From Trichocoleus desertorum NBK24 (GTDB taxonomy: Bacteria > Cyanobacteriota > Cyanobacteriia > FACHB-46): DNA of 64,000 nucleotides. Under the pieces are notes generated by a model. It worked only from the letters and a program-made list of their open reading frames with translations. It was not told where the DNA came from and did not search any database. Position numbers and translations under genes: made by a program. The first letter of the stretch is position 1, and every line of letters starts with the position of its first letter. This document shows, in pieces, positions 1-64,000 of this stretch. The stretch spans positions 2,767,628 through 2,831,627 of the forward strand of contig NZ_CP116619.1 of the NCBI RefSeq assembly GCF_030409055.1. Reading direction: 5' to 3'.

Positions 1-98
1 TTGGGAGACTCTTGAATGTTTTGCAGCTGAGATTTATAAGTCTCTGGCAGGGGTAGCCGTAACACTCGATTTACATACGTCTGATAATTATCGTCCAA
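1..98 (-). CDS. N-terminal fragment of a minus-strand protein, possibly DUF1868-like
   Basis: Reading the complement from about position 98 gives an uninterrupted, protein-like frame that leaves the window at base 1. A TTG at 98-96 would start it as (M)DDNYQTYVNRVLRLPLPET, followed by a run ending QNIQESP. From memory this resembles the N-terminus of cyanobacterial proteins annotated DUF1868, but only about 32 residues are visible. The frame stays open upstream of the TTG into the start of holA, so the true start is uncertain. The gene would be divergent from holA with a very short shared promoter region. A comparison of the full gene with DUF1868 would settle the family. Confidence 0.45.
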   Translation of the reverse strand, partial: MDDNYQTYVNRVLRLPLPETYKSQLQNIQESP

Positions 99-131
99 CT
101 CTCGATCGCCTCGCGCTCTCAGGTGCTCTGT

Positions 132-1115
132 ATGCCAATTTACCTCTATTGGGGAGAAGATGACTTTGCGATCGCAAAAGCTGTTACAAGCCTGCGCGAT
201 CGGACCCTTGATCCAGATTGGACTAGCTTCAACTTTGACAAAATTTCGGCAGAGCAAACCAATGCAGTACTTCAAGCCTTGACGCAGGCCATGACCCCCC
301 CGTTTGGTATGGGCAAACGCTTGGTTTGGCTAGAAAACACCAATATTGGTCAGCAATGCCCAGAGGCGGTTTTGGCTGAGCTAGAGCGCACCTTACCTGC
401 CATTCCAGAGACCTCAGTGCTGTTGCTAACTGCTCGTAACAAACCTGATGGCCGCTTGAAGTCCAGCAAGCTGTTGCAGAAATATGCCGAAATTAAAGAA
501 TTTTCACCGATTCCGCCCTGGAAAACAGATCAACTTATCCACCAAGTACGACAAATCGCCCAAACTGTAGGCGTAACCCTCACGCAGCCCAGCATAGAGC
601 TACTGGCTGAGTCCGTGGGCAATAACTCCCGCCAGCTTTACAGTGAGTTAGAAAAATTACGGCTGTACGCAGGCGATCGCCAACAACCCTTAGAAGCAGA
701 AGTCGTGGCTAGCTTGGTGGTTGCTAACACCCAAAACAGTCTGCAATTGGCAGCCGCCATCCGTCAGGGCCAAGTCGGAGAGGCATTGGAACTCGTTGCG
801 GGACTCTTGAGTCTCAATGAACCAGCGTTACGGGTTGTAGCAACCTTAATTGGTCAGTTCCGCACTTGGTTGTGGATAAAATTAATGCAGGAGGCTGGAG
901 AAAGGGATGAGCGGGCGATCGCTCAAGCCGCCGAAGTCAGCAATCCTAAACGTATTTATTTTCTCCAACAAGAAGTGCGTGGCCTGTCTGCGCAGCAACT
1001 CCAACAAACCTTGCCCCTGTTGTTGGAATTAGAAGTGAGCCTGAAGCAAGGCGCAGAAGAGCTTTCAACTTTGCAAACTAAAGTCGTTGAACTTTGCCAA
1101 ATCTATCAGCGCTAG
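132..1115 (+). CDS. holA: DNA polymerase III delta subunit
   Basis: The 327-residue product matches the delta subunit of the clamp loader, which opens the beta sliding clamp for loading on DNA. The N-terminus MPIYLYWGEDDFAIAKAV carries the family's early 'YxYxGED' signature. The first two thirds form the degenerate AAA+ region, without Walker motifs as expected for delta. The C-terminus is the helical collar region (about 200-327, containing 'LRVVATLIGQFRTWLWIKLM'). The ATG at 132 is chosen over an in-frame GTG at 123 because it begins at the conserved MPIYLYWGED. The gene stands alone, with a hairpin about 30 bases downstream. Length and sequence are normal for a cyanobacterial HolA. Confidence 0.88.
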   Translation: MPIYLYWGEDDFAIAKAVTSLRDRTLDPDWTSFNFDKISAEQTNAVLQALTQAMTPPFGMGKRLVWLENTNIGQQCPEAVLAELERTLPAIPETSVLLLTARNKPDGRLKSSKLLQKYAEIKEFSPIPPWKTDQLIHQVRQIAQTVGVTLTQPSIELLAESVGNNSRQLYSELEKLRLYAGDRQQPLEAEVVASLVVANTQNSLQLAAAIRQGQVGEALELVAGLLSLNEPALRVVATLIGQFRTWLWIKLMQEAGERDERAIAQAAEVSNPKRIYFLQQEVRGLSAQQLQQTLPLLLELEVSLKQGAEELSTLQTKVVELCQIYQR

Positions 1116-1146
1116 GTAACTTTATTTGTAAGTTTGTTTAGACCCT

Positions 1147-1173
1147 GACATTAACCAAAATGGGTTAAATGTC
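1147..1173 (+). terminator. Hairpin downstream of holA, possible terminator
   Basis: GACATTAACC at 1147-1156 pairs with GGTTAAATGTC at 1163-1173 around a short AT-rich loop, with one bulged A. No clear T-run follows, so this may be a 3' end stabiliser rather than an intrinsic terminator. Confidence 0.35.
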
Positions 1174-1262
1174 TGCCCTACAGCTGGAACTTAGGCTCTA
1201 TAAAATAGTTCAACAAGAATAGATTTGGGATTGTTCTAGTTTTTGTTCTGTCACATCGGATT

Positions 1263-1802
1263 ATGATGAACTCTTGCCGTTCCCTCGTGCCCTCTCATTC
1301 TCAAATGCTTCGCAACTTTGCGGCTAAACTACAGCAGCCCCGCATGCAATTGGTTTCCCAGTCTTTCGCCATTGGTTTCTTAGCCGCTGTTGGTCTTGCT
1401 TCGGGATGGGTTCCTAGCTTATCGGAGCGATCGCCCGCCCAAATGTTTAGTACCGCTGCTGTGGCTCAATCGGCACCCAGTGAAGCAGAACTCAAAAGTT
1501 ACGCTCGCGCTGTGTTAGCGGTCGAAGAAGTGCGTCAGGTCTCTTATCGAGACATTAAAAAAATTGTCGGCTCTAGCGGCATCCCAGCGATCGCTTGTCA
1601 TAAACCCAAGAGCTTACAAGGATTGTCCCAGAACGTTCGGGGAATTGCGGTTGAGTACTGCAACAAATCTAAAAAGATTGTTGAGAGTAATGGCCTCACC
1701 ATTGATAAATTCAACGCCATTACGATGAGTGTTCAGGGCGATCCGAACTTAGAAAAGCGAGTGCAAGCTGAGTTGTTGGAGCTTCAAAAGCCTACTAGAT
1801 AA
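1263..1802 (+). CDS. DUF4168-like exported protein
   Basis: A 179-residue protein with a long N-terminal segment, then a hydrophobic stretch (about 35-50, 'FAIGFLAAVGLASGWV') that ends near AVAQSAPSEAELKSYA. This looks like a signal peptide cleaved around residue 68-70. The mature part (about 72-179) is mostly helical: 'LKSYARAVLAVEEVRQVSYRDIKKIV' and a C-terminal 'QGDPNLEKRVQAELLELQ'. This resembles the small DUF4168 domain common in exported cyanobacterial proteins of unknown function. Two cysteines (in 'AIACHKP' and 'VEYCNKS') could form a disulfide in the periplasm. Two adjacent ATGs (1263 and 1266) are possible starts. The gene is monocistronic, and its function is unknown. Confidence 0.6.
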   Translation: MMNSCRSLVPSHSQMLRNFAAKLQQPRMQLVSQSFAIGFLAAVGLASGWVPSLSERSPAQMFSTAAVAQSAPSEAELKSYARAVLAVEEVRQVSYRDIKKIVGSSGIPAIACHKPKSLQGLSQNVRGIAVEYCNKSKKIVESNGLTIDKFNAITMSVQGDPNLEKRVQAELLELQKPTR

Positions 1803-2192
1803 ACTGGGGGCACCTGCGAAATTTGCCCTAGCTCCATGACAGAGCTGTAAATGCTCACCCAGTTAGTTGTGTCGATGTGCCGGGAAGGATGAACAATCTT
1901 TGACGAGGGGATTTGAGGCTGTTTTCAGTCAATCCCCTCAAACCCGAAATTGAGTTGGCTCCCACACTTACATAAGAAAAAATTAAAATAAAGCCCGTTG
2001 GTCATCGCATCCATTTGAGTTTTGTTGAGTCTTCAAAAAGCCGTTCTCTGTCATGGAGGCGGCATTTTTGATGGAGTAAGACTCAAGGGGTGATGGGCCA
2101 CAAAGGAAAGGCGATCGCAATGGTTCAAGCAACTAGCCTAGGGTTTTATACTCAGGAGTGAGGTTGATTTTTCTGAAACACTAGTCTGAGTC
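1803..2192. other. Intergenic region upstream of ureE
   Basis: This 390-base stretch has no convincing gene. A hairpin of about 11 bp, GAGGGGATTTGA (1905-1916) pairing with TCAATCCCCTC (1929-1939), lies just after the DUF4168 gene but lacks a T-run. One HIP1-type site lies near 2112. The ureE promoter should be here, but I found no GTA-N8-TAC NtcA site, unlike in front of urtA. Confidence 0.5.
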
Positions 2193-2684
2193 ATGCTGAC
2201 ATTGACGCACCGTTTACCTGCTGGGGCTGCGATCGCGGTTCATTTCACCTTGGCTCTTACCGCCGAGGAGCGCACCCGGAGCCGTTATCAGATTGAGGCA
2301 GCTGAGGGCCAAAAGGTACGGTGGCAGCTTCCGAGAGGTGCAGCGTTGCATCATGGCGATCGCTTGCAATCAGAAAATGGAGACACCATCGTTCAGATTG
2401 TGGCTAAACCAGAACCTGTCTTAACGGTGAACGCCCAAACTGCTCTGGAATTGTTGCGGGCAGCTTATCACTTGGGGAATCGCCACGTTGCTTTAGAGAT
2501 CGCCCCAGACTATCTGCGTCTCTCACCCGATCCGGTGCTCAAATCCATGCTGGAGCATTTGGGTCTACAGGTGATCGAAGAAGTTGCGATTTTTCAGCCT
2601 GAAGTTGGTGCTTACGGACACACCGGACAAACTGGACACACCGGACACACAAATGGTCAGAGTGGGCACAGCCATGCTCATTAG
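2193..2684 (+). CDS. ureE: Urease accessory protein UreE (nickel chaperone)
   Basis: The 163-residue product is the UreE metallochaperone, which binds Ni(II) and passes it to the UreG/UreF/UreD-apourease complex in the cytoplasm. The N-terminal domain ('[31 protein letters not shown]', about 1-70) is the peptide-binding domain. The second domain (about 75-140, '[19 protein letters not shown]') is the metal-binding domain and carries the conserved 'GNRH' histidine. The last 22 residues (about 142-163) are Gly/Thr/His-rich with six histidines, a nickel-binding tail. The 3' end overlaps ureF by 11 bases, indicating translational coupling. ureE-ureF are separated from the other urease genes by a histidine kinase, a regulator and a LOV protein. 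Confidence 0.93.
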
Positions 2685-3360
2685 TCTGTCTTCCCAAGCG
2701 CTGCTGAGTTTGCTCCAACTTGCGAGTTCGGCCCTACCTGTCGGAGCCTACAGTTACTCAGAAGGCATGGAAGCTCTCGTAGAAGCAGGTGTTCTTAAAG
2801 ACAAATTGGGCTTGGAACACTGGCTGCAACAGGAATTGCAAGTGGGTGCCATTCGACTCGAAGCAGCGGTGATGGTGCGTGCTTACAATGCCACCCAATC
2901 AGGCGATCGCACCGCTCTGCGTGACTGGAATGCTTGGCTCTCCGCTGCTAGAGAAACGACAGAGTTACGCCAACAAAGCTGGCAAATGGGCTACTCCTTA
3001 TGCCGCCTACTGCAAGAACTCCAGCCAGAGCTAGCGCCAATGATTCACGCTTGTGGTGAACCATGTAATTTTGCGATCGCCTTTGGCATGGCCGCTGCTA
3101 GTTGGCAGATTGGCCTCGAAGCCGCAGTTTTAGGATATTTCCACAGTTGGGCGACCAACCTGATGAATGCGGGGGTCAAACTGATTCCTTTGGGCCAAAC
3201 CGCTGGACAGCAGCTTTTACTGGCATTGCAGAGTAGCTTGAGTGAGGCTGCTCAGACTGTTTTGGCTCTCGACGATGAGGACTTATGCAGTTGTGGCTGG
3301 GGCTTAGCGATCGCCAGTATGACCCATGAAGTGCAGTACAGTCGTCTCTTTCGCAGCTAG
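2674..3360 (+). CDS. ureF: Urease accessory protein UreF
   Basis: The 228-residue UreF forms the UreD2F2G2 maturation complex with apo-urease and acts on the UreG GTPase during nickel insertion. Diagnostic sequence is '[20 protein letters not shown]' near the N-terminus, then '[20 protein letters not shown]' and '[24 protein letters not shown]' in the C-terminal half. The ATG at 2674 is chosen because it gives the normal family length (about 225-230 aa) and overlaps ureE by only 11 bases. In-frame starts at 2584, 2653 and 2662 would translate more of the ureE histidine tail in another frame. The gene is co-transcribed with ureE. Confidence 0.92.
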
Positions 3361-3533
3361 CCCTCCTCAAGGTGACGAGCATTAGTGATGAGTAACGATT
3401 AGCTAAGACTGGTAGGAAACTAGCGCAATTAGGAATTACTAAATTTATATGAGTTATCTGAGCTGATGTAGCTGTCTGCTAGGGCTAACGCTGCCGACTC
3501 TCCTCAACTCCGCAGGACGACAAGGTAGGTGTA

Positions 3534-6062
3534 ATGGATCTGCATATTCCAAATCTGAAACGGTGGGCGATCCGTGATCGAGCGATTTTGTGGCTCCTTG
3601 TGCTGATCATCGCTGGCTATCTAGGTAACTACTGGCGGTGGTCTTTTTTCTTCAATATCGACTTTTTATTCGGCAGTATCGCCACTTGGATAGTGGTTTG
3701 CTTGTATGGCCCGGTCTGGGGCACTTTGGCTGCTTTCGTGGCAAGCCTCTGTACCTATATGCTCTGGCTTCATCCTTATTCCATCATTACCTTTACGGCT
3801 GAAGCTTTATTTGTCGGTGTCCTCTTTCACCGTCGGCGGCAAAACATCGTCCTCCTCGACGCTTTGTTTTGGATGTTGATCGGCATGCCATTGGTTTGGT
3901 TGTTTTACGGCAGCGTCTTACAGTTAGATGCCACTCAGACCACTATCATTCTTCTCAAGCAGCCCGCTAATGGTATTTTCAATGCCTTAATTGCCAGCTT
4001 AATGCTGACTCACTTGCCTATTCATCGTTGGGTCGATCGCCCACGAGCGATCAGTACTCTCTCTTTGCAACAAACCCTCCTCAACCTATTGGTTGCTTTT
4101 GTTTTTTTCCCTACCTTGATGCTGATGGTTCTAGATGGCCGTCAAGTCATGGATAACATCAGAACGTCATCTGCTGCTGAATTAAGTGTCGCTTCTGCCA
4201 ACTTGAGGGTGGAGGTTCGAGCTTGGTATGACCAGCATCTCAAAGCAGTTACAGAGCTAGCTCAACTTGCTGCCCGGACTCCCCTAGATGCTCCTACTCC
4301 AGGCTTACAGCAGGGTTTGGCGCTGACCCAAGCTGTTTTCGCTGACTTTCGTAATTTGTTGATCGTAGACACTGTAGGTGCACCGCTACTGATGGCATCT
4401 CCGTCTCTGTCTACGTCTCTGCTCGAATCGGCTCAGCGATCGCTAGCTACTCGCCCTTCCGCCTTGCCACTTAACTGTTCTCTGAACCAGGGAGACCTAA
4501 CAACTCAGGCTCGGTCTTTTAGGGTTGCCGCAGAGCCATCAGCCCATCCCACGGTTCAGTTGGTGCTATGTGCTCCCATCCAGACTCGCGGTGAACTCTC
4601 CGGGTTTGTCGTAGCTGAAATTGATGCGGATCGGGGGCTGGGTGCCTTGCTGCGATCGCATGTAACCGCACAAGGGCTGCAAGTGACCTTAGTCGATGCG
4701 GATCAAATGGTGGTAGCTAGCACTGATGCGAGTCGGGTTGCTGCCACTTCCTTCAACCGCCAGCAGCAAGGAGATGTGCAGAGCGTTGACCCTGAAACCT
4801 ACCAATGGTTTCCTCGATTTGGCAGCCCCCTAGCGATGGCAAGGTGGAGCAATTCTTTCTTTGTTCAAGAAACGGCGATCGCTCCCCAACTTCCTTGGGC
4901 CTTAATCGTAGAACTACCTGCCAAGCCTAAAGTGCGCTTGATTGAGCAAGTCCACACCAAAAATTTGACCCTTTTATTACTCATCGCAGGGACAGGCTTA
5001 ATCTTTGCCACCTTAATTAGTCGCCGTTTGCTCCAGTCTCTTTCTCAGCTCGCTTACGTGACCACGAACCTGCCCGACAAGTTGCTAGAAAGTGAGTTGA
5101 TTAACTGGCCCCGTAGCTCGGTAACGGAGCTAGATTCTCTGATTCATAACTTTCAGTTAATGGCTACCAGCCTGACGCAGAAGTTTGGAGAAATTAAAGG
5201 TGCTAACGCCCTGCTAGAGCAACGAGTGCAAGAGCGCACCCAACAACTTCTAACCACGAATGCGGAACTAGAAGCAGAAATTAGTGAGCGTTCCAGAGCC
5301 GAAAAAGAACTAGAAACTTTGGTGGCTAAATTGGAGCAAAGCAATCGGGAATTGCAAGACTTTGCCTCGGTCGCTTCTCATGATTTGCAAGAGCCACTCC
5401 GTAAAATTCAGGCGTTTGGCGATCGCTTAAAGATTAAGTGTGCTGATACCCTTCCGCCCGAAGGCAAAGACTATCTAGAACGGATGCAAAATGCCGCTCA
5501 ACGCATGCAAACCTTAATTAATGACTTGCTCGCCTTCTCACGAGTGACCACCAAAGCTCAGCCTTTTGTGCCTGTTGACTTAGCAACCATCGCTCAAGAA
5601 GTTTTATCCGATATTGAAGTGCAGATTCAGCGAGTTGACGGATGTATCGAGGCTGATTATTTACCGACGATAGAAGCTGACCCCTTGCAGATGCGGCAAT
5701 TATTTCAAAACCTGATTAGCAACGCTCTCAAGTTTCATCAAAGCGATCGCCGTCCCATTGTCAGCATTTCAGCTCAGATTCTAGAATCTCCCGACTCGTC
5801 AATCCTGCCTCATGCCTCTGGTCGCCCTGCCTGCCAGATTTCCATCGCCGATAATGGCATTGGGTTTGATGAAAAATATCTCGATCGCATCTTTACGGTG
5901 TTTCAGCGGCTACACGGTCGCGGCGATTATGAAGGTACGGGTGTAGGATTGGCGATCTGTCGCAAAATTGCCGAACGACACCGAGGCAGCATCACCGCTA
6001 AAAGTAGTCCTGGTCAAGGCACCACCTTTATTGTCACTCTCCCAATTCAACAAATTCTATGA
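3534..6062 (+). CDS. Membrane sensor histidine kinase with MASE1-like N-terminus
   Basis: An 842-residue sensor kinase. About six hydrophobic segments occupy residues 15-165 (MASE1-like membrane sensor), and a further TM at about 180-205 leads into a predicted extracytoplasmic region (205-475). A last TM ('LTLLLLIAGTGLIFATLI', about 477-495) precedes a linker and coiled coil (550-610). The HisKA box 'FASVASHDLQEPLRKIQAF' puts the phospho-accepting His at 616. HATPase_c motifs follow ('NLISNALKFH', 'IADNGIGFDEKYLDRIF', 'GTGVGLAI'). This H-box type is shared with phytochrome-like kinases that pair with stand-alone Rcp1-type regulators, and one follows directly with a 4-base ATGA overlap. The ligand is unknown. 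It lies between urease genes, but nothing in the sequence shows that it senses urea. Confidence 0.85.
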   Translation: MDLHIPNLKRWAIRDRAILWLLVLIIAGYLGNYWRWSFFFNIDFLFGSIATWIVVCLYGPVWGTLAAFVASLCTYMLWLHPYSIITFTAEALFVGVLFHRRRQNIVLLDALFWMLIGMPLVWLFYGSVLQLDATQTTIILLKQPANGIFNALIASLMLTHLPIHRWVDRPRAISTLSLQQTLLNLLVAFVFFPTLMLMVLDGRQVMDNIRTSSAAELSVASANLRVEVRAWYDQHLKAVTELAQLAARTPLDAPTPGLQQGLALTQAVFADFRNLLIVDTVGAPLLMASPSLSTSLLESAQRSLATRPSALPLNCSLNQGDLTTQARSFRVAAEPSAHPTVQLVLCAPIQTRGELSGFVVAEIDADRGLGALLRSHVTAQGLQVTLVDADQMVVASTDASRVAATSFNRQQQGDVQSVDPETYQWFPRFGSPLAMARWSNSFFVQETAIAPQLPWALIVELPAKPKVRLIEQVHTKNLTLLLLIAGTGLIFATLISRRLLQSLSQLAYVTTNLPDKLLESELINWPRSSVTELDSLIHNFQLMATSLTQKFGEIKGANALLEQRVQERTQQLLTTNAELEAEISERSRAEKELETLVAKLEQSNRELQDFASVASHDLQEPLRKIQAFGDRLKIKCADTLPPEGKDYLERMQNAAQRMQTLINDLLAFSRVTTKAQPFVPVDLATIAQEVLSDIEVQIQRVDGCIEADYLPTIEADPLQMRQLFQNLISNALKFHQSDRRPIVSISAQILESPDSSILPHASGRPACQISIADNGIGFDEKYLDRIFTVFQRLHGRGDYEGTGVGLAICRKIAERHRGSITAKSSPGQGTTFIVTLPIQQIL

Positions 6063-6526
6063 AGCAAGCCTCCCGCAACTCCTCTGGTAAACCCATCACG
6101 ATTCTTATGGCCGATGATGACGAGGACGATCGTATGCTGGCTCAAGAAGCATTAGAGGAATGTAGGCTGGCTAATGACTTGCATTTTGTCGAAGATGGGG
6201 AGGAACTGCTGGACTATCTTTACCATCGGGGGCAGTTTGCTCCTCAATCCCTGTCGCCTCGTCCAGGGTTAATTCTGCTAGACCTCAACATGCCCCGCAA
6301 AGATGGTCGGGAAGCTCTCCAAGCGATCAAGGCCGATCCAGAGCTACGTCACATTCCCATTGTCGTCCTCACCACTTCTCAAGCCGAGGAAGACATCTAT
6401 CGCACCTACGATCTAGGAGCCAACTCTTACATCACCAAGCCTGTTACCTTTGAGTCGTTGGTAGAGGTGATGAAAATTCTGGGCCGATATTGGTTTGAAA
6501 TTGTTGAGTTGCCAGCAGAGGACTGA
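6059..6526 (+). CDS. Single-domain response regulator (Rcp1-like)
   Basis: A 155-residue stand-alone receiver. The acidic pocket is 'MADDDEDDRMLAQEALEE', the phospho-acceptor Asp lies in 'LILLDLNMPRKDGREAL', and the conserved Thr and Lys lie in 'IVVLTTSQAEEDI' and 'SYITKPVTFESL'. The insertion 'VEDGEELLDYLYHRG' is typical of the Rcp1 family that partners phytochrome-type kinases. There is no output domain, so it probably relays phosphate or acts by protein contact. Its start overlaps the stop of the upstream kinase (ATGA), making that kinase the likely partner. Confidence 0.88.
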   Translation: MKQASRNSSGKPITILMADDDEDDRMLAQEALEECRLANDLHFVEDGEELLDYLYHRGQFAPQSLSPRPGLILLDLNMPRKDGREALQAIKADPELRHIPIVVLTTSQAEEDIYRTYDLGANSYITKPVTFESLVEVMKILGRYWFEIVELPAED

Positions 6527-6546
6527 TCTGCACTCAACGTTCAAAT

Positions 6547-9500
6547 TCAAATAGAAGGAAACTTCGGCATCATTTCTTGGTTGGCTCGTAGTGATTCGGC
6601 ATTAAGCATTGGTAAAGCTAGGTGGGTTGGCTTGGCCGATGCTGGATCGGCGTTTGTGGGGTTTTCCAACTCAGAAGTTAGGCAAGGATAGCTTTCGTAG
6701 CATTGCTGCTCCGTCAAAATCAGTTTCTCAACCATTGTTTCTGGTAGGGGTTGGAAGAAGAAATAGCCTTGGCCGTATTCACACTCTAGAGCCCGCAGGT
6801 GCATCAATTGTTCGGCTGTTTCCACCCCTTCCGCCGTGACATGCATTCCTAGGTTATGGGCTAGGGTGACGATCGCTCGCACAATTTCGGCGCTTTCATC
6901 ATCTGCTCCGAGACGCTTTACAAACGAGCAGTCGATTTTGAGCTGATCAATCGGGAAGCGGTGTAGATAGCTCAGCGACGAATAGCCAGTGCCAAAATCA
7001 TCAATATGGAGCTGCACTCCCAACGCTTTGAGCTTCAGCAACATCTTGGTCGCAGATTCCGCATTCTCCATCATCACGCTTTCAGTGATTTCCAGCTTGA
7101 GACTGCGGGCCTCTAGCGCGGTTTGTTGCAAAACTCGCTCGATTTGTTCAATCAAGTCTGGCTGCGAGAACTGCTTCCCAGAGAGGTTCACGCTGATGGT
7201 GAGGGGGAAGTTATCCGAAAACTGCTTTTGCCACTTTTGCGTTTGTTGGCAAGCTTCGCGTAGCACCCATAGCCCAATGGGAACAATTAATCCCGTTTCT
7301 TCTGCTAACGGAATAAATTCGGCTGGGGAAATTAAGCCGCGCTCTGGATGTTGCCAACGAATTAAGGCTTCAAAGCCATGAATTCTGCTTGTAGTGAGGG
7401 AGACGATCGGTTGGTAATACAGTTGTAGTTCTTGACGCTCGATCGCCCGTCGTAAATCGGTTTCTAGATGCAGAAGTTCTACGGCCCGCAAGTGCATAGT
7501 GCGATCGAACACCTCATGACAGGCGCGTCCCAAGGATTTAGCGCGATACATGGCAGTGTCAGCATCGCGGAGCAAATCTTCGGGCCAATCGTATCCTGTT
7601 TCGCTGAGGGCAATGCCAATGCTGACGGACGTAAAGACTTCCTGCCCTTGCAAGTTGAAGGGGGAGAGCAGGGCTTGGTGAATGCGGTTGGCGATGCGAG
7701 TGGCATCATGAATATCCACAATATCTTCTAGGAGAATTGTGAACTCGTCTCCCCCCAACCGCGCTACGGTATCTCCCCCCCGCAAGCAAGCTTCCAGACG
7801 ACGGGCGATCGCAATCAGTAGTTGGTCGCCAATCATGTGCCCCAAGCTGTCGTTGATCACCTTGAAGCGGTCTAAATCGAGGAATAACACCGCAAACAAG
7901 TTATGCCCAGGGCGCTTCGATCGCTCAATTGCTAACCCCAAGCGATCGATAAACAAAGCGCGGTTGGGTAAACCCGTCAAAACATCATGAAAGGCATCAT
8001 GGAGCAGTTGTTCTTCGACTTGCTTGCGCTCGGTGACATCGGTCTGAGAACCTGCCATGCGTGTCACTTTATAACTGCTATCTCGAACGGCGAGCCCTCG
8101 GCTCAGCATCCAATGGTAGGAGCCATCTTGGTGCCGCATCCGATGTTCACTCTCAAAGTGAGGAGAAAATCCTTCTAGATGCAACCCCATCTGGGCTTTT
8201 AAGCGCTCCACATCTTCGGGGTGAACTCGGCTAAACCATTCTTCAGGAAAACTGCCAATTTCTCCCTCCTGATACCCCAACATAGATTTCCAGCGAGGAG
8301 AAAAATAAATTTCATTGGTTTTGAGATTCCAGTCCCACAAGCCATCATTGGCTCCCTCTACCGCTAGGGCATAGCGTTCTTGGCTCTCCCGCAGGTCTTC
8401 TTCGGCTTGCTTACGGGCTGTGACATCATTTTGTAAGCCAATGAAGTTGATCAGCTTGCCATCTCCGTCAAACACTGGGTTGATGGTCAGTTCATTCCAG
8501 AAAGTGGTGCCATCTTTGCGATAGTTCAGTAGCACTTGGGTGGTAGAGCGATGGGTCGCGATCGCCTGACGCATGGCATTGAGATGATCGGGATTAGTGC
8601 CAGTGCCTTGTAAAAATCGACAGTTGCAACCGAGCACTTCTTCAGCGGTATATCCGGTCATTTTGGTGAAGCCCGGATTGGCAAAAATGATCGGGTTGTC
8701 GGGGAGATTGGGGTCTGTGATCACGACTCCAATGGTCATGTTGGCGATCGCAGAAGCCAGTTGGCTATTTTCGCGGACAACTTGCCTTAACGCAGCTTCG
8801 GCTTGCTTTGTGTCGGTAATATCAATCGCCATGCCATCAATGCGAATGCCGTGGTTGTTCTCGTCATAGACCACATGCGCTCGATCATGAATCCAGCGAA
8901 GCTCGCCTGTTGGCTGTAGAATCCGGTACTCTAGATTTTTGGAACCCACCTTGAGCAAGCGTTCTGAGGCTACTTTGACCTGCTCTAGATCTTCTGGGTG
9001 AACGATTTCCAGCCAGAGTTGCGAATTTTGGTAAAACTCAGTTACAGGGCGACCGTAGAGAGCGGCAGCGGAAGGACTAATGTAAATAGTTTCAAATGTG
9101 GTAGCTGAAATCGACCACACCACATCATCAAGGGAAGCTAAAATTCCTTCTAGGCGAGATTCACTGGTTCGTAAGGCTTCTAGAGTGCGCTTGCGCTCAA
9201 TGGCATAACGAATGGCTCGCTCTAGTAAGGTGGCATCCATTCGGCCCTTCACGAGGTAGTCGGCGGCCCCTGCTCGCATCGCAGCGACATCCACTTCGTG
9301 ATCCCCTTGCCCCGTTAGCAAAATGATTGGCGCTCTACAGCCTTGAGCGATCGCAGCCTGCAACAACTCTAGACCGTTGTACAACCCTAAGCGATAGTCA
9401 ATTAAATAAACATCATGCTGATGCTGCCCCATGATGCTCAGTGCTGCTTCATAGCAGTTGACCCATTCCAGGCTAAAGGTGCCACCCTCAATTTCTGAGA

Positions 9501-9573
9501 GCAATGACTGAGTGAGAATGTAATCATCCTCATCATCTTCAACCAGCAGCACTTTAATGGGGTACTGATACAT
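6547..9573 (-). CDS. REC-PAS-LOV-PAS-GGDEF-EAL blue-light/c-di-GMP protein
   Basis: A 1008-residue cytoplasmic protein predicted to make and/or degrade cyclic di-GMP. Order: receiver (about 5-122, 'VLLVEDDEDDY', Asp in 'LIDYRLG', Lys in 'DYLVKG'); PAS (about 140-255); LOV-type PAS (about 272-388); PAS (about 400-515); GGDEF (about 525-690) with intact 'ARLGGDEF' (607-611); EAL (about 700-950) with intact 'FEALIRW' (735-737). The second PAS has the LOV motif 'GCNCRFLQG' with adduct Cys318, plus 'NYRKDGTTFWNELTINP' and 'FIGLQNDVT', the FMN-binding pattern of photoactive LOV domains. Both enzymatic motifs look intact, so the net direction cannot be predicted. The gene is convergent with the kinase/regulator pair and divergent from ureG. 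Confidence 0.88.
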   Translation of the reverse strand: MYQYPIKVLLVEDDEDDYILTQSLLSEIEGGTFSLEWVNCYEAALSIMGQHQHDVYLIDYRLGLYNGLELLQAAIAQGCRAPIILLTGQGDHEVDVAAMRAGAADYLVKGRMDATLLERAIRYAIERKRTLEALRTSESRLEGILASLDDVVWSISATTFETIYISPSAAALYGRPVTEFYQNSQLWLEIVHPEDLEQVKVASERLLKVGSKNLEYRILQPTGELRWIHDRAHVVYDENNHGIRIDGMAIDITDTKQAEAALRQVVRENSQLASAIANMTIGVVITDPNLPDNPIIFANPGFTKMTGYTAEEVLGCNCRFLQGTGTNPDHLNAMRQAIATHRSTTQVLLNYRKDGTTFWNELTINPVFDGDGKLINFIGLQNDVTARKQAEEDLRESQERYALAVEGANDGLWDWNLKTNEIYFSPRWKSMLGYQEGEIGSFPEEWFSRVHPEDVERLKAQMGLHLEGFSPHFESEHRMRHQDGSYHWMLSRGLAVRDSSYKVTRMAGSQTDVTERKQVEEQLLHDAFHDVLTGLPNRALFIDRLGLAIERSKRPGHNLFAVLFLDLDRFKVINDSLGHMIGDQLLIAIARRLEACLRGGDTVARLGGDEFTILLEDIVDIHDATRIANRIHQALLSPFNLQGQEVFTSVSIGIALSETGYDWPEDLLRDADTAMYRAKSLGRACHEVFDRTMHLRAVELLHLETDLRRAIERQELQLYYQPIVSLTTSRIHGFEALIRWQHPERGLISPAEFIPLAEETGLIVPIGLWVLREACQQTQKWQKQFSDNFPLTISVNLSGKQFSQPDLIEQIERVLQQTALEARSLKLEITESVMMENAESATKMLLKLKALGVQLHIDDFGTGYSSLSYLHRFPIDQLKIDCSFVKRLGADDESAEIVRAIVTLAHNLGMHVTAEGVETAEQLMHLRALECEYGQGYFFFQPLPETMVEKLILTEQQCYESYPCLTSELENPTNADPASAKPTHLALPMLNAESLRANQEMMPKFPSI

Positions 9574-9580
9574 ATAGTTA

Positions 9581-9610
9581 TTTAAGATACAAAATCAACC
9601 TTATCTTAAA
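9581..9610. repeat. Perfect 9-bp inverted repeat in the leader of the LOV/GGDEF gene
   Basis: TTTAAGATA (9581-9589) and its exact complement TATCTTAAA (9602-9610) flank a 12-base spacer, just upstream of the minus-strand start at 9573 and within the divergent ureG upstream region. It could be an operator or an mRNA leader hairpin. A further ATCTTAAA lies near 9671. Confidence 0.5.
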
Positions 9611-9856
9611 GTTTTTACGGGTTGTAGGTGTTGCAGGAGTTTTTGACTTCCTATATACAAATGTGCCCTGATCTTAAACTTTTAATGCTGGACGATGGGG
9701 ATCAAATCTATCTTTACAGAATTGCACCTGTGCTAGGGGTCTCTACTTAGTTCTGCCTCAGTACCGTCAAAAGTAGCAACTACGGTAAATACTGGGATTA
9801 GTCTTTAATTTTTATTTAGAGAGAATAGACTTCTGATTTTATTGGGAGAATTTCGG

Positions 9857-10450
9857 ATGAGTACGCTACGAGTTGGGATCGCAGGTCCCGTAGGATCTGG
9901 TAAGACTGCTTTGGTAGAACTGCTTTGTAAAGCGTTACGGCAGCAGTACAACATTGCAGTGGTGACCAATGACATTTACACCCAAGAAGATGCTCAGTTT
10001 TTAGTGCGACATCAAGCGCTGGCGCAGGATCGCATCATTGGAGTCGAAACGGGAGGATGTCCTCATACCGCGATTCGAGAAGATGCCTCAATCAACTTAG
10101 CCGCGATCGCTCAGTTAGAGCAGCGTTTCCAGAGCTTAGATTTACTGTTTGTAGAGAGTGGTGGTGATAATCTTGCCTCTACTTTTAGCCCAGAACTTGT
10201 TGATCTCACCCTTTATGTCATTGATGTTGCAGCAGGGGATAAAATTCCTCGCAAGGGTGGCCCCGGAATTACCAAATCAGATTTGTTAGTGATTAACAAA
10301 ATTGATTTAGCTCCCTTTGTGGGTGCTGACCTAGGGGTAATGGAACGAGACGCTACTAAAATGCGAGGCGATAAGCCCTTTGTCTTTACTAATCTCAAAA
10401 CTCAAGTAGGTTTAGACCGAGTACTTAATTTTATTGCAGAGAATATGTAG
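9857..10450 (+). CDS. ureG: Urease accessory GTPase UreG
   Basis: A 197-residue SIMIBI-class GTPase whose GTP hydrolysis drives nickel delivery to apo-urease together with UreD, UreE and UreF. The P-loop is '[10 protein letters not shown]' at about residues 10-19. The metal-binding CPH motif of the UreG dimer interface is at 68-70 ('[14 protein letters not shown]'). Further signatures are '[21 protein letters not shown]' (shown to 20 residues or fewer: '[18 protein letters not shown]'), '[18 protein letters not shown]' and the G4 motif 'VINKIDLAP'. The ATG at 9857 is preferred over an upstream TTG (9842) because a GGGAGAA ribosome-binding site at 9844-9850 fits it and the product then has normal length. 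The gene is 219 bases upstream of urtA, which has its own promoter. Confidence 0.95.
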
Positions 10451-10563
10451 AAGTGTGTAGAGTTTGGCGATCGCTTTTAACTTTCAACCTTGGAGTTATT
10501 TGGACTCAACCCACGCAAAAGTCATGGTTTGAAGCTAAGAACATTTATTGCGATTGAGATTTT

Positions 10564-10606
10564 GTATAAGCTAATACAATTAGTCTGAGAAGCTCCGCCC
10601 TAATAT
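10564..10606 (+). promoter_or_regulatory. NtcA-activated class II promoter of urtABCDE
   Basis: GTA at 10564-10566 and TAC at 10575-10577 are separated by exactly 8 bases. After 23 bases comes TAATAT at 10601-10606, matching the TAN3T -10 box. GTAN8TAC-N22/23-TAN3T is the consensus for NtcA-activated promoters in cyanobacteria, where NtcA with 2-oxoglutarate turns on nitrogen-scavenging genes. The site lies about 65 bases before the urtA start, as expected. This predicts urtABCDE induction under nitrogen limitation. Confidence 0.88.
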
Positions 10607-10669
10607 CTCACTTTAATCGTGTAACTTCCGACACCGGTTGGCAGATTAAGTCAGGAGAATAATAACAAC

Positions 10670-11989
10670 ATGGCAAGGCAGTTTGGGCGGCGCAAGTTTC
10701 TGATTTACGGCTCAGCCACTTTTGGTACTAGCATTTTGCTAAAAGCTTGCGCCAACAATCCCACCCCTCAAGCAGGCGATGCTTCCCCTACGACAGCAGC
10801 ATCCCCTGCCGCCGCTGGTAGCGGTAATACCATCAAGGTTGGGATTCTTCATTCGCTAAGTGGCACGATGGCCATTAGTGAAAAGAGTGTGGTAGATGCT
10901 GAACAGTTAGCGATCGCAGAAATTAATCAAGCAGGTGGTGTTTTAGGCAAACAAATTGAAGCTGTGGTAGAAGATGGCGCTTCTGACTGGCCTACCTTCG
11001 CTGAAAAAGCAACTAAACTAATTGACCAAGATAAGGTCGCAACTGTCTTTGGCTGTTGGACCTCTGCCAGCCGCAAAGCCGTACTGCCTGTCTTTGAGCA
11101 AAAGAATCATATGCTCTGGTATCCAGTGCAGTATGAAGGGCAAGAATGTTCCAAAAACATCTTCTACACTGGAGCCGCTCCCAACCAACAGATTGAACCT
11201 TCTGTAGATTGGCTGCTAGAAAACAAAGGCAAAGAGTTCTTCTTGGTGGGATCTGACTATGTTTTCCCTCGCACCGCCAACACCATCATCAAGGCTCAGT
11301 TAGAAGCCAAGGGTGCCAAGGTTGTCGGAGAAGACTACCTACCTCTAGGCAGTACAGAAGTGACACCGATTATTGCCAAAATCAAGCAGGCTTTACCCAA
11401 CGGTGGCGTCATCTACAACACGCTGAACGGAGACAGCAACGTTGCTTTCTTCAAGCAGTTGCAGGGCGCGGGGATGGGACCAGACAAATATCCCTCTATG
11501 TCCGTCAGTATTGCGGAAGAAGAGGTTAAGGCGATCGGCCCGGAATATCTCAAAGGGCATTATGCAGCCTGGAACTATTTCCAAACCGTAGATACTCCTG
11601 CCAACAAGAAGTTTGTGGAAGCGTTCAAAGCCAAGTATGGCAGCGATCGCGTCACCAATGACCCAATGGAAGCAGCCTACATCATGGTCTATGTGTGGAA
11701 GCAAGCGGTCGAGAAGGCTGGGGCAGTAGATGACATGGAGAAGGTACGGGCTGCTGCTATTGGTCAAACCTTTGATGCTCCAGAAGGCCAAGTGGCTTTA
11801 GCCCCCAACCATCACTTGTCCAAAGTGGTACGCATTGGTGAGGTTCGCGACGATGGCCTGTTTGAGATCGTCTCCTCTACTGACAAAGCCGTAGCCCCTG
11901 TGCCTTGGAACCAGTATGTCGCTGAAACCAAGGGCTTTGCTTGTGACTGGTCTGACCCAGCCAAGGGTGGCAAGTACAAGACCACTTAG
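10670..11989 (+). CDS. urtA: Urea ABC transporter substrate-binding protein UrtA
   Basis: A 439-residue substrate-binding protein of the HAAT (branched-chain amino acid-like) family that captures urea in the periplasm for the UrtBCDE permease. The N-terminus has a twin-arginine-like '[10 protein letters not shown]' followed by a lipobox 'SILLKAC' (Cys27), so it is probably a membrane-anchored lipoprotein that may use the Tat route. The body has family sequence such as '[20 protein letters not shown]', '[18 protein letters not shown]' and '[20 protein letters not shown]'. A GGAGAA ribosome site lies about 10 bases before the ATG. It is the first gene of urtABCDE, with an NtcA promoter directly upstream. 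Confidence 0.95.
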
Positions 11990-12030
11990 GGATTTGGATT
12001 TTAGATAGCACTGCGTGCCGCTTCGCTAAA

Positions 12031-12067
12031 GGATTTTGGATTGGGATTGAACTCCAGTCCAAAATCC
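12031..12067 (+). repeat. Perfect 10-bp stem-loop between urtA and urtB
   Basis: GGATTTTGGA (12031-12040) is the exact reverse complement of TCCAAAATCC (12058-12067), with a 17-base loop. No T-run follows. The position, after the gene for the abundant binding protein and before the permease, is typical of intercistronic hairpins that stabilise the upstream mRNA or partly attenuate the downstream genes. The ribosome site of urtB (GGGAGGGAGA) follows about 9 bases later. Confidence 0.55.
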
Positions 12068-12085
12068 AAGCTTTTGGGAGGGAGA

Positions 12086-13246
12086 ATGCTGACGGGATTG
12101 GTAGATGGGATTTTGGGTGGTATTGGTATCGGTTCGGTGTTGTTGCTAGCAGCACTGGGACTCGCCATTGTGTTCGGCCTCATGGGCGTGATCAACATGG
12201 CCCACGGGGAACTGATGATGTTGGGGGCTTACACCACCTTTGTGGTTCAGAATGTGTTTAAGAGCCTAGGAGGTGACTGGCTAGAAACCTACATTCTCTT
12301 TGCGCTCCCTTTGGCCTTTTTGGTCGCAGCTTTAATGGGGCTAATTTTGGAGCGAGGAGTGGTGCGCTATCTGTATGGACGCCCGCTAGAAACCTTGCTA
12401 GCTACCTGGGGCGTGAGCTTGATCTTGCAGCAGTTTGTGCGGAGCGTGAACTGGGTGCTGGTGATTGGTCTAGCTCTCTTTTGCCTCTTCTTTTTTGGTG
12501 GCATGTGGCTGCTATCTCGTCGCGCTGATTGGCAACGTTTGCGGGGTTGGGCGATCGCGCTACTGTTGCCGATCTCGTTTGGTATTTCTGCGGTCACAGG
12601 CAATATCCTCAGCCAAACTTATAAGCTGGCTGTAGCTAAACCTTGGTTTGGGGCGCAAAACGTAGATGTTACCGCGCCTAAATGGCTCCGCAGTGGCTTC
12701 TCTTTGGGGAGCTTTCAAGTCTCCTCGGTGCGTCTCTTTATTGTGGCGCTAACTATCTTTTGTGTTGTGGGCATTTATCTCTTTTTGCAGCGATCGCCTT
12801 GGGGTTTACGCATCCGAGCTGTGACCCAAAACCGCAGCATGAGTGCTTGTTTAGGTATCCCCACACAGAAAGTAGATGCGCTTACCTTTGCCTTGGGGTC
12901 TGGGCTAGCAGGTGTGGCAGGATGCGCTCTGAGCTTACTCGGTTCTGTTGGCCCTAACACTGGACAGAATTACATTGTGGATACGTTCATGGTCGTTGTA
13001 GTGGGTGGTGTCGGCAAGTTGGTCGGCAGCATTGTGGCCGCAATGGCGATCGGCACCTTAACTTATCTAATCGGCTCCGATGCGTTTCGTCCTTTGTTGA
13101 CGGCGGTGCCTCCATTGGCTGACTTTTTTACCTTCTTCTCTAGCACCAGTATGGCGAAGGTGATGGTCTTCGCGCTGATTGTGGTGTTTCTGCAAGTGCG
13201 TCCGGCGGGTCTGTTTCCGCAGAAAGGGCGAACGGTGGACGCATAA
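12086..13246 (+). CDS. urtB: Urea ABC transporter permease UrtB
   Basis: A 386-residue, highly hydrophobic permease of the LivH type that forms the urea channel with UrtC. Family signatures are 'LAIVFGLMGVINMAHGELMM' near the N-terminus and, in the second half, 'RAVTQNRSMSACLGIPTQKV' (the loop contacting the ATPases) and 'VVVGGVGKLVGSIVAAMAIG'. About eight membrane segments are visible. The ATG at 12086 is preceded by a strong GGGAGGGAGA ribosome site. An in-frame TTG at 12041 would add residues encoded by the intercistronic hairpin, so it is rejected. The gene lies 96 bases after urtA. Confidence 0.94.
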   Translation: MLTGLVDGILGGIGIGSVLLLAALGLAIVFGLMGVINMAHGELMMLGAYTTFVVQNVFKSLGGDWLETYILFALPLAFLVAALMGLILERGVVRYLYGRPLETLLATWGVSLILQQFVRSVNWVLVIGLALFCLFFFGGMWLLSRRADWQRLRGWAIALLLPISFGISAVTGNILSQTYKLAVAKPWFGAQNVDVTAPKWLRSGFSLGSFQVSSVRLFIVALTIFCVVGIYLFLQRSPWGLRIRAVTQNRSMSACLGIPTQKVDALTFALGSGLAGVAGCALSLLGSVGPNTGQNYIVDTFMVVVVGGVGKLVGSIVAAMAIGTLTYLIGSDAFRPLLTAVPPLADFFTFFSSTSMAKVMVFALIVVFLQVRPAGLFPQKGRTVDA

Positions 13247-13325
13247 GGAAAAGATGAAAGATGGGGGAGGAGGGATGAAGGAAATGGCCCCCTCAATCGC
13301 GGATTGATATGAGGCAAGAGGGAGA

Positions 13326-14510
13326 ATGGTGGAGACAGCAATTGGGAATCGAGGGATAGATTGGCGCAGGCATCGCAAACTGCTGATAGAAGTTGGCATT
13401 GTGGGTGCGATCGCGCTGGGCCTAATTTTCGTAATGCCGCTTTTACTGACTGGCTTCCGGTTGAATTTGCTGGGGCGATTTCTAGCTCTGGCGATCGCAG
13501 CTTTGGGAATTGACTTGATCTGGGGCTACACAGGTTTGCTCAGTTTGGGGCATGGTGTATTTTTTGCCTTGGGTGGCTATGCCTTAGCCATGCACTTGAA
13601 GTTGCAGATTCCTGTGGAAACCCAAGGTGTTGTACCCTTGCCAGAATTCATGGGCTTGTATGGGGTGACGGAACTTCCCTGGTTTTGGCAACCATTTTAT
13701 TCATTTCCTTTCACAGCATTTGCGATCGTGCTGATTCCGGGGTTGCTGGCGGCAGTTCTGGGATATCTCGTTTTCCGCAATCGCATTCGGGGTGTCTACT
13801 TCTCGATCCTCACTCAAGCCGCCACGATTATCTTTTTCAATCTCTTTAACGGTCAGCAGAAGTTTATTAATGGCACCAACGGCCTCACCGACTTCCGCAC
13901 CTTATTTGGAGCTACTGTCAGCGCTCCCCAGACTCAATTTGTCTTCTACAGCCTCACGGTTTTACTGTTGGTCGCAGCTTACGCCCTTTGCCGTTGGCTT
14001 ACCACAGGTCGCTTCGGTAATTTACTAGTTGCCATTCGTGATGACGAAAGCCGTGTACGTTTCTCTGGATACGATCCCACTGGGTTCAAGGTTTTAGTTT
14101 TTGCGGTTTCCGCAGGTTTAGCAGGCTTAGCAGGAGCCATGTTTACCCTGCAAACGGGCATCATCTCACCCAAAGCCATGGATATTGCCTTCTCGATTGA
14201 GATGGTGATTTGGGTTGCAGTAGGAGGCCGCGCTTCTCTGGTTGGTGCTGTACTGGGTGCTCTCCTCGTTAACTATGGCAAAAGCTTATTGAGCGAGCGC
14301 TTCCCGGATATTTGGCTCTTCTTCCAGGGAGCTTTGTTTCTCCTGGTGGTAATGGTGTTGCCCAACGGTTTGATCGGTTGGTTGCGTTTTCAAGGGATGC
14401 AACAACTGCGATCGCTCTTAGGCCGTCGCCCCTATGTCATGACCTATCCCAGTCTCGAAACCGATCCCGACGTTGAGCAAGAACGTCAAACGCTTAGCAA
14501 ACATGATTAG
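13326..14510 (+). CDS. urtC: Urea ABC transporter permease UrtC
   Basis: A 394-residue LivM-type permease, partner of UrtB in the inner membrane. Diagnostic segments include 'ALAIAALGIDLIWGYTGLLS', 'LGHGVFFALGGYALAMHLKL' and, in the coupling loop, 'LLVAIRDDESRVRFSGYDP'. The C-terminal part has 'MVIWVAVGGRASLVGAVLGA'. A short hydrophilic tail (about 365-394) extends beyond the last membrane span. The ATG at 13326 follows a GGGAGA ribosome site. The 79 bases between urtB and urtC are purine-rich and contain a weak hairpin around 13291-13314. Confidence 0.94.
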   Translation: MVETAIGNRGIDWRRHRKLLIEVGIVGAIALGLIFVMPLLLTGFRLNLLGRFLALAIAALGIDLIWGYTGLLSLGHGVFFALGGYALAMHLKLQIPVETQGVVPLPEFMGLYGVTELPWFWQPFYSFPFTAFAIVLIPGLLAAVLGYLVFRNRIRGVYFSILTQAATIIFFNLFNGQQKFINGTNGLTDFRTLFGATVSAPQTQFVFYSLTVLLLVAAYALCRWLTTGRFGNLLVAIRDDESRVRFSGYDPTGFKVLVFAVSAGLAGLAGAMFTLQTGIISPKAMDIAFSIEMVIWVAVGGRASLVGAVLGALLVNYGKSLLSERFPDIWLFFQGALFLLVVMVLPNGLIGWLRFQGMQQLRSLLGRRPYVMTYPSLETDPDVEQERQTLSKHD

Positions 14511-14548
14511 GTTATCTCCTTCATCTCTGTCTCCTACCCCACACTTCC

Positions 14549-15334
14549 ATGAACAGCAAAATTCTGGAAATTGAGAATCTTACCGTTAGCTTCGATGGCT
14601 TTAAAGCTCTGAAGCAGCTTAACTTCAGCATGGACACTGGCGAACTCCGAGTCGTGATTGGCCCCAATGGTGCAGGTAAAACTACCTTTCTGGATGTCAT
14701 CACAGGTAAGGTCAAGCCTACTGAAGGGCGAGTGCTGTTTAAGGGTCGCAATTTGCGATCGCTCTCAGAACACAAAATTGCCCGTTTTGGTGTGGGTCGC
14801 AAGTTCCAAACTCCTCGCATCTACCTCAATCTCTCAGTGCGAGATAACTTAGCGATCGCGGGCAGCCGCTCCAAGTCTGTGCTCTCAACTTTATTTGGCC
14901 GCGCCTCTACCGCAGAGCGACGCAACATTAGCAGTTTGCTAGAAACCATTGGCTTAGCGACCAAGGCTGATGGCTTGGCAGGATTGCTCTCCCACGGTGA
15001 AAAGCAGCGCCTAGAAATTGGTATGCTCGTTGCCCAATCGCCCGATCTGTTGCTGGTGGATGAACCTGTGGCAGGTCTGACCGATGAAGAAACCGCCAAT
15101 ATTGGGGATCTGCTGCTGGCATTGGCTGAAAGTCACTCGATTTTGGTGATTGAGCACGACATGGAGTTTGTTCGCCAGATTGCTCGCCAAGTCACCGTTC
15201 TCCATGAGGGATCGGTGCTTTGCGAAGGCACCATCGAACAAGTACAGAGCGATCCGCGTGTGATCGAAGTGTATCTAGGTCAACAGTCAGAGATGCATGC
15301 TGAAGCGGTTAGAGAGGAGATCGGCACCACATGA
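14549..15334 (+). CDS. urtD: Urea ABC transporter ATPase UrtD
   Basis: A 261-residue ATP-binding subunit (LivG type) that powers urea uptake with UrtE. The Walker A motif is 'GPNGAGKTTFLDVITG' near residue 37, the ABC signature region is 'GLLSHGEKQRLEIGMLVAQ', Walker B is 'LLLVDEPVAGLTDEE', and the switch His is in 'VIEHDMEFVRQIA'. The insertion 'FGVGRKFQTPRIYLNLSVRD' is characteristic of this subfamily. No strong ribosome site is obvious before the ATG at 14549, 38 bases after urtC. The 3' end overlaps urtE by 4 bases (ATGA). Confidence 0.95.
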   Translation: MNSKILEIENLTVSFDGFKALKQLNFSMDTGELRVVIGPNGAGKTTFLDVITGKVKPTEGRVLFKGRNLRSLSEHKIARFGVGRKFQTPRIYLNLSVRDNLAIAGSRSKSVLSTLFGRASTAERRNISSLLETIGLATKADGLAGLLSHGEKQRLEIGMLVAQSPDLLLVDEPVAGLTDEETANIGDLLLALAESHSILVIEHDMEFVRQIARQVTVLHEGSVLCEGTIEQVQSDPRVIEVYLGQQSEMHAEAVREEIGTT

Positions 15335-16104
15335 TGAATTCAGCTAACGCCGCGATCGCCCCAGAGAACGCTCCCGGAAGTGCGACCACCCCATCTCCCA
15401 TGCTTCAGGTGGCGGGACTCAATGTTTACTACGGGGAGAGCCATATTCTGCGCGAGGTTGATCTCAGCGTCCCGATGGGTAAGATGGTCTGCCTGATCGG
15501 GCGCAATGGTGTGGGTAAAACGACCCTGCTCAAAACTGTAATGGGTTTGCTGCAACCCCGGAGCGGCAACATTTATCTAGCGGGCGATCGCATTAATGCC
15601 AAATCCCCTGACCAAAGGGCCAGACTCGGCATTGGTTATGTGCCGCAAGGACGGGAGATCATTCCTCGCCTAACCGTGAAAGAGAATTTGTTATTGGGGC
15701 TGGAGGCTTGTAGCGATCGCAAAACTCGCCAGCAAGCAGAAATCCCTGCGGAAATCTTTGAGCTATTTCCCGTACTTAAGACCATGCTCTCACGACAAGG
15801 AGGAGACTTAAGCGGCGGTCAACAACAACAACTAGCGATCGCCCGTGCGCTGATGGGCAAACCCCGCTTACTCGTCCTAGATGAACCCACTGAAGGCATC
15901 CAACCTTCCATCATTTTGGAGATCGAAGCCGCAGTGCGGCGGATTATTGCTGAAACTGGGATCTCGGTGCTGCTGGTCGAGCAACATCTCCACTTTGTTC
16001 GTCAAGCCGATTGGTACTACGCCATGCAAAAAGGCGGCATCGTGGCATCTGGCTCTACCCAAGAACTCAGCAACGATGTGATTCAACAATTCTTGGCCGT
16101 GTAA
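15331..16104 (+). CDS. urtE: Urea ABC transporter ATPase UrtE
   Basis: A 257-residue ATPase of LivF type, the second nucleotide-binding subunit of the urea importer. Motifs are Walker A 'GRNGVGKTTLLKTVMG', the signature 'LSGGQQQQLAIARALMG', Walker B 'LLVLDEPTEGIQPSI' and the switch region 'LLVEQHLHFVRQA'. The N-terminus carries about 23 extra Ala/Pro-rich residues before 'MLQVAGLNVYYGESHILREV', where many UrtE proteins begin. Translation could therefore start at the internal ATG (15400). The first ATG is kept because it overlaps the urtD stop, which favours coupling. This is the last gene of the operon. Confidence 0.94.
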   Translation: MMNSANAAIAPENAPGSATTPSPMLQVAGLNVYYGESHILREVDLSVPMGKMVCLIGRNGVGKTTLLKTVMGLLQPRSGNIYLAGDRINAKSPDQRARLGIGYVPQGREIIPRLTVKENLLLGLEACSDRKTRQQAEIPAEIFELFPVLKTMLSRQGGDLSGGQQQQLAIARALMGKPRLLVLDEPTEGIQPSIILEIEAAVRRIIAETGISVLLVEQHLHFVRQADWYYAMQKGGIVASGSTQELSNDVIQQFLAV

Positions 16105-16195
16105 GTCAAGCTTCCTAATCTGGACGACGCGAATTCTCCTCAGGCTGGCATGATCAGGCATGGGGAGAATTAATGTGTTTAAGGGAAAAAGACAG

Positions 16196-16453
16196 ATGGA
16201 TGCTGTGACATTGCTGGGTCTTGTTGCTGCCGCTTTAACGACTACCGCTTTTGTGCCGCAATTATTCAAAACCTGGCGCTCTAAATCTGCCAAAGATGTT
16301 TCTCTATGGATGCTGATCACGTTTTCCATTGGAGTTTTTCTATGGCTGATTTATGGTGTTTATATCCAGTCTTTGCCTGTGATTATTGCTAATTCTGTTA
16401 CTTTTGTTTTGTCATCGATCAATTTGATTTTGAAACTTCGCTACGAATCCTAA
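16196..16453 (+). CDS. SemiSWEET-type sugar transporter
   Basis: An 85-residue membrane protein with three hydrophobic segments, one MtN3/saliva triple-helix unit. SemiSWEETs dimerise to form a sugar uniporter. The PQ motif lies in 'TAFVPQLFKTWRSKSAKDVS', followed by 'WMLITFSIGVFLWLIYGV', both characteristic. The ATG at 16196 gives the family length (about 85-90 aa). An upstream ATG at 16160 would add 12 polar residues and is less likely. It lies 91 bases after urtE and may be a read-through member of that transcript. The substrate cannot be predicted. Confidence 0.82.
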   Translation: MDAVTLLGLVAAALTTTAFVPQLFKTWRSKSAKDVSLWMLITFSIGVFLWLIYGVYIQSLPVIIANSVTFVLSSINLILKLRYES

Positions 16454-16637
16454 AAGCTATCAAGTTACCAATTGACCTTGACTCATCCCAAGATTTGATT
16501 TTAGGCTTGGCTTAGCTTTCACCCTTTTTCGTGAGTTGCAGGCTGATCAGTAGGAGTACAGTGTGGACGGAAAGTTCTGAAACATCAAGGACTTGCGTGG
16601 TCAGATTCTCAACAGGGCGAAGTTGTAGGTAAAGGGT

Positions 16638-18887
16638 GTGAGTCGTGGACTTTTTTTGACAGTTAGTCGGCAGTATTCCGCAATACCTTTAAAGAAATTG
16701 CTATTCTCTCGATTCAAACAAGCTGAAGCCAAACTGGTTGGAGGATTGCATCACCTCCAACCCAAAATTTTGGTGTTTACCTTCGGAGCCTCGTTAGTTC
16801 CTGTGATTTTTCTTGTGGGCGCTGCTTGGCACTTTGGACATCAGCCGCTTAAGGATTTGGAGAAAGTGCGGTTGAATGATCAAGTCCAAGCTTTTCGTGG
16901 CTATACCGCTGCTAGCGCCAAAGGATTGCAGGATTTAGCCGCAGGTTATGCCTTCTGGACTGACTTGTACGACGCGGTGCAACAGCGCAACCGAGCTTGG
17001 ATCGCTAAGGAAGTCAGCAATCAATTGGTTTTCTCCACAGACGTAGATGCGGTGAAAGTCACAAACCAAGCGGGGGAAGTTTTGGGCGCTCAGGGGGCAG
17101 AGCTACAGTTGCCTGCGGTGCAAGAGCGTATCAGCCGTTTAATTGAAACAAGGAAAACTACTCAAGATTTAATTCAGACCGATGTAGCACCTAAGACCCA
17201 GGGAGATTCCCCTAAAAAACTAGCACCTCAGCGTCAAGTGTTGATGTTGTCTGTCGCTCCTATCTATAAAAGTGATGGCAAAGGCGCTTCACCAGGCACT
17301 TTAGTGGTAGGGCAAGTGCTAGATGCAGCTTGGTTACAGAAGTTTCTCACGTTTTCTCAGCCGACGACTAAGCTCAAGCTGTTCTCGCTTCAAGGTGAGC
17401 CTGTCGTCGCGAGTCATGGGGATCTCAAGCTAGATGCTTGGGAATCAGCTCATTTCACCACTGAGGTGTTGCCGAACATTCGTCAAGGCCAATCTATCTA
17501 TCGCATCGAGCCTCAATCGGGACTTAACACGGTCTATGCGCCGCTGATGTCAGGGAATCGGCCTGTGGCGATCGCCAAAATTCAGATTGTTTCTGGCTAC
17601 TTTAGCCAAGCCCTCACCGCCCTCAGTCGCTTGCTCTGGGCTGGGTTAGGGTTGGCAACATTGCTCTCGATTGCGATCGCTCATTTCCTGTCCAAACAAA
17701 TCAGCCAACCTATTAAGCAACTAGCAGGACGCAGCCAAACTCTAGCCGCCGGAGACTTAATCAGCCCGATTCCAGGCATGACCGCAGGCGGTGAGATTGG
17801 TCAACTCGCCAGTTCGTACCAGGAAATGGCTAACTCACTCAAAACCTTGATTGATGACCTAGAGCAACGGGTCGCCGAACGTACTGAAGAGTTAGAGTTG
17901 GCACGGCATACCCTAGAAGAGCGAGTGCAAGAGCGCACCGAGGAAGTGCGACAGCAGCATCAACAGTTGCAGCAAGCCCATGACGAATTGCAGCGGCTGA
18001 ATACCGAAGTCACGGCTAAAGCTGACCAACTCAGCATCGCTTTACGCAACTTACAAAAAGCCCAAGCCCAGTTGATTCAAACCGAAAAAATGTCCAGTTT
18101 GGGGCAATTGGTGGCGGGAGTCGCCCATGAAATCAACAACCCAATCAACTTTATCTACGGCAATTTACCCTATATCAGCCGCTACAGCCGTGACTTGCTA
18201 GGTCTGGTGCAACAATACAGCCAGCGCTATAGCCACGATCCAGAAATTCAACAGCAAAAAGACGCGATCGAGTTTGATTTCATCACGACAGATCTGCCTA
18301 AGATCCTCACTTCAATGGAAACAGGAGCCGATCGCATTCGCCAGATTATTCTGTCATTACGCAACTTCTCGCGGCTGGACGAAGCGGATATGAAACCAGC
18401 TAACCTGCATGAAGGCATTGACAGCACCTTGCTAATTTTGCAGCATCGCCTGAATGAGGAAGCGCATAACTTGAACTCGATTCAAGTGATCAAGCAATAC
18501 GGCCAGCTACCGGCAGTGGAGTGCTATCCTCGGCAACTCAACCAAGTTTTTATGAATCTCTTGAGCAACGCGATCGATGCGCTAGAAAGCTCTCCTCGCC
18601 CAGATAAGCAAATTGTGATTCAGACGCAAATGCTGCCAGCAGATCAGGTGCAGGTGAGCATTCGCGACAACGGCACTGGGATTCCGCCAGAAATCCAAGA
18701 AAAGCTATTTGACCCGTTCTTCACGACCAAACCTGTGGGCAAAGGCACAGGTCTAGGGTTGACCGTGGTTTATCAAATCTTGGAACGACACCAAGGCCAA
18801 ATTCACGTCATCTCTACTCCGGGAGTAGGTACAGAAGTGACGATTCATTTACCCCAGACAGCCACATCCTTGCCAATCGCAGTATGA
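16638..18887 (+). CDS. Membrane histidine kinase with CHASE4-like sensor
   Basis: A 749-residue sensor kinase. A TM at about 45-65 ('[19 protein letters not shown]') precedes a periplasmic region (about 70-320) resembling CHASE4: '[20 protein letters not shown]' is typical. A second TM ('[20 protein letters not shown]') is followed by HAMP (about 350-405), a long coiled coil (410-475), then HisKA '[20 protein letters not shown]' with His497 and HATPase_c ('[12 protein letters not shown]', '[12 protein letters not shown]', '[10 protein letters not shown]'). No receiver is encoded next to it. The start is a GTG at 16638, since no ATG lies before the first TM. It ends 31 bases before ureD, so it may share a transcript with ureDAB. 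Confidence 0.83.
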
Positions 18888-18918
18888 TTTTCGCTAAGCC
18901 GTTTCGCTTGAGCACCGC

Positions 18919-19782
18919 ATGGCTGCCGATGCTGCCACTGGACAATTAAATTTGAGTGCTGGGTGGCAGGGTAGCCTAGAGCTAGAATTTGCCTTACGCG
19001 ATCGCGCTACTTATCTCAGCTATAGCCGCAGTCAAGCCCCCCTAAAGCTACAACGTCCGTTTTATCCAGAAGGGCCAGAGGTTTGTCATTGCGTCTTCTT
19101 ACACACGGCAGGCGGTGTTGTGGGGGACGATCGCTTATCTCTCAATTGCCGATTGCAACCCCAAACTCACGCTTTGCTGACTAGTGCGGCGGCAAGTAAG
19201 ATTTATCGCAGTAATGGGCTGGTGGCGCAACAAACCGCTCAGATTCAAGTTGCCGAGGGAGCTTGCTGCGAATGGTTTCCGCAAGAAACGATCGTGTTTG
19301 AGGGAGCCAACTACCAACAAAATCTACGGGTAGAACTGGCACCGGGGGCAACTTGGATCGGTTGGGAGATCACCCGCTTGGGTCGTAGTGCTAGAGGTGA
19401 ACAATTCCTCAGCGGCAACTGGCGATCGCGCACTGAAGTTTGGCGGCAAGACCAACCCTTGTGGATTGACCCCCAGTGGATTCCAGGCAGTCCAGTGATT
19501 GTTAACAGCCCTCATGGCCTAGCCGGACACCCAGTAATTGCCAGTTTTGCTTTAGTAGGACAAGCGGTAGAACTAGAGCTAATCACCCAAGCGCGATCGC
19601 TGTGGCAACCGGGTGAGTACCCAGGCGAAGCAGGAGTCACCAGTCTCACCGAAGGGTTACTCTGTCGGTACCGGGGGCCTTCTACCCAAGCGGCCCGCGC
19701 CTGGTTTATGCAAGTGTGGCAACTTTTACGCCAGCTCTATCTGGGTCGTGCTGCTTGTCCACCAAGAGTTTGGCAAATCTGA
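18919..19782 (+). CDS. ureD: Urease accessory protein UreD
   Basis: A 287-residue UreD (UreH) protein, the scaffold that binds apo-urease and links it to UreF and UreG while the nickel centre is built. Recognisable segments are 'QRPFYPEGPEVCHCVFLHTA', 'GGVVGDDRLSLNCRLQPQTH', 'LTSAAASKIYRS', 'WFPQETIVFEGANYQQNLRV' and 'GWEITRLGRSARGEQFLSG'. It lies 13 bases upstream of ureA and forms ureD-ureA-ureB with it, the usual cyanobacterial order before ureC. The preceding kinase ends only 31 bases upstream, leaving little room for a separate promoter outside coding sequence. Confidence 0.93.
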   Translation: MAADAATGQLNLSAGWQGSLELEFALRDRATYLSYSRSQAPLKLQRPFYPEGPEVCHCVFLHTAGGVVGDDRLSLNCRLQPQTHALLTSAAASKIYRSNGLVAQQTAQIQVAEGACCEWFPQETIVFEGANYQQNLRVELAPGATWIGWEITRLGRSARGEQFLSGNWRSRTEVWRQDQPLWIDPQWIPGSPVIVNSPHGLAGHPVIASFALVGQAVELELITQARSLWQPGEYPGEAGVTSLTEGLLCRYRGPSTQAARAWFMQVWQLLRQLYLGRAACPPRVWQI

Positions 19783-19795
19783 ATAAGGAAAGTGC

Positions 19796-20098
19796 ATGCA
19801 ACTGTCACCCCAAGAAAAAGATAAATTACTGATTTTTACCGCTGCATTGCTCGCAGAACGCCGCAAAGCCAGAGGCTTAAAGCTGAACCACCCCGAAGCT
19901 GTCGCTTACCTCTCAGCCGCCATCTTAGAAGGAGCGCGTGATGGTCGCAGCGTGGCTGATCTAATGAGTTACGGTGCCACCCTCCTAACTACAGAAGATG
20001 TCATGGAAGGCGTGCCCGAAATGATTCCAGAAGTGCAAGTAGAAGCCACCTTCCCTGACGGCACCAAACTGGTGACTGTCCACAATCCCATCCGATAA
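19796..20098 (+). CDS. ureA: Urease gamma subunit
   Basis: The 100-residue small subunit of urease, the nickel enzyme converting urea to ammonia and carbamate in the cytoplasm. Family sequence is unmistakable: '[20 protein letters not shown]', '[20 protein letters not shown]' and '[20 protein letters not shown]'. The length is exactly that of the gamma subunit. An AAGGAA ribosome site lies 5 bases before the ATG. ureB follows after 31 bases. Confidence 0.97.
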
Positions 20099-20129
20099 AT
20101 CGGGTTCGCTGAGACAAAAGGAGATCAAG

Positions 20130-20444
20130 ATGATTCCAGGAGAACTGTTGGTAGAAGACGGAGATATTGAGCTAAACGCAGGTCGCCCGACAATTAAGCT
20201 CAAAGTTGCCAACACAGGCGATCGCCCGATTCAGGTGGGTTCCCACTTCCATTTTTATGAAGTCAACGCTGCCCTAAGGTGCGATCGCGAACCAGCCAAA
20301 GGCATGCGCCTCAATATCCCCGCTGGAACCGCCGTCCGCTTTGAACCCGGAGATGAGCGAGAAGTAGAACTCGTCCCCTTTGTAGGTAGCCGCCAAGTCT
20401 ACGGCTTCAATGCCAAAATTAACGGCCAGCTAGATAGAACCTAA
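20130..20444 (+). CDS. ureB: Urease beta subunit
   Basis: A 104-residue urease beta subunit that packs against UreC in the (UreABC)3 assembly. Typical sequence is '[20 protein letters not shown]', '[20 protein letters not shown]' and '[20 protein letters not shown]'. An AAAGGAG ribosome site lies 7 bases upstream. A hairpin of CTTTCCTCC with GGGAGGGAAAG follows near 20455-20475. The normal partner gene ureC does not follow: a glycosyltransferase gene is inserted between them. Confidence 0.97.
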
Positions 20445-20586
20445 CTCCCAGCCTCTTTCCTCCAGGGAGGGAAAGATAGGCAAAACAAAAGCTTAACTCT
20501 TCTTTCTTTTCTCTCTTTCGACAGGGGGTATATCAACCCAGCAACAATTCCCCTGCTTAATCAACACAAAGCGTAAGGACATCGCT

Positions 20587-21684
20587 ATGAAATGGTCAAA
20601 CAATTCGCTTGTAATTTATTCCAACTTGCCAATTCATATGGAGAGTTGGGCTCCTCCCTCTGTTAAGACAGGTATTGGCGGTAGTGAGGAGGCAGTTATC
20701 TACTTAGGACAGGAACTTGCGAAACTAGGATATCAAGTAACTGTTTTCAACCCATGCGGTGATATGGAGGGAGAGCATAATGGTGTGCTCTACCAAGCGG
20801 TTGAAAAATTCAATCCTCACGACCACTTTAACGTCCTGATTTTTCATCGGAATTGGCTCCAGCCCATGATGATGAAAGCTCAGGCAAATAAAACTGCTGT
20901 TTGGATGCATGATAATCCTCACATTCTGCCTCAGGTAGATGAGATAAAGCATAGTGAGTTCTTAGCTAGCTTCGATAAATTATTTGTGTTGTCTCATTTT
21001 CACCAATCTCTTCTACCAGATTGGATTCCTGAAGACAAGATTTTTATTACCAAGAATGGTATTAATCTACCTGATTTTAATGTTGGCAAACCTCTAAGAA
21101 ATCCTAAGCGATTGATATATATTAGTGATTATTTGCGTGGCATTGAGCATCTTTTAAATCAGTGGTCAGATATTCTAAAGGAAGTTCCTGACGCGGAACT
21201 ACATCTCTTTTATGGTTGGCAAACCTATGATGCTTTGGTTCAATCACCAATCATCGAAAGACTTCCACAGTTAAAAGGTAGAAAAGAGCAAATACTACCA
21301 CTACTAGAACAAGAAAATGTGTATGAGCATGGCAGGATAGGACATACTCAATTAATTGCGGAGCTTTACAAATCAGGAATTTATGTTTACCCCTGCGATT
21401 TTCCTGAAGTTTTCTGTATTGCAGGGTTGAAAGCACAAGCCTGTGGTTGCGTTCCGGTTGTTACCAATTATGCAGCTCTTGCCGAAACAATCCAGTCGGG
21501 AATTAAGATTGATGGCTGCGGTGGGGAGCCAGATGTTAACAAAGCCTTTGTGGCAGCGGTGATTGATCTACTCAAAAACCCTGGAAAGCAAGAATCAATG
21601 CGTGAAAATGTTACAGCATTAAAACCATTTTGGGGTTGGGATAAAGTAGCTCAACAGTGGCATGACGAGTTTTTGGGAAATTAG
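20587..21684 (+). CDS. GT4-like glycosyltransferase inserted between ureB and ureC
   Basis: A 365-residue protein with a GT-B fold pattern. An N-terminal segment, 'WAPPSVKTGIGGSEEAVIYL', matches the glycine-rich acceptor loop of GT4 enzymes, and 'VWMHDNPHILPQ' and 'FDKLFVLSHFHQSLLPDWI' follow. The C-terminal donor-binding region is 'GIYVYPCDFPEVFCIAGLKA' then 'QACGCVPVVTNYAALAETI', the E-x7-E-like nucleotide-sugar site. Donor and acceptor are unknown. Its coding sequence is visibly richer in A/T than its neighbours and contains no GCGATCGC site, whereas both flanking urease genes are rich in G/C or HIP1-type sites. This suggests recent acquisition. Confidence 0.78.
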   Translation: MKWSNNSLVIYSNLPIHMESWAPPSVKTGIGGSEEAVIYLGQELAKLGYQVTVFNPCGDMEGEHNGVLYQAVEKFNPHDHFNVLIFHRNWLQPMMMKAQANKTAVWMHDNPHILPQVDEIKHSEFLASFDKLFVLSHFHQSLLPDWIPEDKIFITKNGINLPDFNVGKPLRNPKRLIYISDYLRGIEHLLNQWSDILKEVPDAELHLFYGWQTYDALVQSPIIERLPQLKGRKEQILPLLEQENVYEHGRIGHTQLIAELYKSGIYVYPCDFPEVFCIAGLKAQACGCVPVVTNYAALAETIQSGIKIDGCGGEPDVNKAFVAAVIDLLKNPGKQESMRENVTALKPFWGWDKVAQQWHDEFLGN

Positions 21685-21774
21685 TCATGGCAAAGTATTT
21701 TGACTATCTTTGAAATTCTCAAAAGCTAGAATTAGATTGCTTAAATTTCATGTTTAACTTCAAGGATTAAAATT

Positions 21775-23484
21775 ATGAGCTATCGCATGAATCGTCGGGC
21801 TTATGCCGAAACCTATGGGCCTACCGTGGGCGATCGCGTGCGATTAGCAGACACAGAGCTGATCATTGAAGTGGAGCGAGACTTTACCACCTACGGAGAC
21901 GAAGTCAAGTTTGGGGGTGGCAAAGTCATTCGGGATGGCATGGGGCAATCTCCCATTACCAATGCCGAGGGAGCGGTAGATCTGGTGATTACCAACGCGC
22001 TAATTCTGGACTGGTGGGGCATTGTCAAAGCCGATGTGGGGATTAAAGACGGTCGCATCGCCAAAATTGGTAAAGCGGGCAACCCCTACATTCAAGACCA
22101 CGTAGATATCATCATTGGCCCTGGAACCGAAGTGCTAGCGGGAGAAGGCATGATCCTCACCGCAGGGGGCATCGACAGTCATATTCACTTCATTTGTCCC
22201 CAACAGATTGAGACCGCGATCGCTTCTGGCATCACGACCATGATTGGCGGTGGCACTGGCCCTGCGACGGGCACCAACGCTACTACCTGCACCCCTGGCC
22301 CCTGGAACATGTACCGGATGTTGCAAGCTGCTGATGCTTTCCCCATGAACTTAGGATTTCTCGGCAAAGGCAACAGTAGCAAACCAGAAGCTTTGCGCGA
22401 ACAAGTAGAAGCGGGCGCAATGGGCCTAAAGCTGCATGAAGACTGGGGCACCACTCCTGCCACGATCGATACTTGCCTCAGCGTGGCAGATGAATTTGAT
22501 GTTCAAGTCGCCATCCACACCGATACATTGAACGAAGCAGGGTTTGTCGAAGACACGATCGCCGCTTTCAAAAATCGGGTGATTCACACCTATCACACTG
22601 AAGGCGCAGGGGGTGGACACGCCCCAGATATCATCAAGGTCTGTGGGGAAGCCAATGTGTTGCCATCCTCCACCAATCCTACTCGTCCCTACACCCTCAA
22701 TACCTTGGACGAACATTTGGATATGTTGATGGTCTGTCATCACCTCGACCCCAGCATCCCAGAAGATGTCGCCTTTGCCGAATCTCGGATACGTCGGGAA
22801 ACGATCGCCGCCGAGGATATTCTGCATGATTTGGGAGCCTTCAGTATGATTGCCTCCGACTCTCAAGCAATGGGACGAGTGGGAGAAGTGGTCATCCGAA
22901 CTTGGCAGACGGCTCACAAGATGAAAGTGCAACGAGGGCCGCTAGCAGGAGACTCGGAGCGCAACGACAACCTGCGGGCCAAGCGCTATGTTGCCAAATA
23001 CACGATCAACCCTGCTATTGCTCATGGGATTGCGGCTCATGTGGGGTCAGTGGAAGAAGGTAAGCTGGCAGATCTCTGCCTCTGGCGACCTGCGTTTTTT
23101 GGGGTCAAACCAGAAGTGGTAGTCAAAGGTGGCATGATTGCCTGGGCACAGATGGGAGATGCCAATGCCAGTATCCCCACGCCACAGCCTGTCCACATGC
23201 GTCCGATGTTCGGCAGCTTTGGTGGAGCGATCGCGGCTACTTCCCTGACGTTTGTTTCTCAAGCCGCTCTGACTCAAGGAGTCCCCACTCAACTCAAGCT
23301 GCAAAAATCTGCGATCGCAGTTTCCGGAACCCGCCAACTCAGCAAGCGCGACCTCAAACTCAACGACCTATTGCCTCACATTGAAGTCGATCCAGAAACT
23401 TATGAAGTTCGGGCTGATGGCGAGTTATTAACCTGCGAACCTGCCACTGTTCTACCAATGGCTCAGCGTTACTTCTTGTTCTAA
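21775..23484 (+). CDS. ureC: Urease alpha (catalytic) subunit
   Basis: The 569-residue catalytic subunit. All active-site residues can be placed: nickel ligands His136 and His138 ('[10 protein letters not shown]'), carbamylated Lys219 ('GLKLHEDWG'), His248 ('IHTDTLNE'), His274 ('[12 protein letters not shown]') and Asp362 ('[13 protein letters not shown]'). The mobile-flap Cys321-His322 lies in '[11 protein letters not shown]'. Length and sequence are normal, so the enzyme should be active once nickel is loaded. It is separated from ureB by a glycosyltransferase gene (1.3 kb), which is unusual, and may depend on its own promoter in the 90-base gap before it. A small stem (AAGGC/GCCTT at 23483-23498) overlaps the stop. 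Confidence 0.97.
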
Positions 23485-23871
23485 GGCGATAGAGCCTTGG
23501 TTTCGGTTTGAAGCATAGGCGCGATCGCTAAACAGCACCTAATTGCCGTAGGATAGCAGCAAGGAAAAGGGTGCTAGCTCGGCCCTATAATTCGCTGACA
23601 GCGATCGCCGTTGCTAGCAAATTTAGCTGCAATCAGGTCAGCAGGCTCTACCTTTAGATAGAGATCGCTGGTTTGTTCCTGATGCCCTAGCTGGCTCAGG
23701 GAATCAAATTGATTCGGGTGCTAGAGCCGATTTCTCCACTTGGATAGACGTAATTCTCTTGAGTTCATGGCTAAATAAAGTAGAATCCTCCTCCCGAAAG
23801 AGGTGTTTCTCTAGCCAGATGGGAGAATTTAACTAATTTTTAATAACTCTCATTATTTGCACTTCTAATTC
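23485..23871. other. Intergenic region between ureC and the REC-kinase gene
   Basis: 387 bases without a supported gene. It contains a perfect dyad GAATCAA-A-TTGATTC at 23701-23715, a possible operator, and a TAGAAT (23781-23786) that could be a -10 box for the downstream kinase gene. Two HIP1-type sites are present. No tRNA-like structure was recognised. Confidence 0.5.
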
Positions 23872-25008
23872 ATGAAAAACTCTCCTTTTGCCCAGTCTAC
23901 TAGGATTGATCGCATTCTCGTTGTTGATGATTCTGCTGACAATTCATTTTTAATTCAGGCAATTCTAGAAGAGGAAGATTACAAAGTTGATATTGCCGAT
24001 AGTGGCATGGCAGCTTTAGCCAAGATTGATGAGTTTCCGCCAGATTTAATTCTGTTGGACGTGATGATGCCAGGAATGGACGGCTACGAAGTCACACGGC
24101 GAATTCGAGCCAATGAAAAACTTTCCTTCATTCCCATCTTGTTAATTACTGCCTACGACCAACCTAGCGTTGCCAAAGGTTTGGACACAGGCGCAGACGA
24201 TTTTATTCGCAAACCTGTTGAGTTTGATGAGTTGCTAGCACGGGTGCGATCGCTGCTTCGCCTCAAGCACAGTGTAGACGAACGTGACCACATTGCTCGC
24301 CAACGCGAAGATTTTGTCTCCCGCCTCGCCCATGATCTCCGTACTCCCCTAGTAGCTGCCGATCGCATGATGGGTTTGTTTCGCCAAGGTGCCTTGGGAG
24401 AGCTTTCTCCAGACATGAATGATGCGATCATCACGATGGCCCGCAGCAATCAGAACTTGCTGCAAATGGTGAACACGCTCCTAGAAGTGTATCGCCTAGA
24501 AGCAGGCCGAAAAAGCTTTTCGTTTGCGCCTGTCAATCTCCGTGAACTTGTGACAGAGGTAACTCAGGAACTCGCCCCTTTAGCCGCAGACAAAAACCTA
24601 GCTCTGAAATTAGATTTAGAGGAAGAACCTGCTGATCCTGCTGCTACCTATGTCTTGGGCGATCGCTTGGAGTTGCATCGTGTCCTGACCAACTTAGTCG
24701 GCAATGCCCTTAAGTTTACAGACAGCGGATATATCTCTGTGGGCTTGACTTCGGCTCCTGCTACTTCAGCCAGTACGCCAGCTTGGGTCGTCATTACGGT
24801 CAGAGATACGGGGACTGGGATCTCTGCTGAGGATCAGGCTATGTTATTTGAGCGCTTTCGCCAGGGGCATCATCGCCGCTCTGGCAGCGGTTTGGGTTTA
24901 TACCTATCTCGTCGCATTATTGAAACCCACCAAGGCACGGTTGATTTAGAATCGGAGTTAGGCAAAGGAAGTACATTTATTGTGCGCCTCCCCGCTAAAC
25001 AACCCTAA
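23872..25008 (+). CDS. Hybrid receiver-histidine kinase
   Basis: A 378-residue soluble protein with an N-terminal receiver (about 15-130: 'ILVVDDSADNSFL', Asp in 'LILLDVMMPGMDGYEV', Lys in 'IRKPVEFDELLARV') joined to HisKA ('RLAHDLRTPLVAADRMM', His154) and HATPase_c ('NLVGNALKFTDSGY', 'VRDTGTGISAEDQ', 'GSGLGLYLSRR'). In this layout the receiver is probably the input that gates kinase activity, so an upstream kinase should feed it. No DNA-binding output is present. It ends 8 bases before the aldehyde dehydrogenase gene, so the two may be co-transcribed. The signal is unknown. Confidence 0.86.
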   Translation: MKNSPFAQSTRIDRILVVDDSADNSFLIQAILEEEDYKVDIADSGMAALAKIDEFPPDLILLDVMMPGMDGYEVTRRIRANEKLSFIPILLITAYDQPSVAKGLDTGADDFIRKPVEFDELLARVRSLLRLKHSVDERDHIARQREDFVSRLAHDLRTPLVAADRMMGLFRQGALGELSPDMNDAIITMARSNQNLLQMVNTLLEVYRLEAGRKSFSFAPVNLRELVTEVTQELAPLAADKNLALKLDLEEEPADPAATYVLGDRLELHRVLTNLVGNALKFTDSGYISVGLTSAPATSASTPAWVVITVRDTGTGISAEDQAMLFERFRQGHHRRSGSGLGLYLSRRIIETHQGTVDLESELGKGSTFIVRLPAKQP

Positions 25009-25016
25009 ATCGTGCC

Positions 25017-26384
25017 ATGCTTGCAATTTCTGACGTCGTCGAAAAGCAGCGGACTTTTTTTAACTCTGGCAAAACCAAGTCGATTGATTTTCGCTTAGAA
25101 CAACTCAAGATTCTGAAGCAAGCCATTCTGGAGGTGCAGAGCAGCATTGTCGAGGCGGTGCAGGCAGACTTGGGCAAACCAACTTTTGAGGCATATCTGG
25201 TTGAAGTTGGCGTGCTGGATGAAGTTAAATATGCCATCAAACATTTGCGGGCTTGGGCCAAACCTCGCAAGGTTCCAACCCCTGTCGTTTTTATGCCTGC
25301 TAGCGCCCAAATTTGCCCGCAGCCATTAGGCGTTGTTCTGATCATTGCACCTTGGAATTACCCGTTTCAGTTGTCAATTTCTCCCTTAGTCGGAGCGATC
25401 GCAGCGGGAAATTGTGCCATCCTCAAGCCTTCTGAGTTGGCACCTCATACGTCTCAAGTCCTTGCCAACCTCATTCGCCAGCACTTTGATCCAGCCTTTA
25501 TTACTGCGATCGAAGGGGGAGCCGAGACTAGCCAGCAGTTGTTAGCCGAAAGATTCGACCATATTTTCTTTACAGGTGGCACCGCGATCGGCAAAAAGGT
25601 GATGGCAGCTGCGGCTGAGAACTTGACCCCCGTCACCTTAGAGCTAGGGGGCAAAAGCCCTTGCATTGTCGATGCTGAGGTGCCCATTGAGTTGGCTGCT
25701 CGCCGTATTGCTTGGGGCAAGTTTACCAACGCAGGACAAACTTGTATTGCCCCCGACTACTTATTAGTGCATCGGTCGATTAAGCCTCAACTGCTAAGTG
25801 CTATTCAACAAAGCATTTCTACTTTTTATGGCGACAACCCCGCTGCTAGTCCCGACTTTGGCAGAATCATTAACCAAAGACATTTTGAACGTCTAGCGCC
25901 ACTAGTGCAGTCGGGCAAGATTGTGGTGGGTGGTGATACCAACTCCGCAGAACGCTATATTGCCCCCACCGTGCTTGACGGTGTGAGTTGGTCGGACCCA
26001 GTGATGCAGGAGGAAATCTTTGGTCCTATTTTGCCTGTGTTGGAGTATGAGGATTTAGATGATGCGATCGCCCAAATCAACCAGCGCCCCAAACCTTTAG
26101 CCCTGTACCTTTTCTCGCAAAACCAGCAGCGTCAAGCGCAAGTGCTGCAAGAAACCAGCTCTGGTGGAGTTTGTATCAACGACACGGTTTTGCAGTTTGG
26201 CGTTCCAGGCTTACCCTTCGGAGGGGTTGGCTCTAGTGGTATGGGCCGTTACCACGGTAAGGCTAGCTTCGATACCTTTTCCCATGAGCGCAGCATTCTC
26301 AAGAAACCTTTTTTCCTAGACTTCAAGCTTCGCTACGCCCCCTACAGCGACAAGCTAAAGTGGCTTAAACAGATCCTGCGGTAA
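25017..26384 (+). CDS. Class 3-type (fatty) aldehyde dehydrogenase
   Basis: A 455-residue NAD(P)-dependent aldehyde dehydrogenase of the compact class 3/fatty-aldehyde type. Catalytic residues are visible: Asn114 ('IIAPWNYPFQLSISPLVGA'), the NAD-site 'FFTGGTAIGKKVMAAAAENL', general base Glu209 ('VTLELGGKSPCIV') and nucleophile Cys243 ('FTNAGQTCIAPDYLLVHR'). Cyanobacterial members oxidise long-chain aldehydes, including those from acyl-ACP reductase. That role here is inference. The C-terminus 'KWLKQIL' is short and lacks an obvious membrane anchor. It follows the REC-kinase gene by 8 bases. Confidence 0.9.
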   Translation: MLAISDVVEKQRTFFNSGKTKSIDFRLEQLKILKQAILEVQSSIVEAVQADLGKPTFEAYLVEVGVLDEVKYAIKHLRAWAKPRKVPTPVVFMPASAQICPQPLGVVLIIAPWNYPFQLSISPLVGAIAAGNCAILKPSELAPHTSQVLANLIRQHFDPAFITAIEGGAETSQQLLAERFDHIFFTGGTAIGKKVMAAAAENLTPVTLELGGKSPCIVDAEVPIELAARRIAWGKFTNAGQTCIAPDYLLVHRSIKPQLLSAIQQSISTFYGDNPAASPDFGRIINQRHFERLAPLVQSGKIVVGGDTNSAERYIAPTVLDGVSWSDPVMQEEIFGPILPVLEYEDLDDAIAQINQRPKPLALYLFSQNQQRQAQVLQETSSGGVCINDTVLQFGVPGLPFGGVGSSGMGRYHGKASFDTFSHERSILKKPFFLDFKLRYAPYSDKLKWLKQILR

Positions 26385-26398
26385 TTTGATGATGGTGA

Positions 26399-26423
26399 GG
26401 GGCTAGTTGGAGACAATAGCCCC
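26399..26423. terminator. Bidirectional hairpin between convergent genes
   Basis: GGGGCTA (26399-26405) pairs perfectly with TAGCCCC (26417-26423) across an 11-base loop. It lies between the stops of the aldehyde dehydrogenase (+) and the molybdopterin oxidoreductase (-). It has no clear T-run on either side, so its efficiency is uncertain. Confidence 0.5.
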
Positions 26424-26448
26424 GAATTCTACTGCTCTCTGATGCAAG

Positions 26449-27045
26449 TTAGCGATCGCTGTATCGTTCTACGGCCCAAGGTTCGCCGCGTCGGTGGTAG
26501 CCGTTACGCTCCCAGAAGCCCAACTCCTCTTTGTCTAAAAACTCTAGCCCGTTAATCCATTTAGCACTTTTCCAGGCATAGAGGTGAGGCACGACTAAGC
26601 GTAAAGGCCCCCCATGATCAGCCGGAAGCGGTTCACCAAACAAGGTGTGAGCAAAGAAGTTTTCTTCTCTCAAAAAGTCTTCTATGGCAATATTCGTTGT
26701 ATAGCCACCGTAACAGTGTTCCATGATGTGAGCGGCTTTGGGGCCTACTTCTACCTGTTTCATGAAGTCCAACACCTTCACCCCAGTCCATTGCACATCC
26801 AATTTTGACCAAGTGGTGACACAGTGGAAGTCAGCTGTGAAGTCACTCTGGGGCATCGCCATAAAATCGTCCCAGGTGAAAGTTACTTCCTTGGCACAGC
26901 CCCACACCCGAAACTGCCAGGTGGCTCGATCTACGCTCGGCGTTTGGCCGTAGGTTAATACTGGGAAGCCGTTGGTCAGGTGCTGACCGGGAGGCACGCG
27001 ATCGCTATACTCTGAGCCTGGTTTTTGAAAAAATTTTCCTAACAT
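26449..27045 (-). CDS. Small sulfite-oxidase-like molybdopterin oxidoreductase
   Basis: A 198-residue stand-alone molybdopterin-binding domain of the sulfite oxidase/YedY fold. The cofactor cysteine is Cys75 in 'TADFHCVTTWSKLDVQWTGV', and further family sequence is 'HCYGGYTTNIAIEDFL', 'FGEPLPADHGGPLRLVVPHL' and 'YAWKSAKWINGLEFLD'. No signal peptide or Tat motif is visible, and the dimerisation domain of true sulfite oxidases is absent, so it is probably cytoplasmic with an unknown substrate. Similar about 200-residue proteins are common in cyanobacteria. No molybdopterin genes are adjacent. It is convergent with the aldehyde dehydrogenase gene. Confidence 0.84.
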   Translation of the reverse strand: MLGKFFQKPGSEYSDRVPPGQHLTNGFPVLTYGQTPSVDRATWQFRVWGCAKEVTFTWDDFMAMPQSDFTADFHCVTTWSKLDVQWTGVKVLDFMKQVEVGPKAAHIMEHCYGGYTTNIAIEDFLREENFFAHTLFGEPLPADHGGPLRLVVPHLYAWKSAKWINGLEFLDKEELGFWERNGYHRRGEPWAVERYSDR

Positions 27046-27164
27046 AAGGCGAAATCCTCAAGAACAGCGTCAGAGGAGTTGGGTTGCTATTCCCTACCTC
27101 TTTATTACGGTGTAGCAGATTTCTGGCGATCGCCCCAGTTAGGAGCAATAAAAGCTGGTGCAAT

Positions 27165-27188
27165 AAAAAAGGGGCAACCGCTTGCCCC
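27165..27188 (-). terminator. Rho-independent terminator of rpmF
   Basis: On the minus strand, GGGGCAA and TTGCCCC form a 7-bp perfect stem with a four-base loop, followed at once by TTTTTT. It lies 32 bases after the rpmF stop. This is the clearest intrinsic terminator in the window. Confidence 0.85.
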
Positions 27189-27220
27189 CATCCTGAATCT
27201 GTCTGCAATCAAGTCGCAGC

Positions 27221-27400
27221 TTAAGACTCTTCATCTTCCCCTTCTTCGTCATTGGGATAGACAAAGCCCTTAGAACGTCCGGTCAAAATGGATTTACCAA
27301 GAGAGAGAGCTTTTTGCGCCTGCAACGCTGCTTTGCGCTTCCAGGTCGCCTTCCGCATATCTCGCTTAGACTTGGATGTTTTCTTCTTAGGAACAGCCAT
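27221..27400 (-). CDS. rpmF: 50S ribosomal protein bL32
   Basis: A 59-codon gene encoding bL32, a small basic protein of the large ribosomal subunit. It begins [20 protein letters not shown], the standard bL32 start, continues with a lysine-rich central part, and ends in a cyanobacterial acidic tail '[10 protein letters not shown]'-like (here [10 protein letters not shown]). The zinc-binding cysteines found in some bL32 proteins are absent, as in other cyanobacteria. The ATG is at 27400 and the TAA at 27221-27223. A strong intrinsic terminator follows. Its product is below 60 residues, so simple ORF cut-offs easily miss it. Confidence 0.95.
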
Positions 27401-27518
27401 GCTCGTCCGTGCGGCGATCGCAATTTTTAGACAACCCTCCTATTCTAGGGCATGATGCTTGCATTTAAACCAAGGTTTTGCGGCTGGTCAGTAATTTCGA
27501 TTTAAAGATAGCTGAGAA

Positions 27519-29126
27519 CTAACGATTTACTCCATCAGTTGATTGGTTTGGAGCTGTCGTCCCATTAGGCTGTGCAGTGGGTGTAATGACTTGCCCACTA
27601 GGAGTTGTAATAGTAGTAAAAGAGCCACTGTTAGGCGTTGTGGTTGTACCAGTCCCTGGTGCGGTCGTTCTGTTTATTCCTGGTGTTACTGTCCCAGTCG
27701 GTTGAGATCCGGGGGCAACAGTTTGACCGTTCGGAGTCGTAATGACTGGCCCTTGATTTCCAGGTGTTGTGGTTGCTCCAGGTGCAAGAGTGCCAGCTCC
27801 ATTCGGAGTTATTTGAGTGCCACTACCTGCTCCCGCTCCTGTACCACCTGTTCCTGTCGTACCTGTAGTGCCACCTTGCCCAGAACCTGTTCCGACACCT
27901 GTACCCGTACCAGTGACACCACCTGGAACAGTAGTGCTAGACCCAGTTCCATTGCCAGTGTTGGCTCCAGTACCAGTTCCAGGAACTGTCCCCGGAACAG
28001 TTGTATCGGTACCAGTACCCGCTCCTGTTCCAACACCTGTACCCGTACCAGTGACACCACCCGGAACAGTAGTGCTAGACCCAGCTCCATTGCCAGTGTT
28101 AGCTCCAGTACCAGTTCCAGGAACTGTCCCCGGAACAGTTGTATCGGTACCAGTACCCGCTCCTGTTCCAACGCCTGTACCCGTACCAGTGACACCACCC
28201 GGAACAGTAGTGCTAGGCCCGGTTCCATTGCCAGTGTTAGCTCCGGTACCAGTTCCAGGAACTGTCCCCGGAACAGTTGTATCGGTACCAGTACCCGCTC
28301 CTGTTCCAACGCCTGTACCCGTACCAGGAACTGTCCCCGGAACAGTTGTGTCGGTACCAGTACCCGCTCCTGTTCCAACGCCTGTACCAGTAGTCGGTGT
28401 AGTAGTTCCGGTTCCAGGCGTACTACCAGCAGGCGCAGCAGTTCCACCTGGAACAGTTCCACCCGGAGCAGCAGTCCCAGTTCCACCTGTAGTTCCAGTA
28501 CCCGTAGCCCCTGGAGCGGCAGTTCCGGTTCCAGCACCTGCTCCGGTTCTACCTGCGGGTGCAGCTTGTGTACCAGGGGCACCACTACCTGCGGGAACTC
28601 TGTTTCCTGGGACAGTTCCTGGTGTAGGTGCTACTGGTACTGTAGTGGGTTGAGAAGGAACAGCCGGAGCGGGTGGAGCTGCTTGAGGGGGTGCTGTCTC
28701 TTCCGCCACACCTTGATTTAGCCGTAACAAAGCTTGAGAAGTCCGAAAGTAGGTTGCCCATCGCTGCGGATCGGGGCGGCTGCGCCATTGAGTACGGCTG
28801 ACATCTAGATTCAGCACGGGCACTATCGAACCTGCACTTTCAGCGGAGACAATGACGGACACTTGACTGGTTAAAATGTCGCGATCGAAGCTTCGCTGAG
28901 CGGCGGCCCTAGCTGCAATTTCAGCTCGGCGCAAAAGCGTTTCATAGCTTTCACCTGTTCGTCGGTCAAGGGCTACATCTACTCTGGCGGTATAAGCTTG
29001 AGCCACTTGAGGAGCGATCGCGGCTTGGGTGAGCCAAACACTACCCGCTAATCCCAAGCAGGTCGCCAAGCTTAGAAGTTGCGGGAGTGGAGAAGAATGC
29101 ATTGGGGAAGGGTGAAACTCTCGCAT
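27519..29126 (-). CDS. Exported protein with Gly/Thr/Pro tandem repeats
   Basis: A 535-residue protein of unknown function. A signal peptide ends near '[13 protein letters not shown]' (about residue 44). A globular domain of about 90 residues follows ('[20 protein letters not shown]', '[18 protein letters not shown]', '[19 protein letters not shown]'), and I associate it only with uncharacterised cyanobacterial proteins. From about 140 to the end the chain is Gly/Thr/Pro/Val/Ala-only low complexity, including 23-residue repeats of the form GTGTGxxTGxGTGxxTTVPG. No membrane anchor follows, so the tail may be a flexible extracellular or wall-spanning region. The ATG at 29126 has a GGAG about 11 bases upstream. 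An ATG eight codons later is possible. Confidence 0.7.
27893..28400 (-). repeat. Tandem repeat array, 69-base unit arranged in 138-base pairs
   Basis: The same phase point (GTACCCGTACCAG or its variant) recurs at 27901, 28039, 28177 and 28315, exactly 138 bases apart, and then at 28384, only 69 bases on. Each 138-base unit encodes two related 23-residue repeats: one with [19 protein letters not shown], the other with [19 protein letters not shown]. About seven full 23-residue copies are present with partial copies at the edges. The near-identity between copies implies recent expansion by slippage or unequal crossover, and copy number is likely variable. Confidence 0.9.
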
Positions 29127-29582
29127 GTTTGCTGCTAGCTCCTTACACGATCACTCAGCAAGACTACTCAATATATTTAAAGATTGGAACTGGGTCAAAC
29201 AGGACGCTCTTCAGAGAGGACTATGTTTAAGCAGTTCATATGAGTTAGTTATTAGAAATTTAATTCATAATGAGGCAGAATTAACCTAGACTATAGACGG
29301 AATTTTGGAAGTTACATTTTTATTTTTAGATGCGCAATTGTTGTCTGAGTTCGATGCTTAGTAAGGCAATCAGATAGTACGGTTGCTCGTCTCTACAGGG
29401 TTGTGATCTGTATCCGCTGAACTAACTTGTAAGGTGCTTAATTTTTAAGAAAACGTTATCTTATTTCTCACTTTTCAACCAACAGCATGCCGCTTGAGCT
29501 GAGCTAAAACAGAGGGTAGGGTTCATATTTATTTAGGCGACCTTCTGGGCACACTATCTAGTAAGAATCTAGGGCATTCAGC
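29127..29582. other. Divergent intergenic region, AT-rich
   Basis: 456 bases between the repeat protein (-) and the caspase-fold gene (+). It is A/T-rich and has no HIP1 site or supported ORF. Both genes must have promoters here, and TATATT- and TAGACT-like hexamers occur, but I cannot single one out. No RNA gene was recognised. Confidence 0.45.
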
Positions 29583-31670
29583 ATGGTGAATCACTGGGCG
29601 ATCGCAATTGGTATCAATCAATATCAGTTCTTGCAGCCTTTAAGGTATGCCCAGCAGGATGCTCAAGCCCTGCGTGATTTTTTAGTGGAGGAGGCGGGAT
29701 TCCCGGCTGAGCAATGCTTACTGTTCACGGATACTTCTTCAACCAGAGCGGAGCGGGCTACCTATCCTACGCAAGGAACGCTGCAAGCTTGGATTGATGA
29801 CCTGTGCCAGCAGTTTGTGCAGCCTGGGGATTTAGTTTGGTGTTTCTTCAGCGGTTATGGGGCTTCCTATCAAGGCCAAGACTATTTAATGCCCATTGAT
29901 GGTGATCCGAGCGATATTTCTGGCACTGGTATTTCTGTGCGATCGCTGTTGCAGCAATTTGAAGCGACTGCTGCCGAAATCGCCTTGGTGATCTTGGATA
30001 TGAATCGGACTCAAGGGATTCAAGTTGATGAACCGTTAAGTACCCAGACGTTAGAACTAGCCCGTCGCCTCAATATCGCCACAATTCTTTCCTGTGAGCC
30101 AGGTGAGTTTTCTCATGAAGCTGCGAATCTGCATCACGGATGTTTTACTGCTGCTTTGTTAGAGGGATTGCGGTTGGGTCAGTGCAATACTCTAGCCGAT
30201 TTAGATGCCTTTTTGCGCGATCGCCTGCCAGAGCTGACAGAGCATCATTGGCAACCTGCTCAGCATCCTGTGGTGGTAGTAAATCCGTCGGAAAAAAGGC
30301 AGCAGGGCATTCTACCCCGCACCCTGGTGACTCCTGCCTGGGATGACTTCAGTTATCCTGCTGGTACAGACACAATGGCTGCTTTAGACTCAGATGCCTC
30401 CCGCTCCAGCTACTCATCTCCTGATGAGCGATCGCCCGCAGGGGTCGGCCTCTCTACTCTGTCTGTGAATCCGGAGCAGACTAATCCGGGTAATACCAGT
30501 AATACCAGCTACGCCTCTCACTCTTCACCCTACAAAATCCTAAGCAAATTGACTAACAAGCCATCTGCCTCTTCGGGAGAACCTAGTAAGTCCAACGCTC
30601 AAAACCCTTTGGGCGAACCAGCAGCACCAGAAATTCCAGATAGCGTGTTTTGGCGGCGGTTTTTGGTTTGGGGAGGACTGATTGCGGTTTTCCTGTGTAG
30701 CGGTGTGATTATTCGCAACTTGTCGGCTTTTACCGGTCGGGACACTTCTATTCCTGTCGTTTCTACCTCTACTCAGCCAACGGGTTTCAGTCAGTCAACT
30801 AACGCCACGTCTCCGGTTGTTTCTCCGGCTGTCTCTCCTGCACCTGTCCGGACGGCAACTCCATCCTCAGCAGCAAGCCCAACAGCAAGCCCGGACAATT
30901 CTGCTGCTAGCACTCCAGTCCCAGTTGCAGCCTCCAATGTACCGCCTGACCAATTGCTTCCTGCGGCCCAAGCGGCTCTGCAACAGCAAAAATCTCAAGA
31001 AGCCTTGCGCTTGCTGAATCAAGTACCCGTCAATCAGCAAAATGCTCAATACCGTAATCTGAAAACTCAAGCAGAGCAGCGGGCCAATCAGGATTTACTA
31101 GAAGCAGCCAGAGTCACGATCAGGCCGAACCAAGCCTCGCGGTTTAATCAAGCGATCGCCCAAGCTAGCAAAATCAAGCCAGGTCAGCCGCTTTATGACC
31201 AAGCCCAACAAGATATTCAACGCTGGAGTCAAGTGATTTTGGACTTAGCAGAGGGGCGGGCAAAGCAGGGTCAGTTCAGCGAAGCAATTCAGACAGCCCG
31301 TTTGGTTCCCAAAAATAACGCTGCTGTGTATGGTCAAGCGCAGCAGGAGATCGCCCAATGGCAACAAAAATCTCAGCAGCAAAAAGCAAATCAAGCCATC
31401 ATTAACCAAGCTCAAGGCTTGCTACGGCGTGGTGAAGCATCTTCCTACAGTCGAGCGATCGCCTCTGTCCGCCGAATCCCCTCTGGACAACCAGGCTATT
31501 TAGAAGCGCAACGATTGGCGGGAGAATGGAGCAATATCATCTTGGGAATGGCAGAGTTACGAGCCTCGCGCGGACGGATTCAGTCAGCTTTGCAAACTGC
31601 TGCGCTCGTCCCAGCCGGAACACCCGCCTATGCCCAAGCTCAAAAAGCGATCGCTGACTGGAAACGCTAA
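29583..31670 (+). CDS. Pseudo-orthocaspase (caspase-fold protein with Tyr/Asn in place of the His/Cys dyad)
   Basis: A 695-residue protein. Residues 1-235 match the p20-like domain of peptidase C14 (caspase/metacaspase): 'WAIAIGINQYQFLQPLRYAQ' and 'DAQALRDFLVEEAGF'. The catalytic His site reads 'VWCFFSGYGASYQGQDYLMP', with Tyr92 where FSGHG is expected. The catalytic Cys site reads 'ALVILDMNRTQG', with Asn141 instead of the Cys of DACR. Both changes make proteolysis unlikely. Cyanobacterial pseudo-orthocaspases with Tyr at the His position are known as a group. A Ser/Pro/Asn-rich linker (240-355), one TM (about 362-382, 'VWGGLIAVFLCSGVIIRNL') and a Gln/Ala-rich helical, TPR-like C-terminus (about 455-695) follow. 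The caspase part is predicted cytoplasmic. Confidence 0.85.
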   Translation: MVNHWAIAIGINQYQFLQPLRYAQQDAQALRDFLVEEAGFPAEQCLLFTDTSSTRAERATYPTQGTLQAWIDDLCQQFVQPGDLVWCFFSGYGASYQGQDYLMPIDGDPSDISGTGISVRSLLQQFEATAAEIALVILDMNRTQGIQVDEPLSTQTLELARRLNIATILSCEPGEFSHEAANLHHGCFTAALLEGLRLGQCNTLADLDAFLRDRLPELTEHHWQPAQHPVVVVNPSEKRQQGILPRTLVTPAWDDFSYPAGTDTMAALDSDASRSSYSSPDERSPAGVGLSTLSVNPEQTNPGNTSNTSYASHSSPYKILSKLTNKPSASSGEPSKSNAQNPLGEPAAPEIPDSVFWRRFLVWGGLIAVFLCSGVIIRNLSAFTGRDTSIPVVSTSTQPTGFSQSTNATSPVVSPAVSPAPVRTATPSSAASPTASPDNSAASTPVPVAASNVPPDQLLPAAQAALQQQKSQEALRLLNQVPVNQQNAQYRNLKTQAEQRANQDLLEAARVTIRPNQASRFNQAIAQASKIKPGQPLYDQAQQDIQRWSQVILDLAEGRAKQGQFSEAIQTARLVPKNNAAVYGQAQQEIAQWQQKSQQQKANQAIINQAQGLLRRGEASSYSRAIASVRRIPSGQPGYLEAQRLAGEWSNIILGMAELRASRGRIQSALQTAALVPAGTPAYAQAQKAIADWKR

Positions 31671-31691
31671 TTTCGCCCCTACCTCTAGCTC

Positions 31692-31717
31692 AACTTTTGG
31701 GCTTAACTTTTGGGCTT
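31692..31717. repeat. Short direct repeat between convergent genes
   Basis: AACTTTTGGGCTT occurs twice head to tail (31692-31704 and 31705-31717). The second copy reaches into the stop codon of the minus-strand kinase. It is probably a slippage duplication. Confidence 0.7.
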
Positions 31718-34700
31718 AACTGGCGATCGCGACTGGGGCAACCGAGCTTTGGCGCAGTGGAATCTCAATCAAGAACTGGGTTCCCTGGTCAAGTTGCGAT
31801 TCGCATTTGAGTATGCCGCCATGTTTCTCCACCACAATCTGATAGCTGATCGACAGACCTAGCCCTGTGCCTTGGCCCACGGGTTTAGTGGTGAAGAAGG
31901 GGTCAAAAATCCGCGATCGCACCGTTTCTAGCATACCAGGCCCATTGTCACTGATGCGAATCAGCATGTGAGAACCCGCACCATTTTCTAGGTGCATCAG
32001 TTCTGTCTCAATTTCAATCACCCCTGGGTTGAGTGGAACCCCTTGGTCTAGGCGCTGTTGGTTCGCATTGACGATTGCATCAATGGCATTACTAATGATA
32101 TTCATAAAGACTTGGTTGAGCTGACCTGCATAGCACTCCACCAAAGGCAGCAAGCCATACTGCTTCACCACTTTGATCGCTAGTGGATCATTGGCTAATC
32201 CGAGGCGATGTTGCAAAATCATCAAGGTACTATCGATGCCTTCATGAATATCTACGGGTTTTTTCTCGGCTTGGTCTAACCGTGAGAAATTCCGCAGCGA
32301 CAGCACAATCTGCCGAATGCGATCGGCTCCAACCTTCATAGAAGCCAACATTTTGGGCAAGTCTGCCGCCAAAAAGTCAAGATCGATCGCCGCAGCATAA
32401 TCTTGAATCGGACGTTCAGGCTGAGGGTAGTGTTGTTGATAAAGCTGGAGGAGCGTGAGTAACTCCTTGGTGTATTCGCTGGCGTAGCTCACATTGCCAT
32501 AGATAAAATTGACGGGATTGTTGATTTCGTGGGCCACTCCAGCCACCAACTGCCCCAGGCTCGACATTTTTTCCGTCTGAATCAGTTGGGTTTGGGTTTG
32601 TTGCAGTTCATTCAGGGTTTGAGCGAGTTGCACCGTCTGGTGCTGCGTTTGGGTGAGCAGTTCTGCTTGTTGAATGGCGACGCCCAACTGAGCCGCAATT
32701 TGGGTGACAAACTCAATCTCAGCCGTTGTCCACTCATGAGGCTGAGAGCATTGATGCACGCACAACAAGCCCCAGAGTTCGTCGCTTTGAATCAGCGGCA
32801 CTACCAAATTGGCTCTGACTTGAAACCGCTCCAAAATCTTCAGGTGGCAATTACTCAAGTTCGCAGCATACAGATCAGACACCGCTTGAATGCGACCCTG
32901 TTGATAAAACGGGGCATACTGTTCGCCAAAGCAGTGATCCTGAACTCTGAGGTCTAGCACCGAGGTAAAACCAGGCAGCAGACTTTCGGAGACAAAAATA
33001 CCAGCCTGGTAACTAGACTCTGGCTCGAATCGAAACACCCCGACACGATCGACGTTGAGCAGTTGGCGTACTTCTCGCGCTGTTGCCTGAAAAATTGTTT
33101 GTAGATCTAGCGATTCCCGAATTTTGGTAATGACCTCAAACAGGGCTTGCTGTTGCTCAGCAGTTTGCTCAATCTGTCTAGCTTGTGCTGTTGCCATTGC
33201 TGCCGTTGCACAGCTTTGCTCATATAACTCGGCCTGTTGAATCGCGATCGCCGCTTGGTCAGCCAATTGCTCTAGCAACTCGATTTCAAAGGGACGCCAA
33301 GGACGAGGCCCCCGACACTCATGAGCAATCAACAAGCCCCACAATTGCTCACCCATCCGAATCGGCACGACCAAGTTAGCCTGCACTTGCAGATTGCTTA
33401 AAAACTCGATGTGGCAAGGATGCAGGTCAGATTGCTTCACATGATCAACCGCCCGAACTCGACCGTGCTGGTACAATCCGGCATGTTCAGCGGGGAAGCA
33501 TTCATCGGCATATTTTTCATGCAGAATCGATGCCCACTCTCCTGCTACTTCCTCAACGACAATCTCTCCCCGCCATCCCCGGACAAATTGGTAAATCACC
33601 ACGCGATCGGTATCGAGTAAGCCCCGTACTTCTCGCACAATGGTTTGCAAAATCGTCGGCAGGTTGAGGGTGCTGCGAATTTGGTCACTGACTTGTCTGA
33701 GCAAACGAGCAGACTCTAAGGCTTGCTCTAGTTCAGTGGTGCGTTTCTGAACTTGCAACTCTAAGCTGACATTCAACCCTTGGATTTGTTGGTAGAGTTG
33801 CTGCTGCTGAATTGCCATAGAGAAGTGGTCGCCTAATGCGATCGCCAGTTCTCCATCTTCTGGAGCCCACGTCAGAGCTTGACCTTGCTTGAGTTCTCGC
33901 CAAACCTCAAAGGAGTTGCGGGGCTGGAGTTGTCGCTGGTCGGGGTCAAACCGTCCTGCCCACATGGTTTCAGTGTCGATCGCATCTCGAAAAACACTTA
34001 GGTAGCCCAGGAATTGCTGGCGATACTGGAGCGGCACGACCAAAATGCCACGAATCTGAGTGGCTTGGAAAGCAGGCGCTAAGACTCGCAGTTGTGGCTC
34101 TCTATAGAGGTCGGTGACACAGATGAGCTTGTTCGATTCACCCTGTAGCCCAGGTTGGAAATACCGCTGCCACATGGGGCTGTGCTCGATCACCCAAGGC
34201 TCGGCTTGCCCTGGCATCTGGGGTTGGGAGCCACAAATCGCCAAGGTGAAGGATGAAGGGGTATGAGGTTCAAACGCATAGAGCCGACCTCCAGACCCTT
34301 GGAGTAACGTAACTGCCCGCTCTAGGGCTGCTTGGAGTTGCAGCGTAGGTAGCGTATGCAGCATGCCTGCAATTTGATTAATGCTGGCTTCTTTCTCCGC
34401 TTGCGCTCTGGCTTGCCGTAACAATTCTGATTGAGCGATCGCAATGGAAACTTGGTCTGCGACTTGCTGCACCACCTGTAACTCTGACTCAGTGACCGCA
34501 CGAGGTTCAGCATGGTGAGACACGAGCAGCCCCCACAAAATCGGCTCTCCTGCTTGGGTGCGCATATCTTGGTGCAAAATTGGCACCACCAAGGAAGATT
34601 TCACGCCCATTGCCGTTAAGTACGCGACATGGCAAGGGTCTACAGGGCGATAGCGGATATCTTCTCCTGCTAGAGGTACCCCGGTGTCTGGGTTGTCTAG

Positions 34701-35063
34701 AGGGCTTAACCCAATTTGCTCGGAGGCGAGGTCTACAATGGAGCGTTGCCGAGCTTTTAGGAACAGTGCCCGCGCATGGGGCGGAATATCATCGGCGGGG
34801 AAACTGAGGCCCCATAAGGAAGGTAGGCGATCGCGCTCAATCGACTCCGCAATGACTTCGCCACTTTCATCTGCATGAAAGCGATAAATCATGACGCGAT
34901 CGGTTCTCAGGAATGACCGCATTTCTCGGACAGTCGCGATCAAAATTTCTTGTAGCTCTAAAGATTGCCGAATGCAGGTAGTAATTTTGTGAAGTAAAAC
35001 CTCATGATCTTGATGATCAATATTGAGCTGTAAATCCTGCATTTCTGGCATTTCTCTATTCAA
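31716..35063 (-). CDS. Hybrid knotless phytochrome/cyanobacteriochrome histidine kinase
   Basis: A 1115-residue soluble photoreceptor kinase. GAF1 (about 22-215) has phytochrome-like '[14 protein letters not shown]' and a bilin Cys144-His145 in '[20 protein letters not shown]'. The next domain (about 228-425) has the PHY tongue signature 'MWAG' (367-370) plus 'PRNSF' (381-385), so domains 1-2 form a Cph2-like GAF-PHY unit without an N-terminal PAS. Two cyanobacteriochrome GAFs follow (about 455-612 and 640-800). Each has the canonical Cys-His (Cys550-His551, Cys739-His740) and a second cysteine in a DXCF motif (DECF 520-523, DHCF 709-712). The kinase core has '[18 protein letters not shown]' (His845) and 'ISDNGPGM', '[10 protein letters not shown]'. 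No regulator is adjacent. Photochemistry is inferred from cysteines only. Confidence 0.86.
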
Positions 35064-35229
35064 TTACTTAATGGCGGATTAGACCTAAAAGAGCCCAAAA
35101 GGTCTAGATGTATTTTGCCGTTTTTGACCACAGCCGACATCGGTAAAAGTATCTAAAAATTTCTCAAAATTACTTAAGAAAAATCAATAATATTTTCACG
35201 GTATTTCTTGCCTTACTAAGTTGCAAAAA

Positions 35230-35727
35230 CTACTCTAGAAATTCATCTTTTGTCATGCTGATTTCGGGTTGTTTGCGAGCTAGTTGCAGCCGAATGGCTT
35301 GACGAACTTGCATCAAAATCTTACCCAGTTGGTTTTGCCCAGTCCCCTGAGAGCCACAGCCCCAGTAGTAATCGGTAGGGGAGTCTTCCACAATTAATGC
35401 GTCCTGCGTGGAGAGCAAAATGGCTTGAATCTCTGGATGAGTCAAAAACTTGGTCAAAACTGCTTGATACATAATTTCTGTCTTGACTTGTTCCCAATCT
35501 TCTCGTACTGCTCGACAGCGATCGCGCCCCAAAGCCGCCGCTTCTTCAGGAGTATTTACCCCTCGAATTGTGGTGATTAGAGACTCATGTTCGGTGCCAA
35601 TAAACTTTTGTGACTGGTAATAATGCTCAACCGTGGCCCAGGTGTGATCTGCAATATCGATGGGGTGGGGAGAAAAGTTGGAAAAACAGCCGTAGGGATC
35701 GCTAACTTTGTAAAAATAAATGGTCAT
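35230..35727 (-). CDS. NADAR-family protein (YbiA-like N-glycosidase)
   Basis: A 165-residue protein of the NADAR/YbiA family (formerly DUF1768). Characterised members cleave the N-glycosidic bond of reactive early riboflavin-pathway intermediates, limiting damage, while other members act on ADP-ribose-type substrates. Typical sequence is 'YGCFSNFSPHPIDIADHTW', 'TVEHYYQSQKFIGTEHE', 'AAALGRDRCRAVREDWEQVK' and 'DYYWGCGSQGTGQNQLGKI'. The conserved Glu of 'VEHYYQ' and Trp-Gly of 'YYWGCG' are present. It stands alone, divergent from the DUF4129 operon. No riboflavin or toxin gene is adjacent, so housekeeping repair is the simplest reading. Confidence 0.87.
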   Translation of the reverse strand: MTIYFYKVSDPYGCFSNFSPHPIDIADHTWATVEHYYQSQKFIGTEHESLITTIRGVNTPEEAAALGRDRCRAVREDWEQVKTEIMYQAVLTKFLTHPEIQAILLSTQDALIVEDSPTDYYWGCGSQGTGQNQLGKILMQVRQAIRLQLARKQPEISMTKDEFLE

Positions 35728-35899
35728 CTTACACTTGCAGAGCTATTTAAACAGAATCCGGTTCATTGCAAGAATTTGTATCAATTGTCAGCATCCCTGA
35801 GCGATCGCGAATTAAGGTTCTATCACCCATAGGCCAAAGCTCAGGAATCGTTGATAATAGGGCAAAACCGTATCCTTCCTTCCCAGATGGTATGCATTC

Positions 35900-36547
35900 A
35901 TGCCAACAGGTTCTTTTGAGAAGACTAACATTGGCTGGCAGACCCAGCAGTTGTTGCGGCAAGCGGGAGAGTGGATTGAGCTACAACTGAGCAAACTCTC
36001 GGCCAACCCCGATCGCCAAGCTCCACAGCCTTTACCCAGTTGGTTAACGGATGTGATCGAATCCTTTTTACGGGTCGCTTTTTGGCTACTCGCGGGATTT
36101 TGTTTGCTTTGGATCGTTTGGCAGTTATTAAAAACCTTTTTGCCATCTCTGCGAACTGTAAAGTTCCCTGCTTGGTTGCAGCGATCTAGAATCCGCCCTG
36201 CTACGAATGCTCAAGTCAGCCAACTCGATGCTGCTGGATGGTTTCAGCGATCGCAAGACTACCAACGCCAAGGCAATTACCCAGAAGCCTTTCAAGCTCT
36301 GTATTTTGCGCTGCTGCAATATTTAAGCGAGACCAACTTAGTGCCTTTGGAAGCCAGCCGCACAGATGGCGAATATTGGCAGTTAGTGCAAGATTTGCCC
36401 CAAGCGCCGCTCTACCAGCTACTCATTACCACGCACGAGCAGTTGCGGTTTAACAATATGGCGATCTCGCTAGAAACGTTGAATCGTTGTCAGCAAGCCT
36501 ATCAAGAAATTGAGAGCCGCGTTGCTGCTAGGAGCCATCCTGCATGA
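35900..36547 (+). CDS. DUF4129 membrane protein
   Basis: A 215-residue protein with one clear TM (about 54-75, 'LRVAFWLLAGFCLLWIVWQL') and a C-terminal cytoplasmic DUF4129 domain ('WFQRSQDYQRQGNYPEAFQA', 'ALLQYLSETNLVPLEASRTD', 'LLITTHEQLRFNNMAISLET'). DUF4129 proteins occur in MoxR/DUF58 operons, sometimes fused to transglutaminase domains. The biochemical role is unknown. The start 'MPTGSFEKTNIGWQTQQLLR' at 35900 is the first in-frame ATG. The 3' end overlaps the DUF4350 gene by 4 bases, the first link in a four-gene operon. Confidence 0.8.
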   Translation: MPTGSFEKTNIGWQTQQLLRQAGEWIELQLSKLSANPDRQAPQPLPSWLTDVIESFLRVAFWLLAGFCLLWIVWQLLKTFLPSLRTVKFPAWLQRSRIRPATNAQVSQLDAAGWFQRSQDYQRQGNYPEAFQALYFALLQYLSETNLVPLEASRTDGEYWQLVQDLPQAPLYQLLITTHEQLRFNNMAISLETLNRCQQAYQEIESRVAARSHPA

Positions 36548-37737
36548 ATCCTGCTCAAAATCTTTCTCGGCGGCAAATGTGGTTTGGGCTTTTGATCGTT
36601 GGAGCGATCGCTTTACTCACATTGCTGGCTGCTCCGACCCAGAATGTCTCCCGTAGTGGTTCGACCTATAGCCGCACTCCCGATGGTTACGGCGCTTGGT
36701 ATAGCTTTATGGCCGGGCGAGGTACACCCATCCAACGTTGGCAGCAACCGTTTGAGCAACTGGTACAAAAGCAACCAGACTCAAAAACAAGTTCTCAATT
36801 AGGCTCCCAATCAGGCCCCCAATCGAGTCCAGAAGATCAAGGCAAGATCACGTTATTGCAAATCAACAGTGGGCTGCGGGGAGCGTCTCTGGACGATAGC
36901 CAAAAAGCTTGGGTTGAGGCAGGAAACACGCTGCTTCTTTTAGGCGTACATGCTCCTGTCACCGAGGCCACGTTTCGCACGCTGCAAACCAGTGAGTCTG
37001 GTGATGTGCGGGTAGAAACGCGCAGACGGCACTACTTACCCAAAAAAGACACAACCAGCTTGAAGCTAGGCGATCGCTTTGGCGCAGTGGTTTGGCAAGA
37101 ATCTCTGGGACAAGGTCGAGTGATTTGGGCGACTACCCCTCATCTGGCGGCCAACGTCTATCAAGACCATCGCGCTAATTATGAGTTTCTAGCCCAATTG
37201 GTCACTGAGTCTAAGCAGCCAATTTGGGTAGATGAATATCTGCATGGCTACCGCGACCCCAGCAAGGCTACCGCCACAGCTCCAGAAAAGCGATCGCGCA
37301 GCTTGCTAGCCTATCTAGCAAATACCGCTCTTCTGCCTGGATTTATCCAAGTCGTAATATTACTCCTCCTGGGCATTTGGGCGCACAATCGTCGTTTTGG
37401 TCAGCCGATTTCAGTCACCGCTCCCACTGTAGATAACAGTAAGGCTTACATTGAAGCGCTAGCAGGAGTGTTGCACAAAGCAGAATCCAGTGAATTTGTG
37501 ATTGACACGATTCGCAAAGAAGAGCAATTGCAAGTGCAACGGGCTTTAGGGCTGGGCAATCAGTTATTAGACTCTGAAATTTTGCTCACTGCTTGGACTC
37601 AACAAACCGGACGACCTGCCGCAGAATTAGCAGACATGCTACAACTGCGATCGCGCGGTCAACGAGTCAGCGATCGTGACTTGCTTGTTTGGTTAGAGAA
37701 AATTCAGACTGTTCGCCATCATCTGCCTCGCTATTAA
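36544..37737 (+). CDS. DUF4350 membrane protein
   Basis: A 397-residue protein with a TM at each end of an extracytoplasmic region. The first is at about 12-30 ('MWFGLLIVGAIALLTLLAA'), the second at about 263-283 ('LPGFIQVVILLLLGIWAHN'). The segment 'SRTPDGYGAWYSFMAGRGTP' and the following Rossmann-like region ('LLLLGVHAPVTEATFRT') fit DUF4350. The cytoplasmic tail (285-397) includes 'RRFGQPISVTAPTVDNSKAY' and 'ALAGVLHKAES'. It is translationally coupled to DUF4129 (ATGA) and lies 7 bases before moxR. Function is unknown; location in a MoxR operon suggests envelope or complex-assembly work. Confidence 0.78.
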   Translation: MNPAQNLSRRQMWFGLLIVGAIALLTLLAAPTQNVSRSGSTYSRTPDGYGAWYSFMAGRGTPIQRWQQPFEQLVQKQPDSKTSSQLGSQSGPQSSPEDQGKITLLQINSGLRGASLDDSQKAWVEAGNTLLLLGVHAPVTEATFRTLQTSESGDVRVETRRRHYLPKKDTTSLKLGDRFGAVVWQESLGQGRVIWATTPHLAANVYQDHRANYEFLAQLVTESKQPIWVDEYLHGYRDPSKATATAPEKRSRSLLAYLANTALLPGFIQVVILLLLGIWAHNRRFGQPISVTAPTVDNSKAYIEALAGVLHKAESSEFVIDTIRKEEQLQVQRALGLGNQLLDSEILLTAWTQQTGRPAAELADMLQLRSRGQRVSDRDLLVWLEKIQTVRHHLPRY

Positions 37738-37744
37738 ATAACCT

Positions 37745-38695
37745 ATGACAGAAACGCATGCGGTCATCACTCGCCTAGGTCAGGCGCTCAGCCAAGTTAT
37801 TGTGGGTCAGCCTGCTCTGGTGCGGCAACTGCTGATCGCTTTACTCGCTAACGGCCATGTGATCCTAGAAGGCGTACCCGGTACAGGCAAAACGCTCTTA
37901 GTCAAAGTATTGGCCCAACTGGTACAAGCTGATTTTCGCCGCATTCAGCTCACCCCCGACATTTTGCCGTCTGACATTTTGGGCACGAATATTTTTGATC
38001 TAAACACACGCAGTTTCATCTTAAAGAAAGGCCCGGTTTTCACCGAAATCTTGCTGGCAGACGAAATCAACCGCACGCCACCCAAAACCCAAGCGGCGCT
38101 GCTAGAAGCGATGGAAGAACAACAGGTGACGCTGGATGGCGAAAGCATGCCGCTACCGTCGTTGTTCTGGGTGATTGCGACCCAAAACTCGCTGGAATTT
38201 GAGGGTACCTATCCACTGCCAGAAGCGCAGTTAGACCGCTTTTTATTCAAAATCTTAGTTGACTACCCAGATGCTAAAGCCGAAAAGCAAATGCTGCTCA
38301 ACAGCCAAGCAGGGTTCCAATCGCGTCGTCTGGATCTAGCTCGGCTCAAAGCGATCGCCACGGTGGAGCAAATTCTGCAAGCTCGCCAAGCTGCTAAGGC
38401 AGTCAAGGTCGAGGAGCCTGTCCTAGATTACTTACTAGCTGTGGTTCAACGTACCCGACAACACCCAGACCTAGCTTTAGGTGCTTCCCCTCGTGCCGCT
38501 GTAGCTTGGCTACAAGTCAGTAAAGCCCAAGCTTGGCTCTCTGGGCGAGATTTCGTCACTCCCGACGACATCAAAGCGATCGCGCCTCCCCTCCTCCGCC
38601 ACCGCCTCATCCTCCGCCCCGAAGCGCAACTCGATGGCCTCAAAATCGACGCTGTGGTTGGCTCAGTCCTCAATCAAGTTCCAGTACCCAGATGA
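37745..38695 (+). CDS. MoxR-family AAA+ ATPase
   Basis: A 316-residue AAA+ ATPase of the MoxR type, predicted to act as a chaperone for assembly of protein or metal complexes with its von-Willebrand-like DUF58 partner. Walker A is 'LEGVPGTGKTLLVKV' (GVPGTGKT at 43-50), Walker B 'EILLADEINRTPPKTQAALL', then 'EAMEEQQVTLDGESMPLPS', sensor 'FWVIATQNSLEFEGTYPLPE' and the arginine finger region 'AQLDRFLFKI'. The C-terminal lid ends 'VVGSVLNQVPVPR'. The stop overlaps the start of the DUF58 gene (ATGA), so the pair is coupled. Confidence 0.93.
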   Translation: MTETHAVITRLGQALSQVIVGQPALVRQLLIALLANGHVILEGVPGTGKTLLVKVLAQLVQADFRRIQLTPDILPSDILGTNIFDLNTRSFILKKGPVFTEILLADEINRTPPKTQAALLEAMEEQQVTLDGESMPLPSLFWVIATQNSLEFEGTYPLPEAQLDRFLFKILVDYPDAKAEKQMLLNSQAGFQSRRLDLARLKAIATVEQILQARQAAKAVKVEEPVLDYLLAVVQRTRQHPDLALGASPRAAVAWLQVSKAQAWLSGRDFVTPDDIKAIAPPLLRHRLILRPEAQLDGLKIDAVVGSVLNQVPVPR

Positions 38696-40011
38696 TTCCT
38701 TCCTGGCGAGTTTACGGTTTGCTCTTCATCGGCATGGCGATCGCCACCATTTTGGCAGCACTTTGGCCTGGTGAGTCTGAAATAGTTTGGGCAGTGCTGG
38801 GGTTGCTGCTGTTTGATGCTGTGGTTTTGGGCTTGGCTTTTTGGGATGCTCGGCAGGTGCGATCGCACTTAGCCAAAATTGAGCGACAACCGCTGCATCG
38901 TCTCTCGATCGGTCGAGATAATCCGGTGGTGTTGGTGGTGCAAACAGGCGCACAACCTGCCAGGATTCAAGTCCGAGATGCTTATCCAACTGTGTTTGGT
39001 GTTTCAGCTTCTAGCCTACAAGCCACCTTACCTGCTAACAGTCACCAAGAGCTGACTTACACCATTCACCCCACCCAGCGGGGGCAGTTTCAATGGGGCA
39101 ATATTCAGGTGCGGCAACTGGGGGCTTGGGGGTTGGCTTGGCGAGATTGGCAAGTGCTCCAAACACAAACAGTGGATGTTTATCCAGATTTGTTGGGGTT
39201 GCGATCGCTCTCGATTCGCCTCACCTTGCAGTCTACTGGCAGCATTCGTCAAGCTCGGCGGTTGGGCATGGGCACTGAGTTTGCCGAATTACGAGAATAT
39301 GGCTTAGGAGATGATCCGCGTTTGATCGACTGGAAAGCCACCGCTCGCCGTAGTCGTCCTTTAGTGCGAGTGTTGGAGCCAGAGCAGGAACAAACGCTGA
39401 TTGTCTTGTTGGATCGAGGCCGCTTGATGAGCGCGCGGGTTCATGGCCTCACTCGGTTTGACTGGGGTTTGAATGCCACGTTGTCTCTAGCTTTGGCAGG
39501 TCTAAATCGGGGCGATCGCGTGGGAGTAGGAGTGTTCGATCGCCAGCTTCACACCTGGATTCCACCAGAGCGGGGTCAGCACCATCTCACCAAGCTGATT
39601 GAGCGTTTAACGCCGATGCAACCGGAGTTACTGGAACCAGACTATTTGGGGGCGGTGACTCGCATGGTCAACCAACAAACTCGTCGTGCCCTAGTCGTAG
39701 TGATCACAGACGTCATTGATACCACTGCTTCTGCGGAGTTACTCGCTGCTCTCGCCCGCCTCAAGCCCCGTTATTTACCTTTTTGCGTCACTCTACGCGA
39801 CCCCCAAGTGGATCAACAAGCCCACGCGCTAACCCAGGACGTTCCCTCTACTTACAGTCGGGCTGTGGCTTTAGATTTACTGGCGCAACGTCAAGTCGCC
39901 TTCGCTGAGCTACGTCAAAAAGGAGTGCTCGTTTTAGATGCACCTGCCAACCAAATTACCGAGCAATTGGTCGATCGCTACCTGCAACTAAAAGCCCGCA
40001 ATCAGCTTTAG
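38692..40011 (+). CDS. DUF58 protein, partner of MoxR
   Basis: A 439-residue protein with two adjacent N-terminal TMs ('VYGLLFIGMAIATILAALWP' and 'IVWAVLGLLLFDAVVLGLAF'), a beta-rich middle, and the DUF58 core 'FAELREYGLGDDPRLIDWKA', followed by a von-Willebrand-A-like region ('LIVLLDRGRLMSA', 'VVVITDVIDTTAS'). The vWA metal-site pattern is only partly matched. The ATG at 38692 (MIPSWRVYG) is chosen because it overlaps the moxR stop. An in-frame start at 38533 would add a proline-rich stretch that is only the shadow of the moxR 3' end. It is the last gene of the operon and ends 5 bases from the convergent SpoIIM gene. Confidence 0.88.
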   Translation: MIPSWRVYGLLFIGMAIATILAALWPGESEIVWAVLGLLLFDAVVLGLAFWDARQVRSHLAKIERQPLHRLSIGRDNPVVLVVQTGAQPARIQVRDAYPTVFGVSASSLQATLPANSHQELTYTIHPTQRGQFQWGNIQVRQLGAWGLAWRDWQVLQTQTVDVYPDLLGLRSLSIRLTLQSTGSIRQARRLGMGTEFAELREYGLGDDPRLIDWKATARRSRPLVRVLEPEQEQTLIVLLDRGRLMSARVHGLTRFDWGLNATLSLALAGLNRGDRVGVGVFDRQLHTWIPPERGQHHLTKLIERLTPMQPELLEPDYLGAVTRMVNQQTRRALVVVITDVIDTTASAELLAALARLKPRYLPFCVTLRDPQVDQQAHALTQDVPSTYSRAVALDLLAQRQVAFAELRQKGVLVLDAPANQITEQLVDRYLQLKARNQL

Positions 40012-40016
40012 GTACT

Positions 40017-40976
40017 TTACTCTGTTGGTTTCCTTCGACTGCAATACATCAACAAAAGTGTAAAAATCCCCATCCCTGCAAAATATTTCAAGGACGAAGG
40101 GATGACGGGGCTAGGTGAGAAAAAGCCTTCAATGATTCCTGCAATAATCAGCATGGGTACGATGCCATAGGTTAGCTGCGCCGCCTTTGTGCCATACAGC
40201 CGCAAGGCATCAGCACGGCGATATTTACCTGGAAACAACAGCCCTCTGGCGATTAATAAACCTGCTCCTCCAGCTAAAAAAATGGCAGGTAACTCTAGCG
40301 AACCGTGGGGAAAGACAAAAGCCCAAAATGGATAAGCTAAATTATTTTGGCCTACCAAAGTAGCGATCGCCCCAATACTTAATCCGTTAAAAACTAGGAG
40401 AAATAGGGTGTAAAGTCCTGCAGTTATGCCACCTGCGATCGCGCCAAAAGAAACCGACAAATTGTTGGTCATAATTTGAGTAGAAGCGAGGGGTTCAATC
40501 CCCACAATCGACCCCATCCACAACTCGCCTTTGTCTCGCACTTTGGTAATCAGCTCACCCGGTACCAGCAGCGACAAAAAGGTAGGGTCTTGCCAAGCGA
40601 ACCACCAAGCCACTAAAGCTCCTGCCAAAAAACAAGCCGTTGCCAAGCCAGTGTAGGCCCACGTTTCTTGCACCAAAGCTGGAAATCCCCAGCGATAAAA
40701 ATCTAGAGCTGCCTGCCATTCTTGCCGCCTAGAGCCTTGATAAATTTGCGTATAGCCGCGAGAAGTGAGGGTTTGCAAGTCCTGTACTAAAGCAACCCCA
40801 ACCTGATTGGTACGAGCACGGGCTAAATCCGCTGAAACGGAGCGATATAAACTGGCTAATTCTTTAATTTCAGCGGCTGGAAGTGATTTCAAACCTCGCT
40901 TTTCTACTTGCTTCAGTAAGGCATCTAAGCGTTTCCAGTTCGGTTCACGCCGTGCAATCCAGCGCTGAATATTCAT
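40017..40976 (-). CDS. Stage II sporulation protein M-like membrane protein
   Basis: A 319-residue polytopic protein of the SpoIIM family. A soluble N-terminal part ('WKRLDALLKQVEKRGLKSLP', 'ASLYRSVSADLARARTNQVG') precedes about five membrane segments, with the family block 'NNLSVSFGAIAGGITAGLYT' and 'FVFPHGSLELPAIFLAGGAG'. In sporulating Firmicutes SpoIIM belongs to the peptidoglycan-remodelling DMP complex. In non-sporulating bacteria homologues accompany RDD, MoxR and DUF58 genes, as here, with unknown function. It is convergent with DUF58 and divergent from the frameshifted membrane gene. Confidence 0.85.
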   Translation of the reverse strand: MNIQRWIARREPNWKRLDALLKQVEKRGLKSLPAAEIKELASLYRSVSADLARARTNQVGVALVQDLQTLTSRGYTQIYQGSRRQEWQAALDFYRWGFPALVQETWAYTGLATACFLAGALVAWWFAWQDPTFLSLLVPGELITKVRDKGELWMGSIVGIEPLASTQIMTNNLSVSFGAIAGGITAGLYTLFLLVFNGLSIGAIATLVGQNNLAYPFWAFVFPHGSLELPAIFLAGGAGLLIARGLLFPGKYRRADALRLYGTKAAQLTYGIVPMLIIAGIIEGFFSPSPVIPSSLKYFAGMGIFTLLLMYCSRRKPTE

Positions 40977-41064
40977 ACTTTGTAAATTTTCACTCCGCTC
41001 TGAGCTAAGCGTAGCCTAAGATAGCGTCAATCTGGTTCCATTCATTCCCAGGAGAACTTGGCTA

Positions 41065-41914
41065 GTGTCGTCTCCAAATTTGAACCCCGGTGGCCCAATG
41101 CGACCGCTCAGCATTGGTAATGTAGTGAGTGCGAGTTTTCGACTTTACAGCTCTCACCTGAAGCAATATTTTGGCATTGCTTTGAAAGCTTATTTTTGGC
41201 TGATAGTACCTGTTTACGGCTGGGCTAAGTACTCAGCTTTATCAGCGTTAATTTCGCGGCTAGCCTTTGGAGAATTGATCAACCAACCAGAGAGCGCCAG
41301 CATTGCTCATCAGCGAACCAATGGGCGGATGTGGAGTTTTTTGGCAGCTGGGCTGCTCGTCGGCCTCATTACTTTTGGTGTCATCCTAGGGGGCACCCTC
41401 GTTCTGGGACTGGTAGTTGGTATTTTAGTGGTCTTTGCGAGTGGAGTCTTAGGAAGTAGTACCCTAGCAGCTATTGTAGGTAGCGTGATTGGGGTGATTG
41501 CTGTAGTTGCGTTCACTGTGGCTCTGCTTTGGCTCTCCTCACGCTTTTTGGTGGTAGAAGTCCCTTTGGCGATTGAGGACAATATGGATGCAACCAAAGC
41601 CATTAGCCGCAGTTGGGACTTGTCCAAGGGACTCGTTTGGCAAATTGTAGGAGTGGTTTCAGTGGCGTTTCTGATTACCATTCCCATCCAAATCTTGCTC
41701 CAAGGTTGTGGTTAGTGCGCTGCAAGCAGTACTGGGGCAAGATCCATCGACGACATCTGCACCCTTGGCATTTGTAATCTCTTTGTTGATTTTGGGCCTC
41801 AGCTTTGTGAGTGGTGCGATCGTGATGCCTTTTTGGCAAGCCCTAAAAGCTGTGGTCTACTACGATCTCCGTAGCCGTCGAGAAGGACTGGGATTGAAAT
41901 TGCGCGATCGCTAA
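41065..41914 (+). pseudogene. Polytopic membrane protein interrupted by a +1 frameshift
   Basis: Two overlapping frames encode one protein. The first (41065-41715, 216 aa, GTG start) runs from 'MRPLSIGNVVSASFRLYSSH' through several TMs to 'TIPIQILLQ', then hits a stop after three aberrant residues. The second (to 41914) continues with 'VVVSALQAVLGQ', a final TM ('FVISLLILGLSFVSGAIVM') and 'FWQALKAVVYYDLRSRREGL'. Removing one G of the GG at 41704-41705 joins them into about 282 residues. The 'SRSWDLSKG' segment and the C-terminal 'VVYYDLRSRREG' resemble the glycerophosphodiesterase-type membrane-domain proteins found beside RDD genes. It could be a genuine mutation, programmed frameshifting or a sequencing error. 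Confidence 0.72.
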
Positions 41915-42038
41915 CCTCCATTGCACTCTCTTGATCTCTTCGAGCTATCTCTTCGATCTCTGCCTCGATATTATTTTTCCTCAGCCACCCAACAAATTCC
42001 TGATCTCTTCCTACCCTGAGCTATGCAGACGAAAGACC

Positions 42039-42827
42039 ATGCGCTTTTTTAATCGAATTATCCTCCAGACACCAGAAAGCGTAGAGTTGGAATTTACTCT
42101 AGCTGGCATTGGTAATCGGGCCTTAGCCTTAATGATTGACTATACCTGTCTGGGTGGTTTTCTAATTGCCTTCTTAGTGATTTGGCTATTCGTTTCTAGC
42201 CAGGTTCTAGCTTTGATAGGACAAATAATCGGGAACGCCGACAGCGTTGATCTTTGGCTTACTGCAATTACTATTCTGGGTGGCTTTGCAATCTATGTGG
42301 GCTACTTTGTCTTCTTTGAAAGCCTTTGGCATGGGCAAACGCCTGGTAAGCGTTACACCAAAATCCGAGTGATTCGTGACGATGGACGGCCTATTGGCTT
42401 GGCTCAAGCTACCTTACGAGCTTTACTTCGTCCCTTCGATGACACCTTCTTTTTAGGTGTGTTCTTGATTGCTTTAGGTCGCCGAGAAAAACGGTTAGGA
42501 GACTGGGCCGCAGGTACAGTGGTGATTCAAGAAGATCAAACCATTGCTGCTGCCACTTTTCCTATTTCTCAGGCAGCCGAGGAATTGGCGGTTCAGTTGC
42601 TCCAACTTGCTGATTTATCTCACCTACTTCCCGATGACTTTGCTGTGATTCGAGAATACTTGCAACGCCGTGGTGCAATGTCTGCCAAAGCTAGGTCAGA
42701 AGTCAATCTACAGTTGGCTCGTCAGGTGAAGGAGGTGATTTTGCTAGAAAAAGTACCGTCGAATACAACCCCAGATTTGTTCTTAGAGGCGGTTTATCTT
42801 GCTTATCAACAGCAAGTTTCCAAATAA
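42039..42827 (+). CDS. RDD-family membrane protein
   Basis: A 262-residue protein with an RDD domain (about 15-160). The name-giving Arg-Asp-Asp pattern corresponds to 'GNRALALMIDYTCLGGFLIA' and 'TKIRVIRDDGRPIGLAQATL', with 'YVFFESLWHGQTPGKRY' and 'REKRLGDWAAGTVVIQED', all typical. About four TMs are present and the C-terminal 100 residues are soluble and helical. The ATG at 42039 (MRFFNRIILQTPESVELEF) matches family starts, and the earlier in-frame ATG at 41931 lies in noncoding-like sequence. RDD proteins are often next to SpoIIM and MoxR genes; function is uncertain, with transport suggested in a few cases. Confidence 0.86.
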   Translation: MRFFNRIILQTPESVELEFTLAGIGNRALALMIDYTCLGGFLIAFLVIWLFVSSQVLALIGQIIGNADSVDLWLTAITILGGFAIYVGYFVFFESLWHGQTPGKRYTKIRVIRDDGRPIGLAQATLRALLRPFDDTFFLGVFLIALGRREKRLGDWAAGTVVIQEDQTIAAATFPISQAAEELAVQLLQLADLSHLLPDDFAVIREYLQRRGAMSAKARSEVNLQLARQVKEVILLEKVPSNTTPDLFLEAVYLAYQQQVSK

Positions 42828-42843
42828 GTTTTTAAATAAATAC

Positions 42844-42864
42844 AGGGCGCACCGCGTACGCCCT
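42844..42864. terminator. Hairpin between convergent RDD and reductase genes
   Basis: AGGGCG (42844-42849) pairs with CGCCCT (42859-42864) around a 9-base loop, midway between two convergent stops. There is no T-run, so it may be a weak or factor-assisted bidirectional terminator. Confidence 0.45.
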
Positions 42865-42887
42865 AGTGGTGCATGGGCTATAACTTT

Positions 42888-44024
42888 TTAACCACCCATG
42901 CCAGGAATCAAGCTGCTACTCAGCCGCTTAATCGCTCGGTTGGCGACATCGGCGTAGCGCAACTCTCCACAGAGAATTTTGCCCATGCGCTCTGTGGCGG
43001 AAGGACGCTTGATGCCAACCTTGTAACCAATTCCAGGCACCCGATAGAACACACCCGCGATGCGTTGAGCCCAGGCCATATCTTCGCCCCATTCTTCGTT
43101 GATGATCTGGGTATAGCGCTCTAGAGCATTGCGATCGCCTGCCAACGCTTGGTTAATGGCTTCAGCCGCCTTCATGCCACTGAAAATAGAAGGCCGAATG
43201 CCTTCTGCGGTAAAGGGATCAACGACACAAGCCGCCTCTCCAGCCAGTAGCGCATTTTGGGTGTGTAGCTTCTGATTGCCGTCCCACAAGCACAATGGGT
43301 GGCCATATTGTTGGCTAGACTTTACATCCACGCCAAACAGGGTGGCATACTCAGCCAGCATGGCTTTCATATCCTGCGGCTCACCCCCTCGAAATGTACC
43401 AATCCCCAACGAATAACCATCTGCTTTCGGGAAGTTCCAGATGTAGCCATTCTTGACCATGCCAAACTCAAAGTGAATGGGGTTGCCGCTTTCTACTTGA
43501 GCGGGCACCTCTGCTTCCAAAGCTCCTGCTAAGCGACGCTTCCGTTCTTTGAATTTTAGCCACTTCGCCATTGGGCCTTTGGCACCATCCGCCGCAATGA
43601 GATAGCGACCTGTAACGGGGCCGTTTGCTGTATCTACCTGCCAGTGGTCGTTCTTAAACTGAATTCCTGTGACTTCCGTGTTGTCTCGTAGCTCTGCTCC
43701 CTGCTTTTGGGCTTGCTGTACTAAGAAGTGATCAAACACATCTCGCCGCACCATCCACATTGGCTCTGGAGTTTTTAGCTCCACTTCCACTGGATCTTCC
43801 ATTTTCCAGGTGAAGCGTACGGAGTTGACCTTGAGTGAAATCGCTGGCGTGAAGTCGAAGTCAAACCATTGGGCGACTTGAGGCGAGACTCCACCTCCGC
43901 AAGGTTTGTAACGGGGTAGAGGTTCTTTTTCTAGCAGCAGGACAGAACGGCCTTGCTTGGCTAAGTGGTAAGCGGCAGTTCCTCCCGCTGGCCCTGCGCC
44001 GACGATAATGCAGTCAAACATCAT
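42888..44024 (-). CDS. Geranylgeranyl reductase family FAD protein
   Basis: A 378-residue flavoprotein. The N-terminal FAD fingerprint is 'CIIVGAGPAGGTAAYHLAKQ', followed by 'LLLEKEPLPRYKPCGGGVSP'. The 'KPCGG' block is a hallmark of geranylgeranyl reductases. The second FAD motif is 'LLAGEAACVVDPFTAEGIRP'. The family reduces isoprenoid double bonds in chlorophyll/tocopherol side chains or archaeal-type lipids. This protein is shorter than ChlP and differs at the N-terminus, so I do not call it chlP; it is probably the second family member found in many cyanobacteria. ATGs at 44024 and 44021 are equivalent. It is monocistronic. Confidence 0.83.
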   Translation of the reverse strand: MMFDCIIVGAGPAGGTAAYHLAKQGRSVLLLEKEPLPRYKPCGGGVSPQVAQWFDFDFTPAISLKVNSVRFTWKMEDPVEVELKTPEPMWMVRRDVFDHFLVQQAQKQGAELRDNTEVTGIQFKNDHWQVDTANGPVTGRYLIAADGAKGPMAKWLKFKERKRRLAGALEAEVPAQVESGNPIHFEFGMVKNGYIWNFPKADGYSLGIGTFRGGEPQDMKAMLAEYATLFGVDVKSSQQYGHPLCLWDGNQKLHTQNALLAGEAACVVDPFTAEGIRPSIFSGMKAAEAINQALAGDRNALERYTQIINEEWGEDMAWAQRIAGVFYRVPGIGYKVGIKRPSATERMGKILCGELRYADVANRAIKRLSSSLIPGMGG

Positions 44025-44470
44025 GCTCGCATCTCACTCTTGAATATCAGTTCACAACTCCAGCCTTGCTGATCGCTCAGGACACTCAGGATAGGGGTAG
44101 CATCTAAGCCCAACCCTTTTAGTTGAAGTGCTCGACTAGACAATCCTAATCATCTCATTCCATCCAGAGCTGACAGACCGGAGTAACTCAGTGAATGTTT
44201 CCACGTTGAGCTTAAATCTAAAACAGCATACGAATAACCCTGCCGTCTCTCAGGGAAAAACAGCAGGGGTCTCACAAGTGTGCTTAGCAATTCAAGTTTC
44301 AAAATGGAGGAATTTGTTCAGTCTCAACAACAATCGATCCGTGAAATCACTACAGTTATACAGTTCATTGAATGCACTGAGTGCAAAGTCGCTATGTGAC
44401 CTCTAGGATAGTTTGTGAAGGATTTATGAAGTTCTGAGTGGCAAAACACGTTTGAAATGAGGCTAAGCAG
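44025..44470. other. Intergenic region upstream of the small 58-residue gene
   Basis: 446 bases. It contains a perfect dyad TGCACT-G-AGTGCA at 44373-44385, about 85 bases before the small gene, and CCCTGC/GCAGGG half-sites near 44239-44265. A 71-codon GTG-started frame (44191-44406) exists but has no recognisable family or composition that supports it. Promoters for the divergent genes should be here. Confidence 0.45.
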
Positions 44471-44647
44471 ATGAAATGGGAAGTATGTGTGCAGTATGCC
44501 AATGGCAGTAAGCGAGTTCTGCGTTCTTATCAGAATCGCGAGACTGCATTGAAGTGCATCGATACAATTTACTCCGTTCAGGGTTATCCCATGCATTTAG
44601 CTTATGTGGTTCGTCAGACACCCATGCCAGCGCTTCAATACGTCTAA
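44471..44647 (+). CDS. Small hypothetical protein, 58 residues
   Basis: A short ORF that looks coding. It begins MKWEVCVQYANGSKRVLRSY and continues through 'ALKCIDTIYSVQGYPMHLAY' to 'PMPALQYV'. A TGAGG sequence about 8-12 bases upstream could be its ribosome site. Alternating hydrophobic strands and a central helix suggest a small alpha/beta fold. I recognise no named family, though compact proteins of this style occur in cyanobacteria. It lies downstream of a 446-base noncoding region and is convergent with frr. Conservation in other cyanobacteria would be the deciding evidence. Confidence 0.55.
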   Translation: MKWEVCVQYANGSKRVLRSYQNRETALKCIDTIYSVQGYPMHLAYVVRQTPMPALQYV

Positions 44648-44688
44648 GCCTAGCTCTAGAACAGCGATTGAGCATAGTCTAAACTGTC

Positions 44689-45237
44689 TTAGACTGTGGT
44701 GATGTCTTTCTCCTTTTCTGCCAAGACTTCTTCAATTCTGGCAATGTACTTGTCTGTCAGCTTTTGAATTTTGTCCTGTAAGTCCCGCGCTTCATCTTCG
44801 GACACTTCGCCAGCTTTTTCTTGTTTGCGGACGCTATCAACCGCATCGCGGCGCACGTTACGAACTGAGACTTTGCCTTCTTCCGCGAACTTTGCCGCTA
44901 ACTTTACGAGTTCTTTACGGCGATCGCTGGTGAGCGGTGGAATATTGAGGCGAATGGTTGAGCCATCGTTGCTAGGGGTTAAGCCAATGTCGGATAGGGA
45001 AATGGCTTTTTCGATCAAACTCAAGCTACCGCGATCGAAGGGTTGCACCGTAATCGTGCTGCCATCTGGAGTGTTAATGGTTGCCAGGGACTTGAGCGGC
45101 GTTGGAGCTCCGTAATATTCCACCATGACTCGGTCGAGTAGGGATGTGTTGGCTCGTCCCGTCCGAATTGTATTAAAAGACCGTTGAGTCGATTCAACGG
45201 CTTTTTGCATTGAACTTTCAGCGTCAGCTAATTTCAC
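44689..45237 (-). CDS. frr: Ribosome recycling factor
   Basis: A 182-residue RRF that, with EF-G, splits post-termination ribosomes. Family sequence is '[20 protein letters not shown]', '[20 protein letters not shown]', '[18 protein letters not shown]', '[20 protein letters not shown]' and '[20 protein letters not shown]'. I choose a GTG start at 45237, preceded by GGGAGG (45243-45248) with 5-base spacing, because it gives MKLADAESS and the normal length. A start at 45261 would add eight residues read from the end of pyrH. The gene overlaps the pyrH 3' end by 14 bases. pyrH-frr is a widespread pairing. Confidence 0.95.
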
Positions 45238-45952
45238 AAGAACCTCCCACAATCGTTCCAATTGTTTCTCCCGTCACGGCGCGTAGAAGGTTGCCACGTA
45301 CCGAGAGGTCAAACACAATAATAGGAATGTTGTTATCTTTGCACAGTGCGATCGCAGTACTATCCATTACGCGCAAATCTTGCTGCAAAACATGGGCGTA
45401 GGTCAGGCTTTGGTATCTGCGGGCGTTTGGATTTAGGTGCGGATCGGAGTCGTAAACCCCATCCACTTTAGTCGCCTTAAACAACACATCCGCACTGATT
45501 TCTGCCGCTCGTAAAGCTGCTGTCGTGTCGGTTGTAAAGAAGGGATTGCCAGAGCCTGCCCCAAAAATCACCACTCGCCCTTTTTCGAGATGACGAATTG
45601 CTCGCCGCCGAATGTAAGGCTCTGCCACTTCTTGCATTGCGATCGCAGTTTGCACCCTGGTAGGCACGCCAATCTGTTCGAGAGAGTCTTGTAAGGTCAT
45701 GGCATTCATGACGGTGGCAATCATCCCGATATAATCGGCAGTTGCCCGATCCATCCCCGCCGCCGCTCCCTTGACACCGCGAAAGATATTGCCGCCGCCA
45801 ACGACAACCGCAACCTGGACTCCAGTTGCCGCAACATCTGCCACTTCTTGGGCAATAGCTTGAACCACTGCTGGGTCAATGCCATAAGCTAGATCGCCCA
45901 TCAGGGCTTCACCGCTCAGTTTGAACAAAACCCGCTGATAAACAATCCCCAT
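45224..45952 (-). CDS. pyrH: Uridylate kinase
   Basis: A 242-residue bacterial UMP kinase that phosphorylates UMP to UDP in pyrimidine nucleotide synthesis. Motifs are '[20 protein letters not shown]', '[13 protein letters not shown]', '[20 protein letters not shown]', '[20 protein letters not shown]' and '[16 protein letters not shown]', followed by '[20 protein letters not shown]', all standard for this amino-acid-kinase-fold enzyme. It lies upstream of and overlaps frr by 14 bases, so the two are almost certainly co-transcribed and coupled. Confidence 0.96.
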
Positions 45953-46076
45953 GTAGCGACTACTTCTTAACTCAAATTGCCTCCAACTAAAGATAACACT
46001 AAGCTGTCGGAGGTCAGCTTTTAGTAGTTGCCCAGTGTTGCTATTTAGGTCGTTATCAGTGTCGCTATCAGAATTG

Positions 46077-46622
46077 CTAAATGCGCCATTTAATGGAACA
46101 ACCTACGGGTTCAGTATCTGGTACAGGGACTGCATTGCCTTCTAGCACGCGAGCGATCGCAATTTGGAAGTTGGGCGATCGCACCGCATTGGCATCTTCT
46201 GGGTTGTCATCAATCCGCCCGTGATAGCGCACAATGCCCGCCTGGTCTAACAAGAAAATTTCTGGGGTTATTTTCACCCCAAAGCTACGAGCGACGTCTT
46301 GAGTCACATCTCGTAGATACGGGAAGTTAAGCTGTTGCTCGATCGCAAAGTGCTTCATATTCTCGAAGCTCTCAGCCGGGTATTGCGTTGCATCATTGGC
46401 GTTTATGCCAATTAAGGTAAACTTTTGGGCTTGAAAGGTGGCTTGAATTTGCTTCAGGCGGTCCAGATAGAGCCGTACGTAAGGACAGTGGTTACACATA
46501 AACACCACCCCTACCGCTTTCGACCTTTCTAGATAACGGGCCAGATGGTGAACCGCGTTATCTATTCCGGGGAGTTCAAAGTCTGGAGCGTAGCTGCCAA
46601 TTGTTGTACCTACTGTTTCCAT
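46077..46622 (-). CDS. Thioredoxin-fold AhpC/TSA-family protein
   Basis: A 181-residue thioredoxin-fold protein. The start '[20 protein letters not shown]' is peroxiredoxin/ResA-like and the active site is '[17 protein letters not shown]' with Cys43 and Cys46 (CNHC). Further family sequence is '[20 protein letters not shown]', '[20 protein letters not shown]' and '[20 protein letters not shown]'. Proteins with this CNHCPYV signature are widespread and annotated only as thioredoxin family. No signal peptide is visible, so a cytoplasmic thiol-disulfide or peroxide role is likely. It is monocistronic. Confidence 0.87.
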
Positions 46623-46720
46623 GAAACTGAATCCGCTGAATGTTCAGAAGAGTTTAACGGGCAGCAGCAAGAGCTTCCCATCTAGCTCTCCATCATAGTC
46701 CGCTCGTTGCAGGAATGCGC

Positions 46721-47137
46721 CTACGACTGAGAATAAGAGCGCGAGTGTGGTGACGGCATCCCTAGCAGTTGCTTCACTTTTGCCAAGATTACTTCTAAAC
46801 CCGCATCTTTTGCCGCCAAATCATCGGCCATAAAATAGGGTCGTTCGCTGATTGCAGCTAACCCATTTCTGTCAATCCAGCCAGATACTAAAAGGCAGAA
46901 AGGCGGATGCTCCAAAGACGATTTTAAGCGGTGAATAATGCCATAGCCATCTAGCTGGCTGTCTGATTCTGACAGGGGATCGAGCACAAAATCAATAATG
47001 ACTAAATCGTACTGGGCTGCGACGGTAAAAAAATGATTAGGGTCTGTAAAAATAGTTACCAAAAACTCTTTTCTTAAGAATCTTTGAACTGATAAACTCC
47101 AATAAACGTCGTCGTCTAAGACTGCAATCTTATACAT
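46721..47137 (-). CDS. Divergent single-domain response regulator
   Basis: A 138-residue receiver-like protein. The acidic pair is in 'IAVLDDDVYWSLSVQRFLRK', the phospho-Asp is in 'YDLVIIDFVLDPLSESDS', and 'FCLLVSGWIDRNG' supplies Ser in place of the usual Thr. The conserved Lys is probably in 'MADDLAAKDAGLEVILAK'. The 'LDPLSESDSQLDGYGIIHRL' segment is longer than usual, so the family match is imperfect. It has no output domain and no adjacent kinase. Confidence 0.72.
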   Translation of the reverse strand: MYKIAVLDDDVYWSLSVQRFLRKEFLVTIFTDPNHFFTVAAQYDLVIIDFVLDPLSESDSQLDGYGIIHRLKSSLEHPPFCLLVSGWIDRNGLAAISERPYFMADDLAAKDAGLEVILAKVKQLLGMPSPHSRSYSQS

Positions 47138-47359
47138 TTTAGCTAGGAGTTAATGCTCCTCAAATGAGTCTGTTGCATTGCTAAAACAATGATTTTTTGG
47201 GTGACTCCCTATCGCTAGCAACAACTGAATTTCTTTATGATTTCATCCTACCAGCTCGATAAAAATCACCGAGCAAAGTTAGGATTACTTAGGAATCAAA
47301 TTTTTATTTCACAATCTTTGTAACTATTTTTAAATTAGTAAAACGATAGATTTAGTTGC

Positions 47360-48079
47360 ATGAAACCCTATCAGCGAATTGCGATCGCGGAATGTGGAGA
47401 ACCCCTCGTAGCCATTCCGCTGGATGTATTTGCTACAGAATGTCCCCATGCTTACCAAAAGCTAGGCGCTCCCTACGGCAACAAATCTCCTTATTATTTA
47501 CGAGAACAAGTCGTAGCTCGGTTGCTCCAAGCCCAACAGCAACTACAAGCCTATTGCCCTGGCTGGCGGATTCAGGTTTTTGATGCTTACCGTCCGATCT
47601 CAGTGCAGCAGTATATGGTGGACTACACGTTCGCGGAACTGGCTCAGGCTCAAGGGTTGCAACTTCAGGAACTCACAGACGCTCAAAAACAAACCATCTG
47701 GGAGCAAGTGCATCAGTTTTGGGCCGTCCCAAATGTGAACCCTGCTACACCACCGCCCCACAGTACGGGCGCTGCTGTCGATGTGACGTTAGTAAACGCA
47801 TCCGGTGCAGTTGTAAACATGGGTTCTGCCATTGATGAGATTTCCCCCCGCTCCTATCCAGATTTCTTCGCCAACGATCCACACCCTGAAGTCCAGAGCT
47901 ACCAGAAAAATCGCCAGTTGCTTAAGCAAGTCATGGCTAGTGCAGGTTTTCTGCAACACCCAAATGAATGGTGGCACTTCTCCTGGGGCGACCAGTTATG
48001 GGCTTGGTTGAGCACCGGAGCTAACCCAAACCCCGTTCCCAACGTCATCACTGCTCGTTACGGTCGAGCTGAGCCTTAA
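47360..48079 (+). CDS. VanX-like D-Ala-D-Ala dipeptidase
   Basis: A 239-residue zinc dipeptidase of peptidase family M15D, which hydrolyses D-Ala-D-Ala. Zinc ligands are His134 and Asp141 ('PPPHSTGAAVDVTL') and His206 ('NEWWHFSWGDQ'), with catalytic Glu203. Arg78 in 'FDAYRPISVQQYM' matches the transition-state arginine. No signal peptide is evident, so it should act in the cytoplasm on peptidoglycan precursors or recycled dipeptide. No vanH/vanA-type ligase genes are nearby, so a glycopeptide-resistance role is not supported. Recycling or stationary-phase use as in DdpX is the simpler reading. Confidence 0.88.
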   Translation: MKPYQRIAIAECGEPLVAIPLDVFATECPHAYQKLGAPYGNKSPYYLREQVVARLLQAQQQLQAYCPGWRIQVFDAYRPISVQQYMVDYTFAELAQAQGLQLQELTDAQKQTIWEQVHQFWAVPNVNPATPPPHSTGAAVDVTLVNASGAVVNMGSAIDEISPRSYPDFFANDPHPEVQSYQKNRQLLKQVMASAGFLQHPNEWWHFSWGDQLWAWLSTGANPNPVPNVITARYGRAEP

Positions 48080-48118
48080 CCAGGCGGTCGGGGTGTCACC
48101 AGGCTTATCTTGTAAGGC

Positions 48119-49834
48119 TTATTTTGTAGAAATGCAGGCTGCGTCTAGCAACACTAAGCGCCCGGTACTCAAGACAGTGCAACTGGGTGCTGTCTGAGCG
48201 ATCGCGGGCGTAATCCCTTGTTCTAGCCGAGTTTGCGCCTCGCTCACTACAGGTTGAAACTGCCGCAGCCAACGATTGCTCGCTAAGTAATGGGGGGTAA
48301 AAGCTTCTTGCTCTAAAAGCCAAAAGTCAATGCCGTATTGCTGAACCACCTGTTGAACAGCCTGTAGGTTGGGGCTGTACTGCGCTTGTAGTAAGTCTGT
48401 GACTCTTTGGTGGAACTGGTTGTAATATCCCTGGTGAAAGGGAATTGCGTACTCTCGCCCAATCAAAATCGATCGTTGAGCAAAATAGGGCAGAAAATTA
48501 GCTTCCTCTGACAGCGAGGCCACCAAACTATCTTTGGGTGTTTTTTGTAAGAACTGATAGAGAGCTGGAGCCTCACCTACTTTGTATTTAGTCGAAGGAA
48601 AACTCCGGTCATAACTGGGATATAGCAACAAAGCCCCACTGAGCAACAGGGTAATTCCAAGAGCAAGCTGCTGTTTTTTCAAGGATTGGGGCTGGATTGC
48701 CCATCGTAGCAATGCCTCTAGTAAAGTGACCAAGACAATTCCTGCCGCGATCGCTGCAATCACTCGAAAACTGTGCTGGGTATAACGGCTGGGCAATTGC
48801 AACTTAAATAGCAGCAGGTGAGCGATGATAAACAGCCCCAGCGAAGCCACCAAAAGCTGAACCAACAACCGAATTTGAGGCTGCACTTGTTGGAGCAGGG
48901 GAAAGCGATCGCGCGATCGCCAGAGGATCGGCAACAATAACCCGACCAAAAGGAGGGGAGGCAACCATAGCGCCGGAAACACACCGCTGCGATCTGCAAC
49001 CAGCCAGAACTCCCAAGGGTTATCGACAAAGTATCGGCTCCGACCTTTTTCTCCGTATTCTGGGAGCTGTCTTGCTTCTGCGGCTGTGGTGACAGGCCCA
49101 AAGTCCGAGGTTTGCAACACGAAAGGCAACAGCACCAGAAATGCCATGACTAATCCTGCCGCACAAAACACATAATCTTGACGATCGCGGGAGAAAGCCA
49201 GCCGCCCGTTTTCCCACCGGACTAACGTGAGAACGAGTGTCCCAGCACTAATCAACAGAATTTGCGGATAAAACAACCCTTGCAACGCGATCGCCACCAA
49301 ACAAGGCAGGAGCGATCGGCGCAGCAAGTAGTAAAGCAACGCCAAAAACAATGGATATAAGAAGGCTCTCGGTGTGGCGGAGATCAAGTCATCCTTCATC
49401 CAAACATTTTGGTTCAGCAATAGGGTTGCAAGAAAACCCGCCGCAGGCACCGGAAACAGTTGCAAGCTAATTCCAAAACAGTAGCCCGTCATCACCAGAC
49501 CTAACGCGATCGGCAACAGCTTGTTGAGCAGAAAAGGATGAATGCCAATTGTGGCAAACAGTTGGTAAAAGGTGGTGTATCCCCAAGGCGCTACGGATTG
49601 AAAATAGTCCGCAATAAAATCGTTGGGCAGTAATCCTGGATCAATGAACCGCTGCATCCAAAACACATGCTGACGTGCATCATCCTGAACCACATAGTCA
49701 CTGCTAAACGCTTCCTGTAGCGCCATGCAGCCGTAGATAGCAGCAAAGGTCAGACTCAAAGTGAACCAAAAAGTTAACTGGGCCTTGGAAGGTTTAGCTG
49801 TAGTCAACCCGTGATGCAAATGCGTAATCAGCAT
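48119..49834 (-). CDS. Polytopic membrane protein, possible GT-C glycosyltransferase
   Basis: A 571-residue protein with about 11-13 hydrophobic segments and a C-terminal soluble part (from about residue 445). After the first TM comes 'EAFSSDYVVQDDARQHVFWM', an acidic first-loop motif in the position used by GT-C glycosyltransferases for catalysis. Later 'WMKDDLISATPRAFLYPLF' repeats an acidic pair. I cannot assign a family by name. The ATG at 49834 is chosen: it lies 8 bases after the flippase-like gene, whereas an in-frame start at 50185 would overlap that gene by more than 340 bases. It is the last gene of a GT2/flippase/GT-C-like cluster that probably builds a lipid-linked glycan. Confidence 0.66.
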   Translation of the reverse strand: MLITHLHHGLTTAKPSKAQLTFWFTLSLTFAAIYGCMALQEAFSSDYVVQDDARQHVFWMQRFIDPGLLPNDFIADYFQSVAPWGYTTFYQLFATIGIHPFLLNKLLPIALGLVMTGYCFGISLQLFPVPAAGFLATLLLNQNVWMKDDLISATPRAFLYPLFLALLYYLLRRSLLPCLVAIALQGLFYPQILLISAGTLVLTLVRWENGRLAFSRDRQDYVFCAAGLVMAFLVLLPFVLQTSDFGPVTTAAEARQLPEYGEKGRSRYFVDNPWEFWLVADRSGVFPALWLPPLLLVGLLLPILWRSRDRFPLLQQVQPQIRLLVQLLVASLGLFIIAHLLLFKLQLPSRYTQHSFRVIAAIAAGIVLVTLLEALLRWAIQPQSLKKQQLALGITLLLSGALLLYPSYDRSFPSTKYKVGEAPALYQFLQKTPKDSLVASLSEEANFLPYFAQRSILIGREYAIPFHQGYYNQFHQRVTDLLQAQYSPNLQAVQQVVQQYGIDFWLLEQEAFTPHYLASNRWLRQFQPVVSEAQTRLEQGITPAIAQTAPSCTVLSTGRLVLLDAACISTK

Positions 49835-49842
49835 AGGAATAA

Positions 49843-50802
49843 CTAAAAACGTTTTTTCTGAAGCTTTGTTAGGGCTAAGGGGCCAAGATATTGTCCCAGA
49901 AACGGCAGACCCGCGATCGCCTGCAAGAGATAGCGTACTGTGCACAACACCCCCAAGGCCGCAGCGGTGGGAGGACTGAGAAACGGTTGATAAAGCACCA
50001 AAATGGCTGCATCTCGCGTACCAATTCCCGCAAAAGTCAGAGGCAACAACCCGATTAAGATTGCCAAGGGAGCCAAGGCTAGACTGGCTAGAAAGGGAGT
50101 CCACGCCTTGAGTGCCAGAATGAAAAACCAAATTTGCAGCAGATGTAGAAACCAAATGAATACAGAAGTTGCAGTGACTCCCCAAAGTTGTGCCTTGTTA
50201 TTCCAGAAATAATCCTGCATTTGGTTCCACGAGAGGCGGAATTTTTCTAGCTTGGGTCGAAAAGAGGGGGGGGCGATCGCTTTACCTGCCGTAAATAATA
50301 CCTGTGTAAATTGACGGGAAGCTAGAAACAACAAACCTAGCGAAAGACCTAGCAAAACACTCAGTGTCAGGCTCCAGAATAACCAGTCCTTGTTGGGGTA
50401 GAAGATTAAGCCTAAAGCGCACCAAAAAAGCAGCGACAACATATCGCAGGCTTTCTCAAACACAACCAGAGATAAGGCAAGAGCACTATCTAAGTAACCT
50501 CGCTGCTTAATGAAATAAGCCTTAGCTAGCTCGCCCATTTTCGATGGCAGCACGACATTGAGCGCACTGGCAACTAGAATTAAACGGTTGGTCTCCCCCA
50601 TACCCAGAGTGACACCGGGCGGCATGAGCTGTTCCAGACGCCAAGCCGTACAAAGCGTGATTGGGACAACCATACTGAGACTCACCAGCATCCACAGCCC
50701 ATTGCTAGCCTGAAAGACCTGAATTAATTTTTGGAGGTCAATCCGCCAGTAGATCAGGCCTAAGATGGCTAGACTGGCCGCAACTAAAAGTAGCCGTTTC
50801 AT
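49843..50802 (-). CDS. Flippase-like integral membrane protein (LPG synthase TM family)
   Basis: A 319-residue protein with about eight TMs matching the lysylphosphatidylglycerol-synthase transmembrane/UPF0104 family. Typical blocks are 'VSLSMVVPITLCTAWRLEQL', 'LNVVLPSKMGELAKAYFIKQ', 'VVFEKACDMLSLLFWCALGL' and 'IGLLPLTFAGIGTRDAAILV'. The conserved 'LPLTFAGIGTRD' matches the 'P.s.GG.G.rE' block of the family. It lacks the catalytic LPG synthase domain, and stand-alone members are suspected lipid translocators. The spacing to the downstream GT-C-like gene is only 8 bases, so the two are co-transcribed. Confidence 0.8.
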   Translation of the reverse strand: MKRLLLVAASLAILGLIYWRIDLQKLIQVFQASNGLWMLVSLSMVVPITLCTAWRLEQLMPPGVTLGMGETNRLILVASALNVVLPSKMGELAKAYFIKQRGYLDSALALSLVVFEKACDMLSLLFWCALGLIFYPNKDWLFWSLTLSVLLGLSLGLLFLASRQFTQVLFTAGKAIAPPSFRPKLEKFRLSWNQMQDYFWNNKAQLWGVTATSVFIWFLHLLQIWFFILALKAWTPFLASLALAPLAILIGLLPLTFAGIGTRDAAILVLYQPFLSPPTAAALGVLCTVRYLLQAIAGLPFLGQYLGPLALTKLQKKRF

Positions 50803-50868
50803 GCTTACAAGTTCAAAAATTGAGTCATCCTGTGGCTTACCCGAAACTCACGAAGCTCCAATTTTGGC

Positions 50869-51834
50869 TTAAGAATGGATTTTTGTCCTTGGATCGTTCA
50901 TTTCAGCTTTTCGGCTACGTAACTGAATATCCTCTAGCAACCTGCGATTTACTGCCATCAAATCGGCCACCAAACCAAACATCCAGAGCTGAAAGCCTAT
51001 CAAAATTAAGATGGCTGCCAAGATCAAGCTCGGCAGATTGGTAGCAGGAGTGACACCAAAAGATAACCAAAGCCAGCGTAATCCCAACAACACACCGAGG
51101 AAAAACGGAATGCTGCCTAAAGCGGCGAAGAATCGCAATGGCTTGTAAGCCATGAAGATCCGCAAAATTGTAAATATGGAACGCCAAATATAGGAAGGAA
51201 TGCTTTTGACCAGGCGTGAGGGTCGGAGGTATTCATTAGTGCGGATGGGCACCGACCGAATTGCCATCCCCTTTTGCCCCGCCTGAATGATCATCTCCAG
51301 CGTGTAGGTGTATGAATTGAAGACATTCAACTGCATGGCTGCATGGCGGCTAATGGCCCGGAAACCACTCGGCGCATCCGGAATGTTGGTGTTGCTAGCC
51401 ATACGAACCACCCAACTACCCAGTTTCTGCAATAGCTTTTTGGCGGGAGAGAAATGCTTGATTTTGCTGATGGGGCGGGCTCCCACCACAATTTCCGCCT
51501 CGCCTAACAAAATTGGTGCAATCAGATTAGGGATGTCATCCGCGCAGTACTGGTTGTCAGCGTCGGTATTGACGATAATATCAGCGCCCTCTTGCAAGCA
51601 GGCTTGCAGACCAGCCATAAAGGCCTTAGCTAGTCCCTGATTGGTCGGCAGTCGTACGATGTGATCTACCCCATTGGCTTCAGCAACTTCTACGGTGCGA
51701 TCTTGGCTGCCATCGTCAATGACCAACCACTCAACTCTGCTCACCCCATTGAGGCGACGGGGTAAAGCGGCTAGGGTTGTGGTAAGCGTTCGTTCCTCGT
51801 TGTAACAGGGAATTTGAATAATTAATTTTGTCAT
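50869..51834 (-). CDS. Family 2 glycosyltransferase, dolichol-phosphate-sugar synthase type
   Basis: A 321-residue GT2 enzyme. The GT-A core begins 'LIIQIPCYNEERTLTTTLAA' and contains 'EWLVIDDGSQDRTVEVAEAN', the metal-binding 'IIVNTDADNQYCADDIPNLI', and 'DAPSGFRAISRHAAMQLNVF'. Two C-terminal TMs ('FFAALGSIPFFLGVLLGLRW' and 'LILAAILILIGFQLWMFGLV') match polyprenyl-phosphate mannose/glucose synthases. It is expected to charge a membrane polyprenyl phosphate with a sugar, which the neighbouring flippase-like protein could turn over for the GT-C-like protein. The gap to the flippase gene is 66 bases. Confidence 0.88.
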   Translation of the reverse strand: MTKLIIQIPCYNEERTLTTTLAALPRRLNGVSRVEWLVIDDGSQDRTVEVAEANGVDHIVRLPTNQGLAKAFMAGLQACLQEGADIIVNTDADNQYCADDIPNLIAPILLGEAEIVVGARPISKIKHFSPAKKLLQKLGSWVVRMASNTNIPDAPSGFRAISRHAAMQLNVFNSYTYTLEMIIQAGQKGMAIRSVPIRTNEYLRPSRLVKSIPSYIWRSIFTILRIFMAYKPLRFFAALGSIPFFLGVLLGLRWLWLSFGVTPATNLPSLILAAILILIGFQLWMFGLVADLMAVNRRLLEDIQLRSRKAEMNDPRTKIHS

Positions 51835-51960
51835 TGCTCGGTAGATAGCAAGCCTGGGGCCAAAGGTGACAACTCACAGAGCTGGACTGTGCCTCGAATG
51901 CCTCAGATATGTAGAGAATACTGCTGCTTGGTTAATTCTTCTAAGTGCATGCTACAGGAT

Positions 51961-53073
51961 TTAGCTACCTGCGATCGCGCTTTCGATCAGCTCTGCCGCT
52001 CTAAACACCCCATTGGTGTAACTGAACTGCCGTTGCTGCCTCGGTTCGGTGGCTGGCTGAAGTAGGGTTGTTACGAGCGCGATCGCCTCAGTCACACTAC
52101 ACACTTCATAACTATGCTGCTGGGCGCGACGAGCTTGGCGATCGTACAGACGTTTGAAAGTAAAGGAAATCAACGGCACCTTGAGAGCCGCACATTCGTA
52201 AGTCGTGTTGTATCCCGCTCCTCCCACCACCACATCGGCCATTTGTAAGCAATCCATTCCTGGCCAATGCGACACCCAAAGTTCTGGCGGACATTGGGGT
52301 GGGCACTGAGGTGCGAGGCAACGCACAGTTACTTCTGGTAGAGCTTGGTGCAAGTGAGCTGCCAGTGTGCCAAAAAGCTGAGCTTCTTGACCTAACCCCC
52401 CAGCCCCCTTCCCTAGTAGGGAAGAGGGAGCCGAACTGGAAGCGCAAACGATAACTAGTTGAGTAAGACTGGAAGGGAGGCGGAGGAGCGATCGCGCTTG
52501 GTCTAGAGGCATTAGCTCATCACCGTTACGCATCAACCAAGGAGCGGTGTGGTGAACTTGTGGTAAATGGGCGAGGGGTACTTGATAGCCCTCTCCGGGC
52601 ACTAAAACCTGCTCGAAATGCTGCTCGACAAATTCAGCTAATGCTTTTGCTTGGACGTATTGTGGGTTCAGGTCACGATGGATCAAAATTCGAGGTACTG
52701 ATAGCTGCGGCAGGAGTTCAGCTAACTCACCGCCCAGTCCCCTTGGAAAGGTATCAACAATTAGGCGATCGTATTGCTGATTTAGCAAGAACTGACAAAC
52801 GCGATCGCAAGTTTCCTCTCGGCTGAGATCAGGTGCGATCGCCTTAAAACAAAGATCTCCTATCTCCTCCTTCCCTGCTAGGGAAGGGGGCTGGGGGGTT
52901 AGGTTCAATTGAGTAGACACATACCCGACATAAGCACTATTTGTCAGAATTGTGACCGCATGACGACGAGCTGCAATGCGTCCTAATGCCAACGCTCGAT
53001 TTAAGTGACCCCAACCGCCACCGAGCGCATAGATCACCCAATGTTGCTGAGTGCGATCGCGCTTACCGTTCAA
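51961..53073 (-). CDS. MurG/GT28-like glycosyltransferase carrying two in-frame repeats
   Basis: A 370-residue GT-B-type protein. The N-terminus is 'WVIYALGGGWGHLNRALALG', the glycine-rich GT28 loop, and the donor site is 'ADVVVGGAGYNTTYECAALK', as in MurG and related UDP-sugar enzymes. The substrate is unknown. Two segments are foreign: 'LTPQPPSLAGKEEIGD' (about 56-71) and 'SSAPSSLLGKGAGGLGQEA' (about 214-232) are translations of the same DNA repeat in opposite orientations. The start is taken as TTG at 53073, overlapping the stop of the FHA gene. A GTG at 53037, closer to the conserved core, is an alternative. The gene ends a four-gene minus-strand operon. Confidence 0.75.
   Translation of the reverse strand: MNGKRDRTQQHWVIYALGGGWGHLNRALALGRIAARRHAVTILTNSAYVGYVSTQLNLTPQPPSLAGKEEIGDLCFKAIAPDLSREETCDRVCQFLLNQQYDRLIVDTFPRGLGGELAELLPQLSVPRILIHRDLNPQYVQAKALAEFVEQHFEQVLVPGEGYQVPLAHLPQVHHTAPWLMRNGDELMPLDQARSLLRLPSSLTQLVIVCASSSAPSSLLGKGAGGLGQEAQLFGTLAAHLHQALPEVTVRCLAPQCPPQCPPELWVSHWPGMDCLQMADVVVGGAGYNTTYECAALKVPLISFTFKRLYDRQARRAQQHSYEVCSVTEAIALVTTLLQPATEPRQQRQFSYTNGVFRAAELIESAIAGS
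52391..52430 (+). repeat. Small dispersed palindromic repeat, copy 1, inside a CDS
   Basis: CCTAACCCCCCAGCCCCCTT followed by CCCTAGTAGGGAAG, with the dyad TTCCCTAGTAGGGAA at its centre. This is the reverse complement of copy 2 at 52870-52903, apart from one or two bases. It inserts in frame in the GT28-like gene. Sequences of this type ('CTAACCCCCCAGCCCC...') are familiar as interspersed repeats in filamentous cyanobacteria. Confidence 0.8.
52870..52903 (-). repeat. Small dispersed palindromic repeat, copy 2, inverted
   Basis: CTTCCCTGCTAGGGAAGGGG then GCTGGGGGGTTAGG. This is the inverted copy of the repeat at 52391, again in frame in the same gene. The core dyad TTCCCTGCTAGGGAA is retained. 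Confidence 0.8.
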
Positions 53074-53744
53074 CTTGCGCCCATATCTTGCTCAAAATCA
53101 GTATCAGCTTCCTGCTCAAAGCTGGCACTATCGGCATCGGTGAAGTCGATGTTGCGCGTTTCCGAGTTGTAGGAATAGGAATTGCGGTTTTCGTAGTAGT
53201 TGCTGCCCCAATACCCCGAATGGTAAGTGCCGTAGCCAGAGTAGTAAGAGCGCTCATAAAAATAGGGGTCGTTGTTCGCCTGGTCGCTGTTGCAGTAAGG
53301 ACAGTCCACCGTTGTTGTTCGCCCACAGCGGCGCGGGAATAGGAAACCTACTTTGCGATCGCACTCTCCAGCACTGTTAAAAGCCGAAGCACTTGCTTCA
53401 TCACTGGCTACCGGTGCCTCAGGGTTGAACTGGACTTGCAGATCGTAAGAGCCGATTTGGAAATGATCGCCATCTTGCAATGGGCTGGTCGTGGTACTCA
53501 CTCCATTCACCCGCAATCCGCGCCCACCACTTTGATCGATGATCACCAGTTCCCCTGCTTGCTCATCAATCAGGGCGTGATAGTCAGCGACTTGGGCATC
53601 CTCCAAAACAAGGCGGGAAACCCGATTTCCCTCTAGTATCCCTGGCATCAGGGCAAATTCTCGTCCTAAGGCGATCGGGGTTTCTAGAACAGAGGTTTGA
53701 GCTTGCCCGCTAGCCAAAGCGGTTCGAGTCAGTTGCAGCCGCAC
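53070..53744 (-). CDS. FHA-domain protein with C-terminal cysteine cluster
   Basis: A 224-residue protein. Residues about 10-105 form an FHA phosphothreonine-recognition domain: 'IALGREFAL' (Gly27-Arg28), 'VSRLVLEDAQVADYHALID' (His56) and 'GGRGLRVNG' (Asn80) are the usual recognition positions. A linker follows, then Cys128, Cys140, Cys148 and Cys151 ('DCPYCNSDQ'), a possible zinc ribbon. The Tyr/Asn/Ser-rich tail (about 160-200) has no known domain. The start is a GTG at 53744 inside TAGTG, with GGAGG six bases upstream, coupling it to the lipoprotein gene. Phosphothreonine binding implies a Ser/Thr kinase partner, which is not encoded here. Confidence 0.82.
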   Translation of the reverse strand: MRLQLTRTALASGQAQTSVLETPIALGREFALMPGILEGNRVSRLVLEDAQVADYHALIDEQAGELVIIDQSGGRGLRVNGVSTTTSPLQDGDHFQIGSYDLQVQFNPEAPVASDEASASAFNSAGECDRKVGFLFPRRCGRTTTVDCPYCNSDQANNDPYFYERSYYSGYGTYHSGYWGSNYYENRNSYSYNSETRNIDFTDADSASFEQEADTDFEQDMGAS

Positions 53745-54421
53745 TACCGACCTCCAGCTTGATTTAAAGCATAAGCCAGAGCTACTTGCTGCTCCCGGCT
53801 GAGTTTGTCAAAGCCAAAAGGGGCGATCGCGATTGGCGCTAGATTAGATTTCGTTGAGAGAACAGTTTGGTCACTGGCATTGCGGAGAGAAATTTTGCCT
53901 TCTTTAACTTTGACTTTGTAAAGTGATTGTTTTTCTGGAGTTTCAATTTCAAACCCATAGTCTCGAGCTTTAATGCGATAAACGAGCTGATTCGCGCCTG
54001 TTTCTAATTTGTAATCTCCATCCTCTTGTCGTCGTACCACGTAAAGTTCTTGGCTTTGGTCTGGATTCTTCAGCTTCCAATAATCGTTTTCAGGGACGAC
54101 ATAGCCTAAGACTTGATCTGCCGAGTTTTTAATCTTAATCTTCTGCTGCGAATCAATATTTAATCGAGCTAATTCTCGGTTCTGACTATCAACTAGCTTG
54201 GCTCCATCAGGCATGAACCGCAGAACAAAAGCTTCGGTGCCATTTTCCTGCTTAAATTTAATACTTTCACTCGTTGAAGCAGAGGGTTCACTAGTCGCAG
54301 CAACCGGAGTGGATTGAGTAGAAGAGGTTTGAGGGGTATCAACAGCTTGATTGCAACTTCCTATACTAATAGATAGCAAGATGACCAAAGAACTGGTTAA
54401 AAAAGACCGAATTATATTCAT
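53744..54421 (-). CDS. Predicted lipoprotein of unknown function
   Basis: A 225-residue protein with a lipoprotein signal peptide: 'NIIRSFLTSSLVILLSISIG' followed by Ser-Cys, giving a lipobox 'SIGSC' with Cys23. After a Ser/Thr-rich linker (25-53), the body (55-200) looks like repeated short beta strands ('LRFMPDGAKLVDSQNREL', 'YKLETGANQLVYRIKARDYG', 'YKVKVKEGKISLRNASDQT'), suggesting a beta barrel or sandwich. The C-terminus 'FGFDKLSREQQVALAYALNQ' is helical. I recognise no family. Its stop overlaps the FHA gene start, and the two-TM gene lies 17 bases upstream. Confidence 0.72.
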   Translation of the reverse strand: MNIIRSFLTSSLVILLSISIGSCNQAVDTPQTSSTQSTPVAATSEPSASTSESIKFKQENGTEAFVLRFMPDGAKLVDSQNRELARLNIDSQQKIKIKNSADQVLGYVVPENDYWKLKNPDQSQELYVVRRQEDGDYKLETGANQLVYRIKARDYGFEIETPEKQSLYKVKVKEGKISLRNASDQTVLSTKSNLAPIAIAPFGFDKLSREQQVALAYALNQAGGR

Positions 54422-54438
54422 AAAATCTCATTGCAAAC

Positions 54439-55302
54439 TCATTCAGCTTTTTTGGAAAGCACTCTAGCTAAATTCAACACTTGATACAAGCTCAAGAACA
54501 TCATGGCGATCGCTTGATATAACTGCTCTAAATGCTCAGGCTGGTTCCAAGGTGGTGTTTTGACCCGTAAGTGAATATCTTTTTCATTAATATCCAAGCG
54601 CTTTAGTATGACTTCGGGAGGTAGCTGAATTGCACCTGCGGCTTCGTCTTTGAGGATGGGTACTGCACCGTATCGCTTAGCAGAGTAATCCATCTCCAGA
54701 TTCAGTTCCAAACGCTTCGATTTCGTCTTCGACTTATATTTTGATTTGCCACTCGACGATCGCTTCCAACCATACTGAGTTTGAGCGACTTCCGTTGCGC
54801 TCAAAAGAAACTGGTTGCCGTCTAGAAACTCGCTTTGCACTTGTAGCCAAGTATCCCGAAAAACGTCAATTTTCCAACCAGGGCGATAGGGATGGGGAGC
54901 TGTATGGGTTTGCTTTTCTTTTTGGTTGGGTTTACTTAAAACTAAAGTGAAAGTAATTGGCGCTGCTTCGCTCATATCTCGTGCCAGCATTTGTAATACT
55001 TTTTGGGCGATCGCATAGCGATAGTTGGCTACATTTAAGCGGCCTTTTCTAGCCATTAAAACGCCAAATATAACTGCTGCGATCGCTAATATAGGACAGA
55101 GAATGACGCCCACAACCGGAATGAAGATGGAGACAAACGCCGCAATCCCAAAACCAATTAGTAAATTGCGATAGCGAGCTTGCTGTTTTTCGGCCACAAG
55201 GTCTAAAGCTTCAATTTCATCTAAATCATGTAAAACTTGAGCGATCGCAGCAGTCTTTTGATAAATTAAATTCTTTCTTAAGCTAGACAGCTCAACAGCC
55301 AT
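54439..55302 (-). CDS. Hypothetical protein with two membrane segments
   Basis: A 287-residue protein of unknown function. After a helical N-terminus ('ELSSLRKNLIYQKTAAIAQV') come two closely spaced TMs (about 50-85, 'LLIGFGIAAFVSIFIPVVGV' and 'ILCPILAIAAVIFGVLMA'). A soluble C-terminal region of about 195 residues contains 'GWKIDVFRDTWLQVQSEFLD' and a basic 'KSKYKSKTKSKRLELNLEMD'. The ATG at 55302 is taken, as an upstream TTG (55320) adds only six residues. It heads a tight four-gene minus-strand operon (this gene, lipoprotein, FHA, GT28-like). Confidence 0.68.
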   Translation of the reverse strand: MAVELSSLRKNLIYQKTAAIAQVLHDLDEIEALDLVAEKQQARYRNLLIGFGIAAFVSIFIPVVGVILCPILAIAAVIFGVLMARKGRLNVANYRYAIAQKVLQMLARDMSEAAPITFTLVLSKPNQKEKQTHTAPHPYRPGWKIDVFRDTWLQVQSEFLDGNQFLLSATEVAQTQYGWKRSSSGKSKYKSKTKSKRLELNLEMDYSAKRYGAVPILKDEAAGAIQLPPEVILKRLDINEKDIHLRVKTPPWNQPEHLEQLYQAIAMMFLSLYQVLNLARVLSKKAE

Positions 55303-55603
55303 AATCCAAACCTTAATCAACCCATTAACTTATTTGAAAATATTTTGATATTTCAGCCAAGGTCTATGCGTTATGTTGGCACTAACACATCTCGCAAAAA
55401 ATAAAATTACCTATTCATTAGGCATTCTAGACTTGGTAAAGCGGAGTTTTGAAAAACTCAACAGAATGCAATCTTTACGAGCTAAAAACTGCTTGATCGT
55501 TAAATATATTTACTGAAGTTCTTCGGAAATTCCGCATCATTACTCTGTAGTTAAAGCAGTTCTAGGTCTTCACTGATATTTTCTGAATTTTGTACCGATC
55601 GCT
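55303..55603. other. Divergent intergenic region before the CHAT locus
   Basis: 301 bases, A/T-rich, without a HIP1 octamer until 55600. It must hold promoters for the minus-strand operon and for the CHAT gene. No specific operator or RNA gene was recognised. Confidence 0.4.
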
Positions 55604-58600
55604 ATGCTCCCCGCCAAGTTTAGTTCTATCGCGCTGCTGTTTGCCTTAGCCTCACCCTCCGTAGAGCTGATTCTGCCAGTCTCTAAGGCGATCGCTCAAA
55701 CTACCGCCACGCCAAAGCCCGCACCCACAAATTCGGCTCAGAAAACTGAAGCGGATCAATTGCAAAAGCAAGGCTTTGCTCAGCTTGAAGCCCGAGAGTT
55801 TGCCGCCGCAGAAAAATCTTGGCAAAGAGCGCTCCAGATTTACCGGAGCTTGGGCGATCGCGAGGGGGAATTTTTGATTCTCTATTGCCTGGGCTTGTTG
55901 CACTACACCCAGCAACAGATTCCGCCCGCAGCTAGCTACTACGAACAAGGGCTGAAACTAGCACGGCAGTGGGGCGATGCCGAAAAAGAATGGCAAATGC
56001 TGAGTACCCTCGGCACCATCTATGCGTCAGTCGGAGAGAATAAGCAAGCGCTGAGCTACCAGGAACCTGCTCTTGCCTTGGCCCAGAAGCTCAAGGATTT
56101 GCCGAAGCAAGCGCAAGCGTTGGAAAATTTGATCAAAATCTCGCAAGAGATGGGAAACTTCGCCCAGGTCAAAACTTATCAGCAACAGCAAGCCGCGATC
56201 GCCGCCCAACTTCCCCAACCTGCTACCAGCACCCTAGACCCCACAATGCAAGCGCTGAAGGAAGGACAAGCGTTACTCAATCAAGGCTCTAGAGCTTCGG
56301 TGCAGCAAGCGATCGCTAAATTTGAGCAGGCCAGAGCGAGTGCTAAGAAAAATGGGGAGCGGCAGCAAGAAACCCTAGCTTTGTTGGCCTTGGGAGCCGC
56401 GCACGACAGCTTAGGCCAGAAGCAGCCAGCTCTGGAGGCTTACAAGCAAGCGCTGCCTTTAGCGCAACAGTTAGGCGATCGCTACAGCCAAGCCGCAATT
56501 TTGGTCGGGATGGGGCAGCTTCAAAACTCCACAGGTCAGCTCCAGTCTGCTTTAGCGACTTTCGGCCAAGCGCTACCGATCCTGCGGGAGCTAAAAAACC
56601 GCTCTGGCGAAGGGACGGTTCTCAATAACATGGGCAATGTTTACAACAAACTCGGAGACTACACCCAAGCGCTAAACTATCACCGCCAATCGTTGGCGAT
56701 CGCGAAAGCCACGGGAGATCACACCCGACAAAATCGGACGCTCAATAATATGGGTCTGGTTTATGCCGAAATGGGCCAGTACCAAAGCGCCTTTGACGCC
56801 TTTAACCAAGCCCTAGCCAGTCTGCAAGCAGATAGCGATCGCTTTGACCGCGCCACTACCTTGTCTAACCTGGGCACCGTCTACTCGTATGTGGGGCAGT
56901 CGGAAGAAGCCTTAGAAACTTTTCAACAAGCGCTAGCAGTCCTCAAAGAAGCCGATGACCCTGGGCGAGCAGCCTATGCTTTAGCCAACATTGGCAGTGT
57001 GTATTACAACCGCCGCGATTACGAGCCAGCCCTGGATTACTACGAGCGATCGCTGAAGCTCCTGCGCCAAATCCAAGACACCGAAGGAGAATCCACGGTT
57101 CTCAACAACATTGGTTTAATCCACGACGACTTGCAACAGCCCCAACTCGCCTTGAAGCACTACAATCAAGCACTGGCGATCGCCCAAACTACTAAAAATT
57201 CAGCGGGAGAAGCAACAACTGCGGTTAATTTGGGTCGAGTCCACTACACGCGCCGCGATTACTCCAAGGCCGCTAGCTACCAAGCTAAAGCCGCTAACTT
57301 AGCGCAGAAAATCGGCAATCAACGTGTTGCAGGCTATGCCCTCAGCAACCTCGGTCGGACTCAACTTGCAGCCAAGCAGTTAGCTGCGGCAGAAACCAGC
57401 CTTCTGGCTAGCGCTCAAATGTGGGAATCCCTGCGAGCAGGACTCGGATCTGACGATCGCAATAAAATTTCCATTTTTGAAGACCAATCCAGCACCTATC
57501 GCCTCTTACAACAAACCCTGGTGGCCCAGAACAAGCCGAATGCCGCTCTAGAAGCTGCTGAGCGAGGTCGTGCTAGGGCTTTTGTTGAACTTTTGAGCGA
57601 GCGCTTGCCCACCCAAGCCGCTACGGTAGCCGCTAAAATCCAGCCGCCTAACCTGGCGCAGATTCGAGCGATCGCTAAACAGCACAACACCACTTTGGTC
57701 GAGTACTCCGTCATTGACGACGATGTGAAGCATACCAGTGGTGACTTTCTTCGCGAGTCAGAGCTATTTATTTGGGTAGTGCAACCCAATGGCAAAGTTG
57801 ACTTTCGCCAAGTGGATTTGAAACCCTTCTGGCAAAAGGGAATCACTCCCACCCCAACCACCCAACCCTTAAAGGAGTTAGTGGCTCGTAGCCGCAGTTC
57901 TATCGGGGTGAGAGGGTTAGTCTTTCAGGAAAATACCGATGCGATCGCTCGTGCTAGTGCCGATGCTAACGCCGCTGAAGCTGAAAACAAGCGCTTGCAA
58001 CAACTCCATCAACTGTTGATCGAACCGATCGCCGATCTGCTCCCTCAAGACCCCAAGGCTCGTGTCACCTTCATTCCTCAGCAATTTCTCTTTCTCGCAC
58101 CTTTTGCCGCCCTGCAAGACTCCAACGGCAAATACCTGCTCGAGAAACATACTGTTTTGATCGCTCCCTCGATCCAAGTCCTAGACCTCACCTACCAACA
58201 ACGCCAACAGCAACCAAAAAACAGTGGCAACGCCTTAATCGTTGGCAATCCCACCATGCCCAGCATCCGTCCGGAGTTGGGGCAACCTGCTGAGCAGCTT
58301 TCCAGCTTGCCGGGGGCTGAACAGGAAGCCAAGGCGATCGCAACCCTCCTGGGCACCCAAGCCCTCATCGGAGACCAAGCCACCAAAGCCAAAATTCTGC
58401 AACAACTGCCTCAAGCCCAGATTATTCACTTAGCCACACATGGATTGTTGGATGACTTCAAAGGGTTAGGTGTACCAGGAGCGATTGCGTTAGCTGCCTC
58501 TGGTCAGGATGATGGCCTGCTGACAGCCAGCGAAATTCTCAATTTGAAGCTCAAGGCTGAACTAGTCGTTTTAAGTGCCTGTGACACGGGGCAGGGCAAA

Positions 58601-58846
58601 ATTACGGGCGATGGGGTGGTGGGGTTGTCTCGCTCCTTAATTTCGGCTGGAGTGCCTAGCGTGGTCGTGTCTTTGTGGAAAGTGCCCGACGAGCCTACCG
58701 CCTTCTTAATGACAGAGTTTTATCGGCAACTGCAACGCCAACCCGATAAAGCCCAAGCGCTACGGCAAGCGATGCTAACGACGAAAGCCAGTTACCCAGA
58801 CCCACTCGATTGGGCCGCTTTTACCCTCATCGGGGAGGCTGAGTAA
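55604..58846 (+). CDS. Exported TPR-CHAT protease-like protein
   Basis: A 1080-residue protein. A signal peptide (about 1-32, 'FSSIALLFALASPSVELILP' ending near 'AIAQ') precedes about 13 TPR-type repeats (50-610) such as 'GTVLNNMGNVYNKLGDYTQA' and 'STVLNNIGLIHDDLQQPQLA'. The CHAT caspase-like domain spans about 740-1080. The catalytic pair is intact: His946 in 'QIIHLATHGLLDDFKGL' and Cys993 in 'ELVVLSACDTGQGKITGDG'. It ends 'DPLDWAAFTLIGEAE', the standard CHAT C-terminus. CHAT domains are cysteine proteases in the separase/caspase clan, and in other bacteria some are activated through TPR partners. The signal peptide predicts extracytoplasmic action. The stop directly abuts the ATG of the WD40 gene. 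Confidence 0.88.
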   Translation: MLPAKFSSIALLFALASPSVELILPVSKAIAQTTATPKPAPTNSAQKTEADQLQKQGFAQLEAREFAAAEKSWQRALQIYRSLGDREGEFLILYCLGLLHYTQQQIPPAASYYEQGLKLARQWGDAEKEWQMLSTLGTIYASVGENKQALSYQEPALALAQKLKDLPKQAQALENLIKISQEMGNFAQVKTYQQQQAAIAAQLPQPATSTLDPTMQALKEGQALLNQGSRASVQQAIAKFEQARASAKKNGERQQETLALLALGAAHDSLGQKQPALEAYKQALPLAQQLGDRYSQAAILVGMGQLQNSTGQLQSALATFGQALPILRELKNRSGEGTVLNNMGNVYNKLGDYTQALNYHRQSLAIAKATGDHTRQNRTLNNMGLVYAEMGQYQSAFDAFNQALASLQADSDRFDRATTLSNLGTVYSYVGQSEEALETFQQALAVLKEADDPGRAAYALANIGSVYYNRRDYEPALDYYERSLKLLRQIQDTEGESTVLNNIGLIHDDLQQPQLALKHYNQALAIAQTTKNSAGEATTAVNLGRVHYTRRDYSKAASYQAKAANLAQKIGNQRVAGYALSNLGRTQLAAKQLAAAETSLLASAQMWESLRAGLGSDDRNKISIFEDQSSTYRLLQQTLVAQNKPNAALEAAERGRARAFVELLSERLPTQAATVAAKIQPPNLAQIRAIAKQHNTTLVEYSVIDDDVKHTSGDFLRESELFIWVVQPNGKVDFRQVDLKPFWQKGITPTPTTQPLKELVARSRSSIGVRGLVFQENTDAIARASADANAAEAENKRLQQLHQLLIEPIADLLPQDPKARVTFIPQQFLFLAPFAALQDSNGKYLLEKHTVLIAPSIQVLDLTYQQRQQQPKNSGNALIVGNPTMPSIRPELGQPAEQLSSLPGAEQEAKAIATLLGTQALIGDQATKAKILQQLPQAQIIHLATHGLLDDFKGLGVPGAIALAASGQDDGLLTASEILNLKLKAELVVLSACDTGQGKITGDGVVGLSRSLISAGVPSVVVSLWKVPDEPTAFLMTEFYRQLQRQPDKAQALRQAMLTTKASYPDPLDWAAFTLIGEAE

Positions 58847-59938
58847 ATGATGTTGCAGTTCTCAACTCATCTAGCCAAGATGGGGATCAGTGCGATCGCC
58901 ACTTCACTCTGCTTTGTTTATCCCGCCCTAGCGGCTCAAGTTCCACTCACCCAGCCTCCCCTAGAACGGCCTAACTCAGCGATCGCTCGGATTCTCTCAG
59001 GACATGCAGCGGTAGCCATTAGCCCAAATGGCAAGCTGGTGGCAGGGGTAAGTCAGGATAAGCAAATTAAGTTGTGGAACTCGCAAACTCAACGAGAAAT
59101 TCTCGCCTTAGCAGGGCATCCGTTGCCCATTTTGGCGATCGCCTTTAGTCCCGATGGCCGAATTCTCGTCAGTGCCAGCCACGACAAAACTATTAAGCTC
59201 TGGAGCGTGTCTACTGGACAACTGCTGCAAACTCTGGCGGAGCATACCGACTGGGTAGAAGCGATCGCCTTTAGCCCCAATGGTCAACTCTTGGTGAGTG
59301 GCGGTGGCGACAAAACGATTCGGGTTTGGCGTGTGGCTAGTGGGGGACAGAAGTTTAAGCTGGCGCAAACTTTGATGGGGCACCAAGACTCTATTTACGC
59401 CTTAGCCATTAGTGCCAACGGACAGACCCTGGCTAGCAGTAGTTGGGATGTAATCAAACTGTGGCAGTTGTCGAACGGTCAAACAGCGCGAACTTTGTCA
59501 GATAACGCCTTTGGCATCAATGCCTTAGCTTTTAGCGTCGATGGTCAAACCTTAGTCAGTGGCAACGGCGATCGCACAATCAAAGTCTGGAACTTGACAA
59601 CGGGGCAAGTGCGCCAAACCTTAACGGATCATCAAGCCGCAATCACCTCTCTGATTCTGAGCCGCAACGGTCAAACGCTGATCAGTGGCAGCAGCGATAA
59701 CACCATTAAGTTGTGGCAGTTGGCGACCGGGAAACTCACGCAAACCTTGCCCCGCCAATCTAGCAGTATCGAGGCGATCGCGCTCAGTCCGAATGGTCAA
59801 ACACTAGCCAGTGGCAGTTGGGGTGACATTATCAAGCTGTGGGATCTCAGTACAGGCCGTGATGTGACTCTGAGCGAGCCTAACCTTCAGGAGCAGCGAC
59901 AGGTTCTCGCAACCCGAACCCAGGAAAGGACGAATTGA
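58847..59938 (+). CDS. Exported seven-repeat WD40 propeller protein
   Basis: A 363-residue protein with a signal peptide (about 1-30, 'ISAIATSLCFVYPALAAQ') and seven WD40 repeats filling residues 48-340. Examples are 'LPILAIAFSPDGRILVSASH' with 'DKTIKLWSVSTGQLLQTLAE', and 'ITSLILSRNGQTLISGSSDN' with 'TIKLWQL'. Seven repeats close one beta-propeller, a protein-binding platform without enzymatic activity. Repeats 4 and 7 lack one residue of the usual D-x-x-I-K-L-W block ('WDVIKLWQL'). The gene starts immediately after the CHAT stop, so the two are surely co-transcribed, and an interaction in the periplasm is the natural inference. A 15-codon CHAT relic follows. Confidence 0.9.
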   Translation: MMLQFSTHLAKMGISAIATSLCFVYPALAAQVPLTQPPLERPNSAIARILSGHAAVAISPNGKLVAGVSQDKQIKLWNSQTQREILALAGHPLPILAIAFSPDGRILVSASHDKTIKLWSVSTGQLLQTLAEHTDWVEAIAFSPNGQLLVSGGGDKTIRVWRVASGGQKFKLAQTLMGHQDSIYALAISANGQTLASSSWDVIKLWQLSNGQTARTLSDNAFGINALAFSVDGQTLVSGNGDRTIKVWNLTTGQVRQTLTDHQAAITSLILSRNGQTLISGSSDNTIKLWQLATGKLTQTLPRQSSSIEAIALSPNGQTLASGSWGDIIKLWDLSTGRDVTLSEPNLQEQRQVLATRTQERTN

Positions 59939-60272
59939 AGGACTTCTGAGTAGAGAATACCTAAATCTAAGAGAGTGGGCTGCGTTCACCCTAATAGGCG
60001 AAGCGGAAATGCCTTAAAAGAGACCCTAATACTTTAAGGGTAGAATTCTGATTTCCTAGAGTAGGTGGTCTATTTTTGGGTATCTCCCCGCTCCCATCTG
60101 GGTGTACTGCATCGGTTAAGGTTTTACTAGTTTTCCGGTTCCGCTTTGTACAGCTCTCTAGCGACTGCTCTTGAATGACTGCCTTTTGCCGACAACTTTC
60201 AGCTTGAGGTTGAGCAAATGCAGTTAGATACGTGTTCAGCGATCCCATTCATCAGCCGCCCCTTCTCAGCCC
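59939..60272. other. Intergenic region holding a CHAT relic
   Basis: 334 bases between the WD40 gene and the haemagglutinin-CHAT gene. The first 80 bases contain the CHAT C-terminal relic (59973-60017). The rest shows a weak ACCCT/AGGGT stem near 60024-60042 and no ORF that I can support. A promoter for the next gene may lie here, or the three genes may form one transcript. Confidence 0.5.
59973..60017 (+). pseudogene. Relic of a CHAT-domain C-terminus
   Basis: This frame reads 'EWAAFTLIGEAEMP' and stops. 'WAAFTLIGEAE' is identical over 11 residues to the end of the CHAT protein encoded at 55604-58846 (positions 58812-58844), though the codons differ at many third positions. This terminal motif is a hallmark of CHAT domains. 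No start or further CHAT sequence remains upstream, since the WD40 gene ends at 59938. It is best read as the remnant of a lost CHAT gene. Confidence 0.72.
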
Positions 60273-63200
60273 ATGACCTTGAAAAATTATTTGCAGTCTC
60301 CCCAGCTAGGGGTGAACTTGTTGCTAGCTGTCTTAGTTCTGGCAGAAGTTGTCCCTGCACAATCTGTCCATGCAGGGGAACTCCCAGACGGCAAAGCCCT
60401 CCCCATCCTTGCAGCCCCAAATGACGCAGGCACGCTGGTCACTCCAGACGGCGATCGCTTTGATATTACTGGGGGTCAGCGATCGCAAGATGGCGCGAAT
60501 CTGTTTCACAGCTTTAGTCAATTCATCTTAGAAACAGGCTACACGGCCAATTTTCTTGCTGATCCCGCGACGCAAAATATCTTGGCGCGAGTGGTGGGTG
60601 GCAACTTATCCTCAATTGATGGCTTAATTCAAGTGACAGGCGGCGGCCCCAATTTATTTCTCATTAATCCTGCGGGGATCGTGTTCGGTGCCAACGCCAG
60701 CCTCAACGTACCTGGCTCTTTCACCGCTACAACTGCGAATGGAGTCGGCTTTGGCAAAGAATGGTTGAACGCTTCTGGCCCCAACAACTATGAAAGCTTA
60801 GTCGGCACGCCAGAGTTATTTGCCTTCAGCATGAGCCAACCTGGAGGCATCATCAATACTGGAAAACTAGAAGTTGCCGCCGGACAGAATTTAACGTTGC
60901 TGGGTGGCACAGTTGTCAGTACAGGTGAGCTGAAGGCGTCAGAGGGGCACATTACCGTGGCTGCGGTTCCAGGTAATAGCTTGGTACGACTGAGCCAAGC
61001 CGAAAGTTTGCTGACTTTAGATATTCAAGCGATCGCCCCTGACACCTCTCAACCCAATACCTGGGATTTCCCAATTGTGGATCTACCTGATCTCCTCACA
61101 GGGGGTCTTGGTAGAAACGCCACTAACATCAGCACCAACCGAGAAGGTCAGCTCGTTTTATCTGGCTCTGGCCTCACCGTTTCACCAGGAGATGTAGTTG
61201 TCCAAAATGCCACGGCTCGGAGTGTCACTCTCTTGGCTACTGGCAACGTCACGCTGGGCGATACACCCCTCCCCCTTCCCGACAAAGGCGTGAACGATAG
61301 TATCGGCAATCCCTTAAGCATTCAACCTGACGGCAATACTTATCTAGTTACTAGCCCCACTGGCAACACCTTCTACATCAAAGGCAACATCGAAGTTCTC
61401 TTTGGCCCTGGCGGTGAAGTAGAAAACCCTGGTACCGATGGCAAAACTTCTCCTAACCCTCTACCAGATGTAGGTGCTCCCTTCCCGATTGCTCCAGAGA
61501 TGGGCATTAATTTCCCCGCCCCTCCAGTAGTAGCACTCCCATCCATCCCAGAAGTTAACCTGCCACCCATTCCAGAAGTCTCACGAGAACTTCCACTGCG
61601 TCTTGACGAAAAGCAAACTCAACAACCTGGGCCAGTACCTCTAAGTATTCCGATTGTTCCTGAACCAGGCTCAACTGAAGCCATCGTTGACCCACCCTCA
61701 TTAGGAGTTTCTCCCGATCCTCGACCTGAACCATCAATAGGCATTCCGCCCTCGCCTCAACCGGAAATAGGAGCACCAACTCCATCCGGAGTACCGCCCT
61801 CGCCTCAACCGGAATCTCCCGACACAACTCCTGGGGCTACACCACAACCTAGAACAGGTACAGTTCGGCGACAAGACATTGCCTTAGCTAGCGATCGCTC
61901 CCGTTCTAGTCCCACTCTAGGAACTACTGATCGGGAGCAACGAATTGCGATCGCGGCCAGTACCCAGGATTGCTTGCGAATTGGGCAGATTGTAGAAAAT
62001 CAGGGAACCACTTACCGAGTCATTACCGATCAGGGGCGGGTAATTCAGTGCTACCAGGAACAACTGGCCTTAGCGCAACATAAAAACCAACCGCAGCAAC
62101 AGCGGCAAACCTTGCATAACCTGGGCAGCATTTACTTTGTCGTGGGTAACTATGCTCAGTCGATCCAGCGCTACCAGCAAAGTTTGGCGATCGCTCGGCA
62201 ACTGCAAAACCGGGAAAGTGAAGCTGAAGCGTTGAGTGGCTTAGGTGCTGCTTACAGTGCTGTGGGCAATTACGATAAAGCGATTCAATACTACGAACAA
62301 AGCTTAGCCATCAGCCGCACCTTAGCTGTCCCAGAATTGCAAGGCATGACGCTGCGGAACTTGGGAATTGCATATCTGGCTCAAAACAACCCTGCCAAAG
62401 CACTGGAATACCCAAAGCAAAGTTTAGCGATCGCGGAGAAAGCCCAAGATCGCCGGGGCATTGGGCAATCGCTTGGCAATTTGGGCCTGGTGTATTTTAC
62501 CAAAGGGGATCACGCCAAAGCGGTGGAGCATTTGCAGCAGCAATTGGCGATCGCCCGCGAATTGAAAGATCGCTTAGCCGAAGGGCGAGCCTTGGGCAAC
62601 TTGGGACTCGCTTACTATGGCTTGGAAGACTACCAGAAAGCTGCCGACCATCAACAACAGAGTTTGGCGATCGCTCAGCAGTTGCAAGACCGCCCTGGTG
62701 AAGGTCATGCCTTAAATAACTTAGGGGATGCTTGGTTCCGTTTGGGTAGATTGGCTGAAGCGGAGCAAACCCTATTTGCCGGGATCAAAGTTTGGGAATC
62801 GTTGCGATCGCAGCTTGACCAAAATGACGATGCCACCAAGATTTCCCTGTTCGATACTCAAGCTACAACTTACAGCACGCTGCAAGAAGTCTTAATTGCC
62901 CAAAATAAAGTGCAGGTGGCTTTAGAGGTTGCAGAGCGGGGGCGATCTCGTGCTTTTGTTGAGTTGCTGGCGAAGCAGTTGCCCCCTGATGGCACTAAAA
63001 GTCTTGCCGCCTCTAGTCTTGATCTGCCCAATATTGCCCAGATTCAACAAATCGCCCGCGAGCAGAATGCCACCCTAGTTGAATATTCAGTTATTCAAGA
63101 AGCCTTTCAGGTGGAGGGACAGCGCCGAATTGAGGACAAAGCTCTCTATATCTGGGTGGTGCAGCCTACAGGTGAAGTTGCGTTTCGCCAAGTAGATCTC

Positions 63201-64000
63201 AAACCGCTTTGGCAGGAACAAAAAACTTCTTTAGATGATTTGGTCGCCAGTACTAGAGCCTCGATTGGTATTGAAGGGCGGGGGTTAGTATTTAACCAAA
63301 AAACTGAAGTGGTGGCTAGTGCCCTAGAGCGGCTCCAACGCTACCAAACTCAACAGTCGCAACTCAAGCAACTCCATCAACTGCTAATTCAGCCAATCGC
63401 GGATTTGCTACCAACGAACCCAGAGGCCCGCGTAATATTCATTCCTCAAGGCGCTCTCTTTCTCGCTCCCTTTCCCGCTTTGCAGGATGCTGCCGGAAAG
63501 TATCTGATTGAAAAACACACAATGCTGACCGCCCCAGCGATTCAGATTCTGGCACTCACCCATCAACAACGGCGACGCCAAGGACTAGCGCAACAGTTGC
63601 AACCTACCCAAGTTGCCGCTACGACACTGCCGCGATCGCCCCAGCATTCCTTAATTGTGGGTAATCCCACGATGCCTAACTTGCCAACTGAAAACGGCGA
63701 GCGATCGCAACAACTCTACAGTCTGCCGGGGGCTGAGCGGGAAGCCAAGATGATTGCCTCGCTCCTCAACACTGAGGCGATTACAGGCAGTGCTGCTACC
63801 AAGGCGGCAGTAATGGCGAAGATGGGCGAGGCTCGGATTATTCACCTGGCAACCCACGGGTTACTGGATGATTTCCGAGGGTTAGGGATTCCAGGGGCGA
63901 TCGCGCTAGCGCCTTCAGGTCAGGATGATGGCTTACTGACGGCAAATGACATTCTTGGTTTGAAGCTAAATGCTGAGCTGGTGGTGCTCAGTGCTTGCGT
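60273..64000 (+). CDS. Haemagglutinin-domain/TPR/CHAT fusion protein (3' end outside window)
   Basis: An open frame of 1242 codons with no stop before the window ends. A signal peptide (about 1-31, 'GVNLLLAVLVLAEVVPAQSV') precedes a filamentous-haemagglutinin/TPS-type N-terminal domain (about 55-330, with 'PNLFLINPAGIVFGANASLN'), then a proline-rich linker (about 385-535, 'PEPSIGIPPSPQPEIGAP'). About six TPRs follow (600-830, 'HNLGSIYFVVGNYAQSIQRY'), and then a CHAT domain (about 905 onward). His1195 ('RIIHLATHGLLDDF') is intact, and Cys1242 ('VVLSAC') is the last complete codon. The TPS domain normally targets large exoproteins to a TpsB pore, so this is an exported protease-like protein. 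The start is the first ATG before the signal peptide. Confidence 0.85.
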   Translation, partial: MTLKNYLQSPQLGVNLLLAVLVLAEVVPAQSVHAGELPDGKALPILAAPNDAGTLVTPDGDRFDITGGQRSQDGANLFHSFSQFILETGYTANFLADPATQNILARVVGGNLSSIDGLIQVTGGGPNLFLINPAGIVFGANASLNVPGSFTATTANGVGFGKEWLNASGPNNYESLVGTPELFAFSMSQPGGIINTGKLEVAAGQNLTLLGGTVVSTGELKASEGHITVAAVPGNSLVRLSQAESLLTLDIQAIAPDTSQPNTWDFPIVDLPDLLTGGLGRNATNISTNREGQLVLSGSGLTVSPGDVVVQNATARSVTLLATGNVTLGDTPLPLPDKGVNDSIGNPLSIQPDGNTYLVTSPTGNTFYIKGNIEVLFGPGGEVENPGTDGKTSPNPLPDVGAPFPIAPEMGINFPAPPVVALPSIPEVNLPPIPEVSRELPLRLDEKQTQQPGPVPLSIPIVPEPGSTEAIVDPPSLGVSPDPRPEPSIGIPPSPQPEIGAPTPSGVPPSPQPESPDTTPGATPQPRTGTVRRQDIALASDRSRSSPTLGTTDREQRIAIAASTQDCLRIGQIVENQGTTYRVITDQGRVIQCYQEQLALAQHKNQPQQQRQTLHNLGSIYFVVGNYAQSIQRYQQSLAIARQLQNRESEAEALSGLGAAYSAVGNYDKAIQYYEQSLAISRTLAVPELQGMTLRNLGIAYLAQNNPAKALEYPKQSLAIAEKAQDRRGIGQSLGNLGLVYFTKGDHAKAVEHLQQQLAIARELKDRLAEGRALGNLGLAYYGLEDYQKAADHQQQSLAIAQQLQDRPGEGHALNNLGDAWFRLGRLAEAEQTLFAGIKVWESLRSQLDQNDDATKISLFDTQATTYSTLQEVLIAQNKVQVALEVAERGRSRAFVELLAKQLPPDGTKSLAASSLDLPNIAQIQQIAREQNATLVEYSVIQEAFQVEGQRRIEDKALYIWVVQPTGEVAFRQVDLKPLWQEQKTSLDDLVASTRASIGIEGRGLVFNQKTEVVASALERLQRYQTQQSQLKQLHQLLIQPIADLLPTNPEARVIFIPQGALFLAPFPALQDAAGKYLIEKHTMLTAPAIQILALTHQQRRRQGLAQQLQPTQVAATTLPRSPQHSLIVGNPTMPNLPTENGERSQQLYSLPGAEREAKMIASLLNTEAITGSAATKAAVMAKMGEARIIHLATHGLLDDFRGLGIPGAIALAPSGQDDGLLTANDILGLKLNAELVVLSAC

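Follow-up and report, generated by a model that had tools for sequence, protein, structure and literature searches.

Does the long open frame on the minus strand of the window (the whole stretch of 64,000 nucleotides of Trichocoleus desertorum NBK24 DNA analysed here) encode a kinase with three separate bilin photosensors, or a single phytochrome followed by GAF domains of little photosensory value? The initial annotation had proposed a phytochrome unit joined to two blue/green-type dual-cysteine GAFs and one histidine kinase, and translation of the frame reproduced its residue numbers exactly (Cys144-His145, DECF 520–523, Cys550-His551, DHCF 709–712, Cys739-His740, and the motifs WAG and PRNSF). 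The product is likely, with good confidence on the evidence set out below, to be a soluble hybrid three-bilin photoreceptor histidine kinase, in which a red/far-red GAF1-PHY unit and two short-wavelength/green cyanobacteriochrome (CBCR) domains would act on one kinase module.

The frame, as read from the window, comprises 1115 codons (35063 to 31716), and the plus strand at this locus has many stops; a plus-strand frame at 32529–32957 was rejected as a gene and attributed to shadowing by the coding strand. The first codon of the frame is a TTG at 35063, and codon 8 is an ATG at 35042. Comparison with the orthologs from genomes G002 (97% identical) and G001 (85% identical) showed conservation of the codon-8 ATG, with both the TTG at codon 1 and an ATG at codon 5 absent in G001. 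Because the G001 ortholog lacks the TTG and is one base out of register upstream of the codon-8 ATG, the true start is probably Met8 (window position 35042). Residue numbers are those of the initial annotation, counted from the TTG, and with a start at Met8 seven has to be subtracted from all of them. The features of the locus are as follows.

31716–35042, minus strand: gene for the photoreceptor histidine kinase, 1108 codons when counted from the ATG that is the probable start by comparison with the G001 and G002 orthologs
34398–35009, minus strand: GAF1, knotless-phytochrome bilin-binding GAF (predicted), residues 19–222; Cys144 codon 34632–34634, PADDIP 34782–34799
33744–34397, minus strand: PHY domain (Pfam PHY), residues 223–440, tongue motifs conserved in relatives
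33954–33962 (WAG), 33909–33923 (PRNSF) and 33894–33902 (WRE), minus strand: tongue motifs within PHY
33213–33728, minus strand: GAF3, dual-cysteine CBCR GAF, residues 446–617; Cys522 33498–33500 in DECF, canonical Cys550 33414–33416
32646–33164, minus strand: GAF4, dual-cysteine CBCR GAF, residues 634–806; Cys711 32931–32933 in DHCF, canonical Cys739 32847–32849
31734–32621, minus strand: HisKA and HATPase_c kinase, residues 815–1110; phosphoacceptor His845 32529–32531, N, G1, F and G2 boxes intact
35230–35727, minus strand: NADAR-domain gene directly upstream of the kinase gene (L092–L096 in the genomes compared)

In a Pfam search of the whole protein, GAF was matched four times, PHY and HATPase_c were matched as well, and HisKA stayed below its threshold. 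The PHY match scored 36.4 bits (cut-off 27), and the best solved match for residues 20–443 was the PAS-less phytochrome SyB-Cph1 (8w26, E 2e-88); GAF1 also matched the structures 6ozb and 6oza (E about 1e-64), of which 6OZA is GAF1 of All2699 (PMC6696110). No Pfam match to a PAS domain was found N-terminal of GAF1, and neither a PAS domain nor a knot would fit there, since GAF1 begins about 12 residues behind the probable start. The tongue motifs W(G/A)G, PRXSF and WX(D/E), common to All2699 and Cph2 (PMC6696110), are represented by WAG 368–370, PRNSF 381–385 and WRE, which are conserved in the relatives. The RIT region, a trait of PAS-less phytochromes (PMC11264168), reads KIT in the window protein and RIT in most relatives. 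With a GAF followed by PHY, no PAS, Cys144-His145 and all three tongue motifs, the assignment of GAF1-PHY as a knotless (PAS-less, Cph2-like) phytochrome unit is well supported by sequence and bears out the proposed phytochrome unit without an N-terminal PAS.

GAF3 and GAF4 each carry a DXCF motif and a canonical Cys-His, DECF with Cys550-His551 in the former and DHCF with Cys739-His740 in the latter. The distance from the second to the canonical cysteine is 28 residues in both, the same as in TePixJ, and the alignment of GAF4 with TePixJ is gap-free between the two cysteines. The two D.CF motifs are not due to chance, because about 2e-5 are expected per position at the composition of the window protein, yet two were found, each exactly 28 residues ahead of a canonical cysteine. 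In an AlphaFold model of GAF3-GAF4 built from 16 sequences (mean pLDDT 80), GAF4 superposed on TePixJ 4glq (Z 23.8, rmsd 2.0, 149 residues) and GAF3 on Slr1393g3 5dfx (Z 24.0, rmsd 1.7, 153 residues); the arrangement of the two domains relative to each other is unreliable because of a pTM of 0.49. As far as alignment and fold tell, none of the cysteines lies away from the chromophore pocket, and in both domains the pair is in register with that of CBCRs of known structure, in agreement with the earlier proposal of two further bilin-competent GAFs.

GAF3 and GAF4 are neighbours with a common fold and similar motifs, and could have arisen when a single blue/green module was recently duplicated in tandem, which would bring redundancy and no extra colours. 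The phylogeny makes this highly improbable. In a tree of 55 GAFs, one clade (100/98) united GAF3 with third-position GAFs from proteins of the GAF-PHY-GAF-kinase type and with another dual-cysteine GAF from the same genome, and GAF4 fell in a clade (98/94) that also contains red/green-type GAFs such as NpR6012g4; neither grouped with TePixJ, the sole characterised DXCF reference included. Uniting GAF3 and GAF4 of three four-GAF proteins cost 185 log-likelihood units (AU p 9.6e-5) under the model used. By this tree GAF3 and GAF4 belong to different CBCR lineages and are not tandem duplicates.

The two lineages also bear on colour. The third GAFs of three-GAF relatives in the GAF3 clade (L035–L052) have both cysteines in 17/17 cases and the Asp of DXCF in just two of these, with PECF, SECF, PGCF and similar variants at that site, and they possibly form a distinct dual-cysteine subgroup. 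What stands of the earlier blue/green assignment is that DXCF and the canonical cysteine occur in both domains; the two domains differ in kind, their lineages are separate, and the Asp is usually missing in that of GAF3. The predicted blue/green colour is weaker for GAF3 because its clade is mostly without the DXCF Asp. Since Glu521 aligns with the Glu of RcaE PQEVF, an RcaE-type green/red protochromic GAF3 was considered as well; this was rejected, as the tree places RcaE elsewhere. At the place of the XRG motif WXDXXL GAF4 reads VQDHCF, and the red/green GAFs are thus its neighbours in the tree only.

The red/green lineage derived from DXCF lineages through loss of the second cysteine, which some members regained (PMC11284453), and GAF4 with its alternation of Cys and His fits such a border zone between DXCF and red/green domains. 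It is conceivable, if rather doubtful, that GAF3 and GAF4 bind bilin without forming second-cysteine adducts, showing unligated green-to-red photocycles or isomerising PCB to phycoviolobilin only, in which case the blue part of the proposal would fail. The grouping of GAF4 with the red/green lineage, the DRHF of its close relatives and the general lack of the Asp in the GAF3 lineage would agree with this. Against it, GAFs of the red/green lineage that bear a DXCF cysteine isomerise PCB and ligate C10 reversibly (PMC11284453), the second cysteine is kept in all 17 three-GAF relatives of GAF3, and both Asp and Cys are present in both motifs of the window protein. The three-bilin reading with second-cysteine adducts is preferred here.

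A family of 16 four-GAF proteins was collected from 3/3 genomes of the window's genus and, at E <= 1e-240, from 13 of 195 genomes sampled from the order of G170, and is spread over several cyanobacterial families. In two other orders no four-GAF protein was found at E <= 1e-240, a weak negative at such a cut-off. One member (L091) was matched from the PHY domain onward, yet GAF1 is present in its frame. Cys144 was invariant (16/16), and GAF1 was never lost. Cys522 and Cys550 were both kept in 11 proteins and both gone in four (L087, L088, L089 and L091), which may reflect one or two events only; the two are present or absent together in 15/16, the exception being a red/green-type domain. L090 has red/green-type domains at both the GAF3 and the GAF4 places. 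Cys711 was kept in 11/16 and is replaced by His in L080, L081 and L086 and by Tyr in L090, and deleted in L079. All five cysteines were intact in seven of the 16 proteins, among them the orthologs in all three genomes of the genus. Judged from these alignments, members of the family can do without the second cysteines, because the Asp is mostly absent in the GAF3 lineage and the second cysteine of GAF4 has become His in three proteins.

Every domain of the window protein is under strong purifying selection (dN/dS 0.04–0.10). Against G001 the values were 0.069 (GAF1), 0.103 (PHY), 0.042 (GAF3), 0.056 (GAF4) and 0.079 (kinase) with dS near saturation, and the comparison with G002, at a dS of 0.14–0.21, gave 0.04–0.09 in agreement with them. 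These ratios and the kept cysteines rule out decayed GAF repeats in the window protein, as had been suggested from the cysteines themselves; decay of GAF3 is seen in the four relatives. The same data weigh on the possibility that only GAF1-PHY senses light, GAF3 and/or GAF4 being poor bilin binders or structural or dimerisation spacers. The invariance of the GAF1 cysteine, the loss of both GAF3 cysteines in four relatives and the variable second cysteine of GAF4 speak for it, but within the genus the constraint on GAF3 and GAF4 equals that on GAF1 in both comparisons (0.04–0.09), their four cysteines have been kept, and spacers need no paired cysteines at CBCR positions. We regard it as unlikely, and three photosensory units remain the favoured reading.

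One pair of proteins records how the family may vary. L085 (from G424) and L086 (from G409) are orthologous kinases from two congeneric species, with 86–97% DNA identity over most of their length and 57–78% across residues ~610–790, corresponding to GAF4; in this region L086 and L080, which comes from another genus, share 76–87% identity. Protein identity between the two was 93% for GAF1-PHY, 93% for GAF3, 66% for GAF4 and 85% for the kinase. A GAF4 tree with L085 and L086 forced together was rejected (AU p 1.9e-4), a value that is indicative only, as the pair was picked after the sequences had been seen. The replacement accompanies a change of DRCF (L085) to DRHF (L086), and its simplest reading from the sequences is recombination of a single colour-sensing cassette. 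More tentatively, the family as a whole may consist of an old scaffold of knotless phytochrome and kinase, in which the middle CBCR GAFs would be exchangeable colour cassettes, recombined (the His variant, red/green) or silenced, retuning a three-pigment kinase with phytochrome and output fixed.

The output module contains HATPase_c (75.2 bits, Pfam) and a HisKA that scored 22.3 bits, under the Pfam cut-off of 26.9, with an intact H-box HEINNP (His845); with the N, G1, F and G2 boxes, all motifs of a two-component histidine kinase are present. No stand-alone response regulator was found among the scanned flanking genes, a receiver-kinase hybrid lying at 23872–25008, 7 kb from the kinase gene, and a promoter and terminator scan upstream of the gene returned nothing. 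The NADAR gene is the upstream same-strand neighbour of the kinase in six genomes of two orders, which argues for vertical inheritance of the locus. On the other side, a 695-aa protein encoded at 29583–31670 (plus strand) converges on the kinase gene and is conserved in the window's genus and G170; its N-terminus looks caspase/metacaspase-like by eye, and Pfam gave no caspase or metacaspase match for it, only a weak repeat match. Beyond it, 27519–29126 (minus strand) encodes a low-complexity protein with Gly/Thr/Val/Pro repeats, which hold long frames open on both strands; its length is 535 aa in the window, and the codon frames of G002 and G001 give 662 and 527.

PCB should be available in the host cell, since a single PcyA and a single heme oxygenase are encoded in the genome. 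GAF1-PHY would bind PCB at Cys144 and switch between red- and far-red-absorbing states with refolding of the PHY tongue. GAF3 and GAF4 would each hold a bilin on the canonical cysteine (550 and 739), and Cys522 and Cys711 would add reversibly to its C10, giving violet/blue versus green-to-orange photocycles. Through helical linkers the three photostates would reach a single dimeric HisKA/HATPase_c module (His845), whose phosphorylation would report the colour composition of light to a response regulator encoded elsewhere. Bilin loading, colours, second-cysteine chemistry and joint control of the kinase are inferred here from All2699, Cph2 and the DXCF CBCRs.

The kinase is one among many photoreceptors of a colour-rich organism, since three more knotless-phytochrome-like proteins and, among the loci read in the genome, seven other GAFs with D-X-C-F ahead of the canonical cysteine were found. 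The three proteins are L002 (960 aa), L075 (726 aa) and the Cph2-like L068 (G000 C1:5223000–5229500), a GAF-PHY-GGDEF-EAL-GAF-GGDEF protein whose CBCR GAF has DPCF. A peptide-pattern scan of the genome contigs gave distant matches only, the patterns being poor.

Among known systems, All2699 of Nostoc sp. PCC 7120 (GAF1-GAF2(PHY-like)-GAF3-histidine kinase) shares the knotless GAF-PHY, the same three tongue motifs, a CBCR-type GAF behind it, kinase output and a complement of two bilins in one protein; it is photochromic, with PCB bound in both GAF1 and GAF3 (PMC6696110). Compared by description, All2699 has one CBCR GAF, of red/orange type, followed by the kinase, against two in the window protein, each of them with a second cysteine; by analogy the latter would work like All2699-type kinases with one sensor more. 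Cph2 of Synechocystis sp. PCC 6803 is likewise a single chain in which a knotless phytochrome is combined with a blue/green CBCR GAF, making a four-colour sensor (PMC5812497), but its order is GAF-PHY-GGDEF-EAL-CBCR-GGDEF, with one CBCR GAF, domains interleaved with enzymes and c-di-GMP turnover as output. SyB-Cph1, the PAS-less phytochrome kinase of Synechococcus sp. JA-2-3B'a, resembles the window protein in GAF1-PHY and its RIT-type N-terminal helix (PMC11264168), and its solved photosensory module is without CBCR GAFs. TePixJ and the DXCF CBCRs share DXCF, the canonical Cys-His and their spacing, with GAF3 and GAF4 outside the tree group of TePixJ. IflA of Fremyella diplosiphon reportedly combines one red/far-red and one blue/green unit in a multi-GAF kinase, their interaction widening colour sensing; by description it has two photosensory units versus three here, and its link to the three-GAF relatives is a lead only. 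Interaction of adjacent domains is cited in PMC4853435. PtxD (NpF2164) of Nostoc punctiforme also has many bilin GAFs in one protein, two with a second cysteine (PMC5812497), and is set apart by description as a phototaxis receptor with seven GAFs. The exact four-GAF architecture, for which a search of part of the literature gave no published description, is a candidate for a new one. Hybrids of knotless phytochrome and cyanobacteriochrome are already known from All2699, Cph2 and IflA; added here are the separate ancestry of GAF3 and GAF4, a set of naturally occurring colour variants built on a conserved scaffold, and an instance of single-domain exchange. Two dual-cysteine GAFs of different ancestry, and relatives with dead, swapped or recoloured domains, make a ready test series for how several photosensors in one chain combine into one kinase output, for which very few proteins have been studied so far.
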